Position numbers and translations under genes: made by a program. The notes beneath the pieces were generated by a model, which worked only from the letters and a program-made list of their open reading frames with translations, searched no databases and had not been told where the DNA came from. Below are positions 1 through 64,000 of a stretch of DNA of 64,000 nt, piece after piece; within the stretch, counting starts at the first letter, position 1, and every line of letters begins with the position of its first letter. The stretch is from contig JAQUPX010000002.1 of assembly GCA_028716385.1 (NCBI GenBank), positions 230,756 through 294,755 on the forward strand, read 5' to 3'. The stretch is from a bacterium (GTDB lineage: Bacteria > Hydrothermota > UBA3073 > JACQXS01 > JAQTXJ01).

Positions 1-387
1 TCTTAGCAATATTAAATGACTGAAAAGCCACCCTACATACAAAACTCCAAACATCGTTCCCGAAATATGGTATATTGCGCGGTCCATATTTCTTCTGTAT
101 AATTCGGAAATAGAAACAAACATCAAAAGCGCCGTAAGAGTCAAAACGGTGTAAATATGGGATGCATAAAAAGCAGCCCATCCAAGTGTTAACGCTGCAA
201 CCACGCCTATAAAAACAAAAGGTTTGAGTCCGCGTTTCTCTAATATTTTATAAAACTCATAAGCTCCTAAAGCAATGCCAAGTTCAATAAATAACAAATA
301 ATATATACCGCCTGTGTAGGCAACGAATATTAGTACCGGGATAAATAAAACCGAGGTTATTACCCTATAAAAAAGTTCACTTTTCAC
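1..387 (-). CDS. cdsA: phosphatidate cytidylyltransferase, N-terminal part (runs off window start)
   Basis: Minus-strand open frame from GTG at 387 to the window edge (129 codons, not in ORF track): KSELFYRVITSVLFIPVLIFVAYTGGIYYLLFIELGIALGAYEFYKILEKRGLKP..., multi-TM, directly downstream of uppS as in common frr-uppS-cdsA order. Confidence 0.75.
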   Translation of the reverse strand, partial: MKSELFYRVITSVLFIPVLIFVAYTGGIYYLLFIELGIALGAYEFYKILEKRGLKPFVFIGVVAALTLGWAAFYASHIYTVLTLTALLMFVSISELYRRNMDRAIYHISGTMFGVLYVGWLFSHLILLR

Positions 388-531
388 TTGCCTTGAATTC
401 AGTTACAAAACTCATTTTTTCCTATCTTATCTCTTTTAATCCGCACTCCCTGCCTACCGGCAGGCAGGCAAAATCTATTACCAACCCTTGAGTTATCTAG
501 GGATGGTTATCCAGCTCTGCTGGAAAATTTT

Positions 532-1248
532 CTACCTTCTGCCAAATCTCCGATTCCTTTGCTGATACCATTGTAGAGCCTCGATAAGAGCGGGAGTTTT
601 GAAATCAGGCCATAGAATAGGAGTGGTATATATCTCAGTGTAAGCAAGCTGGTAAAGGAAAAAATTAGAAACTCGTTGTTCCCCGGATGTTCTTATTAAA
701 AGGTCAGGGTCCGGTAATTTGGGCGCGTAAAGATAATTACGAAAACTATTTTCAGTTATACGCTTTGTAGGTCCCGTAATCTTATGAATGGCATCTATTA
801 TTTCTGCCCGTCCACTATATGATAACGCAAGCGTTAATTGTAAACCTGTATTATGACTTGTAGAGGTAAGAGCCTTATCCATTCTCTGTTTTATGGAAGG
901 CGGAAATTTACTCAACCTGCCAATAAATTGAACCGCTACGTTATTTCTATTTAGTTCGGGTAGTTCCTTTTCCAGGTGTTTTTCCAGAAGAGTTAATATC
1001 GCTTTTATTTCTGCAGGAGGCCTTTGCCAGTTTTCTTCGGAAAAAGTATAAAGTGTAAGAAATTTTATTCCCAAAGACCCGCAGGATTCAACCATTTCCC
1101 TGACAGAAGCGATACCTTGCGTATGTCCGTCAACTATAGGTTTTTTCCGTTGTGTTGCCCATCTTCCGTTGCCATCCATAATAACTGCAACATGAATAGG
1201 AAGATTATTCTTTATTAAACCGTGCTCTTCTATGTTTATATTTTTCAT
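532..1248 (-). CDS. uppS: isoprenyl transferase (undecaprenyl diphosphate synthase family)
   Basis: HVAVIMDGNGRWA and RTSGEQRVSNFFLYQLAYTEIY motifs. Confidence 0.95.
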   Translation of the reverse strand: MKNINIEEHGLIKNNLPIHVAVIMDGNGRWATQRKKPIVDGHTQGIASVREMVESCGSLGIKFLTLYTFSEENWQRPPAEIKAILTLLEKHLEKELPELNRNNVAVQFIGRLSKFPPSIKQRMDKALTSTSHNTGLQLTLALSYSGRAEIIDAIHKITGPTKRITENSFRNYLYAPKLPDPDLLIRTSGEQRVSNFFLYQLAYTEIYTTPILWPDFKTPALIEALQWYQQRNRRFGRR

Positions 1249-1320
1249 AGTTCTATCCTTTTTTCCCTTTCTACCCAGCTTAGCTGAGGGTTCTCCGGGC
1301 TTCAGCCCTTTACTATTTCT

Positions 1321-1875
1321 TTATCCTTCCATTATTTCTTTTTCTTTTTTGGAAAGTAACTCATCTATAATTTTTATCTGTTCTTCCATAATACGCTGAA
1401 TTTCTTTTTCTCCCCTATGACCATCATCTTCGGGAAGGTCTTTGATGGCTTTTATTTTTATAACTTCATCTCTTCTTATGTTTCTTAAAGCAACTCTTGA
1501 GTCTTCTGCAAATTTCTTAACAAGTTTTATCAAGCCTTGCTTTCTTTCTTCCGTTAATGAAGGAATCGGAAGCTTTACCGCCGCTCCATCGTTGGAAGGA
1601 GTTAAGCCTATACCGGATTTTAATATTGCTTTTTCAATTTCAGATATAAGATTGCGGTCCCATGGTTTTATTACTATTAATTTTGGGTCAGGACAAGCTA
1701 TGGAAGCTACTTGCTTTATAGGTAAAGATGTCCCGTAAGAATCTACCTTTAACCCTTCTACTAAAGCAGTAGAAGCGCGCCCTGTCCTCGTAGTTCCAAG
1801 CTGATGTTTGAAAAGCTCTATCGTATGAGCCATTTTCTCCTTCATATTTTTATATATTTCATCCAAAGGTCCCAT
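1321..1875 (-). CDS. frr: ribosome recycling factor
   Basis: RTGRASTALVEGLKVDSYG, PWDRNLISEIEKAI, RRDEVIKIKAIKDLPEDDGHRGEKEIQ; SD aggaggg upstream. Confidence 0.96.
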   Translation of the reverse strand: MGPLDEIYKNMKEKMAHTIELFKHQLGTTRTGRASTALVEGLKVDSYGTSLPIKQVASIACPDPKLIVIKPWDRNLISEIEKAILKSGIGLTPSNDGAAVKLPIPSLTEERKQGLIKLVKKFAEDSRVALRNIRRDEVIKIKAIKDLPEDDGHRGEKEIQRIMEEQIKIIDELLSKKEKEIMEG

Positions 1876-1894
1876 TTTTCCCTCCTAAGTTATT

Positions 1895-2509
1895 TTATAT
1901 AACCCCAATACGGCTCCAATGCCTTATTTGAAAACTGTTACAAGTATTGTTTAATTCCTTAGATATCTTATGAATTTGGCATATTCTTTTTCCACTAAAA
2001 GTAATTTTGCCAAAATCACAATAAAGACATATTTTCTCTATATCATGATTTTCGTTAACAAAATCCAAATATTCCGAATTTTTTCTTTCGCTTCGTGTAG
2101 CTCCACTCATAGCTAATTCATATTTCCTCATTCTTTCCGGATTTTTCTTTCGCTCAAGATAATTTATAAAAAAGGAAATACATGATAAAAATATTGGAAG
2201 ATACACTAAGGTATCATAATATTTGGGAGTAAAAGCTACAATAAAAGCGAATATTGTGAAAATTATTCTTTGGAAAGAAAGATAAAGAAACTTATCCCTT
2301 CTTTCCCAAAATAATATTGTTTCTTTTAAAGAAGAAATTCCTATCCAACCCCAAATACCCATTCTAATATATTCTTTATTGGAAGCTAAAAAGCTCCATT
2401 TATTAATAAAAGTGTCCAAAGAGGGTAGTGATACTAAACAGAACATTAACATTAAAATAGTCCAAAACAACACTCCAACCCACCACTTCCATCCTTTTCT
2501 ATCTTCCAT
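1895..2509 (-). CDS. hypothetical multi-TM membrane protein
   Basis: Hydrophobic segments; C-terminal CLYCDFGKITFSGKRICQIHK Cys motif. Start set at MEDRKGWKWW (2509) because the longer ORF N-terminus is encoded by an intergenic repeat. Confidence 0.55.
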   Translation of the reverse strand: MEDRKGWKWWVGVLFWTILMLMFCLVSLPSLDTFINKWSFLASNKEYIRMGIWGWIGISSLKETILFWERRDKFLYLSFQRIIFTIFAFIVAFTPKYYDTLVYLPIFLSCISFFINYLERKKNPERMRKYELAMSGATRSERKNSEYLDFVNENHDIEKICLYCDFGKITFSGKRICQIHKISKELNNTCNSFQIRHWSRIGVI

Positions 2510-2671
2510 TTTATTTTCTACCCAGCTTTCTTGTCCGCCAGTCTTTTTGGTGGAAGCTGAGGGTATATGGGCTTTAGCCCTTTCTCTTCTACCCAAATTT
2601 AGTTGAGGGTTTTCTGGGCTTTAGCCCAAAAAAAAATCTTTCAACCTTCAAGTATTTTAACATTATAAATA

Positions 2672-3940
2672 TTATTTATTGCTCCCTGCGATTTTATCAA
2701 TTCCACCCATATATGGTCTGAGGACTTCCGGAATTACTATTCCTCCATCCGCAGTCTGGTATTGTTCAATTAACGTAATAAATAATCTTGGCGTTGCTAC
2801 ACCGGAACCATTTAATATATGAACGGCCTTCATCTCACCTTTATCCCTGAACCTTATTTTTGCGCGTCTTGCCTGGAATCCTTCGCAATTACTGCACGAA
2901 GAAACTTCAAGCCACTCCTTGCTCGCAGGTGCCCATAACTCTATGTCATAGGTCTTTGCAGACGCAAAACTCATATCATTTACGGGTAATAAGATTACCC
3001 TGTAAGTTAATCCTAATAACTTTAATACTTCCTCTGCCTCTTCAAGTAATATTTCCAACTCCTGATAAGAAGAATCAGGATGGACAAATTTTATAAGTTC
3101 AACTTTATTAAACTGGTGTAATCGTCTTAATCCTTTTGTCATTTTACCGTAAGAACCTGCTTCTCTTCTGAAACATGCAGTATATCCAACGTATTTAATT
3201 GGGAAATCTTTTGCGTCCAACACTTCTTCCTGGAATAAATTTATTACCGGAACTTCAGCCGTAGGATTAAGAAATAAATTATCTTTCCCTATAAAATACA
3301 TATCTTCTTCAAGTTTTGGTAACTGTCCTGTATGGAACATTGATTTCGGGTTAACCAGGTAAGACGGTAAAATCTCGGTATAGCCTTGTTTAATATGCAA
3401 ATCTAACATAAAATTAATAAGCGCTCTTTCAAGTCTTGCACCTAATCCTTTATAGCAGGGAAAATTAGAACCTACTACTTTAGTACTGCGCTTGAAATCA
3501 ACCATATCCAGCGATTCACATAACTCGTCTGAAGTTTTTGGTGTAAACTCAAATGCAATAGGAGTCCCATGTTCTTTTATCGTTGTTACGGTTTTAAGAG
3601 GAACTGATGGGTCGGGAATATTTGGCATCCAGCTTATTAACGTATAAAGCTCGGTTTCAACACCGGTAATTTCTACTGTCAATTGAGATTCGGATTCAGA
3701 TAACTGGCGGGATTGTTTTATCAAATCCTCTGCCTTATCTCCCTGCCCGGATTTTTTTAGTTCTGCTACTTTGAGGGAAATTTGTTTTTGCTCCGCCCTG
3801 ATAGCATCTCTTCTTTTTACGAGGTCTCTTCTCTTTAAATCAAGAAGCGTAAACTTATCAACATCAACGGATTCGCCCTTGAGTTCTGCCGACCTTTTTA
3901 TAAGCTCAAAATTATTCCTTATAAACTCAAAATCAAACAT
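2672..3940 (-). CDS. serS: seryl-tRNA synthetase
   Basis: MFDFEFIRNN start, class II motifs TACFRREAGSYGKMTKGLRRLHQFNKVE, LNGSGVATPRLFITLIEQYQ. Confidence 0.97.
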   Translation of the reverse strand: MFDFEFIRNNFELIKRSAELKGESVDVDKFTLLDLKRRDLVKRRDAIRAEQKQISLKVAELKKSGQGDKAEDLIKQSRQLSESESQLTVEITGVETELYTLISWMPNIPDPSVPLKTVTTIKEHGTPIAFEFTPKTSDELCESLDMVDFKRSTKVVGSNFPCYKGLGARLERALINFMLDLHIKQGYTEILPSYLVNPKSMFHTGQLPKLEEDMYFIGKDNLFLNPTAEVPVINLFQEEVLDAKDFPIKYVGYTACFRREAGSYGKMTKGLRRLHQFNKVELIKFVHPDSSYQELEILLEEAEEVLKLLGLTYRVILLPVNDMSFASAKTYDIELWAPASKEWLEVSSCSNCEGFQARRAKIRFRDKGEMKAVHILNGSGVATPRLFITLIEQYQTADGGIVIPEVLRPYMGGIDKIAGSNK

Positions 3941-4068
3941 AGTGTCTATGTTATATACTCAATCGCTTATTGTCAAGCTTAAAAAATGTTCTGTTAAATG
4001 ATATTAAACCACTTTTTCACCAAAGGCAGATCAGCCTCTGGATGACAAAATGAGTATTATCTTACTAG

Positions 4069-4089
4069 GGGCGACTCGTTGAGTCGCCC
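4069..4089. repeat. perfect 9-bp inverted repeat GGGCGACTC-gtt-GAGTCGCCC
   Basis: read directly; intergenic. Confidence 0.7.
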
Positions 4090-4186
4090 GATTAACCTGT
4101 AAGGTAGAGGGAGGGCATTTTTTTATCCGTGAAAATCCCTGCCTACCGGCAGGCAGGCGTGGCAAAAAATTCTTTTCTCTAATTAG

Positions 4187-4906
4187 TTACTTTTTATCGT
4201 AAATCGAAGGAAAATAAGACGAGGGGGCTAATCCTTTCTGAGTCTCTTTATCTAATTGTCCGTAATAAATATCCATTAAACTTTTTGGTTTATATTCTCC
4301 CAGTATTACGCTTATTAATCTTTCTGTCCGTTCTAAGTTTGCTTCAGGTCTATTTAAAATATTAAAGTTTTGGGGCGCAATTATCATAGCAACAATAGAA
4401 AGATATTCTCTTTCGGTTAATTGATTTAGCGGTTTATTATAATAAACGTTTGCTGCGTTATTAAAACCAATAACCCGATTACCATTTACATTCCCGAGAT
4501 AAATATTATTAATAAATAACCGGAGCTGGTCGTCTTTTGAAACTAGAGAATTTAATGCAAATACTGCTATTAGAGTTTGTTTGAGTTTGGCAAAACCGGG
4601 TTTGAAATGATTAAAATAGTATATTTTTACGAGTCCCTGGGTAATCGTTGTTATTCCTGCTCCTGGAGTTTTCAAATCCATACCGTTATGTTTGTAAAAA
4701 TTAGGGTCTTCAATGGTTAATAACGCATCTATCTGCCATTGATTTAAGTCGCTTACTTTTAAAGTCATATTATCCGCATTCAACACTTTTTTAATTATCT
4801 TAGGCGTATCTATCCTAGCTTTTATTACTACAATTGTACAATAACTCAAAATTATAGCAACAAGCAATATTATTACCCAAAAAGTAGTTTTTAAAAATCT
4901 TTTCAT
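4187..4906 (-). CDS. monofunctional peptidoglycan glycosyltransferase-like membrane protein (GT51 family)
   Basis: N-terminal TM; LLTIEDPNFYKHNG, GAGITTITQGLVK, NNIYLGN...GFNNAANVYYNKPLNQLTEREYLSIVAMI. Confidence 0.8.
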   Translation of the reverse strand: MKRFLKTTFWVIILLVAIILSYCTIVVIKARIDTPKIIKKVLNADNMTLKVSDLNQWQIDALLTIEDPNFYKHNGMDLKTPGAGITTITQGLVKIYYFNHFKPGFAKLKQTLIAVFALNSLVSKDDQLRLFINNIYLGNVNGNRVIGFNNAANVYYNKPLNQLTEREYLSIVAMIIAPQNFNILNRPEANLERTERLISVILGEYKPKSLMDIYYGQLDKETQKGLAPSSYFPSIYDKK

Positions 4907-5148
4907 TTTTACTCCCTTCTATCCAATTCGATCGATATGTCCGTTTGGTGGAAATCTTATGTTTCTTTCTGTAATCTGATTTTCTGATAACCTGATACTC
5001 TTCCTACTGATAATCTGATTTGCTGATGTACTGTATTTTCTTCTCTAATAAATTCTTCAATTACAATAAATTACTACTTAATTACTATTACGTTACTACT
5101 TTTTCGTTGTTATATATTTTTAATTTTTGATTTTTAATATTTAATTTT

Positions 5149-5586
5149 CTACCGTATCCCCTTCACCCTATCCCCTACTTTCACCTTATGTCTTCTGAAC
5201 CACCCCTGGTTTACTTCTATGGCATATTTAACGGGTATTATAGACGTATGAAAATTTATAGTATCAAACGGAGCCATATCTTCAATCTGGACTATTTTTT
5301 TGCCTTCCGTAATAAAAGCAATAGATAAAGGAATATACGTATTTTTCATCCAGAATGAGTGATAATCCAATCCATCAAAAACAAAAAGCATTCCCTTGTT
5401 TTCCGGTAATTTCTTGCGATACATAAGTCCCCGTGCCATCGTAGAAGGTGTGTTTACTATTTCTACCTGTAAACCCGCATTTCCCATTTTTATTTTATGG
5501 AATTGAGTGCTCTTGAAACTAAATCCCCAGAAAAGTCCGGCAACTACTATCAGCAAACCTGCCATTTTTAATTTTTTAGAATCCAT
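5149..5586 (-). CDS. DUF192 family exported protein
   Basis: MARGLMYRKKLPENKGMLFVF...FWMKNTYIPLSIAFI...ALEVN-like core. Confidence 0.85.
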   Translation of the reverse strand: MDSKKLKMAGLLIVVAGLFWGFSFKSTQFHKIKMGNAGLQVEIVNTPSTMARGLMYRKKLPENKGMLFVFDGLDYHSFWMKNTYIPLSIAFITEGKKIVQIEDMAPFDTINFHTSIIPVKYAIEVNQGWFRRHKVKVGDRVKGIR

Positions 5587-5895
5587 ATTTATCTTTTGAT
5601 ATTATATTAATATGCTATAATGTCAATAAATTATCCCCATTCTTCTTTTCTCTTTTCTTCTCTGAGGTGAAATTTTCAATCCGTGCAAATCCGTGTAAGT
5701 TATCCGTGGCTAAATATCCTATTCTTTTTTGTACTTGTTTTAATTCGTGGATATAATCTATATTTTTAGGGTCCCGTTTCTCTTTTCCTCACTTAACATA
5801 TAAGAAGCTCTTGGACAAAGTCTTTAGAGATTCCTATCCAGTATCACTGGACTCAACTTACTTAACTCACTCAACTTTTTTATAACTAATCCGTC

Positions 5896-7047
5896 CTAAT
5901 ACATATCAAATCTTACCAATCTTCCATCCAGCGGTCCATTCATTAGCGGTTTTTTCCATCGAGGCTTTAATCCGATTTTCGAAATCAATTCCCTGTCCCC
6001 GAAATAAATGTAAGCTTCTGCACCTTTACACTTCTGCTTTAAGAAATCGCCTAAGTCCTTATATAATTCCGCAACTTCATCTTTTTCGCCTGTGCGAATC
6101 CCATAAGGCGGGTTGCATACTATAATAAAATTTTCCAGACTTTTAATATTTTTAAAACTCAATATACTAAGCTTTATTTTGTCGCTATAGGGTAAATTAC
6201 GAATATTGTTTCTTGTGTATTTTATTGCCTGCCCGGAAATATCACATCCCGAAATCATCCCATCCGGCAGTTCACGGGAGTTTGATTTAGCTTCATTTTT
6301 TACTTCTTCCCATATACCTTTATCAAAATCCGGTAATAACTCAAACCCGAATCGTTTTCTGAATATTCCCGCGGGAACCTTGCAGTAGTTTATCAATGCT
6401 TCACTAATCAGTGTCCCCGACCCGCACATTATATCATAAATAGGTTTTGACCCGTTCCACTCGGTAAACTTAATAATTGCCGCTGCCAGTGTTTCCTGCA
6501 TAGGGGCTTCGACTGCTTCTTTACGATATCCCCTGCGATGTAATGACCCGCCTGATGTATCAAAGTTTATGGTTGCCCTGTTATTTTCAATATGCAAATT
6601 CAACCAGACGTCAGGTTTTTCCGTATCGATATTCGGTCTCTTATTAAACTTTTCACGGAAATAATCTGCAATGGCATCTTTCAAACAAAGTGCCGCATAA
6701 TGAGAATGCCCAATTTTACTATTGGATACGTTGGCAAATATTGCAAAAGTGTTATCCACATTCAAAAACTCACCCCATTCTATTGTTTTCGCTTTTCTAT
6801 AAAGGTATGGGGTATTATGACATAAAAACGATGTCAATGGAGCTAAAACTCTTGTAACGAGCTGGGACATATAATTTATCTTATACAATGTAGCTTTATC
6901 CGCTCCGAAATAAATCCCCCTGTAAGCGGGCACAATGTCTTTCGCGCCAAAATCCGATAACTCTTTGATAGCCAGTTCTTCTATTCCTGTGGAGACCTGG
7001 GCAAAAAACCTATTTGTTGTCTGGTATTCAAGCATAATTTTATCCAA
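5896..7047 (-). CDS. THUMP-domain class I SAM-dependent RNA methyltransferase (RlmL N-terminal/Trm14-like)
   Basis: FAQVSTGIEELAIKEL, SLHRRGYRKEAVEAPMQETLAAAI, DIMCGSGTLISEA, VCNPPYGIR. Confidence 0.9.
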   Translation of the reverse strand: MDKIMLEYQTTNRFFAQVSTGIEELAIKELSDFGAKDIVPAYRGIYFGADKATLYKINYMSQLVTRVLAPLTSFLCHNTPYLYRKAKTIEWGEFLNVDNTFAIFANVSNSKIGHSHYAALCLKDAIADYFREKFNKRPNIDTEKPDVWLNLHIENNRATINFDTSGGSLHRRGYRKEAVEAPMQETLAAAIIKFTEWNGSKPIYDIMCGSGTLISEALINYCKVPAGIFRKRFGFELLPDFDKGIWEEVKNEAKSNSRELPDGMISGCDISGQAIKYTRNNIRNLPYSDKIKLSILSFKNIKSLENFIIVCNPPYGIRTGEKDEVAELYKDLGDFLKQKCKGAEAYIYFGDRELISKIGLKPRWKKPLMNGPLDGRLVRFDMY

Positions 7048-7269
7048 TGAAAAGTTTATTTTACTTTCATATTTTTCTACTATTTGTTTTTCATCGTTTT
7101 TAATCTTACAACTTTGTTCTCTGGAGTGGAATTTTTATCCGTGTAAATCCGTGTCAGTTATCCGTGGCTAATATCTGTATTCTGTTTTCTGCTTTTTCGT
7201 GTCTTAATTCGTAACTCCATTTTCTACTTTCGTGATTTCGTGGTAATTTTGTAATTTGTTGATTCCTTT

Positions 7270-7482
7270 TTAATCGTCAAGTTCTCTCGAGATAACACTA
7301 TTCAGGCTGGCGAGTAGTTTATCGAGGTCGATGTTATACTTCTTGGCAATTTCTTCAATCGTTCCCCATAAAGGTTCACCGTCTACCATACAGGGAATTT
7401 TGTATTCTATGAATACGTCTACGGTATCAACGGAAATATCCAGCACTTCCTCAATACTCATATCTTTGGTTATTTCATCCAT
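7270..7482 (-). CDS. DUF1858-like small protein
   Basis: EITKDMSIEEVLDISVDTVDVFIEYKIPCMVDGEPLWGTIEEIAKKYNID. Confidence 0.7.
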   Translation of the reverse strand: MDEITKDMSIEEVLDISVDTVDVFIEYKIPCMVDGEPLWGTIEEIAKKYNIDLDKLLASLNSVISRELDD

Positions 7483-7950
7483 AAGTTTGCATAAATTAAC
7501 AAGATAATTTAACTCGTCAATCTTTTTTCGTAAGAGTTGGTTAATTATTTGTTCGTTTTTTAACGCTTAAACTTTCTTTTTTTTTATTTAATCCGTGCAA
7601 ATCCGTGGCAAAATTATTTTTCTTCTCTGTGCCCTCTGGGACCTTTTATTCTCTGTTAATCTCGTACCAATCTTTTTCAATCCCTGTTAATATTCTGTTT
7701 TTCGTGTTTTCTTTGTTTTTTTGTGCTTTCGTGGTAGTCTTTTCTTTGTTCTTCTCCTCTGTGTCCTGTGGTTAGATTTGTCTGTCCTCTTTCTACTTTC
7801 TCCTCACTTAACTTACTTTACTTACTCAACTCACTCTACTATCTTTTTAAGTTGTCTGTTAACAAAATAATCCTTGACATTTCAAAGGAAAACAATTAAA
7901 AAGCTCAAAGAACTTAGTTAAAGTTAGATTTTACTTCAAAAGGGGGAACT

Positions 7951-9747
7951 ATGGTACATTTAGCGCTTATTGATTGGGTAATTATTATAGCGTATTTTGC
8001 CCTTTCTTTGTATGTAGGAGTAATTCATACTAAAATAGCAGGCAAAAGCTTAAAAGATTTCTTCATATCCTCAAACTCTTTACCGTGGTGGGCATTGGGA
8101 ATATCAATGGTCGCAACTACCTTTTCTACTGATACTCCGAATCTTGTTACGGATATCGTTCGTCAGAATGGGGTTTCAGGAAACTGGGTTTGGTGGGCTT
8201 TCTTGCTGACGGGAATGTTAACCGTATTCTTTTATGCAAGATTATGGCGTCGCGCAGGCCTTTTAACCGATATGGAATTCTACGAACTCAGGTATAGCGG
8301 AAAACCTGCTTCTTTCTTAAGAGGATTCAGGGCAATATATCTCGGGCTCTTTTTTAATATTATGATTATGGCTAGCGTAACGCTTGCAGCTACAAAAATC
8401 GGATTGGTACTTTTTGGATGGAGTAAAGTAACCGTTATAATAGTATGTTGTTCCGTTACTGTCCTTTATTCAATGCTTTCCGGAATGTGGGGAGTTGTCG
8501 TAACTGACGTAGTTCAATTTTGTTTGGCGATGACAGGTTCAATTGCAGCAGCTTATTTTGCGCTTCATCGTCCTGAAGTAGGCGGATTATCCGGAATGAT
8601 GTCAAAAATCGATATGAGTAAACTTTCTATGTTACCGGATTTCTCAAATTGGACGGTTATGTTACCGATATTTATTATTCCACTGGCAATTCAATGGTGG
8701 TCAACATGGTACCCCGGCGCAGAACCCGGCGGCGGTGGTTATATTGCACAGCGAATGTTGGCATCAAGAGATGAAAAACAGTCATTACTTTCAGTGCTTT
8801 TGTTTAATGTTGCACACTATGCCTTGCGCTCATGGCCGTGGATTATAGTTGCGCTTTGTTCAATAATAGTTTTCCCTGATTTGAGAACTGCTTTGAGTCC
8901 GGAACAGATATCGGTAATAGGCGGAGTTCAAAACATAAAACAGGATTTAGGATATTCCGTAATGTTACGGTTTTTACCTGCCGGATTCCTTGGAATTATG
9001 GTCGTTTCCTTAGCCGCAGCTTATATGTCAACTATATCTACACATCTTAACTGGGGTGCATCTTATCTTGTAAATGATACGTATAAACGCTTTATGAAAA
9101 AAGACGCATCGGAAAAACATTACATTATGGTATCAAGATTGATAACTTTAGGATTAATGTTTCTCGCCGGTCTTGTAACACTTCTTCTGGAAAATGCGCT
9201 TCAGGCATTTCAAATACTTCTGACTATTGGCGCAGGAACAGGTCTTATTTACATACTTCGCTGGTTCTGGTGGAGAATAAACGCCTGGACCGAAATCACG
9301 GCAATGTTCTCGGCTTTTATTGTTTCCATATATATTAAATTTATCCATACCAAAGTGCTTGGGTACCCACAAATGGCAGACCATATTGCTCTTTTGGTTA
9401 CAATCGTAATTACAACGATTGTCTGGTTAATTGCTACTTTTGCCGTTAAGCCGACTGATGAAGACAAGAAAAAGCTATTATCATTTTATAAGTTTATAAA
9501 ACCTGCAGGCCCCGGCTGGAAAATGATAGCAAAAGAAGCTCCTGAAGTAAAACCCGATATGAATATCGGAAGCGCATTCTTTGCGTGGATACTTGGCTGT
9601 GTTATGGTATATAGCGCGCTATTCGGTACAGGATATATACTTTACAGAAGACCTGTAGGATTTCTTCTTTATGTTGTTACCATACTCTGTGCTCTTTTGA
9701 TAGTTCGTATGAGAGGCAATTTTGGATGGTCAAAAGAAGTAAAATAA
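7951..9747 (+). CDS. sodium:solute symporter family transporter
   Basis: Multi-TM; LIDWVIIIAYFALSLYVGVIHTKIAGKSLKDFFISSNSLPWWALGISMVATTFSTDTPN; SD agggggaact. Confidence 0.92.
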   Translation: MVHLALIDWVIIIAYFALSLYVGVIHTKIAGKSLKDFFISSNSLPWWALGISMVATTFSTDTPNLVTDIVRQNGVSGNWVWWAFLLTGMLTVFFYARLWRRAGLLTDMEFYELRYSGKPASFLRGFRAIYLGLFFNIMIMASVTLAATKIGLVLFGWSKVTVIIVCCSVTVLYSMLSGMWGVVVTDVVQFCLAMTGSIAAAYFALHRPEVGGLSGMMSKIDMSKLSMLPDFSNWTVMLPIFIIPLAIQWWSTWYPGAEPGGGGYIAQRMLASRDEKQSLLSVLLFNVAHYALRSWPWIIVALCSIIVFPDLRTALSPEQISVIGGVQNIKQDLGYSVMLRFLPAGFLGIMVVSLAAAYMSTISTHLNWGASYLVNDTYKRFMKKDASEKHYIMVSRLITLGLMFLAGLVTLLLENALQAFQILLTIGAGTGLIYILRWFWWRINAWTEITAMFSAFIVSIYIKFIHTKVLGYPQMADHIALLVTIVITTIVWLIATFAVKPTDEDKKKLLSFYKFIKPAGPGWKMIAKEAPEVKPDMNIGSAFFAWILGCVMVYSALFGTGYILYRRPVGFLLYVVTILCALLIVRMRGNFGWSKEVK

Positions 9748-9786
9748 AGACAATAGCATCTGATAATAAGGGGCAACCGAATACGA

Positions 9787-10824
9787 ATGTATAAAAATAG
9801 ACTATATATTATTATTTTAGTTATTATTATGGGTTGCTCTAAAAATTCTACTTTTGGACCAAAAGAAGTTAAAGCCCTAAATAGTCCATTGAAAATCATC
9901 CTAAAGGAAACAAAACATATTGGAATGGATGGATATAATTATCATATTGCAATTTCAAATTCTTATGCTTATTTAGCAACCGGGGGGGTAGAAATAATGG
10001 ATGTTTCTGACCCGTTAAATCCATATGGGGTTGGACATTTTTATACTACGGGATTTGTTTATGATATAGCAATATTGGATTCTTTGGCATACATAACAGA
10101 TGATGAATATGGTATTAGAATACTAAATGTATCAAATCCTGCAAACCCGCAGCAAATTGGAAAATGTGATATAGCAAGTTGTTTTCATGACATAGCAGTA
10201 TCAGGATCTTACGCGTATGTGATATCAGATTCAGGATTATACGTTATTGATGTTTCAAATCCTGCTACTCCATGTGAAGTTGGAAGATACAGTACAGGTT
10301 ATGATAATTGGCCTTATTATTCGAAAATTGCTGTAAACAATGGATATGTTTACATTGTTAATAGTTCTACGGAAGTTATAACTTTTGATGCTTCCACCCC
10401 ATCTTCTCTTAAAAAAATAAATAGTTGTTGTGTTACAAGCGATGCTTGTATCCGGGGGATAACAATCTCTTCCCCATATATATACATAACAGGTACCTAC
10501 TCGGCAGGGGAAGCAGGAAGTGTCAGTGGAGGGCTTTGGATAATAGATGTTTCAACTCCTTCAGCCCCAAAAGAAATTGGGTTTTGTAAAACAGGAGAAT
10601 ATCCTAATGGAATTGCAGTATCAGGTAATTACGCATACATTACGGATGTTTATACTTTTAACATAGTAGATATTACAAATTTATCAGCCCCGCGCGAAAT
10701 AGCTGTTTGTAAATTACCGGGATTCAACGAAGTAACTTCAGTGACAACAATAGGGCATTATGCTTATGCAATACTGGATTGTTCTGATGGATTCTACATT
10801 ATAGATACAGATGTAAAATTATGA
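9787..10824 (+). CDS. LVIVD-repeat lipoprotein
   Basis: Lipobox-like IIMGCSKN; repeated 'YAYVISDSGLYVIDVSNPATPCEVG' blades. Confidence 0.8.
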   Translation: MYKNRLYIIILVIIMGCSKNSTFGPKEVKALNSPLKIILKETKHIGMDGYNYHIAISNSYAYLATGGVEIMDVSDPLNPYGVGHFYTTGFVYDIAILDSLAYITDDEYGIRILNVSNPANPQQIGKCDIASCFHDIAVSGSYAYVISDSGLYVIDVSNPATPCEVGRYSTGYDNWPYYSKIAVNNGYVYIVNSSTEVITFDASTPSSLKKINSCCVTSDACIRGITISSPYIYITGTYSAGEAGSVSGGLWIIDVSTPSAPKEIGFCKTGEYPNGIAVSGNYAYITDVYTFNIVDITNLSAPREIAVCKLPGFNEVTSVTTIGHYAYAILDCSDGFYIIDTDVKL

Positions 10825-10830
10825 TAAAAA

Positions 10831-11778
10831 ATGTTATTATTAATACAAATAATTTTTCTGGGTATAAAAATTAACCCGGGAATAACTCTCGCCCCTTCTT
10901 TTAATTTATGGGAAGGATGGGTAGGACCGGGAATTAACGGAGGACTCATTTTTAAAACTGAAATTCCATATGAAATGAGTATAAATTGTGCATTATCGGC
11001 AAATATAGAAAATGTTTCAAGCAATAGCGATAATTTTTCATATAAATCCGCAGGGATAAATCTGGGATTAGAAAAATATTTAGGAAATATTATGCTATCC
11101 GGAGGAGCCTCCTTTGAAATGCCTTTTCACTGGCAATTGAATAATTATAGCTTAACGGGTGTATCTAATTTTTGGGGATATTATGCGGAAGGCTTATATA
11201 CCATAAGGGAAAATAAAGATTTCTTAGTCAATGTAGGATTATCATATCATAGTTATCCACTATTAAAAGACTTTGTGCAGGTTAGAGGAGATGTTGAAAT
11301 GATATATAAAAGCAGGAAACTCTCACTTCCTAAGTTTCAAGCCATTCACATTGATAAACCTTCATACTCATGGGTAATAACTGAACCAGTTGGAGCCATT
11401 GTAGGCGGAATAGCTGGTATATGTGCCGGTGCAGGACTAGGATATCTTCTCGTATCAAATATGGGAGGAGATTATTTTGTAAGCGAAGAAGCTGATGAAT
11501 ACTGTTTTTGGGGAGCTGAAATAGGATACACTGTTGGTATTCCCATGGGGATATCGTTAGTAGGAAAATATGTAGAAAAAGAGAATATCCAGAAAGCATT
11601 TAAGGTGTCCTTATTAGGAAGTGCCTCAGGAATGTTATTAGCGGATGCCCTATTCTTTAGTGTATTAAATTTTCACGAAAGTAGCTTCTATTCAGACGAA
11701 GCTGTTTTTATTTTCTTATCGCTACCTGTGATGCCATTGATAGGCGGCATTGTAGGCTATCGCTTGGGTTTGAAATAA
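10831..11778 (+). CDS. hypothetical membrane-associated protein
   Basis: ORF 6 nt after preceding gene; glycine-rich hydrophobic segments GAIVGGIAGICAGAGLGYLLV. Confidence 0.55.
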   Translation: MLLLIQIIFLGIKINPGITLAPSFNLWEGWVGPGINGGLIFKTEIPYEMSINCALSANIENVSSNSDNFSYKSAGINLGLEKYLGNIMLSGGASFEMPFHWQLNNYSLTGVSNFWGYYAEGLYTIRENKDFLVNVGLSYHSYPLLKDFVQVRGDVEMIYKSRKLSLPKFQAIHIDKPSYSWVITEPVGAIVGGIAGICAGAGLGYLLVSNMGGDYFVSEEADEYCFWGAEIGYTVGIPMGISLVGKYVEKENIQKAFKVSLLGSASGMLLADALFFSVLNFHESSFYSDEAVFIFLSLPVMPLIGGIVGYRLGLK

Positions 11779-11936
11779 AGCAACAATTATAAAATGTAAT
11801 TTGTATAAGAGATGGGTTCGGATGGTCAAAAGAAGAAAAAAGTAACTTAAAAAAGGTAGGGCAAGGCTTGAGTCTTGCGTTAGAGTTACTCCTATCCTTC
11901 TCTTTTGCAAGGGAAAAAAAGATTTGTTTTTGAAAT

Positions 11937-12785
11937 CTACTTATTAAAAGATTGTGACGGACAGAAAGCAAGTCCCCATGTCCCCGGACCTGCGTGGGTT
12001 CCAACCACACCACCAATTATGCTGGTAATGGCAGTCTTACATTCAAAATTTTCCATTAACATCTTCTCCAGTTCTTTAGTCTTTTCCTCGCACTCTGCAT
12101 TTATTAACATAGCATCTATAGAGTTTTTACCGACAATTCCGGATATAAGTTCTTTGTATTTCGGGAGCACCTTTTTTGAACCACGTATTTTCTCAGCAGG
12201 AACAATAATCCCTTCCTTAAAAGAGAGAATGGGAATTATGTGTAAAATACTTCCAAGCAGACTTTGCGCTTTACCTATCCTGCCACCTTTTTCAAGATGC
12301 CTTAAATTCTCAACCGTAAAATATATTATAATTTTATTCTTTAATTGGTTAACAAGTTGAATTATTTGCTCTTTGTCCCAGCCTGCCTTTACCGCTTTTA
12401 CAGCATACATAACAAGTAATCCCAGTCCCACGGAAACCAATCCGGAATCTATTATGGTTATATCTTTTGAAGTTGATTTTCTTGCAAGGTTTGCAGATTC
12501 ACAGGTCCCACTTAACTTACTTGATATGTGAATTGATATTACGGTATCTTCTTGTATCCCGGCATATTTATCTATAAAATCTTTTGGAGTCGGTTGTGAA
12601 GTTGTTGGTAAGCCATAAGGCTCATATTCCCGTAATTTTTGGTAGAACTCTTCTTTGGAAATATCTATACCTTCTTTATATACTTTATCTCCAAACGTTA
12701 TATAAAGAGGAATGACTTCTATGTTATACTCTCTGCATAAATCCTGCGATAAATCTGCAGTGCTGTCCGTAACTATTTTTATCAT
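11937..12785 (-). CDS. DegV family (fatty-acid binding, FakB-like) protein
   Basis: MIKIVTDSTADLSQDL, TSQPTPKDFIDKY, ISSKLSGTCESANLA, ENLRHLEKGGRIGKAQSLLGSIL. Confidence 0.93.
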   Translation of the reverse strand: MIKIVTDSTADLSQDLCREYNIEVIPLYITFGDKVYKEGIDISKEEFYQKLREYEPYGLPTTSQPTPKDFIDKYAGIQEDTVISIHISSKLSGTCESANLARKSTSKDITIIDSGLVSVGLGLLVMYAVKAVKAGWDKEQIIQLVNQLKNKIIIYFTVENLRHLEKGGRIGKAQSLLGSILHIIPILSFKEGIIVPAEKIRGSKKVLPKYKELISGIVGKNSIDAMLINAECEEKTKELEKMLMENFECKTAITSIIGGVVGTHAGPGTWGLAFCPSQSFNK

Positions 12786-14374
12786 TCTACTGATATAATG
12801 TAATCATAATGTGGTTGTCCACCGTAATAAGTTTCTATATCAAGTTCCGGGAATGCTTTGCCGACATTTGAGCAGAGACTTTCAATATCTTCATCCTGTG
12901 ATTGGTAAAATATGGAGATTATGGTATCGTCATCGGTTATCATTGTTTTCAGTAGGTTAAGAAGTTCCTGCTCCCGTTTTTTCCCCGTATTAACAATGGA
13001 ATCGTTGTATATACCAATATAATTTCCTTTTTTTATTTCCATACCGTTAATTTTTGAGTCCCTGACTGCTTTTGTTATTTCACCGGACTTTACCCGATTA
13101 ATTGCCGATTCCATACGTTCTATGTTTTCTTCAACGGAAGTTTCGTGAGAGAAAGCCATAACTGCCGATATTCCTTCGGGAATTGTTTTCGTTGACAGAA
13201 TGTGTATTTTTTTATTACTGTGTTCACCTGCTTTTTTTGCAGCTGCAATTATATTCCCGTTATTTGGAAGAAGAAAAATCGTACTCGCTTTTATGGAATC
13301 AATTATTGATTTAATTTCGGCAACAGAAGGGTTCATTGTCTGTCCCCCTGCCAGAGTACGGACATTTAATTTTTTAAATATATCCCCGAATCCGTCCCCG
13401 GGAACTACGGCAAGAATAGCTTTATCGACAACAAATTCCGAATGCTGCGCTTCCATATCTTCAATCTTAATTTGTTCTACTTTTCCGTAATGTCTAACGG
13501 TTTCAATAACTTTATCCGGAGTGTTCGTATGAATGTGTATTTTTGATATGTCTTGCTTATTTGTGTTACAGGAGAGCAAATTATTTGAGCTTGCGATTAT
13601 GACTTCACTGCCAAACGTTTTTAATTTTTCATTCAACTCTTCGGTTACTTTTTCCATCAGCAGGAAATCAAGACAATATTTTTCTTCTATAATTGTCTTT
13701 TCAATATGGGGTTTCCCGGATATCCCGGGGTTATAGATTTTTGAAAGATATGTGTCATCCCCGTCTATTGCTTTCAGTACACCTTCTATAATAAAAAGTA
13801 ATCCCTGCCCGCCTGCATCAACTACATTCGCTTTTTTTAATTCGGGAAGCAAATTTTGAGTTTTTATCAAAACTTCTTCTCCCGTTTCCAGTATATCTCT
13901 TAAGATTGTAATTATATCTTTGTTTTCGTGCGCCAAATTTACTGCTGAGTTTGCCGTTTCCCTCAGCAAAGTTAAAATCGTTCCTTCAGCGGGTTTATCA
14001 ATAGATGAATAAGCTTTTTCAGAAGATATTTTAAGTGATTTTGCCAAATCCATAGAATCTATGCGTAACTTATCTCCTATCCCTTCTGCAAGTCCCTGGA
14101 GTATTTGTGAAAGAATAACTCCTGAGGAGCCTCTTGCGCCAAGAAGGGAGTTGTTTGCTATAGTTTGTGCTATGTAAGGCAGTGAGTCGTTAGATGTATT
14201 CTCCAGAGCTTCGGTAACTTTTTGAAGTGTAAGTGACATATTCGTTCCCGTGTCTCCATCAGGTATTGGGAATACGTTAAGTGAATTCACAACTTCTTTA
14301 TTCTGTGTCAACCAGTGGGTACCGCTGCATACAGCAAATTTAAGACGTTTCCCGTCACAGTAATAAATAGACAT
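12782..14374 (-). CDS. DAK2 domain-containing (FakA-like) kinase
   Basis: LNVFPIPDGDTGTNMSLTLQ, ARGSSGVILSQILQGLA, DAGGQGLLFIIEG; 4-nt ATGA overlap with degV. Confidence 0.92.
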   Translation of the reverse strand: MSIYYCDGKRLKFAVCSGTHWLTQNKEVVNSLNVFPIPDGDTGTNMSLTLQKVTEALENTSNDSLPYIAQTIANNSLLGARGSSGVILSQILQGLAEGIGDKLRIDSMDLAKSLKISSEKAYSSIDKPAEGTILTLLRETANSAVNLAHENKDIITILRDILETGEEVLIKTQNLLPELKKANVVDAGGQGLLFIIEGVLKAIDGDDTYLSKIYNPGISGKPHIEKTIIEEKYCLDFLLMEKVTEELNEKLKTFGSEVIIASSNNLLSCNTNKQDISKIHIHTNTPDKVIETVRHYGKVEQIKIEDMEAQHSEFVVDKAILAVVPGDGFGDIFKKLNVRTLAGGQTMNPSVAEIKSIIDSIKASTIFLLPNNGNIIAAAKKAGEHSNKKIHILSTKTIPEGISAVMAFSHETSVEENIERMESAINRVKSGEITKAVRDSKINGMEIKKGNYIGIYNDSIVNTGKKREQELLNLLKTMITDDDTIISIFYQSQDEDIESLCSNVGKAFPELDIETYYGGQPHYDYIISVE

Positions 14375-14705
14375 TGTCGAATCCTAAAATAATCTAAATG
14401 GCTTGTCAATATTTTACTGATATAACAACGTTAAACCACAGAGAACAGAAGTAATATTAGCTACGAAAGCACGAAAATACAAAAGAAACACACGAAAAAC
14501 AATAAAAAACCAAATGACAAAATCCAAATATCAAATCAAACCCAAAACAAAAAATCCAATTTTAGGACACACCTACCTGTCGGTAGGCAGGGATTAACGC
14601 AGATTTATACGAAGATAAAAAATAGAAAAACTAACCACCCCGATGCCTTTAGAGGGACAGGTTTGTTTGGTATGTGTTTTAATTTTTTTAAGTGGAATTC
14701 TAAGA

Positions 14706-14782
14706 TGGTTGCGGGGGTAGGATTTGAACCTACGACCTTCAGGTTATGGGCCTGACGAGCTGCCAGACTGCTCCACCCCGCG
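14706..14782 (-). tRNA. initiator tRNA-fMet (CAT), CCA encoded
   Basis: CGCGGGGTGGAGCAGTCTGGCAGCTCGTCAGGCCCATAACCTGAAGGTCGTAGGTTCAAATCCTACCCCCGCAACCA; cloverleaf folds; C1:A72 mismatch diagnostic of initiator. Confidence 0.95.
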
Positions 14783-14890
14783 ATATATTATTTAACCTAA
14801 TCTAATCTTCTGCTTTTGTCAAGATGTTAATTATAGAGAGTTCTCTCATTCTTTTATTTTTTCCCCTACCTACTGCCTACTATCTACTAT

Positions 14891-16120
14891 CTACTTTATC
14901 TCCCCCATCTTTGTTATCTTTATCGGTTTATATCCGGCAACCTTAACAAAGTAAATCCCGGATTTTAGTGTTTTTCCTATGATATTATCTTTTGGCTCTT
15001 CTACTAATTTACCCGTAATATCATATATAGTTATTTCCGCCTGAGGCGGATTATTCGTAGATTTGTTCCCCGAATAACTAATAACGGTTTTTTCAACAAA
15101 CGGATTCGGATACGTTTCTATTTTTGATATTTGATTTTTTATATTTGATTTTTCCTCTACTCCTGTTCCCGTAGAATACCACACATCGCTATATGAAGCG
15201 CTATTATTAGCTCCACCTATTACCCACATTTTATTATCAAATGACAAAGCCGTATGCGCGGCTTTTGCTGCCCATCCAACCGTTCCCGTTGCCTGTGTCC
15301 AGTTTGCACCATCACTGGAATACCACACGTCATTAAAATAATTTAGAGTATCTTCCCCTCCGAATATCCACATTTTATCGTCAAAAACGGTTGCTCCAAA
15401 AAAGTCTCTCGGTGCCCATCCTGCTGCAGCGGTTGCTTGATACCAGTTTGCACCATCCGTAGAATACCATACATCATTGCAATCATTTCCGTCAACGGAA
15501 GCAAACCCTCCTATTACCCACATTTTATTGTCAAAAACAAGCGCCGAATGAGAAAACCTTTTTGACCATCCTGCAGCAGCAGTTGCCTGTGACCAGTTTG
15601 CACCATCCGTGGAATACCAGACATCGTTACAACCTGTTTGGTCAGCGGCTCCTCCAAGTATCCACATTTTATTGTCAAAAACTACGGATGCGTGCGAACC
15701 TCTTGCCACCCACACCGCGGAACTTGTTGCCTGTGTCCATCCTGCCCCATCAGTAGAATACCATACATCATTGTAAAAAATACTGTTATAAATTCCCCCA
15801 ATCATCCACATTTTATTATCATAAACTACGGATGTATGATCCCATTTTTTTGACCATGCCGTTGAAGCAGCTACCTGTGTCCAGTTCACTCCATTAGTGG
15901 AAGACCAAACATCCTGGCAAATAGTTGAACCGGCAAAATTATTTCCTCCCAATACCCACATTTTACCATCAAAAACAACCGATGTATGAGCACCTCTTCC
16001 TGCCCAACCTGCAGAACCGGTCGTCTCTACCCAGCTTATTCCTCCAAATAACAAATTACAAATTCCAAAACTACAAAACATACTTACTACTGCTTTCCTT
16101 ATAAAACTAATCTTTTCCAT
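14891..16120 (-). CDS. secreted Kelch-like six-repeat protein with C-terminal sorting-like domain
   Basis: Signal peptide; six repeats 'FDNKMWVIGG...NDVWYSTDGANWTQA'; C-term YPNPFVEKTVISY...IYDITGKLV...LKSGIYFVKV. Confidence 0.8.
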   Translation of the reverse strand: MEKISFIRKAVVSMFCSFGICNLLFGGISWVETTGSAGWAGRGAHTSVVFDGKMWVLGGNNFAGSTICQDVWSSTNGVNWTQVAASTAWSKKWDHTSVVYDNKMWMIGGIYNSIFYNDVWYSTDGAGWTQATSSAVWVARGSHASVVFDNKMWILGGAADQTGCNDVWYSTDGANWSQATAAAGWSKRFSHSALVFDNKMWVIGGFASVDGNDCNDVWYSTDGANWYQATAAAGWAPRDFFGATVFDDKMWIFGGEDTLNYFNDVWYSSDGANWTQATGTVGWAAKAAHTALSFDNKMWVIGGANNSASYSDVWYSTGTGVEEKSNIKNQISKIETYPNPFVEKTVISYSGNKSTNNPPQAEITIYDITGKLVEEPKDNIIGKTLKSGIYFVKVAGYKPIKITKMGEIK

Positions 16121-16381
16121 TTTTCCTCCTTAGAAGCCCTTAGGCGAAATCCTTTAGTCTCGCCTCAGGCGGATTATCCAGCATAGCTGGGCTGCTTATA
16201 TCTACAAAATGTTATTCAATATTTACTTTATATTACTATGCCAACTAAAAACTTATTTGTCAAATTAAATATATAAGGGAAGCCGAGCATTTGATTAAAT
16301 TTATTTAACAGTTTAGCATAATTCTCTACCATTCATATTTTAAAGTTGACTTTATTAACTTTTATGCTTTTATACCAGTAT

Positions 16382-17104
16382 ATGGTTTATCAATACCTTA
16401 TCAAAACTATCCGCCAAAAAGGCTCGGCTTTTTTCACTCTGCTTGACCCGGGAGATAAAATTACCGGGAATTCAGTTAAATCTATATGCAAAAACGGAGT
16501 TGATGCCATACTCGTCGGCGGCAGTTTTATTGAGAACTCTGATTTCATAGAAAGAATGAAAACCATAAAATCCAATTCTACCGTTCCTGTTATTATATTT
16601 CCCGGTGGCGCCACACAGGTATCCAAATACGCAGATGCCATTCTTTTCACTTCCTTGCTTTCAGGACGAAATCCGGAATATCTTATCAGCGAACAAGTTA
16701 AAGCCGCCCCAATCATAAAAGGATTAAAATTGGAAGTCCTTCCAACGGGTTACTTACTTATAGAATCAGGCTCTTCAACCAGCGTTCTTTTTATGAGCAA
16801 TACTTCTCCAATACCTCGTTCCAAGCTGGACATCGCAAAATCCCATTCTCTTACCGCACAGTATTTCGGTATGAAATTCGTCTATCTTGACGCGGGCAGC
16901 GGCGCAAAACAGTCCGTCCCGGACGAAATGATAACGGCAATCAAAAATTATATAGACATACCCATTATAATAGGCGGGGGCATAAAAACTCCTGAAGACG
17001 CAAACGCAAAAGCAGAAGCCGGCGCAGCCTGTGTCGTAATCGGTAATGTAATACAAAGAAATCCCGAATTGACTAAAAAATTTGCTGACGCAATCCATAA
17101 ATAA
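16382..17104 (+). CDS. geranylgeranylglyceryl phosphate synthase family (GGGPS/PcrB)
   Basis: TLLDPGDK, FPGGATQVSKYADAILFTSLLSGRNPEYLI, VYLDAGSGA, PIIIGGGIKTPEDA, VVIGNVIQRNPEL; start chosen at ATG 16382 (ORF track TTG 16346 overlaps a -35 hexamer). Confidence 0.9.
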   Translation: MVYQYLIKTIRQKGSAFFTLLDPGDKITGNSVKSICKNGVDAILVGGSFIENSDFIERMKTIKSNSTVPVIIFPGGATQVSKYADAILFTSLLSGRNPEYLISEQVKAAPIIKGLKLEVLPTGYLLIESGSSTSVLFMSNTSPIPRSKLDIAKSHSLTAQYFGMKFVYLDAGSGAKQSVPDEMITAIKNYIDIPIIIGGGIKTPEDANAKAEAGAACVVIGNVIQRNPELTKKFADAIHK

Positions 17105-17114
17105 AAGGAGAACT

Positions 17115-17885
17115 ATGAAAGGTATTATTCTTGGCGGAGGACTTGGAACAAGACTTTACCCGATGACAAAAATCACAAATAAACACTTACTCCCTGTCTA
17201 CGATATGCCTATGATATATTACCCCATATTTACTCTCGTAGAAGCAGGAATTAACGAAATTATACTCGTAACCGGCGGCAACTCGGCAGGTGAATTCTTA
17301 AGATTATTGGGCGACGGAAGACAATTTGGCATTAAAACCTTGTCGTATACTTATCAGGAAAAAGAAGGCGGTATCGCTCAAGCTATGATGCTTTGCTCGG
17401 AATTTATAGGGAAAGAAAAATGCGTGGTTATACTCGGAGATAATATTCTTGACGGAAGTATAAAAAATGCAGTAAAAGATTTTCAAAAAGAAAAAGGCGC
17501 GAAAATAATACTGAAAGAAGTCCAAAACCCTTCGGATTATGGTGTGCCCGTGATTGAAGGCAATAAAATTAAAGAAGTAATAGAAAAGCCCAAGAATCCT
17601 CCAAGCAACTACGCAGTTATAGGCGTATATATGTATAATCCTGATGTATTTGAGATGGTCAAAACATTAAAACCTTCTGCAAGAGGTGAACTTGAAATAT
17701 CTGACGTAAACGACTGGTATGCAAAACAAGGACAATTGACTTATGAAATATTTAAAGGCTGGTGGGGAGATGCAGGAGTATCCGTTGATACGCTTCTTGA
17801 GGTAAATAATTATGTCGCAAAAAGAAAAAAAGAAAATCCTGATTACTGGTGCTTCAGGAATGCTGGGCAAAGCGCTGGTAAATAA
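17115..17885 (+). CDS. sugar nucleotidyltransferase (glucose-1-phosphate thymidylyltransferase-like)
   Basis: MKGIILGGGLGTRLYPMTKITNKHLLPVYDMPMIYYP; ATG 17115 preceded by aaaggagaact. Confidence 0.92.
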   Translation: MKGIILGGGLGTRLYPMTKITNKHLLPVYDMPMIYYPIFTLVEAGINEIILVTGGNSAGEFLRLLGDGRQFGIKTLSYTYQEKEGGIAQAMMLCSEFIGKEKCVVILGDNILDGSIKNAVKDFQKEKGAKIILKEVQNPSDYGVPVIEGNKIKEVIEKPKNPPSNYAVIGVYMYNPDVFEMVKTLKPSARGELEISDVNDWYAKQGQLTYEIFKGWWGDAGVSVDTLLEVNNYVAKRKKENPDYWCFRNAGQSAGK

Positions 17886-18675
17886 GCTTACTGAGTATAC
17901 CCTTATTCCAACTGACCTGCCAAATCTTGATATATCTAAATCAAATGCTGCCCAATTAATTATTAATAAATCTCCTGATTATGTTCTTCATCTTGCAGCT
18001 TATACTGACGTAGATGGCTGTGAAAAGAACACTAACCTAGCCCAAAAAACAAATGCAGAAGGCACAAAAAATGTAGCGCTTGCCTGTAAAAAAATTAACA
18101 TTCCTCTTCTTTATATTTCTACTGATTACGTATTTGACGGGCAAAAACAAACTCCTTATAATGAATGGGACAAAACAAACCCCATAAATGTTTACGGAAA
18201 AACTAAAGAAGACGGCGAAAAATCGGTAAAAACACTATTAAATAAATACTGGATTGTTAGAACATCCGGATTATATGGAAAAGAAGGCAAAAACTTTGTT
18301 GATACTATAATAACTAAAGCAAAAGAATTAAAATTTCTTAAAGTAGTAAATGACCAGTTCGGGTCGCCTACTTATGTAGACCACTTATCTACCGCAATAA
18401 AAGAGCTAATTAAAACGGAAGAATACGGGATATATCACATTACCAATTCCGATTATTGTAGTTGGTATGAATTCGCTAAATCAATTGTTGATATTGCAAA
18501 TATCCAATGTGAAATCCAGCCGATAAGTTCTGACGAACTTACCCGCCCTGCAAAACGACCTAAAAACTGGAGACTCGCCAAATTCTTTCTGGAAAATACA
18601 ATTAAGAAACCTCTCCCCTCTTGGTATTCGGCAGTAGAAGAATACATAAAATCTAACAAAAACAAAAAAAATTAG
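17812..18675 (+). CDS. dTDP-4-dehydrorhamnose reductase family protein
   Basis: ILITGASGMLGKALV, YISTDYVFDGQKQTPYNEWDKTNPINVYGKTKEDGE, RTSGLYGKEGKNFVDTI. Confidence 0.9.
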   Translation: MSQKEKKKILITGASGMLGKALVNKLTEYTLIPTDLPNLDISKSNAAQLIINKSPDYVLHLAAYTDVDGCEKNTNLAQKTNAEGTKNVALACKKINIPLLYISTDYVFDGQKQTPYNEWDKTNPINVYGKTKEDGEKSVKTLLNKYWIVRTSGLYGKEGKNFVDTIITKAKELKFLKVVNDQFGSPTYVDHLSTAIKELIKTEEYGIYHITNSDYCSWYEFAKSIVDIANIQCEIQPISSDELTRPAKRPKNWRLAKFFLENTIKKPLPSWYSAVEEYIKSNKNKKN

Positions 18676-18702
18676 AACTAAAAGTAAACTAACGAGGTGA
18701 AA

Positions 18703-19287
18703 ATGGAAAAAATAAATTCAGAAGTTAAAAAAATGATAGAAGAAAGTATTTCCGTGAAAGAATTGCTAAAATCGGAAATACCTTTGATTATTAAATCCGC
18801 AAATGCTATAATCAAAAGTCTTCACAACGGAGGAAAAGTTTTGTTTTGTGGTAACGGAGGCTCCGCGGCAGATTCACAACACCTCGCCTGCGAATTTATC
18901 GTAAAACTGACGAAAAAAAGAAGAAGTCTCCCGGCAATTTCCCTTACTACAAACACTTCTCATTTAACGGCAATTTCTAATGATTTTTCGTTCGATGATA
19001 TTTTCTCCCGCCAGATTGAAGGGCTTGGAAGAAAAGGCGACGTTTTGGTAGCAATTACAACTTCAGGAAACTCTCCTAATATACTCAAAGCAGTTGAATC
19101 CGCCAAATCGATAGGAATGTATACAATTGGACTTACGGGAGCAAAGGGAGATACTTTCGCAAAAAAAGTTAACATTGGAATAAAAGTTCCATCGTCCAGC
19201 ACACAAAGAATACAGGAATCTCATATACTTATCGGACATATAATATGCGAACTTGTAGAAACAGAATTTTGCAAAAACTCTAAATAA
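18703..19287 (+). CDS. SIS-domain phosphoheptose isomerase-like (GmhA/DiaA)
   Basis: GGKVLFCGNGGSAADSQHLACEFIVKL, LVAITTSGNSPNIL, QESHILIGHIICELVE. Confidence 0.9.
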   Translation: MEKINSEVKKMIEESISVKELLKSEIPLIIKSANAIIKSLHNGGKVLFCGNGGSAADSQHLACEFIVKLTKKRRSLPAISLTTNTSHLTAISNDFSFDDIFSRQIEGLGRKGDVLVAITTSGNSPNILKAVESAKSIGMYTIGLTGAKGDTFAKKVNIGIKVPSSSTQRIQESHILIGHIICELVETEFCKNSK

Positions 19288-19295
19288 CTAAAAAC

Positions 19296-20180
19296 TTGAA
19301 ACTCAAAGCTTACGCAAAAATAAATCTGGGACTTACTGTTCTGGATAAAAGACCTGACGGTTATCATAATATAGAAACTTTAATCCAGCATATCGACTTT
19401 TTTGATGAAATAGAACTTAAATCTCAAAAAACCGGTATTAATTTTGTCTCTGATTCTCCCCCATTTGGAGAAGAAAACCTGTGTTTTAAAGCAGCTAAAT
19501 TATTTTTAGAAACAACCGGTATTAAGACAGGAATTTCTATAAACTTAAAAAAACATATATGGCAGGGAGCAGGTCTTGGCGGTGGCAGCTCGGATGCCGC
19601 AAGTATACTTACAGGTATGAATAAAATATTTGATTATCCCTTAAAAAGAAACAAATTATATGAACTTGCCTCTCAATTAGGCTCGGATGTTCCTTTTTTT
19701 ATTGAACAATATCCTGCTATTGTGAAAGGAAGGGGAGAAATCATAAAAAGACTGCCTTTTCTCACTAAACCTATGCTAATAGTCTTGATTTGCCCTGATT
19801 TTCAAATCTCAACAAAATGGGCATATAAAGAAATTGATAAAATAAGATTTGAAAAAAAATTGACAAACAAGAAAAACGATGTTAATAAAATAAGAATAAA
19901 GTTCTTTGAAAATGATATTGAAGGTATAGCAAAGAGTTTATATAATGATTTCGAGAAAGTGGTATTCAAAAAATACCCTGAATTATTAACGGTAAGAGAG
20001 AAATTATTGAAAGAAGGTGCAATAGGCGTTTCATTATCAGGTTCAGGTTCCTGTATGTATGGAATCCTTAAGAATAAAGGGGCAAGTCTGCCTACTGGCA
20101 AGGCAAGATTTGTTAAGTTATTTCCGAAATGTTATGTAAATATCGCAAGAACAAAAAGAAAGGAGAAAAGATGGACGTAA
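19296..20180 (+). CDS. ispE: 4-diphosphocytidyl-2-C-methyl-D-erythritol kinase
   Basis: KAYAKINLGLTVLDKRPDGYHNIETL, GAGLGGGSSDAASIL, SLSGSGSCMYG; TTG start. Confidence 0.93.
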   Translation: MKLKAYAKINLGLTVLDKRPDGYHNIETLIQHIDFFDEIELKSQKTGINFVSDSPPFGEENLCFKAAKLFLETTGIKTGISINLKKHIWQGAGLGGGSSDAASILTGMNKIFDYPLKRNKLYELASQLGSDVPFFIEQYPAIVKGRGEIIKRLPFLTKPMLIVLICPDFQISTKWAYKEIDKIRFEKKLTNKKNDVNKIRIKFFENDIEGIAKSLYNDFEKVVFKKYPELLTVREKLLKEGAIGVSLSGSGSCMYGILKNKGASLPTGKARFVKLFPKCYVNIARTKRKEKRWT

Positions 20181-20437
20181 CGGAAGCAAAAATCATTGTT
20201 AGAAATGATGGTAAGTTAAGAGCTTACGCTTCAATCACAATAGATGAGTGTTTTGTAGTAAGAGATTTGAAAGTAATAGAGGGACCTAATGGATTATTTG
20301 TCTCTATGCCAGCAAAAAAGTTGATTGATGGTAGTTTTAGAGATATCACATTTCCCCTTAATAATGAAACAAGAGAAAAGATAGAAAAAGCTGTCCTGGG
20401 TGAATACAACAAAACAGTGAAGATTGAAGAAAATTAG
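20171..20437 (+). CDS. spoVG: SpoVG family regulator
   Basis: MDVTEAKI...GKLRAYASITIDECFVVRDLKVIEGPNGLFVSMPAKK. Confidence 0.95.
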   Translation: MDVTEAKIIVRNDGKLRAYASITIDECFVVRDLKVIEGPNGLFVSMPAKKLIDGSFRDITFPLNNETREKIEKAVLGEYNKTVKIEEN

Positions 20438-20443
20438 TTCATT

Positions 20444-20515
20444 TCGGGGGTCGTTCAACCGGCAGGACAGTGGCTTTTGGAGCCATCAATGGTGGTTCAA
20501 ATCCATCCCCCCGAG
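20444..20515 (+). tRNA. tRNA-Gln (TTG), CCA not encoded
   Basis: TCGGGGGTCGTTCAACCGGCAGGACAGTGGCTTTTGGAGCCATCAATGGTGGTTCAAATCCATCCCCCCGAG folds as cloverleaf with TTG anticodon. Confidence 0.93.
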
Positions 20516-20523
20516 GGAGAAAT

Positions 20524-21480
20524 ATGGAAAAATTAAAAATTTTTACAGGAAATTCTAATATTTCATTAACAGAAAAAATATGTCAGTATCTTAAAACCCC
20601 TATATCTTGCGCAACTGTAGATAGATTTTTAGACGGAGAAATTGAAGTTAAATTGGGAGAAAGCGTAAGAGGAAATGATATATTCATAATACAATCCACT
20701 AATCCGCCGTCAGACAATTTATTTGAATTATTACTTATGATAGACGCGGCAAGCAGGGCTTCAGCAAAGAGAATTACTGCAGTTATACCTTATTTTGGAT
20801 ATTCAAGACAGGATAAAAAAGATGAGCCAAGAGTTCCAATATCTTCTAAACTAATCGCTAATTTGTTATCAAAAGCAGGTGCTAATAGAGTTTTAACGAT
20901 AGATTTGCACGCTGCACAAGTCCAGGGATTCTTTGACATTCCCGTAGATAACTTATATTCTACTCCCATTATCATCGAACATCTCAAACAATTTGACCTG
21001 AAAGAGTTTGTTATCGTTGCGCCAGATGTTGGTGGAGCAAAAAGAGCTTCAGGTATTGCAAAAAGAATGGGAAACCTGGAACTTTGTATTCTTAATAAAC
21101 AAAGACCTTCACCGGATAAAGCTTATATTACAAACGTAGTAGGAAATGTGGAAGGCAAAAATGCACTTATACTTGACGATATAATATCAACAGGAACAAC
21201 AATTATAAACGGTGCAACCGCTCTCAAACAAAGAGGCGCAAAAAAAGTGTATTGTTTTTGTACTCATCCTGTTCTCGCGGGAGAAGCCATTAGCAAAATA
21301 GAAAATTCCGAATTAGAAGCACTATTTGTTACAGATACGATATCAATAAAAAAACAACCAAACCTGCCTGATGGAAAGGCAAGTAAAATTAAAGTGTTAT
21401 CAATATCCAATTTACTCGGAGAAGCAATAACAAGGATACATAGTGAAGACTCTGTTAGTTCTTTGTTTATTGATTACTAA
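20524..21480 (+). CDS. prs: ribose-phosphate pyrophosphokinase
   Basis: MEKLKIFTGNSN, PYFGYSRQDKKDEPRVPISSKLIANLL, LILDDIISTGTTI; ATG 20524 follows the tRNA (track start 20470 lies inside the tRNA). Confidence 0.96.
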   Translation: MEKLKIFTGNSNISLTEKICQYLKTPISCATVDRFLDGEIEVKLGESVRGNDIFIIQSTNPPSDNLFELLLMIDAASRASAKRITAVIPYFGYSRQDKKDEPRVPISSKLIANLLSKAGANRVLTIDLHAAQVQGFFDIPVDNLYSTPIIIEHLKQFDLKEFVIVAPDVGGAKRASGIAKRMGNLELCILNKQRPSPDKAYITNVVGNVEGKNALILDDIISTGTTIINGATALKQRGAKKVYCFCTHPVLAGEAISKIENSELEALFVTDTISIKKQPNLPDGKASKIKVLSISNLLGEAITRIHSEDSVSSLFIDY

Positions 21481-21500
21481 TTATTAAAAAAGGAGAAAAA

Positions 21501-22199
21501 ATGGAATTAAAAACTGAATTGAGGAAAGATGTAGGTAAAACAGGAGTAAAAAAACTTAGAAGAACACAGAAAGTTCCTGCTGTGCTTTACAGCAAAGGCA
21601 AAAGTTCAATCTACCTACAATTGGATGAAAAACAGACAAAAGCACTTCATGAGGGCGAACATATAACTCTTGATTGTGGAGAAAAATATGATGCCTTAAT
21701 TAAAGAAATACAAGTAGACCCTATGGCTATGCGGACAATACATATAGATTTTCAGGAATTAAAAGCTAAAGAAAAGATTAGAGTAAAAGTTCCTGTTATT
21801 ATTGAAGGCGAAGATATAGTTATAAAACATGGATGGATAATGGAACGAGGCTTCGATGAAGTAGAAATAGAGTGTTTGCCAAAAGATATTCCTGATTCAT
21901 TTAAGGTAGATGCAGGAAAATTAAATGAAGGCGAATCTCTCTATGTTAAAGACTTGAAGGGACTAGTAGGTAGATTTATAACTAAAGAAGATACTCTTCT
22001 CGTTTCTGTTAAAATACCTAAGGTTATAGTAGAAGAAACACCGGTAGCTGCCGCTGAAGCTGGCGCTGAGGCCACAACAGAAGCAGGAACAGGAGCAGAA
22101 AAAACACCGGGTGATAAAACTGCTACTACAGATAAAACTGCAGCAAAACCGGGTGATAAAACTGCTGAAAAGCCTGCAGCTAAAAAGCCTAAAGCTTAA
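21501..22199 (+). CDS. rplY: 50S ribosomal protein L25/general stress protein Ctc
   Basis: ELRKDVGKTGVKKLRRTQKVPAVLYSKG...HIDFQEL; Ala/Lys/Thr low-complexity C-tail. Confidence 0.9.
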   Translation: MELKTELRKDVGKTGVKKLRRTQKVPAVLYSKGKSSIYLQLDEKQTKALHEGEHITLDCGEKYDALIKEIQVDPMAMRTIHIDFQELKAKEKIRVKVPVIIEGEDIVIKHGWIMERGFDEVEIECLPKDIPDSFKVDAGKLNEGESLYVKDLKGLVGRFITKEDTLLVSVKIPKVIVEETPVAAAEAGAEATTEAGTGAEKTPGDKTATTDKTAAKPGDKTAEKPAAKKPKA

Positions 22200-22264
22200 T
22201 AATCTGATTGGGGTAGGTTGAAAATAATGGGTAGTTGGGGTTTATACCCCAATTATAATATAAT

Positions 22265-23446
22265 TTGAAATATATGACAGAGAAGAAATCTGTTCCTTTT
22301 GGGCTTCCTTATATTACAAAAGATGAAATTGATGAGGTGATAGAAGCTCTACGTTCAGGATGGATAAGCACAGGTCCAAAATCCGTTGAATTAGAAGAAA
22401 AACTCAGGGAATATATAGGAACAAAATATTCCGCGATAGTTAGTTCCTGCACAGCTGCATTACATCTCGCATTATGTGCTTATGATATAAAAGAAGGGGA
22501 CGAAGTAATCACAAGCCCATATACTTTTATAGCAACTACGGAATCTATTCTTTATACGGGAGCAAAACCGGTTTTTGTAGATATTCATAAAGATACCCTT
22601 AATATTGACCCTGCAAAGATAGAAAAAGCAATAACAAAGAGAACTAAAGCTATTGTTCCCGTGCATATCGCAGGACATCCTTGTGAAATGGACGAAATAA
22701 TGAAAATAGCAAAAAAACACAATTTAATAGTTATTGAAGATGCTGCTCACGCATTCGGAACATACTACAAAAGCAAAAAAATAGGCACTATAGGAGACGC
22801 AACCTGTTTCAGTTTTTACGCAACAAAAAACCTAACTACCGGTGAAGGCGGAATGATAACTACGAATAATAAAAAAATAGCAGAAAAAATAAAACTTTTA
22901 AGGCTTCACGGTATGAGCAGAGATGCATGGAAAAGATATAGCAAAGAAGGATCATGGTATTATGAAATACTTACTACCGGCTATAAATATAATATTAGCG
23001 ATATTCATTCTGCCTTAGGTATACAACAACTCAAGAAATTCGAAAAAATGCAAAAAATGCGAGAGAAAATAGTAAATACTTACGATGAAGCATTCTCCAA
23101 AATAAAGGAATTACAAATTCCGGTTATAAAAGATTATTCCACTACACATGCTTATCATCTTTATATTATAAAAATTGTGCCGGAATTATTAAAAATAGAT
23201 AGAACTAAATTTATTGAACTTTTGAGAGCTGAAAATATCGGAACAGGGGTTCATTTCATTCCATTGCATCTTATGCCTTTTTACAAACAAACTTTTGGAT
23301 TCAAAAAAGGAGATTTTCCTAACGCAGAATGGGCTTATGAACGAACAATATCTTTACCTCTTTACCCCGGACTTACCTCCGAAGATGTTAAATACATTAT
23401 CAAAAAAGTAAAAGATAGCGTCGCAGGAAATTCCAGAAGAAAATAG
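22265..23446 (+). CDS. DegT/DnrJ/EryC1/StrS aminotransferase
   Basis: VPFGLPYITKDEIDEVIEALRSGWISTGP, EDAAHAFGTYYKSKKIGTIGDATCFSFYATKNLTTGEGG; TTG 22265 or ATG 22274. Confidence 0.94.
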   Translation: MKYMTEKKSVPFGLPYITKDEIDEVIEALRSGWISTGPKSVELEEKLREYIGTKYSAIVSSCTAALHLALCAYDIKEGDEVITSPYTFIATTESILYTGAKPVFVDIHKDTLNIDPAKIEKAITKRTKAIVPVHIAGHPCEMDEIMKIAKKHNLIVIEDAAHAFGTYYKSKKIGTIGDATCFSFYATKNLTTGEGGMITTNNKKIAEKIKLLRLHGMSRDAWKRYSKEGSWYYEILTTGYKYNISDIHSALGIQQLKKFEKMQKMREKIVNTYDEAFSKIKELQIPVIKDYSTTHAYHLYIIKIVPELLKIDRTKFIELLRAENIGTGVHFIPLHLMPFYKQTFGFKKGDFPNAEWAYERTISLPLYPGLTSEDVKYIIKKVKDSVAGNSRRK

Positions 23447-23462
23447 TAGATTAAAATTCTCT

Positions 23463-23996
23463 TTACTTCACAACCGCCATTCCCTTATCAATAGCATTTA
23501 TATTTATAGTTAAAAATGCTTCTTTGCCGGGAAAGACTATTGGAATAGAGGATTTTACGGATTCAGGAGAAACTGCTTTTATTTTAGCTATATATGCTCC
23601 AACTACTACCATATTAGCAGATTTTGCGGAACCAACACTTTCTGCAATTTCATTTGCAGGAACAGCCAAAAGTTCTATATCCGAACGTTTAGGTTTTGAT
23701 GCAATAATAGATGAATTATAAATAAGTAATCCACCCTTTTTTAAACGAGGTTCAAATTTAATAAGGGATGGTTCGTTCATTGCAATAACCGTATCAGCTT
23801 CTCCAATCACAGGAGATGAGATAAGCGAATCCGATATTATAACGGAACAATTAGCAGTTCCCCCTCTCATTTCTGCCCCGTAAGACGGGAAATGCGTGCA
23901 ACGCTTATTTTCTTTCATTGCAGCATAAGCCAATAAAACACCCGCTTTTATAACTCCCTGTCCACCAAAACCTGCAAGTATTATTTCCTGTTTCAT
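23463..23996 (-). CDS. 2-oxoacid:ferredoxin oxidoreductase gamma subunit
   Basis: EIILAGFGGQGVIKAGVLLAYAAM...PSYGAEMRGGTANCSVIIS. Confidence 0.92.
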   Translation of the reverse strand: MKQEIILAGFGGQGVIKAGVLLAYAAMKENKRCTHFPSYGAEMRGGTANCSVIISDSLISSPVIGEADTVIAMNEPSLIKFEPRLKKGGLLIYNSSIIASKPKRSDIELLAVPANEIAESVGSAKSANMVVVGAYIAKIKAVSPESVKSSIPIVFPGKEAFLTININAIDKGMAVVK

Positions 23997-23997
23997 A

Positions 23998-24744
23998 TTA
24001 TTTTACCTGAGTTAAATCCTTATATACTCCAAGTGGGTAATAAGGAATCATTACTTTATCTACGTATTCACAGGCTTTTAATGGCGAAATTCCCCATCCT
24101 GTGGGACAAGGTGCAAGAACTTCAATAAGTGAGTATCCTTTTTTCTCAACTTGAAGTTGAAAAGCCTTTTTAATTGCCTTTTTAGTTTTTAAAACATTAA
24201 CTGCCTTATTTACGGCTGTTCTTTCTAAATATACGGGTCCATCAAGAGTTGCAAGCATTTCACATACTCTTATAGGATAACCGGCTAATTTCGGGTCTCT
24301 ACCAAAAGGATTTGTTGTTGTTTTTTGCCCCGGCATAGTTGTTGGAGCTTGCTGTCCACCTGTCATACCGTAAATAGCATTATTTATAAATATAACAGTA
24401 AAGTTTTCTCCTCTTGTAGCAGAATGTATTAATTCCGCTGTCCCTATAGCTGCTAAATCACCATCTCCCTGGTAACTAAACACAATGAGTTCCGGATTTA
24501 CTCTTTTTATACCGGTAGCTACAGCAGGCGCTCTGCCATGCGCTACCTGGACTGAATCACAATTAAAATACTCGTAAAGGAAAACCGAACATCCTACCGG
24601 CGCTATTGCTATTGTTTTTTCTCTTATGCCAAGTTCATCTATAGTTTCCCCTATAATACGATGAACAATAGAATGCCCACACCCCGGGCAATAACGCATT
24701 ATTGTTTTACTTAAACCCTCAGGTCTTTTATATTCTCTTTTCAT
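23998..24744 (-). CDS. 2-oxoacid:ferredoxin oxidoreductase beta subunit (TPP-binding)
   Basis: RYCPGCGHSIVHRII, HGRAPAVATGIKRVNP, YQGDGDLAAIGTAELIHSATRGENFTVIFINNAIYGMTGGQ. Confidence 0.94.
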   Translation of the reverse strand: MKREYKRPEGLSKTIMRYCPGCGHSIVHRIIGETIDELGIREKTIAIAPVGCSVFLYEYFNCDSVQVAHGRAPAVATGIKRVNPELIVFSYQGDGDLAAIGTAELIHSATRGENFTVIFINNAIYGMTGGQQAPTTMPGQKTTTNPFGRDPKLAGYPIRVCEMLATLDGPVYLERTAVNKAVNVLKTKKAIKKAFQLQVEKKGYSLIEVLAPCPTGWGISPLKACEYVDKVMIPYYPLGVYKDLTQVK

Positions 24745-25877
24745 ATTTTATTTAAAACATTGATTCTACCGGGTTCTACGTTTTTCATTTTTAGTGCTTC
24801 CTTTGCTACTCCAAGAATTTCATCTCCTGTCGGAATATTACCACCCGGTCTGCCATAAAAATATACTTCTGCTTTACCATTAACCGCCATTTGAACGTCC
24901 TCAACAAGCTGCCCTGTATTCATTTCTACAGCTAATACTTTGCCTGTTTTTTGAGCTAATTGACTTATAATCTTTTCAGGAAAAGGCCACAACGTTATAG
25001 GTCTTAGAAGCCCTATTTTAATTCCCTGTTCACGGCCTTTCATAATCGCAGCCATAGAAATTCTTGCTGCCGTTCCATAGGCTACTATAACTATATCCGC
25101 ATCATCAGTATATTTCTCTTCAAATAATGTAAATTCAGATTTTATTTTTTCATATTTTCTATAAAGATCCCAGTTATGTTTTTCAAGTATATCAGTAGAC
25201 ATATGCAAGGTGTTTATAACTCTCATTTCTCTTCCCTTGCAATTACCCACAACATAATCTTTAGTAGGTATTTTTTCTACATCCACAAAATCAAAATTAA
25301 ATTCCAGAGGTTCCATCATTTGTCCAATCAATCCATCCGCAAGAATCATACATGGATTACGATATTTTTCCGCAGTATCATAGGCAAGTTTAGGAAAATT
25401 CCCCATTTCATAAGCAGAATCGGGAGCAAGAACGATTATCCTGTAATCACCATGCCCACCACCACGGGTAGCTTGAAAATAATCACTTTGACACGGAGCA
25501 ATATTTCCCAAACCGGGGCCACCTCTCATCACATTCGCATATAAAAATGGTAGTTCCGCTGCTGCTATATACGAAATACCTTCCTGTTTTAAGCTTATTC
25601 CTGGACCGGATGAAGAAGTTAATGCTCTTGCACCACACGCTGCCGCACCGTATATCATATTTATGGCAGACACCTCGGATTCAGCTTGAATGAATGTTCC
25701 CCCAACTTCAAAAAGTCTCCATGACAAATATTCGGGAATTTCATTTTGAGGCGTAATTGGATACCCGGAAAAGAAACGACATCCGGCTCTTACCGTTCCT
25801 TCGGCAAAAGCCTCATTACCTTTTAGCAGGATTTTTTCACCTGTTTTATATTTTATTATATCAGGATTCATTTTCAA
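24741..25877 (-). CDS. 2-oxoacid:ferredoxin oxidoreductase alpha subunit
   Basis: [40 protein letters not shown] overlap with beta. Confidence 0.94.
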
Positions 25878-26073
25878 CGGTTATTGCTATCTCAGGACAT
25901 ACTTGATAACACATACCACAACCCGTACATTTTGATTTATCTATAACTCGTACAGGATGATAGCCACTTTTATTAATATTTGAACTAAATTCAAGATTCT
26001 TTTTAGGGCATGCTTCTATACAATATGCACAGGCCTTACATAAAGATTCATCAATAGTTATTTCTATTTTCAT
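25861..26073 (-). CDS. 2x[4Fe-4S] ferredoxin-like delta subunit
   Basis: [14 protein letters not shown] and [13 protein letters not shown]. Confidence 0.92.
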
Positions 26074-26080
26074 ACCTTTA

Positions 26081-27064
26081 TTACCACTTTAATACCATTC
26101 CACCCCATGTAAACCCGGCACCAAAAGCAGTCATAAGTACTATATCCCCTCTCTTGATTTTATTCGCACGAATAGCATCATCAATAGTAAGCGGAATTGA
26201 CGCCGCAGGAACATTACCATATTTATGTATTATACTATACGTTTTCGACATAGGAATTTTAACTCTTTTGCAGGCAGCTTCAACTATACGCATATTAGCC
26301 TGGTGGGGAATATAAATATCAACATCATCTGCAGTCATTCCTGCTTCTTTCAAAACACGTTCCCCCGTGCTAGCCATAGTTCTCACAGCATGTTTAAAAA
26401 CTTCTTGTCCTTCCATATGAACGGAATGAAGGTTTTTATCCACTGTCTCATGGGAAGCAGGCATTCTTGTTCCGCCGGCAGGTTGAATAAGTAAATCACC
26501 AAGCGTTCCATCTGCCCCTAAATAAGAAGATATTATTCCGCTTGAACCATCTTCAGATTTTGTAACTATACAAGCACCGGCACCATCACCAAATAGAATA
26601 CAGGTTTCCCGGTCTTTCCAGTTCACGACTTTCGACATAACTTCCGCACCGCAAAGTAAAATATGTTTATACTTTCCGGATTCTATAAAAGAAGCGGCTA
26701 CTGATAACCCATAAACAAATCCCGAACAAGCCGCAGAAATATCAAACGCCGGTATACCGGGAATATTAAATTTTTTCTGAACCCAGCAAGCAGTTGAGGG
26801 ATACATATTATCCGGCGAAGCGGTAGCCACTATAATCATATCAATATCGGATGCTTTAAGACCGGCATTAGCAAGAGCAATTTTAGCTGCCTCAAATGCA
26901 AGGTCAGATGTAAATACTCCTTCCTCTACAATATGACGTTCGGAAATTCCGGTTCTTGTTCTTATCCATTCATCTGTCGTATCGACCATTTTCTCAAGGT
27001 CGAAGTTAGTTAAGACTTTTGGTGGAAGATAAGAACCCGTTGAGAGGATTTTTACCGCTTGCAT
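26081..27064 (-). CDS. fabH: beta-ketoacyl-ACP synthase III
   Basis: [72 protein letters not shown]. Confidence 0.95.
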
Positions 27065-27369
27065 TATGCGAGGGAGAATAATTAAAAAATGATTTTTGTC
27101 AAGCCTTTAATTTCTAATCTATGACTATGTTTACAGGGACAGTCTTGTAAATTAAAGCTATTACTGAGAAAATAAATTTTTCTTTCTCGAAAACATCTAT
27201 AATTAATGATTTTTTAATTATAAAGATTACTATTTCCCCTTAAAACTTTTATGTTTATATCTCACCATAAGTCGTCGAATTTTATGACTTGCCCCCTCTA
27301 CAAAAATTAAAAAAACTTGACTAAAAGTTTTAACAATATAATGATTTAACTACAAAAAAGGGAGGTCAA

Positions 27370-29424
27370 ATGTTTGACACAAAAGCTTTTTACGCATCCT
27401 TCAATGCCGAAGTTCAGGCTGAATACGAATTATCATTAAACAAAGTTAAGAGGATTTTAAAAGAAACTGAGGATTCAGGCGAAACAGCCCCAAATAAAGA
27501 AATTATTAAATTTTTTAATCATACTGCGAATGTTATTCTAGAAATCTCTGACTTCGAGAAAAAAATCAGCAACGATTATTTATCATCAAAGACTTTGGAA
27601 CAGCTTTTATCTGAAAACAATCAATTTTATACTGAAATGCTCCCTGAAAATTATGAAACAAGTTATGCAAATACTGTATTTAGTGTGAAAGTATTCGGTG
27701 ATAAATTGGGACAATTGTTATCTTATTTTTATTCAAAAACCAGGCAATTGATGAGCCTTGCTTATTATCATCAAATATTCATCCTTTTCAAACATATAAA
27801 TTTGTTCATAAAAGCTTTCGAAATCGTGAAAGTTCAACCGCTGGAATATGAAAAGTTATCAAAATGTATCACTGATTATGAACGCGAAGATAAAACTGCC
27901 TTAAATGTCTTGAGATTAAAAGAACAATTTAGCACAGAATTTAGGTATTTTTCTGAAATTATTGAAAATGCGGATTTTAATGATGTCAGGTATTTATTCA
28001 AATTCCCTGCCTATATTAGCGAAAATGAAATCAAAACTGCAAAATTCTTTGCAAATTATCCGGAAGACAAGATTAAAAAACTCTCAAAACTTATGGTTGA
28101 GGCATATATAAATGGGTTTACCAGAGACAACAAAGACTTATCAAAAAAATCAACCGTTAGAGTTTCTTATAATGTTGGACAAGAAAGACTTGTCAGACAA
28201 TTGATATCGGATTTCGAACGGAAGAATCTTAAAGTTCTCATTAGTTATGCCGTTTCAACTGCCTTTAACAAACAATACCTATACGACCATAAATTTGATA
28301 TGGCATTATATTTCGATAAAGAATTTATCGAAAAATCCGTCTTAGAACAAGAAAAATCATGCGAAGAATGTAAAAAAATCTTATCCGATTTGTCCGGTTC
28401 TATCTTCTTCGATAAATTTGGGGAGATCCCATTTATACCGGTTGACAAAAAAGAAAATCTAAAGTTTTCAGAGGAACAATCAAAATTATACCGGGAACAT
28501 AACAATAAATTGGCTCAATTGTATGATAAATATTTGCCTCGCAGCGAAACCAGTTTCTCAATAATTGCATTCCCATCCCCTGAAATCAAAGATAATTTCG
28601 AACAGATTTTTGAAGCAACTTGCGAAATAAATATGCTTGATAATGCAAAATACAGCAGGATTCAACAACACATTATTGATGCTTTAGACAAAGGGAATTA
28701 TGTACATATTAAAGGAAAGGGAAGTAATTTAACGGATATAAAAATAAAATTGCACGAGTTAAAAAAACCCAAAAAAGAAACGAATTTTGTGAATTGTGTT
28801 GCTGATGTAAATATCCCGGTAGGTGAAGTATTTACAAGCCCGGAATTGGCCGGAACATTCGGAGTATTACACGTCAGCGATGCTTATCTGGGGCGGTATA
28901 ATTATAAGGAATTAAAATTGACATTCAAAGATGGCTATATTACAGAATATTCTTGCAAAAATTACGATGATGAGGCAAAAAATAAAAAATTTATTGAAGA
29001 AAACTTGCTTTTTCCACATAAAACTTTGCCAATAGGCGAATTTGCAATCGGAACTAACACTCTGGCTTATGTTTTTGCAAAAAAATTCAATATTGTCAAA
29101 ATCTTAACCCCTTTGATTATAGAAAAAATGGGACCTCATTTTGCAATTGGTGACACTTGCTTCTCCTGGACAGAAGATATGCCTGTGTTTAATCCCGATA
29201 AAAAAGAAATGATAGCTCGTGAAAACGAAAAATCAGTGTTGCGAAAGAAAGATGTTAATCAAGCATATACAAATAAACACATTGACATTACTCTGCCATT
29301 TGATGATATCGAATTTATAACCTCCATAGTAAATAATAAAAATAAATTGGATATTATCAAAAATGGACGATTTGTTCTAAAAGGCACGGAAGAACTAAAT
29401 GAACCCTTCAAAACTAATCCCTAA
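27370..29424 (+). CDS. M29-like aminopeptidase with long N-terminal extension
   Basis: C-terminal NIPVGEVFTSPELAGTFG, LPIGEFAIGTNTLAYVFAKKF, IIEKMGPHFAIGDTCFSW; SD gggaggtcaa. Confidence 0.75.
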   Translation: MFDTKAFYASFNAEVQAEYELSLNKVKRILKETEDSGETAPNKEIIKFFNHTANVILEISDFEKKISNDYLSSKTLEQLLSENNQFYTEMLPENYETSYANTVFSVKVFGDKLGQLLSYFYSKTRQLMSLAYYHQIFILFKHINLFIKAFEIVKVQPLEYEKLSKCITDYEREDKTALNVLRLKEQFSTEFRYFSEIIENADFNDVRYLFKFPAYISENEIKTAKFFANYPEDKIKKLSKLMVEAYINGFTRDNKDLSKKSTVRVSYNVGQERLVRQLISDFERKNLKVLISYAVSTAFNKQYLYDHKFDMALYFDKEFIEKSVLEQEKSCEECKKILSDLSGSIFFDKFGEIPFIPVDKKENLKFSEEQSKLYREHNNKLAQLYDKYLPRSETSFSIIAFPSPEIKDNFEQIFEATCEINMLDNAKYSRIQQHIIDALDKGNYVHIKGKGSNLTDIKIKLHELKKPKKETNFVNCVADVNIPVGEVFTSPELAGTFGVLHVSDAYLGRYNYKELKLTFKDGYITEYSCKNYDDEAKNKKFIEENLLFPHKTLPIGEFAIGTNTLAYVFAKKFNIVKILTPLIIEKMGPHFAIGDTCFSWTEDMPVFNPDKKEMIARENEKSVLRKKDVNQAYTNKHIDITLPFDDIEFITSIVNNKNKLDIIKNGRFVLKGTEELNEPFKTNP

Positions 29425-29653
29425 TTAAAAGCTCGGCACATTCAAAGCCTTACTCGGAAGTTCTTCATATGATATACGGTCGAAAAAAAACGGATTATAT
29501 TGATTTTATATATAACTTTCTAAAGTTTTATCCCATAAAACCTATTGTTTTCAACCTCTTTCATATTCTTCAACAAAACACTTGACAGGTAGAATTTTTA
29601 AGATATTTTTTCAATCTATTTACATTCATAAAAACTAAAACTAAGGAGGAAAA

Positions 29654-30895
29654 ATGGCTCAAATCAAACCATTCAAAGGAATACGATATAATAAAGAAAA
29701 AGTAAAACCCGCAGACGTAGTTACACAACCTTACGACAAAATAACTCCTGCAATGCAGGCAGATTATTATAATAAAAATCCTTATAATGTAGTTAAACTT
29801 ATTCTAAATAAAGAAAAAGACCCATACACCGATGCAAAAAAACATTTAACCGAATGGCTGCAAAATGATATTTTAACCCCGCAAGACAATAATCCTTGCA
29901 TTTATCCTTACTTCCAGGAATATACAACTCCAAAAGGCGGCACCAAAACAAGAAAAGGATTTATCGCTCTTCTTAAATTAGAAGACTTCTCAACTAAAAT
30001 AGTACTGCCACACGAAAGAACGCTATCCGGTCCAAAAGAAGACAGATTAAAACTCCTCAGAGCAACGGAAGCAAATATGGAACAAATATTTTTACTTTAT
30101 CCCGATGCTGAAAACAGCATAATGAAACTGATTGACGAAAGCATTAAAAACACCACTCCTTTAATTGATGTTTGCGAATCTTACGAAAAAGACGTAGAAC
30201 ATAAAGTATGGAAGATAGATAATCAAGATGTAATCGAAAAAATACAAAAACTTATGGACCCGAAATCCTTGCTAATCGCAGACGGACATCATCGCTATGA
30301 AACTTCCCTTAATTATATGAAAGAAAATCCGAATGCAAAATATATAATGGCAACTTTCATCGCTATTGAAGACCCCGGTTTGTTGATACTCCCGACTCAC
30401 AGAGCAATGTACGGAATAAAAGCGGAAAACTTCATAGAAAATGCAAAAGAATTTTTTACGGTCAAAGAATGCGCCAATAAAGAAAACCTGATGACCGAAC
30501 TCGATAAAGCCAAAGCCCATAGTTACGGGTTATATAACGGCAAATTTTATTTTCTTACACTTAAAGACGAAAGCATAATAGATAAGTTTGTTGAGAAAGA
30601 CAGAACGGACGAATACAGGAAATTAGACGTAACCGTTTTACATTCGTTAATTATAGAAAAAATGCTTGGTATTTCAAAAGAAGCTGTGGCAAGAAAAGAA
30701 AACATAGAATACTTAAGAGGCTTGGAAGATGGTATTAAGGGTATTGATAACAAAAAATACTCGTTGTTCTTTATCCTGAATCCTACAAAAATGAAAGAGG
30801 TCAGCCTTATCGCAAACAAACAGGAAACTATGCCGCAGAAATCTACCGACTTCTATCCTAAGCTCATTTCAGGGCTTGTAATCAATAAACTCTAA
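29654..30895 (+). CDS. DUF1015 family protein
   Basis: IKPFKGIRYNKEKVKPADVVTQPYDKITPAMQ, LIADGHHRYETSLNY; SD aaggagg. Confidence 0.9.
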   Translation: MAQIKPFKGIRYNKEKVKPADVVTQPYDKITPAMQADYYNKNPYNVVKLILNKEKDPYTDAKKHLTEWLQNDILTPQDNNPCIYPYFQEYTTPKGGTKTRKGFIALLKLEDFSTKIVLPHERTLSGPKEDRLKLLRATEANMEQIFLLYPDAENSIMKLIDESIKNTTPLIDVCESYEKDVEHKVWKIDNQDVIEKIQKLMDPKSLLIADGHHRYETSLNYMKENPNAKYIMATFIAIEDPGLLILPTHRAMYGIKAENFIENAKEFFTVKECANKENLMTELDKAKAHSYGLYNGKFYFLTLKDESIIDKFVEKDRTDEYRKLDVTVLHSLIIEKMLGISKEAVARKENIEYLRGLEDGIKGIDNKKYSLFFILNPTKMKEVSLIANKQETMPQKSTDFYPKLISGLVINKL

Positions 30896-31065
30896 CCGTA
30901 ACAAACAAATTTGCTGAGAATAGTAATTTCTAAGCTCTACTTAGAAATTACTTCCTTGACAAAAATTAAAAATGGTATATGTTAAAAACTCTTTGTTACA
31001 TTTTATCACTTTGTCGTTAATATTTGTCTTATAATTAGTTTTGTTTTTTGAGGAAGGGGGAATTT

Positions 31066-32379
31066 ATGAAAAAGTTAAACATTCCGGGACCAAAAGCAAA
31101 AGAGGTTTTGCTTGACGACGAAAAATTTATTTCCCCTTACGGGCGACCTTCCTACAAAGCAGTAATTGAAAAAGGTAAAGGCGTATGGGTATGGGACGTA
31201 GACGGCAATAAACTTCTTGATTTCTCAAGCGGTATAGCCGTTTGTTCCACGGGACACTGTCATCCCGAAGTCGTTAGAGCCATAGAAGAACAGGCAGAAA
31301 CTTTACTCCATATTTCGGAAACCGATTTCTATTGCGCAATAAACGTAACTCTCGCTAAAAAATTAAACCAGATAACACCAGGAAAATTCGATAAAAGGGT
31401 TTTCTTCTCTAATTCGGGAGCCGAAAGTATAGAAGCGGCAATGAAACTTGCAAGATGGTCGACAAAACGCCAGATGTTTCTTGCTTTTTATTCTTCTTTC
31501 CACGGCAGAACTTACGGTGCAATGTCGCTTACTTCATCCAAAAAAACACAAAGAGAAGGCTTTGGACCACTCGTACCCGGTGTAGTTCATGTTCATTATC
31601 CTTATTGTTATAGATGTATGTTTAATTTGAAATATCCTGAATGTGATTTTTCTTGCATAAAATATATCGAAAATGAAGTGTTGAAAAAAGTAGCTCCTCC
31701 CCACGACGTCGCAGCTATGTTCGTTGAACCTATACAGGGAGAAGGCGGATACATCGTTCCACCTGATGGCTATCTCAAAAAATTAAAAGCATTACTTGAA
31801 AAACATGGCATATTATATGTAGATGATGAAGTTCAGGCAGGTATAGGAAGAACGGGTAAAATGTTTGCCATTGAACACTGGGGCATTATCCCTGACATAA
31901 TTTGCAGCGCCAAAGCTCTGGCTTCCGGATTGCCAATAGGCGTAACAATCTCAAAACGTGAAATTATGGACTGGCCTAAAGGCTCACATGCATCCACATT
32001 CGGCGGCAACCCGGTTTCCTGCGCAGCTGCCATCGCTACTCTGAAATTAATGGAAGATTCGCTTGTTGAAAATGCAAAAGTTATGGGCGAATACTTTATG
32101 TCCGAATTGAAAAAACTTGAAAAACAACACAGAATGATAGGTGATGTCCGCGGAAAAGGCTTAATGCTGGCTTGCGAATTGGTAAGAGATAAAACCACAA
32201 AAGAAAAAGCAATTGAAGAAACCGATAAAGTTCTCGAAAAATGCTTTGAATACGGACTTATGTTGCTTAGCTGCGGTGAAAATACAATCAGGTTCATACC
32301 GCCTTTAATCGTAACAAAAGAAGAAATTGATATAGCTTTAGAGATATTTAGCACAGTATTAAAGGAAATCGAAAAATGA
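31066..32379 (+). CDS. class III (acetylornithine/GABA-type) aminotransferase
   Basis: VWDVDGNKLLDFSSGIAVCSTGHCHPEVV, FFSNSGAESIEAAMKLAR, ILYVDDEVQAGIGRTGKMFAIEH; SD aggaaggggg. Confidence 0.93.
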   Translation: MKKLNIPGPKAKEVLLDDEKFISPYGRPSYKAVIEKGKGVWVWDVDGNKLLDFSSGIAVCSTGHCHPEVVRAIEEQAETLLHISETDFYCAINVTLAKKLNQITPGKFDKRVFFSNSGAESIEAAMKLARWSTKRQMFLAFYSSFHGRTYGAMSLTSSKKTQREGFGPLVPGVVHVHYPYCYRCMFNLKYPECDFSCIKYIENEVLKKVAPPHDVAAMFVEPIQGEGGYIVPPDGYLKKLKALLEKHGILYVDDEVQAGIGRTGKMFAIEHWGIIPDIICSAKALASGLPIGVTISKREIMDWPKGSHASTFGGNPVSCAAAIATLKLMEDSLVENAKVMGEYFMSELKKLEKQHRMIGDVRGKGLMLACELVRDKTTKEKAIEETDKVLEKCFEYGLMLLSCGENTIRFIPPLIVTKEEIDIALEIFSTVLKEIEK

Positions 32380-33575
32380 GAGCAGATACTAAATTAAAAG
32401 CACTTGGGGAATTGTCCCAATTTGATGTCTGTGGAAGCCCGCAGGCATTCGTAACTCATAAAACTTCTCCACGCTTTCCTTTTATATACCACTCAATAGG
32501 CGAAAGCAACGAAGGAAACTCCACAAGACTATTTAAAATCCTCCAGACAAATGCCTGTGAACATAACTGTTCTTACTGCGCAAACAGGAAAGACAGGAAC
32601 TTCGAAAGACTTTCTTTTACTCCGAAAGAACTCGCAGAAACGTTTATGTATTATTACGAGGAAAACCTGGTAGAAGGATGCTTTATCTCCTCTGCAATTA
32701 ACAAAGGAGCAGAAGCTTCCCAGCAAAGCGTTCTTGATACTATCAAGCTTTTGCGAAAGAAATACAAATATGAAGGTTATATCCATACGAAAATATTACC
32801 GGGCGTAGATGAAGAAATGATTCGTGAAGTCGCCAAATACAGCGATAGACTTTCCATAAACCTTGAAGCCCCCGGAGATGAATGGCTCTCTAAAATATCA
32901 AAACACAAGAAATTCTCGAACATTTTGTCTCAATTACAGAGCATAGCAAAAATTTCCGAAGAAAAGAAACTCAAATCCGGTGTTACCACACAATTTATGG
33001 TGGGCGGAACGGACGAGTCCGATAAGACGATAATGAATCTCGTGTCCAAACTTTACAAAGAATTCAAACTTAGACGAGTTTATTACAGCGGATTTATGCC
33101 AATTGAAAACACACCATTGGAAAACTTGTCTCCGTGTTTTCCTCAAAGAGAATTACGACTCTATCAGGCGGATTCTTTGATAAGACAATATAATTTTACT
33201 TCCGAAGAATTGCCGTTTGACAGTAAAGGACTTCTTCCTATTAATGAAGACCCGAAATTGGCATGGGCAAAACAACATCTGGATCTGTTCCCAATAGAAA
33301 TTAATAAAGCTTCTTTTGAAGAACTTTTAAGGGTTCCCGGGTTTGGTAAAATATCCGCGGATAAAATCATAGAAGCTCGCCAGGTAAATAAGATAACTAC
33401 TCTGGATACACTTAAGCGACTTGGAGCACCTATATCAAAAGCCCGCAACTTCATAACGCTTGAGAATCATTTCTTTCCTACAAAAAGCCCCGAACTCGAA
33501 GCAAAATACACCGACAAAGCAGGCGCAGTAGGAAAACTTCTACAAAAACAACTCTTCCTCTGGGAAGAAATGTAA
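32376..33575 (+). CDS. putative DNA modification/repair radical SAM protein with C-terminal helix-hairpin-helix
   Basis: LQTNACEHNCSYCANRKDR (CxxxCxxC), ELLRVPGFGKISADKIIEAR HhH; ATGA overlap with upstream gene. Confidence 0.85.
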   Translation: MRADTKLKALGELSQFDVCGSPQAFVTHKTSPRFPFIYHSIGESNEGNSTRLFKILQTNACEHNCSYCANRKDRNFERLSFTPKELAETFMYYYEENLVEGCFISSAINKGAEASQQSVLDTIKLLRKKYKYEGYIHTKILPGVDEEMIREVAKYSDRLSINLEAPGDEWLSKISKHKKFSNILSQLQSIAKISEEKKLKSGVTTQFMVGGTDESDKTIMNLVSKLYKEFKLRRVYYSGFMPIENTPLENLSPCFPQRELRLYQADSLIRQYNFTSEELPFDSKGLLPINEDPKLAWAKQHLDLFPIEINKASFEELLRVPGFGKISADKIIEARQVNKITTLDTLKRLGAPISKARNFITLENHFFPTKSPELEAKYTDKAGAVGKLLQKQLFLWEEM

Positions 33576-33678
33576 CTTCTTTATTTTTTCTCTTCCTTTC
33601 TACTTCCTTTAGCAAAAATCCTTGGTAATGAACAACCCACGCCCCAGAGGGACGGGGTATCAAAAAACAACAAAAACA

Positions 33679-33706
33679 ATGGATTCCCGCTTTCGCGGGA
33701 ATGACG
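33679..33706. repeat. dispersed palindromic repeat ATGGATTCCCGCTTTCGCGGGAATGACG ('VIPAKAGIH' type)
   Basis: inverted repeat TTCCCGC/GCGGGAA; the reverse frame encodes the familiar FVIPAKAGIH string. Confidence 0.85.
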
Positions 33707-34002
33707 AATCGCACAAAACATTTCATCCCGCGTCCCAAGGGGCGGGGAATTCCAAGTTAAAATTTTTTACAATGTTATCCTTTTCTATTTCTCTGTACTC
33801 TGCTCCGTGTTCTCTGTGGTTAGACTTCTCTGTTTTTGTCCGTGCAAATCCGTGTCTGTTATCCGTGGCTATAAATTCTTTTCTGTTCTCTGTCTTTCTT
33901 CTGTTTTGTGCTCTTTTGTGCCTTTGTGTTTTAGTGGCAGATTTGTTTGCCACAAAAAATTCATTGACATATATGGATTTTCATTAAAAATAACACATTA
34001 CT

Positions 34003-34815
34003 ATGACCATAATCCGACCCCTAAATGGCTTAATCGGAGCTATATCCGTTTTTATAGGCGCATTCCTTACTCATACCCCACTTAACCCTATTCAAGTCCT
34101 ATTTGCCTGTTTAGTATGTTTTTTCATAATAAGCGCTGGAAATGTCCTGAACGATTACGCAGATATTGAAATAGATAAAATAAACAAACCTAAAACCCTA
34201 ATTGCATCCGGAAAATTAAAACCTAATCAGGCATTGGGAATAAGCATAATATTATTTGTAATCGGACTTGCCCTGAGTATTAAACTATCTTCATCAATGT
34301 TTCTTATTGCCATTTCGACTTGTTTACTCCTTTTCCTGTACAACTTCAACTTTAAAAAAGCGGGTATTTCCGGGAACCTACTCGTAGCTTTTCTTGGTGG
34401 GTTGCCTTTTGTTTATGGAGGAGTGTTACAAAACAACTGGACGGCAACTATCCCGCCGTTTTTATTTGCTTTTTTGCTGCATTTCGCAAGGGAATTACTA
34501 AAAGATATACAGGATATTAACGGCGATAAAGTCGGCAACGCAGTCTCCTTTCCTATAAAATACGGAATAAAACCATCCATTCGTCTGACCGTCTCCATAC
34601 TAACAATACTTGTTTTATTTACGCCTCTCCCCTTTCTCTTGAATTTATACGGTTTCTCTTACCTTATAACCGTAATATTATTTATTGATTTACCGATTCT
34701 TTTTTTAATTTATAAACTATTAAAAAACAATTCCTTCGTCCCGACTGCCTGTAACATACTCAAATTCAATATGTTAATGGGATTGGTAGTTCTGGCTTTA
34801 GGATACTATAAATAA
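34003..34815 (+). CDS. UbiA prenyltransferase, digeranylgeranylglyceryl phosphate synthase-like
   Basis: NVLNDYADIEIDKINKPKTLIASGKLKP, FARELLKDIQDINGDKVGNAVSFPIKYG. Confidence 0.85.
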   Translation: MTIIRPLNGLIGAISVFIGAFLTHTPLNPIQVLFACLVCFFIISAGNVLNDYADIEIDKINKPKTLIASGKLKPNQALGISIILFVIGLALSIKLSSSMFLIAISTCLLLFLYNFNFKKAGISGNLLVAFLGGLPFVYGGVLQNNWTATIPPFLFAFLLHFARELLKDIQDINGDKVGNAVSFPIKYGIKPSIRLTVSILTILVLFTPLPFLLNLYGFSYLITVILFIDLPILFLIYKLLKNNSFVPTACNILKFNMLMGLVVLALGYYK

Positions 34816-34905
34816 AGGATTTGACTTTTTTACATAAATATATATTATTTACTTATTGAAATCGGATATAAAGAACATATAAACAAATAACAAAAGGGAG
34901 GCACA

Positions 34906-35475
34906 ATGAATTACTTCGTTCATCCAACTGCAATCATAGATGAAGGTGCAGAAATTGGAGAAGGCTCAAGAATATGGCATTTTTCACACGTAATGAAAGG
35001 CGCCAAAATAGGTAAAGACTGTTTATTAAGTCAGAACTGTTTTATCGCTCCGAATGCAATATTGGGAAACGGCGTAAAATTAGAAAATAACGTATCGGTA
35101 TATGCGTTAGTAACGCTTGAAGATTATGTATTTTGTGGACCATCAATGGTGTTCACAAACGATTTAAATCCCCGTTCCAGATATCCAAAAGGCGGGAAAT
35201 GGGTTCCTACACTTGTTAAATACGGTGCATCTTTAGGCGCAAATTCAACCGTCGTTTGCGGAAATACGATTGGCAGATGCGCAATGGTAGGTTCAGGTGC
35301 AGTCGTAACGAAAGACATCCCCGATTACGCAATAGTCGTAGGAGCTCCTGCCCGTATTATAGGATGGATGTGTGAATGCGGAGCCAAATTGGAATTCAAA
35401 GACGGCAAAGCGCATTGCGATAAATGCAATCGTAATTACAAGAAAACAGATAATAAATGTGAAGAAGTAAAGTAA
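34906..35475 (+). CDS. left-handed beta-helix acyltransferase (WbpD/WlbB-like) with C-terminal zinc ribbon
   Basis: Hexapeptide repeats, FVHPTAIIDEGAEIGEGSRIWHFSHVMKGAKIG; CECGAKLEFKDGKAHCDKC. Confidence 0.88.
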   Translation: MNYFVHPTAIIDEGAEIGEGSRIWHFSHVMKGAKIGKDCLLSQNCFIAPNAILGNGVKLENNVSVYALVTLEDYVFCGPSMVFTNDLNPRSRYPKGGKWVPTLVKYGASLGANSTVVCGNTIGRCAMVGSGAVVTKDIPDYAIVVGAPARIIGWMCECGAKLEFKDGKAHCDKCNRNYKKTDNKCEEVK

Positions 35476-35588
35476 TATCTTTTTACTAAATCGTAATACG
35501 GGTAGATAGAATCCGGGTAGCTGAGAGCCCTCGCTCTCATCGTTTGAAACATACGATTAAAATGATATAAATTGTTTTTCTTGTATAA

Positions 35589-37739
35589 ATGAAAAAAAAT
35601 ATAAGACATTCCCTTATAGTAAGGATAATTTTATTTTCTGCCTTTTCCCTTTCCCTAATCTCCTCCAATTCCTTTGCTCAATATCCCAACTGGACGAATT
35701 ATACCAACGGACAACGCATCACGGCTCTTGCTGACAGCGGCAATGAACTATGGATTGGCACTTGGGGTGGACTTGTAAAAATGAATAAAACTACCGCGGA
35801 AATTACATTTTATAACCACGCAAATTCCGGTTTGCCTTATAATAGAATCACTGCTCTTGTACACGATGGAAGTAATATATGGATTGGCGCTGATTATTAT
35901 GGACTTACAAAATTTGATGGCACAAGTTGGACAGTGTTCAATACTTCAAATTCAGGATTGCCTACTAACCGCATTTCTGACCTTGCATACGATGGGAGTA
36001 ATATGTGGATTGGGACTTATTATAGTGGTGGGCTTACAAAGTTTGATGGAACAAACTGGACTGTATTCAACACCTCAAATTCAGGCTTACCTTCTAATGA
36101 TATTCAAACTCTTGCAATACAAGGAAGTAATATATGGATTGGCACTTTTGATGGTCTTGCGAAGTTTGACGGCACAAACTGGACTGTTTATGACACAAGT
36201 AATTCAGACTTGCCATGTAATAACATTCAATCAATAGGAATAGAAGGCAGCGACATTTGGATTGGTACTGGTAATGGTGGTCTTGCAAAGTTTGACGGAA
36301 CAAACTGGACTGTATATGACACCTTAAATTCAGGGTTGCCTGATAACTGTGTCAATGCTCTTGCAATAGAAGGGAGCAATATCTGGTGTGGCACTTTTGA
36401 TGGTCTTGTAAAGTTTGACGGTACTAACTGGACTGTGTATGATACCTTAAATTCCGGTTTGCCAGATAACTATTCCTATGTTATTGCAATAGAAGAAAAT
36501 AATATATGGATTGGAACTTGGTATGCTAAGCTTGCAAAGTTTGATGGCACTAACTGGACTGTGTTCAACCCTTCAAATTCAGGTTTGCCTGATAACAATG
36601 TCACTGTTCTTGGAATAGAAGGAACGACTGGCGATAAATGGATTGGAACTGCTTATAGTGGTCTGGCAAAGTTTGATAACATTAACTGGACTGTGTATGA
36701 TACGTCAAATTCTGGATTATACTTTAACTATGTCACTGTTCTTACAACAGAAGGAAATAATAAATGGATTGGTACTGGGGCTGGTCTTGCAAAGTTTGAT
36801 GGCACTAACTGGAACAAATATCAAACGTCAAATTCCGGTTTGCCCGACAGTTATGTCCATGCTCTTGCAATAGAAGGAAGTAATATCTGGATTGGTACTG
36901 GGAATGGTCTTGCGAAGTTTGACGGCACTAACTGGACTATATATAACACCTCAAACTCAGGGTTGCCTTCTAACACCGTCTTTGCTCTTGGGATAGAAGG
37001 GAGTAACAAATGGATTGGTACTTGGGGTAGTGGTATTGTGAAATTTGACGAGACCACATGGACAGTATATGACACTTCCAATTCCGATTTACCTGATAAT
37101 TATGTCAATACTCTTGCAATAGAAGAAAATAATATATGGATTGGAACTTATGGTGGTGGTCTTGCAAAGTTTAACGGCACTACATGGAATGTGTTCAACA
37201 CTTCAAATTCAGGATTGCCTACTAACCGTATTTCTGACCTTGCATACGATGGGAGTAATATCTGGATTGGTGGAGCCGGTATTACAAAGTTTGACGGCAT
37301 AAACTGGACTCTTTTCAATCGCTCAAATTCCGGTTTGCCTAATAACGATGTTACTGCTCTTGCAACAGAAGGAAGTAATATTTGGATTGGAACTGACGGT
37401 AGTGGTCTTGCAGTATATAATACCACAGGAATTGAAGAATCGTCAATTTCGGATTTTTGGTCCGCCTCAGGCGGAGCGGAATTGAAAATAGGACAGAACC
37501 CTTTTGTACAGTCAACAGTTATCACTTATTTTCTCCCTCCTAATAACAAATATACTAATACACGATTAACTATTTACGATCTTTCCGGTCGTTGTGTTAA
37601 AACATTAATCAACGAACAGAAACCCGCAGGAAATTACACCACAACCCTCTCCGCAAACAACCTGAAAACAGGTGTTTACTTTCTAACCCTCTCCACTGGA
37701 AATTATAAAACTACTAAAAAGCTTACAGTCATAAAATAA
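35589..37739 (+). CDS. secreted protein with 14 tandem two-component-regulator-propeller-like repeats and C-terminal sorting-like domain
   Basis: Repeats 'NSGLPDNxVxALAIEGSNIWIGTxxGLAKFDGTNWTVYDTS' (~41 aa); C-term QNPFVQSTVITYF...LTIYDLSGRCVKTL...GVYFLTL. Confidence 0.88.
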   Translation: MKKNIRHSLIVRIILFSAFSLSLISSNSFAQYPNWTNYTNGQRITALADSGNELWIGTWGGLVKMNKTTAEITFYNHANSGLPYNRITALVHDGSNIWIGADYYGLTKFDGTSWTVFNTSNSGLPTNRISDLAYDGSNMWIGTYYSGGLTKFDGTNWTVFNTSNSGLPSNDIQTLAIQGSNIWIGTFDGLAKFDGTNWTVYDTSNSDLPCNNIQSIGIEGSDIWIGTGNGGLAKFDGTNWTVYDTLNSGLPDNCVNALAIEGSNIWCGTFDGLVKFDGTNWTVYDTLNSGLPDNYSYVIAIEENNIWIGTWYAKLAKFDGTNWTVFNPSNSGLPDNNVTVLGIEGTTGDKWIGTAYSGLAKFDNINWTVYDTSNSGLYFNYVTVLTTEGNNKWIGTGAGLAKFDGTNWNKYQTSNSGLPDSYVHALAIEGSNIWIGTGNGLAKFDGTNWTIYNTSNSGLPSNTVFALGIEGSNKWIGTWGSGIVKFDETTWTVYDTSNSDLPDNYVNTLAIEENNIWIGTYGGGLAKFNGTTWNVFNTSNSGLPTNRISDLAYDGSNIWIGGAGITKFDGINWTLFNRSNSGLPNNDVTALATEGSNIWIGTDGSGLAVYNTTGIEESSISDFWSASGGAELKIGQNPFVQSTVITYFLPPNNKYTNTRLTIYDLSGRCVKTLINEQKPAGNYTTTLSANNLKTGVYFLTLSTGNYKTTKKLTVIK

Positions 37740-38188
37740 TTTTTCTGTTTCTAATCCGTGTTAATCCGTAATAATCTCGTGTCAGAAATTTATTTCCTTT
37801 TTATCTGTATACTTCTTGTCTTCCTTTTTTAATCTGCAAAACTCTCGTGTCAATCTGTGAAATCTTGTGGTTTAATCTTTTTCTTTGTTCTTTGCGTCTT
37901 AGCGACTTTGCGTGAGATATTATTTTTTTCATTCTGTTTGTAGTTAATTTTTCAACTCTCAAACTTTCTTTTTTTTATCCTGTCAATCTGCGGTTAAAAA
38001 TTCTCTGTGTCCTCTACTCGCTCTGTGGTCTCAATTTATTTTCCTATTATCCTTTTATGTTTCTCTGTATTCTGGTCTCTGTGCACTCTGTGGTTTGATT
38101 TTATTAGTTTCGAGTTTTAGTGGCTAAAAATAAATAAAAAAAACATTAAAGTTTTCTATTTTTTCTACGATAATAATAGAAAGATAAA

Positions 38189-38217
38189 TTGACATATTAA
38201 AATAATTATTTTAACAT
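38189..38217 (+). promoter_or_regulatory. sigma70-type promoter, TTGACA-N17-TAACAT, ending 9 nt before ATG 38227
   Basis: hexamers and spacing read directly. Confidence 0.65.
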
Positions 38218-38226
38218 ATTTTTTGT

Positions 38227-39171
38227 ATGCTTAAAAGTAAACTCAATATTTGTATATTAATGAGTGTTACTTTTATTACCCCTAAAGTCTTTTCTTTCTC
38301 AGGAAATCTACCCGTAAAGGAACCCGGTGTCGTAGAAATTCCAACATATACCCACCTCACAAAAAAAATAGACCCCGATTGTGAACGTGCAGTTCAATCA
38401 ATGGAACATTCTATTAAAGCCGGATTAGCTTTTGACATCACAACAGGCGAAATATTCTGGGAATATAACAGTAAAAAAGAATGCGAAATTGCTTCGTTAA
38501 CTAAGATTATGGTAGAACTCCTGGCAATGGAAAAATTGGAAGCAAAAGCCGTAAATCTCGAAGATATGGTTGCCGTCACACAAGAAGCAAGTTGTATAAG
38601 GGGAACACGGGTATGTTTAAAGAAAGGGGAAATTTTTCCTCTTGAATCCCTCTTAAGAGCTGCTCTTGTTTTCTCGGCAAATGACGCATCCCATCTCGCA
38701 GGTTATTACATCGGCGGTGGATCGCAAGAGAAATTCATCAATATGATGAACAAAAGAGCGCTTGAACTTGGAATGTCACATACTAAATACTGGAATATGA
38801 CCGGGCTTCCTCCCAAAAAACATAAATACGAAGCGAACATTTCCAACTGTATGGATCTGGCAACCGTTTCTTTACAACTATTAAAATATCCCTACATAAG
38901 AGAATGGATGTGTACGAAATCGTTTTCTTTCCGCAAAGATGCAAAGATGAAACGCTCAACAAACACTTTGATGAGAAACTGCGATATTGTTGATGGACTG
39001 AAAACAGGCTTTTATCCTAACGCCGGATGGAATATAGTAGCGACATCTCTTTGTGGAGACCGCAAAATAATGGTAATTATACTTGGTTCCAAATCAAGAA
39101 AAACCCGCGATGATATTGCAAGGAAAATCATCCGGTACGCAAAACCCTCTAATTTAATGGCTGGCAAATAA
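38227..39171 (+). CDS. D-alanyl-D-alanine carboxypeptidase family (S11)
   Basis: EIASLTKIMVELLAME (SxxK), FSANDASHLAG, VDGLKTGFYPNAGWNIVATS (KTG). Confidence 0.9.
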   Translation: MLKSKLNICILMSVTFITPKVFSFSGNLPVKEPGVVEIPTYTHLTKKIDPDCERAVQSMEHSIKAGLAFDITTGEIFWEYNSKKECEIASLTKIMVELLAMEKLEAKAVNLEDMVAVTQEASCIRGTRVCLKKGEIFPLESLLRAALVFSANDASHLAGYYIGGGSQEKFINMMNKRALELGMSHTKYWNMTGLPPKKHKYEANISNCMDLATVSLQLLKYPYIREWMCTKSFSFRKDAKMKRSTNTLMRNCDIVDGLKTGFYPNAGWNIVATSLCGDRKIMVIILGSKSRKTRDDIARKIIRYAKPSNLMAGK

Positions 39172-39605
39172 CCCTCTTAAATTCTCTTCTGCACAATTCC
39201 ATGTTAATAATTTGTTTTTCGTGCTTTCTTTTTTACGCTTTTATACTTTCGTGATAAACTCTTTTCTGTTTGCTGTTCACTTTTTCCCCCTCCATTTTTT
39301 CCTTTTTTAATCCTATTTATCTGCGTTCATCTGCGTCCAAAAAATTTTGTTCTCTGTGGTTGCACTTTTCCATCACTCAAAAATGACAAACCTCCTGTAT
39401 CAAATATGATACAAAACACTCTCCCTCTCTAACGATTTATCAAAACATAATCTCTTCTTTTCCCTTTATACAAAAAGGAATTCCGTCAATCAAATACAAA
39501 ATGTCACGGTGTTTGCTATATACCTTTTGCAGGAGGAAAAAGAAAATGAAAAAACTATCAACCATAAAAATCTCGAAAGAGATAAAAGAGGAAAAGGAGG
39601 GTAAG

Positions 39606-40487
39606 ATGAAAAGAATCTTACAAACAAGTTTAGGCGTAGGCTTTTATTTTTACTTATTAGCCGCTGTCCTAACAGTCGTAGGTTGTGGAAGAAACAAAGT
39701 AACCGACGAAGAAGCTGTTGAGACCATCGTTCGTTCTTCGGAATGGTTTCAGTGCACATCATATCAGGAAAACGACTCTTCGGCAACTAACCAGAGCAAA
39801 GGGAAAGGAGATACACTTGGAGATACTTTATTTTGGTGGAGAAGCGTTCCCGATACCGGCAGGCATTATACTGTTAACGTACAGGTATCAGGAGACTCTG
39901 CTTTTGTTAGCTGGACACTTACTAATGATGGAAAATTCAACATTATAGGCAAGAAAAACGGTAGTAACTGGTGGGCAGGAGCAAAACCTTTAGAAGAAGT
40001 ATTAACAAGAAACGCAATTTTCTTAAGAACAGGCGACAGAAACAATAGAAACAAGGGCTGGGAATTGAAGCAAATATCAAAAATATATGGTTATTCACAA
40101 CCCACGCATACAGTAAGAATAGACAGTATAAGAATACAGTGTGCAACTTATCCGGATACAATCTTAAAAGACCCTTCAACAGCAGTTCTTAAAATGGATA
40201 GAGTTATGAAGTTTTCCGCAAGTGAAAGCGTAACCGTAACATTATACACGAATACAAACACTGGAGAAGCATACCTTCACGTCTTCGAACCGATTTTCCC
40301 GTATCATTGCAGAATACTTATGAAAAATAACGGGGACGGAAGTTATACCAATGCGCAGAAATGGTGTATACAGACGATACCATCCGTAAGACATGCAGTG
40401 TTTGACCTTATCAATGTCAACACCATACACGACACCGAATATGCTTATGACTGTGATGATTGGTTCTATCCTTATTCAAATAAGTAA
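39606..40487 (+). CDS. hypothetical lipoprotein
   Basis: Signal/lipobox LLAAVLTVVGCGRNK; SD aaaggagggtaag just before ATG 39606. Confidence 0.65.
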   Translation: MKRILQTSLGVGFYFYLLAAVLTVVGCGRNKVTDEEAVETIVRSSEWFQCTSYQENDSSATNQSKGKGDTLGDTLFWWRSVPDTGRHYTVNVQVSGDSAFVSWTLTNDGKFNIIGKKNGSNWWAGAKPLEEVLTRNAIFLRTGDRNNRNKGWELKQISKIYGYSQPTHTVRIDSIRIQCATYPDTILKDPSTAVLKMDRVMKFSASESVTVTLYTNTNTGEAYLHVFEPIFPYHCRILMKNNGDGSYTNAQKWCIQTIPSVRHAVFDLINVNTIHDTEYAYDCDDWFYPYSNK

Positions 40488-40504
40488 AATAGAATAGACT
40501 CTTC

Positions 40505-40550
40505 AAAGGGGTAGCCCGTCTCGCCTGAGGCGGAGCTGCCCCTTTTCTTT
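40505..40550 (+). terminator. intrinsic terminator hairpin AAAGGGGtAGC...GCTgCCCCTTTTCTTT with a palindromic element in the loop
   Basis: inverted repeat plus T-rich tail. Confidence 0.65.
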
Positions 40551-40876
40551 ATTTTTTGGACGCAGATTTTCGTTACTCTGTGTTCTCTTTAGTTAGACTT
40601 GTCTGTTTTCTGTCTTTTTTTTTTAATCCGTGTAAATCCGTGTCCGTTATCCGTGGTAGAAAGCTCTTTGGCGATAGCCATTAGAGATTTCTATCCAGCT
40701 CAGCTGGGCTAAAATTCCTTCTGTTTTGTGTTATTTTGTGTCTTCATCCTTTCGTGGCTCTCTCTTCTCTCCTTTTTTCTCTCTTCAATTCCAAAATCCG
40801 AAATCCACATTCCAAAATCTTATCTCTCCCCTTTCTGTTCTTGACATTTATAATTTAGTATTTACAATCCATACAA

Positions 40877-41368
40877 ATGCATTTCATACTCGATGGATAC
40901 AACATAATCTTCAAACTGTCCTCTTTATTCAACAGCCCTAACATCAGAAACAGCAGAGTTAAACTTATCCATTACATCCGAACAAAAAGTCCGCAGGGCA
41001 GTCATAGGAACCCCGTAACCATTGTATTTGATTCTTCCCAACTCATAACCGATTACCCAATACCTTCAGGGATTGAAGTAAAATTCGCAAACAAAATCAG
41101 CGCAGACGATTATATTATAAAACTAATAGAAAAATCGCCTACTCCAAAAATGATAACTCTTGTAACCGATGACAGGGAATTACAACTCCGCGCAAAAACG
41201 TTGGATGCCGCTTATATAGGAGTAGAAGATTTCTTTGCGCCTAAAACGGTACATAAACCTAAAGGTACTTCAAAGCCATCCCTTTCAGCTACTGATATGA
41301 GAGAAATCAATTCGGAATTATTGGCAAAAGAAAGACCCCAATCAACTACTAAAAAAAGATTTTTATAA
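40877..41368 (+). CDS. NYN-domain (YacP-like) putative ribonuclease
   Basis: MHFILDGYNIIFKL, TIVFDSSQ, ISADDYIIKLIE...LVTDDRELQLRAKTLDA. Confidence 0.85.
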   Translation: MHFILDGYNIIFKLSSLFNSPNIRNSRVKLIHYIRTKSPQGSHRNPVTIVFDSSQLITDYPIPSGIEVKFANKISADDYIIKLIEKSPTPKMITLVTDDRELQLRAKTLDAAYIGVEDFFAPKTVHKPKGTSKPSLSATDMREINSELLAKERPQSTTKKRFL

Positions 41369-41883
41369 ACTATGAAGAAAATAAACCACAGAGTTCACAG
41401 AGGAACAGATATGCAAAGAAAAGAAAAGAAAACAACATTAAACCACACGATTTCACAGATTGTCACAAGATTAATACAAAACAAAATTTTTAGAACTAAC
41501 AGATAACATAATGGAGATATTAAACACGGAGGTCACAGAGAAAAAACTTTCTTTTCTGCCCGCATCATGGAGTAAAACCTTTCCCATCTGTCATTCTGAG
41601 TGTAACGATTACAAGCCCTTAATTTATTTAGGGCTTTGTTATCCAGAAGCGGAGCGGAGCGAAGAATCTCGCTACTTTCCTTTTTCTTTTATCCGTGAAA
41701 ATCCGTGGAAATCCGTGGCTATAATCTGTATTCTGTTCTCTGCCTTTTACTCTCAACTCTTACCATCCTTTTCGTTTTCTGTTCTTCTTTGCGTACTCTG
41801 CGTCGGAGTTTACCCCGCATTTTGCGGGGCGGTGGATATTTCCGTTATCCGTGGTTTGAATTTAATAATGGAGGCAAATTAAA

Positions 41884-43413
41884 ATGAAACTCCTTACATC
41901 GGAACAAATGCGTAATATAGACAAAAAAGCCATTGAAAAAATCGGCATCCCGGGAACGGTCCTTATGGAAAATGCAGGGATCAAATTATTCGAAATCATT
42001 CACGAAGAGTTTCATCACACAAAACACCCGCGTATAGCCATAATCTGCGGAAAAGGTAATAACGGCGGAGACGGCTTCGTTCTTGCCAGACACCTTCTGA
42101 ATAATAACATATCCACCAATGTGTTCTTGCTTGGCACTTCCAATGAAGTAAAAGGCGATGCTAAAATCAATCTTGAGATACTTCTAAAGTCAGGACATAA
42201 AGTTACAGAAATAACTAATGAGAAAAAGATACCCTCATTAAAAAACTACGACTTACTCGTTGATGCAATATTCGGAACCGGATTTACCGGAAAAATAACC
42301 GGCACAGCAGAAAAAATCATTACCACTATGAATAACTCGGACATCCCCATATTTTCGGTAGACGTTCCTTCAGGATTAAATGCAAACGACGGCAGCGTTC
42401 AGGGAGTCTGCGTAAAAGCTTCGTTCACGGCAACAATGTGTCTTCCAAAACGCGGGTTAGTTTTATATCCCGGAAAAGATTATACGGGAGATGTTTATAT
42501 AATTGATATCGGAGTTCCATCGAAATTATTAACCGACATTGACACGAACATAATTGAACCCGACGATATTAAAAAAATATTTCCTGTTCGTTCGGACAAC
42601 TCAAACAAAGGCAGTTTTGGGAAAGTATTCGTTCTCGCAGGTTCAAAAGGTATGACAGGCGCGCCCACACTCACATCTCTTAGTGCGTTAAAAATAGGCG
42701 CAGGACTTGTAAGACTCGGCATTCCGGAATCATTAAACGATATCATAAAATATCTCGCCAAAGAAGTAATAACCGTATCTTTACCCGATACATCCGAAGG
42801 CAAATTCTCAATCAAAGCAAAAGATAAAATATTAAAAGAAATTTCTAACGCAACGGTAGTAGTAATAGGCCCGGGATTATCCGTTTCTAAAGAAATTAAA
42901 GAATTGCTTCTATCCATATTACCGAAGATTCACGTTCCCCTTATAATAGATGCCGACGGGTTAAATAATTTGTCTTTATCTGACATAAAAAAACTTACCT
43001 GTCCCGTAATTATAACACCTCACCCGGGAGAATTATCAAGACTTATTAATTTACCGATTTCTGAGATTCAGGCAAAACGAATTGATATTGCTTCTACGGT
43101 AGTCAAGGATTCCAATATCACTTTAGTTCTTAAAGGAGCGCCGACTGTAATAGCTTATAAAAAAGAAACGTACTTAAATCCCGTATATAATTCTGCACTT
43201 GCCAAAGCAGGAACAGGTGACGTATTAACCGGCATAATTGCAGGTTTGTTGGCTCAAAAACTCAGTCCCGTAAATGCGGCAAAAGTCGGAGTATGGGTTC
43301 ACGCTAATGCTGCAGAAATAGTGAGTAAGAAATCTACTAAATATTCCGTTCTTGCAAGTGATATAATAAAAGCTATCCCTTTAACAATAAAATCGCTTTT
43401 CCCTACAGGATAA
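41884..43413 (+). CDS. nnr: bifunctional NAD(P)H-hydrate repair enzyme (epimerase/dehydratase)
   Basis: CGKGNNGGDGFVLARHL; VFVLAGSKGMTGAPTLTSLSALKIGAG; VIITPHPGELSRL; AGTGDVLTGIIAG. Confidence 0.93.
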   Translation: MKLLTSEQMRNIDKKAIEKIGIPGTVLMENAGIKLFEIIHEEFHHTKHPRIAIICGKGNNGGDGFVLARHLLNNNISTNVFLLGTSNEVKGDAKINLEILLKSGHKVTEITNEKKIPSLKNYDLLVDAIFGTGFTGKITGTAEKIITTMNNSDIPIFSVDVPSGLNANDGSVQGVCVKASFTATMCLPKRGLVLYPGKDYTGDVYIIDIGVPSKLLTDIDTNIIEPDDIKKIFPVRSDNSNKGSFGKVFVLAGSKGMTGAPTLTSLSALKIGAGLVRLGIPESLNDIIKYLAKEVITVSLPDTSEGKFSIKAKDKILKEISNATVVVIGPGLSVSKEIKELLLSILPKIHVPLIIDADGLNNLSLSDIKKLTCPVIITPHPGELSRLINLPISEIQAKRIDIASTVVKDSNITLVLKGAPTVIAYKKETYLNPVYNSALAKAGTGDVLTGIIAGLLAQKLSPVNAAKVGVWVHANAAEIVSKKSTKYSVLASDIIKAIPLTIKSLFPTG

Positions 43414-43446
43414 AAATCTCTATCACAAAGTAAGAGCTTCTAATAA

Positions 43447-43947
43447 ATGCTAAATAAAGTATACTTAGGAATCGGTTCAAACCTTGGCGATAGGCTCGCC
43501 AACATCAAAACCGCAATTAGCGAACTAACTTCTTTTATAGAAATAGAAAAATCTTCTTCCATATATGATACTTCCCCCTGGGGCTATAAAAAACAACCTG
43601 ATTTCCTTAATTGTGTGGTTTACGGAAAAACACCCCTGACGCCGTTGGAATTATTAGAAAAACTTCAATCCATTGAGAAACTTTTAAAAAAAGACCAAAA
43701 AAAAGAAAAATTCGGGCCTCGCACTATAGATATGGACATTTTATTTTATAATGATGAATCACTCATCTTTCCTAATCTTGTAATTCCTCATCCTTTATTG
43801 CATCTCAGAAAGTTTGTTCTTGTCCCGATGAATGAACTCAATCCCGGTTTTATACATCCCGTATTAAAAAAGACCATATCCGCATTATTGCGCGACCTAA
43901 AAAGCGATGAAACCTGTATAAAAAAGACCAATGAACAAAACAGTTAA
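43447..43947 (+). CDS. folK: 2-amino-4-hydroxy-6-hydroxymethyldihydropteridine pyrophosphokinase
   Basis: VYLGIGSNLGDRLANIKTAI, DTSPWGYKKQPDFLNCVV, GPRTIDMDILFY. Confidence 0.94.
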   Translation: MLNKVYLGIGSNLGDRLANIKTAISELTSFIEIEKSSSIYDTSPWGYKKQPDFLNCVVYGKTPLTPLELLEKLQSIEKLLKKDQKKEKFGPRTIDMDILFYNDESLIFPNLVIPHPLLHLRKFVLVPMNELNPGFIHPVLKKTISALLRDLKSDETCIKKTNEQNS

Positions 43948-44626
43948 AGATTTCGTTTCATCAAAAAGAGCGGTTCTTTTTGACCTTTTCCATACATTGA
44001 CTTCCCTTGAGTCAAAATGGGGACAATATACTTCTGACTTTTTAGGCATTGATAGAGAAGTATGGACTCGACAATTAATGGAAAAATCCCGCTATAGACT
44101 TTCCGGGAAAGAAAAAGACCCTTTCGCTATGATAAAAAAAATGGCTCATTCCGTTAATCCCGGTATTTCTTTGGATTTAATTCAAAAAGCCACAAACAAC
44201 AGACTAAAAAGGTTTGAAACCGCTTTAATTAATATTCCGGATAATACAAAATACACATTAAAAAAGTTAAAAGAAATGAATAAAATAATCGGTTTAGTAA
44301 GCAATGCAGACGTATCCGAAATATCGGGATGGAACAAATCACCAATAGTTCCTTATTTTGATAAAGTAATATTTTCCTGCGATGTCGGGTTTGTAAAACC
44401 TGAGAAAGAAATATATGAGTATGCTTTTAAGGAATTAAATATAACACCTGAAGAATCAGTTTTTGTAGGAGACGGCGGGTCGAACGAATTATACGGTGCA
44501 AAACAGGTCGGGTTATCGACTATTATGATAACCGGAATTATGAAAGAACTATGGGCGGATAGAATTGATTCCATAAAAGTTAACGCCGATTACGTAATCG
44601 AAAACATTAATGAATTAGTTGATTGA
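43931..44626 (+). CDS. HAD-superfamily hydrolase
   Basis: AVLFDLFHTLTS, LVSNADVSE, CDVGFVKPEKEIYEYAFKELNITPEESVFVGDGGSNE. Confidence 0.88.
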   Translation: MNKTVKDFVSSKRAVLFDLFHTLTSLESKWGQYTSDFLGIDREVWTRQLMEKSRYRLSGKEKDPFAMIKKMAHSVNPGISLDLIQKATNNRLKRFETALINIPDNTKYTLKKLKEMNKIIGLVSNADVSEISGWNKSPIVPYFDKVIFSCDVGFVKPEKEIYEYAFKELNITPEESVFVGDGGSNELYGAKQVGLSTIMITGIMKELWADRIDSIKVNADYVIENINELVD

Positions 44627-44946
44627 TATAGAATACTCCCGATATAGAATTCAGATTTTAACAAGCATCTCCCCTACCTTTCCATAGAAACAGAGAGGTT
44701 AAGTAACCGTAGCGCGACCTTTTAAGGTCGCTTCTTTTTGTCTACCCTCAATAGGGTCGCTCCGATGGGTAGGTCGGGGTTTTAATCCAGCTCTGCTGGG
44801 CAACTGCCCCGACTAAAGAAAACAAACAAACAGAAAGCCTTTCATTAAATTACAGAATTCATATTTTAGTTTACAATCATACCCTCTCCCCTATTTCCAA
44901 AAATTTTAGTTGCAAAAACAAAACTTGAGAATTACATTTAGTTAGT

Positions 44947-47900
44947 ATGGAATATCCCATAATTAACAACAGGTATAAGATACTTGAGAAGTTAGGCCAA
45001 GGAGCGATAGGAACTGTATATAAATGTGAAGACTTGCCCACTCATAAAATCGTAGCAATCAAACTATTCTCTGAAGTTGCGAAGAAACTTGCCATCCAGA
45101 GATTTAAACATGAATTTAGTCTGATAAAGAGATTACAACATCCTAATATCTCCACTGTTTATGATTTTGGGGTAACCAATACCCCCGAGACCCAAAACTT
45201 TTTTAGTATGGAATATGTGGATGGAATAAATATATTTAATGTTACGGATAGGCTAATCAAAAATAAACAATACGAGCCTCTGTATAACTTAATTGTACAG
45301 GTTTGCAGGGTTCTTGAATACATTCATTCAAAAGGTTTAATCCATTACGATATAAAACCGGGTAATATTCTTGTAAAAAAAGACAGCACGGTAAAGCTTC
45401 TTGACTTCGGTCTTGCAAAAGAAATCACAGCGAGACCCGGTTTAGTGATAAGGGGAACTCCTACATATATTGCCCCCGAGATAGTAAAAGGGATAACGAT
45501 TGACGGGAGGGCAGACTTATATTCCCTTGGATGTGTATTGTATGAAATAGTTACACGAAAAGTGCCGTTTGAAGGAGATGGTTCAACTTCATTCACCACA
45601 AGTAGTTTTGTTTCTATACTAAAGCAACATCTTGAAAAAATTCCTAAACTTGTAGACGATATACCCTCTACATTAAGAACAATAATATTGAAGTTGCTTG
45701 AAAAGGAGCCATCTGAAAGGTATCAGAGTGCAAATGAAGTGATAATGGAGATAAATAAAACAAGTTCTAAAAAATATGAACTTGAAACTAAAGAAACAAA
45801 AGAAACTTATGTGTTATCAGGTAAGTTTGTAGGCAGAACGAATGAATTGAAGACATTAAAGACTATTTTTGCTAATCGGACACAAAAAGGAAGCCCACAT
45901 ATAATTCTAATTAGTGGGGAAACAGGGGTAGGAAAGAGCAGATTATTACAAGAATTCAAAAGTTGGGTACAGATAGAACGCATAGTGGTATTATCAGGAA
46001 AATGTTGTGAATACGGCAGGCTACCCTACGAAGGATTTATAAATATACTAAGTGAAATGATACATTATGTGGAACCAAAGGAATTAAAACAATACATTCC
46101 TTATCTTGCGAAATTATTTCCAGAAAGGTTTCCGAAAGCCGAGAATTTACCGGAATTGCCTCCGGAGCAGGAGAAATTAAGATTACTTGATAATCTAACA
46201 AGTTTTATTATTCAATACCCGGCTATACTGATTATAGAAGACCTTCAGTATGCGGATAAAGAGACGATAGAGTTATTGGAATATCTTTCACGGAATATAC
46301 TTGATACTTCTATCCTTATATTTGGGACATTCGGGAGTGAAGAACTTCACCAATCAACATCTCTTTATAACGCCATAAGGAAGTTACAAGAGGAAAATTA
46401 TTTTAAAGATGGATACGTTTCTGACGTAAAGGAAATTACTCTAATCAATCTTAATAAAAAGGAAACAAGTTCTCTTATAAACTCAATGTTTGGAAAATCG
46501 ATAGGTATAACGGAATTAGCAGATATTGTTTATTCAGAGACAAAAGGGAATCCTCTATTTTTGGAAGAAACCCTTAAGATGCTGGCACGTACCGGAGTAA
46601 TTTATAGGGCAGGAGAAAACTCGTCTGTCGAGCAGGCAGGATGGAAAGTTAAAGAATTCAAAAGTTCAGATATGCCCGAGACAATAAAAGATGTGATTAA
46701 TAAAAAGTTAGGTGTGTTGGATAAGAAGAGCATAGAACTTCTTAAATGTGCCTCAATTATTGGTGAGGAGTTTAGTATAGAATTATTAGAAAGAATTTTG
46801 AAAGCAAATATTCCGGAAGATATAAATAAATTAAAGCAGTTGAGTATAATAAAGGAGAAACAGGGGATTGTTTATGAGTTTGTTAACAATAAATTCAGGC
46901 AGGTATTATATGAAAGAATAAGTGTCAATGATAAGAAATTACTACATCAAAAGATAGGGGTGTTACTTGAGAAGTCTAACATTAAAGATATAGGTGCATT
47001 AGCCTATCATTTTATTAACAGCGGGGACAAAGTAAAAGGAATGAGATATGGGCTTGAGGCGGCTGAGAAAGCGGTTTCTAAGTATGCAAATACAGAAGCT
47101 ATTTCTTTATATCAGGGCGTTTTATCCATTTCCGATGGATTAATTCCAGACAGAAATCGTGCAGAGATATTAGAAAAAATAGCAAAAGCATATTCTTACA
47201 TAGGGGATTATAAAAAGACAATAGATAATTACCTGTCTGCCGTCTCTGTTCTGTCGGAGTCGGGTAGACAACTAAAAAAGAGTGCACAGCAGGATGTCCT
47301 AAATAAAAATGATATGGCACGAATATATATGAAAATAGAGAAGTGTTATCAAAACATTGGGAAATATAAAAAGTCAGAAGAATATTTAAATAAAACACTC
47401 AGAATATTAAATACAAAAAAAGGAAAAGAACTTTCTTCGATATTTGCAAGTCTTGCACTACTCTCAAGATTAAAGGGGAAGTATGATGAAGCAATTAAGT
47501 ATTCTAAAGATGGTTTAAAAATGTTAAAAGAAAGAGATTACAAGGAAAAATGGGAACTTTATCACATACTGACTCTGGTTTATAGGTCAAAACACGAACA
47601 TTCTTTGGCAGAGAAAAACGCTTACCATGCTTTAAAATTTGCCCGGAAGGCAAAAAACATAAGTGCAAAAATCGTAAGTTTTAATGATTTAACCGTTATA
47701 TATATGCTCCAAAGAAATCACGCTATGGCTATAAAATATTACAAAAAAGCTTTCCGACTTGCATGGGAAACAGGATGTATAAACAGTACAGGAGGTTTGC
47801 TTGCCAATCTTGGTGGAATATATCTTGGTATAGGAAACTATTCCCTATCAAAAAAATATCTGGAGAAGGGGTTACAAATAGCACGTAGAATTGGAAATAA

Positions 47901-50331
47901 TAGACTTATAGTATTCTGTTTAATAAACCTTGGGACACTATTTGAGAGGAAAAATGGGGACTACCTAAAAGCGATTAGTTACACTCGGGAAGCTTTGACA
48001 TTTCAGAAAAAAACAGAGGACGGGGAATCTAAATCCCTTTCATTAATAAACCTTGCAAGTTATAATCTCTCTATAGGTAGATTTTCTGAAGGAATCAGAT
48101 ATGCAATGGATAGTCTAAGAATTAGTGAAAAAATTAAAAATCCCCGTTCTCAAGTTCATTCATATATTACTCTAAGTGAGTTATATATTGGGCTTCTAAA
48201 ATTAGATAAAGCAGAAGTTTTACTCAAACATGCTCTGAAGATAACTACAAAATTAGGAATTAAAAGAGAAGAAGTTCTGGCATACTATTGTCTTGCTAAA
48301 TGCAAAATGCTTCAAAAAAGGTGGAAAGAGGCAACAAACTATCTTGATAAAGCTTTGACTCTCTCACTAGATATAGGCGAAAAAGATATTAAGGCTCTCA
48401 CGTTACTTGTACTTACCAAACTTCATATAGAAAAAAATGAATTTAGAAAAGCAAATGAATTCTGTACTGAAGTTCTGCAAATAGCAGAGAATCTGGGTTC
48501 TAAAATCTTATCAGGAGAAGCACTTTACCTGAAAAGCAAGCTTGACAAACAAAAGGTTATTGAGTACTTATTGAGTGCAGAAAAAATTATAAAAGATACC
48601 GGAGTAGTAGAATTATTATGGCAGATATATGAAGGGATTGCTAATTATTATAAAGAATCCGGCAACTTAAAAAAGAGTATTACGTACTATGATAAATGCA
48701 TAAATATATTTGAAGAGGTTTGTAAGAATATAGGGGGAAAAGATTTTAAAAAAAGCTATATGAACGACTCCCGTAAAAAAGAAGTTATAAATAAAATGGA
48801 AGAGATAAAAAAAACAATGCAAAAATTACCTACCGGCGGTCAGGCAGGAGTTGAACAGTTATCTCAACAGCGTCTTGTCAGGATTTACGAAATAATACAA
48901 ACAGTAAATTCTGCGCTCAATCTTGATGAAATACTTGAAAAAACAATAGATATTGTAATAGGAATGATGAATGCAGAACGAGGACTTATAGTTCTTGTTG
49001 ATAAAAATACAGGTGAACTTGAAGTTAAAACAGCTCGCAATATGGACAAGCAAACAATTCAGGATGCAACTTCAATCTCAACCAGTATTATTAGAGGTGT
49101 GGCAGGAAAAGGAGAACCGGTATTTACTAAAGATGCATTAGTTGATCCTGATTTTAAGGCAAAGCGGAGTGTAGTTTTGAATCAAATAAAGTCGATAATG
49201 TGTGTGCCTTTGCGAATAAAAAATAATATTATAGGAACTGTTTATATAGATACCAAGAATATAAGCGACTTATTCACCGGAGAAGATTTAAATTTTCTTA
49301 TGGCATTTGCAAACCAAGTGTCTTTAACTATAGAAAATGCGAGGTTAAAAGATAAATTACTTGAAGATGTAGAGTACTTAAGAGGTGAAGTAGAAAAGAA
49401 ATATAAGTATGCTAATTTAGTAGGGAATAGTACCAAAATGCACAAAATATATGAGATGATAGACAGTGTTTCAAATGTAAGTTCAACGGTTTTGATTATA
49501 GGCGAAACCGGTGTGGGTAAGGAGATGGTAGCAAGAGCAATCCATTATAGCGGAAACCTGAAAAATAAAAAGTTTATTCCCATACCCTGTGGAGCATTAC
49601 CTGAGCAATTGTTAGAAAGCGAACTATTTGGACATAAGAAAGGAGCGTTTACAGGGGCAACAGAGGATAAAAAAGGGCTATTTGAAGAAGCAGAAGGAGG
49701 AACTCTCTTCCTTGATGATGTGACAAATTTGAGTCCCGGAATACAAGCAAAGTTATTAAGGGTATTGGATAGTGGCGAAATAAGAATGGTAGGGGATACA
49801 AAAGAGAGACATGTGAATGTGAGAATTCTTGCAGCGACAAATAGGGATTTAGAAAAAGAAGTCAAAGAAGGAAGGTTTCGTGAAGACCTATATTATAGGT
49901 TAAATGTAATTATTATAAAAATACCGCCTCTTCGTGATCATAGAGAAGATATCCCGGTTCTTGCGAATCATTTTCTTAATACATACTGCAAGTCTATGGG
50001 AAAGAAAATTAAAGGATTCTCCCAAGAATCAATAGTTTTACTAACCGCCTATGACTGGCCCGGAAATGTTCGAGAACTTGAACATGAAATAGAAAAAATA
50101 GTTGCTCTTATAGGTAAAGAAGACATTATAACCGCAGGCATGATTTCTGCAAGAGAATTACTTAAAAAAGAAACTACACAAAATATAATACCTCTTGCCA
50201 AACTAGAAACCAACTATATAATAAAAGCCTTAAAATTAAACAAAGGCAACAAACTTAAGACTGCCAAAGATTTAGGGATAAACCGGTTAACCTTGCACAG
50301 AAAACTTAAGGATATTGAAAACGACATTTAA
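44947..50331 (+). CDS. giant multidomain regulator: Ser/Thr kinase - AAA-type ATPase - TPR - GAF - sigma54-interaction AAA+ - Fis-type HTH
   Basis: Kinase: VAIKLF, HYDIKPGNILV, LLDFGLAKE; ATPase: ISGETGVGKSRLLQEF; TPR-like repeats; GAF; sigma54 AAA+: GETGVGKEMVARAIH, GAFTGA, GGTLFLDDV; C-term TAKDLGINRLTLHRKLKDI. Confidence 0.93.
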   Translation: MEYPIINNRYKILEKLGQGAIGTVYKCEDLPTHKIVAIKLFSEVAKKLAIQRFKHEFSLIKRLQHPNISTVYDFGVTNTPETQNFFSMEYVDGINIFNVTDRLIKNKQYEPLYNLIVQVCRVLEYIHSKGLIHYDIKPGNILVKKDSTVKLLDFGLAKEITARPGLVIRGTPTYIAPEIVKGITIDGRADLYSLGCVLYEIVTRKVPFEGDGSTSFTTSSFVSILKQHLEKIPKLVDDIPSTLRTIILKLLEKEPSERYQSANEVIMEINKTSSKKYELETKETKETYVLSGKFVGRTNELKTLKTIFANRTQKGSPHIILISGETGVGKSRLLQEFKSWVQIERIVVLSGKCCEYGRLPYEGFINILSEMIHYVEPKELKQYIPYLAKLFPERFPKAENLPELPPEQEKLRLLDNLTSFIIQYPAILIIEDLQYADKETIELLEYLSRNILDTSILIFGTFGSEELHQSTSLYNAIRKLQEENYFKDGYVSDVKEITLINLNKKETSSLINSMFGKSIGITELADIVYSETKGNPLFLEETLKMLARTGVIYRAGENSSVEQAGWKVKEFKSSDMPETIKDVINKKLGVLDKKSIELLKCASIIGEEFSIELLERILKANIPEDINKLKQLSIIKEKQGIVYEFVNNKFRQVLYERISVNDKKLLHQKIGVLLEKSNIKDIGALAYHFINSGDKVKGMRYGLEAAEKAVSKYANTEAISLYQGVLSISDGLIPDRNRAEILEKIAKAYSYIGDYKKTIDNYLSAVSVLSESGRQLKKSAQQDVLNKNDMARIYMKIEKCYQNIGKYKKSEEYLNKTLRILNTKKGKELSSIFASLALLSRLKGKYDEAIKYSKDGLKMLKERDYKEKWELYHILTLVYRSKHEHSLAEKNAYHALKFARKAKNISAKIVSFNDLTVIYMLQRNHAMAIKYYKKAFRLAWETGCINSTGGLLANLGGIYLGIGNYSLSKKYLEKGLQIARRIGNNRLIVFCLINLGTLFERKNGDYLKAISYTREALTFQKKTEDGESKSLSLINLASYNLSIGRFSEGIRYAMDSLRISEKIKNPRSQVHSYITLSELYIGLLKLDKAEVLLKHALKITTKLGIKREEVLAYYCLAKCKMLQKRWKEATNYLDKALTLSLDIGEKDIKALTLLVLTKLHIEKNEFRKANEFCTEVLQIAENLGSKILSGEALYLKSKLDKQKVIEYLLSAEKIIKDTGVVELLWQIYEGIANYYKESGNLKKSITYYDKCINIFEEVCKNIGGKDFKKSYMNDSRKKEVINKMEEIKKTMQKLPTGGQAGVEQLSQQRLVRIYEIIQTVNSALNLDEILEKTIDIVIGMMNAERGLIVLVDKNTGELEVKTARNMDKQTIQDATSISTSIIRGVAGKGEPVFTKDALVDPDFKAKRSVVLNQIKSIMCVPLRIKNNIIGTVYIDTKNISDLFTGEDLNFLMAFANQVSLTIENARLKDKLLEDVEYLRGEVEKKYKYANLVGNSTKMHKIYEMIDSVSNVSSTVLIIGETGVGKEMVARAIHYSGNLKNKKFIPIPCGALPEQLLESELFGHKKGAFTGATEDKKGLFEEAEGGTLFLDDVTNLSPGIQAKLLRVLDSGEIRMVGDTKERHVNVRILAATNRDLEKEVKEGRFREDLYYRLNVIIIKIPPLRDHREDIPVLANHFLNTYCKSMGKKIKGFSQESIVLLTAYDWPGNVRELEHEIEKIVALIGKEDIITAGMISARELLKKETTQNIIPLAKLETNYIIKALKLNKGNKLKTAKDLGINRLTLHRKLKDIENDI

Positions 50332-50340
50332 ATTCGATAA

Positions 50341-50427
50341 GTGCTACAAAAAGCAACACATTCTCTAACCCCTTCTTATTATTACTCACATAAGACTTAA
50401 TTTGTCTTAACTGTTACAAAATGTAAC
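50341..50427. promoter_or_regulatory. two related 19-bp dyads: GTGCTACAAAAAGCAACAC (50341-50359) and CTGTTACAAAATGTAACAC (50411-50429), with inverted repeat TAAGAC/GTCTTA between
   Basis: 15/19 identity between dyads; second contains perfect GTTACA-aaa-TGTAAC. Confidence 0.55.
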
Positions 50428-50514
50428 ACTTTTAATTAGATAAATATTTTTCATCTGCAAAAAAATCTTCCAAAACCTCAACCACAAAACAAATCAGAGA
50501 GTTTGTAGTGATTT

Positions 50515-50530
50515 TGACATACAATTTGCT
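50515..50530 (+). promoter_or_regulatory. -24/-12-like sequence TGACAT-N5-TTGCT (possible sigma54 promoter; overlaps a TTGACA hexamer)
   Basis: consensus spacing to TGGCAC-N5-TTGCW, 2 mismatches. Confidence 0.35.
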
Positions 50531-50554
50531 CTTCAAAATATACCAAGGTAAAAA

Positions 50555-50761
50555 ATGAAAGAAGAAAGGGGTAAAGATAAAAACTGTAATCAGATTTTGT
50601 CTGTTGGTAAACAGGGTGATTTTTGTGTGTTTGTAAGTAGATATGAGGAAGTAAAAAGGCTATTTATAAAAGGATGGGCGATTACCAAGATTTCTCAAAT
50701 TACAGGTATTGATAAAAAAGAAGTTGAAAAATATAAAAATATTATAGAAAAAATTTTATAA
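50555..50761 (+). CDS. small hypothetical protein with HTH-like C-terminus
   Basis: YEEVKRLFIKGWAITKISQITGIDKKEVEKYKNII. Confidence 0.55.
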   Translation: MKEERGKDKNCNQILSVGKQGDFCVFVSRYEEVKRLFIKGWAITKISQITGIDKKEVEKYKNIIEKIL

Positions 50762-50778
50762 AAATAAGGGAGGGGGAG

Positions 50779-52302
50779 ATGATAAATTTATTAGTACTGT
50801 TTTTTGTGCAGCAAACATTTGCTGATGGTACGTGGCCTATGTATGGAGCGACATTTGAAAACACACATTTTCAGTCAATGAAAGGCGCTATAAGTAGCAC
50901 ACCTGATGTTAAGTGGTCTTATGTGACAGGAAACTTTGTTGAAAGTAATGGTCCCACAGTTGCTGATGTAGATGGGGATGGGAGTGCAGAAGTGGTTGTA
51001 GGGAGTTGTGACGATAAAGTTTATTGTTTTACCGGCTCAACAGGTGCCCCGAAATGGAGTTATACAACAGGAGATGTGATGGAGTCTTCGGCAGCATTAG
51101 CTGATGCAGATGGGGATGGAAGCGTAGAAGTGGTTGTGGGAAGTAGCGACTATAAAGTTTATTGCCTTACCGGCTCAACAGGTGTCATGAAATGGAGTTA
51201 TGCAACAGGAGGTATGGTAGGGTCTTCGCCAGCTATAGCTGATATAGATGGAGTTATGGGTGCAGAAGTGGTTGTGGGAAGTAGTGACTATAAAGTTTAT
51301 TGCCTTGATGGCGCAACAGGCACTCCGAAATGGAGTTATGCAACGGGAAGTGAGGTGTCTTCTTCACCGGCGACAGCAGATGTAGATGGGGATGGAAGCG
51401 TAGAAGTGGTTGTGGGAAGTCAGGACAATAAAGTTTATTGCCTTGCCGGTGCAACAGGCACTCCGAAATGGAGTTATGCAACAGGAGGTTTGGTGTATTC
51501 TTCGCCGGCGGTAGCAAATGTAGATGGAGATGGAGACGTAGAAGTAGTTATCGGAAGTTGGGACAATAAAGTTTATTGTCTTTCCGGCACAACAGGCACT
51601 TTGGAATGGAGCTATACAACAGGGGGAGCGGTATGTTCTTCGCCAGCTATAGGTGATATAGACAAAGATGGGAGTGTAGAAGTGGCTGTCGGGAGTTGGG
51701 ACAATAAAGTTTATTGTCTTGCCGGTGCAACAGGCACCCCGAAATGGAGTTATGCTACCCCTGGTTACGTTCATCGTAGCATATCAATTGCGGATATTGA
51801 TGATGATAATAAAATTGAAGTGCTTGTACCAAACCAGGGCACTTCGCTTATTTCTCTAAATGGTGAGGATGGTTCAATCTTATGGACAAAGGGATTGGCA
51901 ACTGATGTTCATGACATAACGATTGCTGATGTAGATGATGATAGCTGTGTGGAATTAGTAGTTGGAACAATGATCGGAGAGAAGTTATGGGTATTGGATG
52001 ACCCGGCGAATACGCATAATTGTGGAAATATGGGTAGTGTGGAAGAAAAAAATGAAAAGAGAAAGGGAAATGGAATAGAATTTAAGTCAATAGAAGATAA
52101 AATTTATTTTTATACTCCGGGAACAGTTGAAGCAAATATAAAAATATATGACTTATGCGGTAGAGAAAAAGATATAATTTATAATGGGACTTTAAGCGAA
52201 GGGAATTATACCTTTACTCCGAATATAAAAGGGAAGGGTGTTTATTTTGTGGTTTTACAAGTGCCAACAATCAGAAAAAGTTTAAAATTAATAAAACTTT
52301 AA
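50779..52302 (+). CDS. secreted 8-repeat FG-GAP/PQQ-like beta-propeller protein with C-terminal sorting-like domain
   Basis: Repeats 'TPKWSYATGGxVxSSPAIADVDGDGSVEVVVGSxDNKVYCLxGATG' (~46 aa); C-term IKIYDLCGREKDIIYNGTL...GVYFVVL; SD agggagggggag. Confidence 0.85.
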   Translation: MINLLVLFFVQQTFADGTWPMYGATFENTHFQSMKGAISSTPDVKWSYVTGNFVESNGPTVADVDGDGSAEVVVGSCDDKVYCFTGSTGAPKWSYTTGDVMESSAALADADGDGSVEVVVGSSDYKVYCLTGSTGVMKWSYATGGMVGSSPAIADIDGVMGAEVVVGSSDYKVYCLDGATGTPKWSYATGSEVSSSPATADVDGDGSVEVVVGSQDNKVYCLAGATGTPKWSYATGGLVYSSPAVANVDGDGDVEVVIGSWDNKVYCLSGTTGTLEWSYTTGGAVCSSPAIGDIDKDGSVEVAVGSWDNKVYCLAGATGTPKWSYATPGYVHRSISIADIDDDNKIEVLVPNQGTSLISLNGEDGSILWTKGLATDVHDITIADVDDDSCVELVVGTMIGEKLWVLDDPANTHNCGNMGSVEEKNEKRKGNGIEFKSIEDKIYFYTPGTVEANIKIYDLCGREKDIIYNGTLSEGNYTFTPNIKGKGVYFVVLQVPTIRKSLKLIKL

Positions 52303-52355
52303 AAAGACAAGACTTTTAATAAGAAGGTAGAATGTAGTGTTTGTTTAATAATTAG

Positions 52356-52511
52356 ATGGCTTATATAATGACTGGAGAAGTCCCCTTAAATTATGTAATT
52401 AAACCGGACGGCAAAGTATATAACAGGATGGAAGGATACAACGAAACAACAATCAAAGACTGGATAGATACTTCTATAATCGAGAGAGAGAGTAATACGG
52501 TTAATAAATAA
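52356..52511 (+). pseudogene. TlpA/thioredoxin-like C-terminal fragment (51 codons)
   Basis: MAYIMTGEVPLNYVIKPDGKVYNRMEGYNETTIKDWIDTSIIERESNTVNK resembles the cis-Pro/C-terminal part of TlpA-like proteins; not in ORF track. Confidence 0.5.
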
Positions 52512-52574
52512 AGGCAGGAGAATTCAAATCAGTTAAAAAAATTGTTTTCATCAGATAGTTAGAGTGATAAAAGG

Positions 52575-52606
52575 AAAGGGGCATTTTTTAATGCCCCTTT
52601 CTTTAT
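52575..52606 (+). terminator. perfect 10-bp hairpin AAAGGGGCAT-TTTTTA-ATGCCCCTTT followed by T-rich tail
   Basis: read directly. Confidence 0.75.
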
Positions 52607-52724
52607 ATGAATATCCCGATTATTTTCTTGACAAATCTTTCAGATATAAATAAAGTTTCAGCGAGGTAAAAATATTTGATTAAAATGTAGAGCAAATGGT
52701 TATATTAAATAAACTTCCTATAAA

Positions 52725-52806
52725 GGAGAGTGTCTATGTTTAGGTAGACATTAATGGCTACTACTTGCCATCCACACTCTCCAGGGGAGTGCCGGATGGC
52801 TTTTTT
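52725..52806 (+). promoter_or_regulatory. putative cis-regulatory attenuator: three-way-junction RNA versus intrinsic terminator
   Basis: GGAGAGTGT(52725-33)/ACACTCTCC(52774-82), GTCTA(52732-36)/TAGAC(52745-49), ATGGC(52754-58)/GCCAT(52767-71); competing GCCATCC(52767-73)/GGATGGC(52794-800)+T6. Confidence 0.6.
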
Positions 52807-52817
52807 ATTTTAAACTT

Positions 52818-54605
52818 ATGGCAAAAATGGAAGAGAAAGAAAAAATTGATTTTAAGTATAACTTTAAGTTGTACTGGAGTTTCGTAAAGAAACAAAAACT
52901 GCTTTTCGCAAGCATATTGGTACTTACATTATTGATAGAATCCGCATCTCTGGTAGATAAGTTTTTGTTTAAAGCGTTGATAGACAACGGTACGGAATTT
53001 CTGGCGCATACCCTTGATTTGCCGGGATTTACTCAAACCTTAATCCTTATTGCAATATGTTATATAGGAATTACCCTGTTCAAAGTATTCGCCAAAATAA
53101 CACATTTAGGCTTTATAAACAAGCTTGAAGCCAGGATGATTGCAGACGTAAAAAGAAAGTTTTTCAATCATCTCGTCCATCTGGATTATAATTTTCACAC
53201 GACTAACAGGACGGGAAGCCTGATTTCAAAACTTACAAGAATAGGCAGCGCAGTTGAAGGAATGACCGACTCAATTACTTTTAATTTTACGCCCCTGTTT
53301 CTTCAACTTACGATTTCAATACTCTCATTAGTATATTTCAACTGGATATCAGGAGTCGTTACTTTCATAACTATGACAGTGTTCATCGCTTACAGCCTTT
53401 TCATTCAAAGGATACAGGAAAAAGCAAACGTAGCATCAAACCTGGCAGAAGATAGTGAACGGGCAAACATTTCCGATGTATTTACCAATATAGAATCCGT
53501 CAAATGTTTTGGCAAAGAAAGTTTCGTAAAAAACAAATATGTCGAAATAAGCGAGAATACAAAAGAAAAAACACTGAGATTCTGGAATTATTTCAGGTTT
53601 CTTGATTCAATACAAACCTTGATACTCGGGTTAGGCACGTTTTTCTTAATTTATTTTACGATAACCGATTTTATTGCAGGTAAGTGCACCATGGGAACGC
53701 TGGTTTTTGTTTATTCCGTATTCAGTTCTTTGTTTGGCAATCTTTTTAGTTTTGTATGGGGAATACGAAACTTTTACAGGTCAATGGCAGACTTTGAATC
53801 TCTTTTCAGACTCGGAAAATTTGAAAACGCAATAAAAGATGCTCCCGGCGCAAAAGAACTTGAAATAAAGAAGGGTGAAATCGAATTCAAAAACGTTAAT
53901 TTCAAATATGGAGACAGAACTATCTTAAAAGACTTTAACTTGAAAGTACCAAAGAAAAAGAAAATTGCATTGGTAGGACATTCCGGTGCAGGTAAAACAA
54001 CCGTAATAAAACTACTTTACAGGCTATACGACATAAACTCGGGAGAAATAACCATTGACGACAAGAACATAAAAGGAGTCAAACAAGAATCCCTGCGTGA
54101 TGAGATGAGCATTGTTCCGCAGGAATGCGTTCTTTTTAACGATACGATTTACAATAACATAAAGTTTTCCAAACCGGATGCAACCAGGGAAGAAGTAATG
54201 AGGGCAATAGATTTCGCGCAGTTAGACAAGATTATAAAAGGCTTTCCTAAAAAGGAAGATACGATAGTCGGTGAACGTGGAGTTAAACTATCAGGCGGGG
54301 AAAAGCAGAGAGTTTCTATAGCCCGCGCTATTCTTGCGGATAAGAAAATACTAATTCTCGACGAAGCGACTTCATCTCTTGACTCGGAGACGGAGTATGA
54401 AATACAAAAAGATTTGAAGAACTTATTGAAAGGGAGAACTTCTGTCGTTATCGCCCACAGGTTATCCACGATTATGAGCGCGGATCAAATAATCGTAATA
54501 GAAAAAGGCAAAGTAGTCCAGAAAGGCACTCATACGGAATTGATAAAAGAAGAAGGTTCTTATAAGAGACTCTGGAATATGCAAAAAGGTGGATATATTA
54601 AATAA
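52818..54605 (+). CDS. ABC transporter, fused permease/ATPase
   Basis: VGHSGAGKTTVIKLLYRLYD, LSGGEKQRVSIARAILADKKILILDEATSSLD. Confidence 0.95.
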   Translation: MAKMEEKEKIDFKYNFKLYWSFVKKQKLLFASILVLTLLIESASLVDKFLFKALIDNGTEFLAHTLDLPGFTQTLILIAICYIGITLFKVFAKITHLGFINKLEARMIADVKRKFFNHLVHLDYNFHTTNRTGSLISKLTRIGSAVEGMTDSITFNFTPLFLQLTISILSLVYFNWISGVVTFITMTVFIAYSLFIQRIQEKANVASNLAEDSERANISDVFTNIESVKCFGKESFVKNKYVEISENTKEKTLRFWNYFRFLDSIQTLILGLGTFFLIYFTITDFIAGKCTMGTLVFVYSVFSSLFGNLFSFVWGIRNFYRSMADFESLFRLGKFENAIKDAPGAKELEIKKGEIEFKNVNFKYGDRTILKDFNLKVPKKKKIALVGHSGAGKTTVIKLLYRLYDINSGEITIDDKNIKGVKQESLRDEMSIVPQECVLFNDTIYNNIKFSKPDATREEVMRAIDFAQLDKIIKGFPKKEDTIVGERGVKLSGGEKQRVSIARAILADKKILILDEATSSLDSETEYEIQKDLKNLLKGRTSVVIAHRLSTIMSADQIIVIEKGKVVQKGTHTELIKEEGSYKRLWNMQKGGYIK

Positions 54606-54614
54606 GGAGAGAAA

Positions 54615-55394
54615 ATGGACATTGATAAAACCTTAAAGGCTGAAGCTAAAATCTTAAAGAAAGCTTTTAAAGACGCAAAGAATCATAAAGAAGTGCTTAA
54701 AAACTTACGTAAAATAGCCGAAGAACGCGCCAAAGAGATATTATGCAAACACAAGGATATAAAATTAATAATACTCCACGGCTCCGTTGGCAGGGAATTA
54801 AGCGGAGATAAACAATATGGTTCCGTAGTTTGCGAAAGAAGCGATATAGACTTAGGATGTTTTAGTCTCTCTGATATCAAGAAATTGAAAACCGAATGGA
54901 AGAAAAACACTCCTCATTGGTTAGCGGGTTCTATCGCTCTTTACGACCCAAATAATTTACTGCCGGAGTTAAAAGCTAAATACGCCAAATGGGATATTGA
55001 GCAAAGGAAAAAAATTATTTGGCATCTGTGGATGGAGACACTATCAATAAAGTCCAGCGCTTTGTTGTTTCTCGAAAAGAATGATTTACCTGCTGCCTTA
55101 TGGGCATCGAGAAAAGCATATGAACGGGTACTTGACGTAACTCTTTTAGTAGATAATTTTGTTCCTTGTACTCCAAAATATGACTGGCATTGTTTTAGAA
55201 AAAACATAAAAAGAACGCTTGTAAAACTTCATAAGGTAGATATTAAAGATAAGAAAGCAGTAAAACGCATAATAATTGAGGCAGATAACAGTCACTGGAG
55301 ACTCAAAGAAGAGTTAGAAAAATTTCTGGGGAAAAAACATATTTTTGAGGGGAATTGGGATTCTGTAAGATTTCCAATTATCAAATGGCTGTAA
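54615..55394 (+). CDS. nucleotidyltransferase with HEPN-like helical C-terminus
   Basis: LIILHGSVGRELSGDKQYGSVVCERSDIDLGCFS; helical region ALLFLEKNDLPAALWASRKAYERVLD. Confidence 0.7.
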   Translation: MDIDKTLKAEAKILKKAFKDAKNHKEVLKNLRKIAEERAKEILCKHKDIKLIILHGSVGRELSGDKQYGSVVCERSDIDLGCFSLSDIKKLKTEWKKNTPHWLAGSIALYDPNNLLPELKAKYAKWDIEQRKKIIWHLWMETLSIKSSALLFLEKNDLPAALWASRKAYERVLDVTLLVDNFVPCTPKYDWHCFRKNIKRTLVKLHKVDIKDKKAVKRIIIEADNSHWRLKEELEKFLGKKHIFEGNWDSVRFPIIKWL

Positions 55395-55496
55395 ATACTA
55401 TTAAATATACAAGTGCGAGTTCTTAAAAAATAACTTGCCAAGATGAAATTTAAAAATATATTAGGAAAAGAATAGCTTTAATAAAGGAGAGTTTTT

Positions 55497-56285
55497 ATGA
55501 ACAAGCAAACTAAAACATTTGACAGGATAATGATAGAAAGAGCCAGAACTCTGTATCAAGAACCTGATATTCTGGCACATTTTTCCAACCCGGACAGAAA
55601 TATTAACAGAAAAGGGCTTTGTGCTTGGGAGTTATCACTTTGTAAGGAATATATTCAGGAAAACGGGCATATTCTTGTTATTGGCTGCGCCGGGGGGCAA
55701 GAATCTTTTGTTTTTCTCAGGGCAGGCTATCAGGTGACAGGTGTTGATATCGTTCCTGAATTTATAGAAGCTGCACGGAAACAGGCTAATAAAAAGGGGT
55801 TCAAAAACAGTGCAAGGTTTGAATTGGTGAATGACTTTCAATGGCCTGTTAGAGATGGTACGTGTGATGCGGTATCTATGTTAGCTAACTTTCTAACGTA
55901 TTTGCCATCACGTGACATCAGAAAAACAGTATTTAAAGAATGCTTTCGAGTTTTGAAACCGGGTGGTGTTGTTATGATGCAAGGAGCGGATAGAACACAT
56001 CCAAATATAAATCTTAAAAGACCCAAATGGGAACCAAAGCGTATAGAAAATCTAAAAAAGAAGCAAGAATGGAACCTTATGAAAGAAAAAGGCGTGGAGG
56101 TAAAACTTTACCATCCTTGCAAGGGAGATGTTAATGCGAAGACTTTGGTGCCAAATTACTCCGTAGACCCACGAGAAATTTGGAAAGAAGTTGAAAAATG
56201 TAATTTGCGTATCATAAGGTTTCAGGGAGAACAGAATCCTGAATCACGCTTTGCGTTTGTTACTCTGGTAGCCGTAAAAGATTGA
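55497..56285 (+). CDS. class I SAM-dependent methyltransferase
   Basis: ILVIGCAGGQESFVFLRAGYQVTGVDIVPEFIEAARKQA...ECFRVLKPGGVVMMQG. Confidence 0.85.
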   Translation: MNKQTKTFDRIMIERARTLYQEPDILAHFSNPDRNINRKGLCAWELSLCKEYIQENGHILVIGCAGGQESFVFLRAGYQVTGVDIVPEFIEAARKQANKKGFKNSARFELVNDFQWPVRDGTCDAVSMLANFLTYLPSRDIRKTVFKECFRVLKPGGVVMMQGADRTHPNINLKRPKWEPKRIENLKKKQEWNLMKEKGVEVKLYHPCKGDVNAKTLVPNYSVDPREIWKEVEKCNLRIIRFQGEQNPESRFAFVTLVAVKD

Positions 56286-56342
56286 GTAAAACTACTCTCC
56301 GCAAAAATGGGGATGCAGGGATAATTTAAGAGAGGTGAAACT

Positions 56343-56978
56343 ATGTTTGGAATTTGTCCTAATTGTGGAAAATATAGTGAAGACAAGGAAGTTACTCCTG
56401 ACGGGGCATTTCTTATATGTCCTTTCTGTAATTACAGGCAGAAATTTCTCAGAATGCCTTTACTCGTTATAACCGGTGCAAGTGGAACGGGTAAATCTTC
56501 AGCTTACAAGGAACTTTTATATTCGGATAAGAAACCGAATGCCATTATGTTGGAGGGCGACCTTTTATGGCGAAAAGGTTTTGCGGATGCAGAAGGTGGG
56601 ATTCCGGAGTATCGGAATGTATGGTTATTAGTTTGTTCTCATATTTCACAAAATAAACTGCCTGTAGCATTATTTCTAAGTATCAGTCCGGGAGAGTTTG
56701 AAAAATGTCCTAATAGAAAATATTTTTCTGAAATACATTATTTGGCGTTGGTATGTAGGAATGAAGAGCTTAAAGATAGGTTGTATAAAAGAGAGCTCTG
56801 GCGCTTTCCCGAGGAAAGGGATAGGCAAATACAAATTCATCTTGATTGGAATCAGTCATTCTTGAACGATTTTTATAAAAAACAATACTCCGTAGATGTT
56901 TTGGATAATTCCGATATTCCTGTTCAGGATACTATTCTTAAAATTTCCGGATGGATAAACAGCAAAATAAAGCGTTAA
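56343..56978 (+). CDS. zinc-ribbon plus P-loop nucleotide kinase-like protein
   Basis: CPNCGKYSEDKEVTPDGAFLICPFC; LLVITGASGTGKSSAYKELL. Confidence 0.75.
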   Translation: MFGICPNCGKYSEDKEVTPDGAFLICPFCNYRQKFLRMPLLVITGASGTGKSSAYKELLYSDKKPNAIMLEGDLLWRKGFADAEGGIPEYRNVWLLVCSHISQNKLPVALFLSISPGEFEKCPNRKYFSEIHYLALVCRNEELKDRLYKRELWRFPEERDRQIQIHLDWNQSFLNDFYKKQYSVDVLDNSDIPVQDTILKISGWINSKIKR

Positions 56979-57009
56979 GAGGAAACAGTTTCTCAAATTG
57001 AATTAAAAT

Positions 57010-58065
57010 ATGCTAATAAATAAAGAGAGTATTTTAGATAAAGGGAAGTTGTTGTTACCTGGACACGTTGAAATCGAATTACCTGACAACATCGAAGAAG
57101 TTAAACAAAGGAGAGAATTATTACTTAAGAAATACTACGAAATTTTAGGCGCTTTTCCGAAAAAAGGGAAACTTCAAATAAAAGAGTTATATAGACGCCG
57201 TTTTTCAGAACATACCGAGATTAAGCTTACTTATCAGGTTGAGCCAAATGACATTGTTTACGCATATCTTCTTGTACCCAGAAATGGGAATCCCCCATTC
57301 CCCGGAATTGTAGCTCATCATCAATGTTTTATTGACTGTGATTTAGGAAAAGAGGCTGTGGTTGGGAAAGTAACAGACCGCCCTGACCAGGTATACGGAT
57401 TGGAACTTGTTAAAAAAGGGTTTGTTGTTTTAGCGCCCGATTCTAAAAATTGTGGTGAGAGATTTATAGATGGTCTCAGAGAAGAAGGAGATGCCGTACA
57501 TACTGAAGAATGGAAAAATAAACATTGTTGGAATGACCTCCTACGATTAAATACAAAGCACTTTTATGCGAAACATACCTATGACTCCATAGCAGCAATT
57601 GATTGTTTGGTTAGCTTTAAAGACTTAGTTATCCCTGATAAAATTGGTATGATTGGACATTCTTTAGGTGCGGGGACGACCTTTTGGACTGCAGCTCTTG
57701 ATGAACGAGTTAAAGTTGCAGTAACCAGTTGTCATTATTTAGGAGGAATGGATAGTAGGGGTTGGGCATCCCTGTATCCTCAAAAACCTGATGTCAAAAA
57801 TATTTGGTTTCATGAGTTGTTGGAATTAATTGCGCCAAGAGCTTTATTTGCAACAAGAGGAGAAAAAGAAGGATTTCAAGGCGGGTTTCAGACTCGAGAA
57901 CAAGACCTTGCCGTACAACAATGGGCTTTTAATTATGGAAAGTATATTTGTAAACTGAATGGAGTGGATGAGAACTCCATTCAAACAAGGATATTCGATG
58001 GTGTACACGAATTTCCAAAAGAAATTAGACAGGAAAGCTACGATTTTATTAAGAATTATATTTGA
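57010..58065 (+). CDS. alpha/beta hydrolase (dienelactone hydrolase/acetyl-esterase-like)
   Basis: PFPGIVAHHQ, IGMIGHSLGAGTTFWTAALDERVKVAVTSC, GVHEFP. Confidence 0.8.
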   Translation: MLINKESILDKGKLLLPGHVEIELPDNIEEVKQRRELLLKKYYEILGAFPKKGKLQIKELYRRRFSEHTEIKLTYQVEPNDIVYAYLLVPRNGNPPFPGIVAHHQCFIDCDLGKEAVVGKVTDRPDQVYGLELVKKGFVVLAPDSKNCGERFIDGLREEGDAVHTEEWKNKHCWNDLLRLNTKHFYAKHTYDSIAAIDCLVSFKDLVIPDKIGMIGHSLGAGTTFWTAALDERVKVAVTSCHYLGGMDSRGWASLYPQKPDVKNIWFHELLELIAPRALFATRGEKEGFQGGFQTREQDLAVQQWAFNYGKYICKLNGVDENSIQTRIFDGVHEFPKEIRQESYDFIKNYI

Positions 58066-58097
58066 ATTATAAAATTATCTAATATAAAGGAGGATGT

Positions 58098-58916
58098 GTG
58101 AAAAAAGATGCTTTATCTATAGGGACTACTTTAAATTACGATATTCCATTAAAAACACAATTGCCTATGATAAAGACAGCCGGATTTACGCATATTTCTT
58201 TGGGCGGCAAACTTGAACATTCCGGGTATCTAAACATAACTGGGCAAATGAATCTTAAAGAAATAACACAGGATTCGGAACTCAAAATTTGCTCTATTCA
58301 TGCTCCGTTCAAGGATGTTGATGTTTCTTCTCCCGAGAATAGTATTTCATTAAATGCTCTGGATTTACTTAAAAGGTGCATAGATTCTGCTTTGTTTTTG
58401 GGTGCAAAAACGATTATATTCCATCCTGTTTCTATTTCAAGGGTTGATTCTATTGAAGATAGAAAAGAAATTCTTCTTAAACAAATTTATTCTTTGCTTG
58501 AATATATAGGGAAAAAAGACATACAATTAGCCATTGAAAACCTGCCATCCGAACTGATAAACGATTTAGTTTTTTTCTCGCTGGATAAAATAGATAACCC
58601 TAAATACGGCTTATGTTATGATTCGTCCCATGATAATCTTTTATCCAACCCTCTTGCAATTTTGGGCAAATACGGGAACAGGTTATTTACTACTCATATT
58701 TCCGACAACAGAGGCGAAAAAGATGACCACATTCTGCCTTTTGAAGGGACATTTAAGTGGGATGAATTTACTAAGGTCTTTCACAAAATAGGGTTTAAGG
58801 GAATTTTTCTTCTCGAGGTAGAAATGCGAAGGTCAGCTTTTCAAGAACCACAAGAGTTTTTGAATGAAGCTTTTAAAAGAGCGCAAATATTATTGAAACA
58901 ATCCAATAAGGTGTAA
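58098..58916 (+). CDS. sugar phosphate isomerase/epimerase-like TIM barrel protein
   Basis: ICSIHAPF, GAKTIIFHPVS, LAIENLPS, YGLCYDSSHDN, THISDNRGEKDDHILPFEGTFKWDEF; GTG start with SD aggagg. Confidence 0.8.
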   Translation: MKKDALSIGTTLNYDIPLKTQLPMIKTAGFTHISLGGKLEHSGYLNITGQMNLKEITQDSELKICSIHAPFKDVDVSSPENSISLNALDLLKRCIDSALFLGAKTIIFHPVSISRVDSIEDRKEILLKQIYSLLEYIGKKDIQLAIENLPSELINDLVFFSLDKIDNPKYGLCYDSSHDNLLSNPLAILGKYGNRLFTTHISDNRGEKDDHILPFEGTFKWDEFTKVFHKIGFKGIFLLEVEMRRSAFQEPQEFLNEAFKRAQILLKQSNKV

Positions 58917-58927
58917 AGGAGATAAAA

Positions 58928-59677
58928 ATGAATAGAATTAAAGAATGGTTAAAAGAAGGAGGATTTTCTGATTTTGATAGATTTGTCAGGGAACATAACT
59001 TTGATTTCATTATTGCAATGAAAGAACATTATCGGCGTGGGTTATATCTGGCAGACAAACAAAAGATGTGCTTAAACCCTAATTTTCCCAAAAATGTTCT
59101 TCCAAAAGAAATTGAGGATTTATCAATGAGTATATTGAATCCTTTATCTTTAACTAAAATAAAAGAAGGTAGTTTTATTCTTGATGTTGGTTGTGGTGCA
59201 GGAGTAGATTGTTTTCTGGCTTCAAAAACTGTTGGCACAAAAGGTCTGGTAATAGGAATTGACCCAACCGAGATACTTATTGAACGAGCAAACTTTCTTA
59301 AAGATAAATATAAAATTAGTAATGTAGAGTTTAAGATAGGCAATTCTGACCCACTGCCGTTTGAAGATAATTTCTTTGATATAATAACAATGAACTATTC
59401 GTTCCATTTAGTTAAAGACAAATTAAAATCTCTGGTTGAATTAAAACGAGTTCTAAAACCTGATGGGCAGATTGTTATTGGGGATTCTTTTATGCCAAGC
59501 AAAATTGGTTTCGTTAATAAGCCTGAGGAATGGTTTTACAGGGCTGGCGGTGCAGTATCTCCCGATGAATTTCAGGAAATAGCCAAAAAAGCCGGATTCA
59601 GAGAATGTTCATTTACAAAAAAAGACTATCCTGAATTGCCGGAATTAATAGCAGGATATATGGTTTTAACTAAATAA
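58928..59677 (+). CDS. class I SAM-dependent methyltransferase
   Basis: FILDVGCGAGVDCFLASKTVGTKGLVIGIDPTEILIERA...LKRVLKPDGQIVIGD. Confidence 0.87.
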   Translation: MNRIKEWLKEGGFSDFDRFVREHNFDFIIAMKEHYRRGLYLADKQKMCLNPNFPKNVLPKEIEDLSMSILNPLSLTKIKEGSFILDVGCGAGVDCFLASKTVGTKGLVIGIDPTEILIERANFLKDKYKISNVEFKIGNSDPLPFEDNFFDIITMNYSFHLVKDKLKSLVELKRVLKPDGQIVIGDSFMPSKIGFVNKPEEWFYRAGGAVSPDEFQEIAKKAGFRECSFTKKDYPELPELIAGYMVLTK

Positions 59678-59678
59678 T

Positions 59679-60308
59679 ATGGACATTAAGGATAAGAATA
59701 TGCGAAAAATTGTAGAAGAAGGATATGAAAAAGGAGATTATGCAGGCACTTTTCGTATTTCTGATAAACCAAATGAAATGGAAGAAGGTTTCTTAAAAAA
59801 ACTTATTAAACTATTGCCGAAAAATCCTCATATTCTTGATTTTGGCTGTGGTATTGGTGTTCCTTTTGATAAATATCTTGATGACCATGGTTGCAAAGTT
59901 ACAGGAATTGATATTTCTCAAAAACACATTAACGAAGCAAAGAAAAATGTTCATAATGCGAAATTTATCAAAGGGGATTTTTCTAAAACTGATTTTCAAG
60001 AAACTTTTGATGCAATAATATCCTTTTACGCAATTTTTCATATCCCTAGAGAAGAACATAAAGAATTGTTCTTGAATATGGCTGACCTTCTCAAAAAAGA
60101 AGGTAAAATTCTAATCACACTTGGAACAAGTGGAAGTTACGGAGAAGAAGAAAATTGGTGCGGAGCCAAAATGGTATGGAGCACATACAAGCCTGAGATG
60201 TACAAAAAGTTGCTTGATGAAACAGGATTTAAAATTTTAGAAGCAACGTTTGAAGGTAAACAGGGAGATAAAGAATATCACTTCTGGGTTCTGGCACAGA
60301 AAAAATAA
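59679..60308 (+). CDS. class I SAM-dependent methyltransferase
   Basis: HILDFGCGIGVPFDKYLDDHGCKVTGIDISQKHINEAKKN. Confidence 0.87.
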   Translation: MDIKDKNMRKIVEEGYEKGDYAGTFRISDKPNEMEEGFLKKLIKLLPKNPHILDFGCGIGVPFDKYLDDHGCKVTGIDISQKHINEAKKNVHNAKFIKGDFSKTDFQETFDAIISFYAIFHIPREEHKELFLNMADLLKKEGKILITLGTSGSYGEEENWCGAKMVWSTYKPEMYKKLLDETGFKILEATFEGKQGDKEYHFWVLAQKK

Positions 60309-60322
60309 TTATATAAATAAAA

Positions 60323-61087
60323 ATGAAAAAGAATATTGAGTATTACAAAAGAAACATGGAAATTGCAAGCGACCTGATTTCCAAGCAATATAAAATACGG
60401 GATAATTTTCTATTAGGACAACCTTTTTATTTGGACTTATTGAACTATATTGTTGATATTTTCAAGGTAGTATTACCTCCGAAATCTCATATATTAGAAG
60501 TATCTTGTGGAACCGGGATATTGGCGGAAATGCTCTTGAAAGAATTAGATGATATTTCAATTGATGTTACCGATATTTCTAAAGAAACCCTAAAGGTAGT
60601 AAGGGAAAAAACAGAAAGATTCGGGGATAGAATACGTTTTTTGAAAAAAGATAATTCTGATTGTTCATTTTCAGGGAAATACGACGCAATTTATACTACT
60701 GATGCAATGAGATTGTCTTTTGTAGATTATTCTAAGTTATATCTCAATTTTTATAACGTTTTGAAAAAAAATGGAGTAATACTCATAGGAGAGGATGCCT
60801 TACCCATAAGACGAACCAGTAAATTGTTAATGGTCGGAGATATGATAAACGATACCAAAACAAAAGACAATTCAACTAAACCCTGGCGTGAGTTTACTTC
60901 CCGTAAAGAATGGGTTGAGAAAGTTAATGGAAAAGACATACTGAAAGTCGTGAAATATTATTCGGCTGAATGCCATATTGCTAAACTTAAAAAAGCAGGG
61001 TTTAATGAAGCCAAAATGATATATCAAAAGTACAATCAGCTTATTATAGCAGGTCTCAAAGGCAAATTATCCTTCCGTGAAATATGA
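60323..61087 (+). CDS. class I SAM-dependent methyltransferase
   Basis: HILEVSCGTGILAEMLLKELDDISIDVTDISKETLKVVREK...NFYNVLKKNGVILIGED. Confidence 0.83.
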   Translation: MKKNIEYYKRNMEIASDLISKQYKIRDNFLLGQPFYLDLLNYIVDIFKVVLPPKSHILEVSCGTGILAEMLLKELDDISIDVTDISKETLKVVREKTERFGDRIRFLKKDNSDCSFSGKYDAIYTTDAMRLSFVDYSKLYLNFYNVLKKNGVILIGEDALPIRRTSKLLMVGDMINDTKTKDNSTKPWREFTSRKEWVEKVNGKDILKVVKYYSAECHIAKLKKAGFNEAKMIYQKYNQLIIAGLKGKLSFREI

Positions 61088-61123
61088 AAAATTGCAAGGA
61101 TAAGACAAAAGGGTATAGATATT

Positions 61124-61978
61124 ATGATAATTCGCAAAAATACTCGTAACAAACTAAAAAATAAACTTATAAAAGCTTTCTCTGAACGAGAAGAAATATA
61201 TCAAATCTTTTTTCTGGGTGGGGAAGTAAACGGTAAAGTTGATAAATTTTCAGACATTGATATCATAGTGTGTTCTAATGACTTATTAAAAACAAAAAAG
61301 GATTATGCTACTATACTAAACTCTATTTCCCCTGTTATGGAAACTTTATTATTTGAAAGCTCAAAAAATACGTTTTCAGAGATAGTAATGTTCAAAAATT
61401 ACAGTCCTTATCAAAAAGTTGATTTGTCTATTGTAGAAAACATAAATACAAAAAACTACTTAGGTCCATTTTTAGCTGTTTATGAAGACAAACACAAACC
61501 AACACATAGTAAAACAAGATTAAAAGAGATTAAAATAAAAAAAGATGTAGAATATAAATTATGCGATATTCTTTTTTCAATCCCAAGGTTTACAAAATGT
61601 CTATTTAGAAAAGATTTTGATATGTATAATAGATGGATTGGTGTATTCAAAGCTGTTTTGGCATTACTCTATGAAAAACATTTTGGTTGGCAGGAAATAT
61701 CGAAAAAAGAATTGGATATTATGGAACAAAAAAAATTATATAGTGAATTAAATAATTCGGAAAGACTCTTATTAGGCAAAATATATCCGCTAAATGCAAA
61801 ATTGGATATAGTTTTAAGTTTTCAGAGAAGTATTGACCTGTTTATAACTCTATCCGAAGAAAAAGCAAAATATTTTGGCGTAGAACTAAATTCTAAGTTT
61901 ATAAAACATATCAAAAGCTTTATGAATTCAGAAATTAAGCGGTTTCTTACTATCCCCAAAAATAACTTGCAAAGATAA
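61124..61978 (+). CDS. nucleotidyltransferase-domain protein
   Basis: IYQIFFLGGEVNGKVDKFSDIDIIVCSNDLL. Confidence 0.7.
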   Translation: MIIRKNTRNKLKNKLIKAFSEREEIYQIFFLGGEVNGKVDKFSDIDIIVCSNDLLKTKKDYATILNSISPVMETLLFESSKNTFSEIVMFKNYSPYQKVDLSIVENINTKNYLGPFLAVYEDKHKPTHSKTRLKEIKIKKDVEYKLCDILFSIPRFTKCLFRKDFDMYNRWIGVFKAVLALLYEKHFGWQEISKKELDIMEQKKLYSELNNSERLLLGKIYPLNAKLDIVLSFQRSIDLFITLSEEKAKYFGVELNSKFIKHIKSFMNSEIKRFLTIPKNNLQR

Positions 61979-62004
61979 GGATAGAAGCATATTAATAAAA
62001 AGAG

Positions 62005-62595
62005 ATGATAAAGACTATTGGTTTAAAAAGGGGCACAGTAAAAATAGTTCCTTATTCTACTAAATGGCATACTGCATTTGAAAAAGAAAAAAAAGTGCTT
62101 TCAAATATATTAAAAGGAAAATTTTTAGACATACAACATATTGGCAGCACTTCTATACCGGGACTGGTTGCAAAGCCGATACTTGACATTGCAATAGCAA
62201 TCTCAAATATAAATATATTGGAAGAGTGTATAAAAAAATTAGAAAATAATGGGTATCAATACTTAGGGGACAAAGAAGGTAGAAAAAATTATCTCTTTGT
62301 TAAGGGGGATGAAGATAATCGTACTCACTATATACATATCGTAGGAATAAATAGTTTAAATTGGAAAAATTACATTCTTTTCCGCGATTATTTAATAAGT
62401 AACAAAGATTCCTACATAGAGTATTCAAAACTGAAAAAGAAATTAGCAAAAAGATTCTCTAATAACCGCAAAGAGTATACCAAATTGAAAGCTGATTTTA
62501 TTGAAAAAATTATAGATGAAGCTAGGCAATCACAAGAAAAATTGCGAATACGGAAAGGGAAAAGCAAACGAAATGAAGAAAAAAATAAAAATTGA
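62005..62595 (+). CDS. GrpB family protein
   Basis: VKIVPYSTKWHTAFEKEKKVLSNIL...DIQHIGSTSIPGLVAKPILDIAIAI. Confidence 0.92.
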   Translation: MIKTIGLKRGTVKIVPYSTKWHTAFEKEKKVLSNILKGKFLDIQHIGSTSIPGLVAKPILDIAIAISNINILEECIKKLENNGYQYLGDKEGRKNYLFVKGDEDNRTHYIHIVGINSLNWKNYILFRDYLISNKDSYIEYSKLKKKLAKRFSNNRKEYTKLKADFIEKIIDEARQSQEKLRIRKGKSKRNEEKNKN

Positions 62596-63400
62596 AGCAG
62601 TAACTGTGAATCATAACACATCAATGTTTGTTGAACTGATGTTGCGGTCATTGTTTCAATATAATGATATCAGTGCTTTTGATTTGCATATAACAGTGCT
62701 GGATAATAATTCCCATGATGAACATATATCTGCATTGAAACTCTTCATGGAAGAGCGAAATATTGCTTTTGTTCAGACCGGATTTGATATAGGTAAAAGA
62801 CCAACGCCGGCAAAACATGGGGAAGCACTGTCTAATTTTGTCCTGAAGAATCGAAATTGTACCCATTACCTTTTTCTTGATTCAGATATGTGGTTTATTG
62901 AGAAGGATACCATTTCAACAATGCTGTTTGAGTTAAATAAAGATTTAAAGTGTTTTGCCGTTCAAGCTAAAATATTTGGTTTTTACGCCAAACGAGTAAT
63001 TGAAGGTAGGGATGGTTACGTTGATGGAAACGATGTTAATAAAAACTATATTTTTGAGACAAAAATGGTAATTTCCAATGAAGAAACGCTATCTTTCCCT
63101 ACAGTTGTCCCGTTCCGATGTAGTCCGGTATGCTCTCTTATGAAAAATCTTCCCATATTTCATAAAGTTGTTGAAACGTTTGGGTTAAGTCCAATATTTA
63201 TTTATGGTGTAGATAAATCAAGATTTTACGATACTTTTGGACATATGACACATATGATGAATACTTATGGGTTTCATCACATTGTTTCTTCAAAGACAAT
63301 CAATCACTTTACAGAGACAGTAAATCGTCCGGAATATCGGGGTGTCAGAGATAAAGACTGTATGCGTATGCTTGAGGAACTACGTAAGATGCAAAAATAA
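62573..63400 (+). CDS. glycosyltransferase family 2-like protein
   Basis: IEAVTVNHNTSMFVELMLRSLFQYNDISAFDLHITVLDNNSHD...CTHYLFLDSDMWFIE; ATG at 62573. Confidence 0.75.
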   Translation: MKKKIKIEAVTVNHNTSMFVELMLRSLFQYNDISAFDLHITVLDNNSHDEHISALKLFMEERNIAFVQTGFDIGKRPTPAKHGEALSNFVLKNRNCTHYLFLDSDMWFIEKDTISTMLFELNKDLKCFAVQAKIFGFYAKRVIEGRDGYVDGNDVNKNYIFETKMVISNEETLSFPTVVPFRCSPVCSLMKNLPIFHKVVETFGLSPIFIYGVDKSRFYDTFGHMTHMMNTYGFHHIVSSKTINHFTETVNRPEYRGVRDKDCMRMLEELRKMQK

Positions 63401-63419
63401 TTTTTACGAAGAGAAAACA

Positions 63420-64000
63420 ATGATAAAAATAATACCGATACAACCGGGTCAATTAAACGAATATTCAAAGATATCCGGTGCTTTTAAAGTTTCTGCTGTT
63501 TTAAGAATTAATCATTTGGAAAATGGATTAAATGGAATAAAAATTTATGAAGAAAACATAGCTAATCCTTTTATTAAAGATTATGATAAATACGAAAAGC
63601 CAACAGAATGGAAAGATAAATGGAATCTTGAAAACTGGGGATTATTTGTCGCCCAAAATGATACAAATGAAACGATAGGTGGAGTTGTTATTGCATATGA
63701 CACTCCTGAAATACATATGCTTGAAGGTAGAAAAGATTTAACAGTTTTATGGGATATTAGAGTTCAACCCGAATATAGAGGAAAAGGGATAGGGAAATTA
63801 TTGTTTAATAAAGCAGTAGAGTATACAAAAGAAAAAAATTGTAAAATCATTAAAATAGAAACACAAAATAACAATGTAGACGCATGTGAGTTTTATAGTA
63901 AACAAGGATGCTGTTTGGAAGGAATACATTATGGCGTTTACAAGGAATTTCCTGATGAAATTCAATTATTATGGTACAAAAGGGTAGAAAATGACAAGTA
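63420..64000 (+). CDS. GNAT family N-acetyltransferase (no stop before window end)
   Basis: Own translation from ATG 63420 (absent from ORF track): ...LWDIRVQPEYRGKGIGKLLFNKAVEYTKEKNCKIIKIETQNNNVDACEFYSKQGC. Confidence 0.85.
   Translation, partial: MIKIIPIQPGQLNEYSKISGAFKVSAVLRINHLENGLNGIKIYEENIANPFIKDYDKYEKPTEWKDKWNLENWGLFVAQNDTNETIGGVVIAYDTPEIHMLEGRKDLTVLWDIRVQPEYRGKGIGKLLFNKAVEYTKEKNCKIIKIETQNNNVDACEFYSKQGCCLEGIHYGVYKEFPDEIQLLWYKRVENDK

Follow-up and report, generated by a model that had tools for sequence, protein, structure and literature searches.

A discrete, mobile-looking 20-nucleotide hairpin element in at least nine phylum-level groups of bacteria

Here we describe E, a 20-nt element of consensus CCTGCCTACCGGCAGGCAGG that occurs in bacteria of widely different affiliation. 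E is a real, discrete and very small mobile-looking element, among the smallest known; it is new in its sequence, its host range and its lack of a known enzyme, and its kind has precedent. We consider it probable (roughly 75%) that E is mobile, as a very small non-coding element inserted as a unit; no movement was directly observed. Within the window (the whole 64,000-nt stretch of DNA that was analysed), E and the repeats related to its insertion sites are located as follows:

449-468, forward strand: E, exact consensus; junction CACTC^CAAAATC
4124-4172, forward strand: host repeat with E in place, TATCCGTGAAAATC-[E]-CGTGGCAAAAAATT, lying between two leftward ORFs (2672-3940 and 4187-4906)
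4138-4157, forward strand: E, exact consensus, inside a dispersed ATCCGTG-type repeat; junction AAAATC^CGTGGC
5678-5713, forward strand: further empty ATCCGTG-type repeat
7589-7612, forward strand: empty paralogue of the host repeat, AATCCGTGCAAATCCGTGGCAAAA
14572-14591, reverse strand: decayed E, CCTGCCTACCGACAGGTAGG, with 2 mismatches; junction AATC^TGTGTCC, that is, TC^TG
Starts at 7136, 33837, 40625 and 41690: other empty ATCCGTG-type copies

A preliminary description of this DNA had noted a 20-nt block near 4138 and a second copy at 449-468; both are exact, and none arose in 100 shuffles of the window (chance expectation, 0 matches). That description bracketed 4139-4158, which is the same insertion read one base too far to the right because the C/C at the junction is ambiguous; TC^TG sites (for example, ATTC^TGTGGC) resolve this ambiguity and thereby fix the unit as the 20-mer given above. 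It also set the filled site at 4124 against an empty one at 7589. The empty-like text there does exist (AATCCGTGCAAATCCGTGGC), although as a diverged paralogue rather than an allele. The copy at 449 lies in a host text, CCGCACTC^CAAAATC, that differs from the host at 4138. Dispersed ATCCGTGNAAATCCGTG...CCGTGGC repeats of unexplained origin fill intergenic regions (window positions 5678, 7136, 7590, 33837, 40625 and 41690) and are hosts for E; similar text is present in WOR-3 and Stahlbacteria contigs.

In the genome to which the window belongs (the own genome; 3.27 Mb in 25 contigs), E has 45 forward and 43 reverse matches with up to 2 mismatches (perfect palindromes being scored on both strands), compared with 0 matches genome-wide for a reversed-pattern control. 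The count is thus not that of random expectation, the outcome that would have spoken against the initial proposal. The total is about 60 copies, mostly solitary with a few clusters, and exact copies comprise 11 of the A-form and 18 of the G-form (CCTGCCTGCCGGCAGGCAGG). Within 852 kb of this genome, in stretches picked mainly for holding E copies, 67 places lie within 4 mismatches of E, the loosest of which may be chance matches. Nearly all close copies have TC as their left flank and CG, TG or CA as their right flank, and excising exactly 20 nt gives back ordinary dispersed text (AATC^CGTG, ATTC^TGTGGC). E is mostly intergenic. E-like 20-mers were also seen within long open frames at L040:9896 and L032:9977 (DprA-like protein; 843-aa frame), adding peptides such as LPADRHG.

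E is a discrete 20-nt insertion with exact ends and without target duplication. Clean filled and empty sites are paired in a tandem duplication of Christiangramia (L092), where the filled copy adjoins the empty one, in a 121-bp repeat of the own genome (L033) and in a repeat in L148. In addition, tRNA-Arg copies interrupted by E are found beside intact ones; the interrupted copies are truncated or altered, with E in tRNA-derived sequence:

L245:1448-1523, G015: tRNA-Arg copy with E
L026:9914-9980, own genome: tRNA-Arg copy with E
L125:5600-5720, Uhrbacterium: tRNA-Arg copy with E

Among viral contigs, L192 is filled where L184 is empty (94% identical over 273 bp). Between genomes, the sister species G015 and G013 have a syntenic stretch with genes 95-97% identical, and in an orthologous intergenic region G015 reads GTTAATC[E]TGCATCC against the empty GTGCATC^TGCGTCC of G013. 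The same region holds a second clean 20-nt insertion, the E relative CCTGTCTGCCGACAGGTAGA, between CACCACA and AAGG. No duplicated base was present in the filled/empty pairs within genomes, between viral contigs or between G015 and G013. Gain as a discrete unit, first proposed from the window alone, is therefore supported, and much more strongly outside the window, by the Christiangramia, tRNA-Arg, G015/G013 and L192/L184 pairs. Many flanks of E are themselves repeats, with long flanks in common to the Mucilaginibacter and Algoriphagus copies; larger duplications may accordingly have brought some copies with them.

The element is composed of a predicted 16-nt hairpin (a 6-bp stem, CCTGCC/GGCAGG, and a TRCC loop) and a 4-nt 3' tail, which is CAGG or one of the variants CAAG and TAGA; a change of tail leaves the unit at 20 nt. 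Across 94 distinct variants from 2.39 Mb, 10 compensatory double changes were counted for the CCTGCC-TRCC-GGCAGG hairpin and 0 for a full 8-bp palindrome, with variant stems such as CCTGTC/GACAGG, CCTGAC/GTCAGG and TCTGCC/GGCAGA. At one orthologous site, the own genome has TCTGCC..GGCAGA (T1-A16) and its sister CCTGCC..GACAGG (C1-G16), so that both partners of pair 1-16 differ. The set included variants with up to 4 mismatches, some low-scoring ones being register shifts or chance matches, and shared descent was uncorrected; the count is thus indicative. Energetically, the consensus as single-stranded DNA favours a longer hairpin, so that the case for the short hairpin is made by the variants, not by folding. 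As judged from this comparison of sequences, the short hairpin is conserved among the variants.

Target statistics were obtained from 84 A-form copies (11 in the own genome and 73 in family f5, which belongs to the same class), with orientation read from the asymmetry of the element itself. The preferred site is (A/T)C^YG: position -1 is C in 75% of copies, position +1 is C or T in 96% and position +2 is G in 62%, and the commonest junctions are TC^CG (18), TC^TG (14), AC^CG (9) and TA^TT (8). The last of these departs from the C^YG rule, as do CA^CG and the viral junctions GA^CT and AA^CG. E is inserted exactly within other repeats, including the ATCCGTG and TTTTTGATA host repeats, and also within its own kind: at 14 of the 76 scored f5 sites the copy has entered a diverged relative's loop, in every case at TRC^C (between the third and fourth loop bases), and this nesting adds whole 20-mers. 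A general preference for hairpin loops was not clearly found outside self-nesting, stems of at least 5 being present at 3.6%, 4.8% and 4.7% of sites versus 3.2-3.6% of controls.

Other small palindromes are present in the same DNA. One, TCCGCCTGAGGCGGA(C/T), occurs in the window near 15037 on the forward strand and once more on the reverse strand; it is dispersed at unrelated sites, at 31 places in the own-genome stretches, and once lies apparently inside an E copy (L047, reverse-strand position 3199). Window positions 2518-2566 and 1271-1305 form a filled/empty-like pair, CCCAGCTT[TCTTGTCCGCCAGTCTTTTTGGTGGA]AGCTGAGGG versus CCCAGCTTAGCTGAGGG, which belongs to another hairpin family of few copies.

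The sister species G001 is syntenic with the window, with genes 89-95% identical. Neither window site (449 or 4138) has E in G001, where the intergenic DNA is without alignable counterpart; because whole intergenic regions have turned over, this absence is uninformative as to alleles. The intergenic text at window positions 380-560 and 3950-4230 could not be aligned to G001 C26 (L286), while the neighbouring genes are 89-95% identical, and it appears that the whole intergenic text of dispersed ATCCGTG, CTCTGCG and similar repeats has been replaced between the species. Three sites are common to G000 and G001, and each holds decayed E (1-2 mismatches); the exact copies examined, namely those at the two window sites and the one at L289 of G001, lack a counterpart in the other species. 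This pattern is as expected for continuing gain and decay, in a small sample.

Among 60 genomes (the own genome and 59 relatives), 12 have E matches with at most 1 mismatch. Copy number among the relatives ranges from 0 to about 110; family f5 has about 25-115 copies per strand, and most of the phylum has none. Beyond these relatives, an exact 24-mer (E with its flanking TC and CG) was found in at least 112 stretches of GTDB genomes; because this pattern fixed the flanks, these loci were left out of the target statistics. Among the matches listed are Omnitrophota, many Patescibacteria, Bacteroidota, Nitrospirae, WOR-3, TA06, Planctomycetota, Thermodesulfobacteriota/Syntrophaceae, Dehalococcoidia and Stahlbacteria, and the cultured Bacteroidota among them are Algoriphagus, Mucilaginibacter, Pedobacter, Litoribacter, Cognataquiflexum and Christiangramia. 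E thus extends over at least nine phylum-level groups, with cultured Bacteroidota among them; some labels of metagenome-assembled genomes may be wrong, but the assignments of the isolates are not in doubt. IMG/VR holds 41 E loci, and searches of plasmids and phages gave only chance-level partial matches. Neither the 20-mer nor its cores were mentioned in any relevant open paper that we found (subscription papers lay outside the search).

Among the closest known systems are the SDR elements of Nostoc punctiforme, which, following Elhai et al. 2008 (Genome Res), are said to be dispersed units of 21-27 nt, some with a conserved hairpin backed by compensatory changes and with nesting in their own copies, and were reportedly described from a subgroup of cyanobacteria. 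E agrees with them in size (exactly 20 nt in filled/empty pairs, against an SDR-type unit of about 20-27 nt, with about 60 copies in the own genome), in a conserved secondary structure with compensatory changes, and in exact insertion inside other repeats and its own copies. It differs in that the same sequence extends over at least nine phylum-level groups, whereas SDRs come from that cyanobacterial subgroup. By analogy, then, E resembles the SDR elements in behaviour, with a far wider host range and an unidentified mover; membership is not claimed, no SDR sequence having been compared. SDR elements are cited in PMC4390886, PMC2884548 and PMC3116915, and SDR5 is inserted exactly between nucleotides 3 and 4 of the dispersed repeat HIP1 (PMC4390886). 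Yeast mitochondrial GC clusters are likewise tiny GC-rich hairpins in AT-rich intergenic DNA, with presence/absence polymorphism, merging and shuffling, and an unknown mover, but they belong to an organelle and GC42 is 42 nt long (PMC4478555). Rickettsia palindromic elements and enterobacterial RU-1/2/3 (103-168 bp) are also non-coding palindromic or hairpin insertions, some of them in genes, but are five to eight times longer than E (PMC2759123).

No enzyme that moves E was identified. We infer that a function acting in trans, whether cellular or belonging to another element, would recognize the E hairpin and make copies of it, and that the hairpin may be joined at a C^YG site that is single-stranded or nicked; HUH-type strand transfer and hairpin capture at replication forks would be possible routes. 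Such a hairpin-DNA route, served by an unidentified trans-acting protein, is the explanation we favour, as a tentative inference only. It is conceivable, though not yet to be called probable, that much of the bacterial tree shares a single mobile 20-nt hairpin of essentially one consensus, served by undescribed and widely conserved hairpin-DNA machinery that joins it at C^YG, even within its own loop. If this is true, E would be the smallest cross-phylum mobile element.

The proposal that E is a REP-type palindrome moved in trans by RAYT, a Y1 HUH transposase (PF01797), is doubtful. IS200/IS605-type insertion makes no target duplication, and E is inserted without one; the hairpin with its tetranucleotide tail resembles REP anatomy, and Y1 genes are present in 11 of the 12 E-bearing genomes, the own genome included, versus 26 of 48 E-free genomes. 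However, the sister G001 has about 10 E copies and no Y1 match, the Y1 tree has no clade common to all E-bearing genomes, and the linkage to Y1 genes that a RAYT/HUH source, suggested in the preliminary description, would lead one to seek was not found: around 32 Y1 genes of E-bearing genomes, the flanking sequences examined (up to 1.5 kb) contain 0 exact E and only two decayed copies, and the 20-kb stretches around two own-genome Y1 genes contain none. REPs, by contrast, flank RAYT genes in the genomes surveyed (PMC3116915), and REP/REPIN palindromes carry a GTAG or CGTC tetranucleotide tag at one end (PMC3733652), whereas the ends of E are CCTG and CAGG/CAAG/TAGA. E shares with REP/REPIN sequences the character of a short, palindromic, intergenic repeat of high copy number that also occurs inside genes (PMC3116915, PMC3733652, PMC2817692), but it is mostly single and is gained as single 20-nt units, not as inverted doublets. 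Membership of E among REP/REPIN sequences was rejected on these tests, as was membership among insertion sequences (IS) and MITEs on theirs.

An RNA route, in which a transcript of E would enter target RNA or DNA by ligation or reverse splicing and then be reverse transcribed, would accommodate an RNA-like hairpin retained with compensatory changes and the insertions in tRNA-gene fragments. It is nevertheless improbable, and a resident reverse transcriptase is unlikely to copy E here from an RNA template: RVT_1 (PF00078) was detected in only 1 of the 60 genomes, an E-free one, and in neither the own nor any other E-bearing genome, while control genomes give matches; the genomes are drafts. We find it just as hard to credit that E, as a functional site such as a terminator, protein-binding or uptake-type sequence, is kept by selection and spread by recombination without being mobile. 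Strong conservation of its sequence across phyla and its mostly intergenic position would suit such a site; clean presence/absence at orthologous sites with conserved flanks (G015/G013), the insertions found in tRNA-Arg fragments and in the loop of E's own kind, and a copy number of 0 to about 110 among relatives do not. Least credible is that E is a remnant, with fused ends, of a larger IS or MITE. Palindromic ends would look like joined inverted repeats, but E lacks target duplication, ordinary genes lie between nearby copies at the six loci examined and nesting adds whole 20-mers.

With E, the size limit of mobile-looking DNA in bacteria becomes very low and its host range very wide; E also supplies an exact target and structure with which to seek its enzyme. 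For annotation it is a warning: when E is read through, predicted proteins acquire spurious peptides (LPAGRQ or PACRQAG, for example). Finally, E bears on the complete turnover of intergenic DNA in candidate phyla between species whose genes are about 90% identical.
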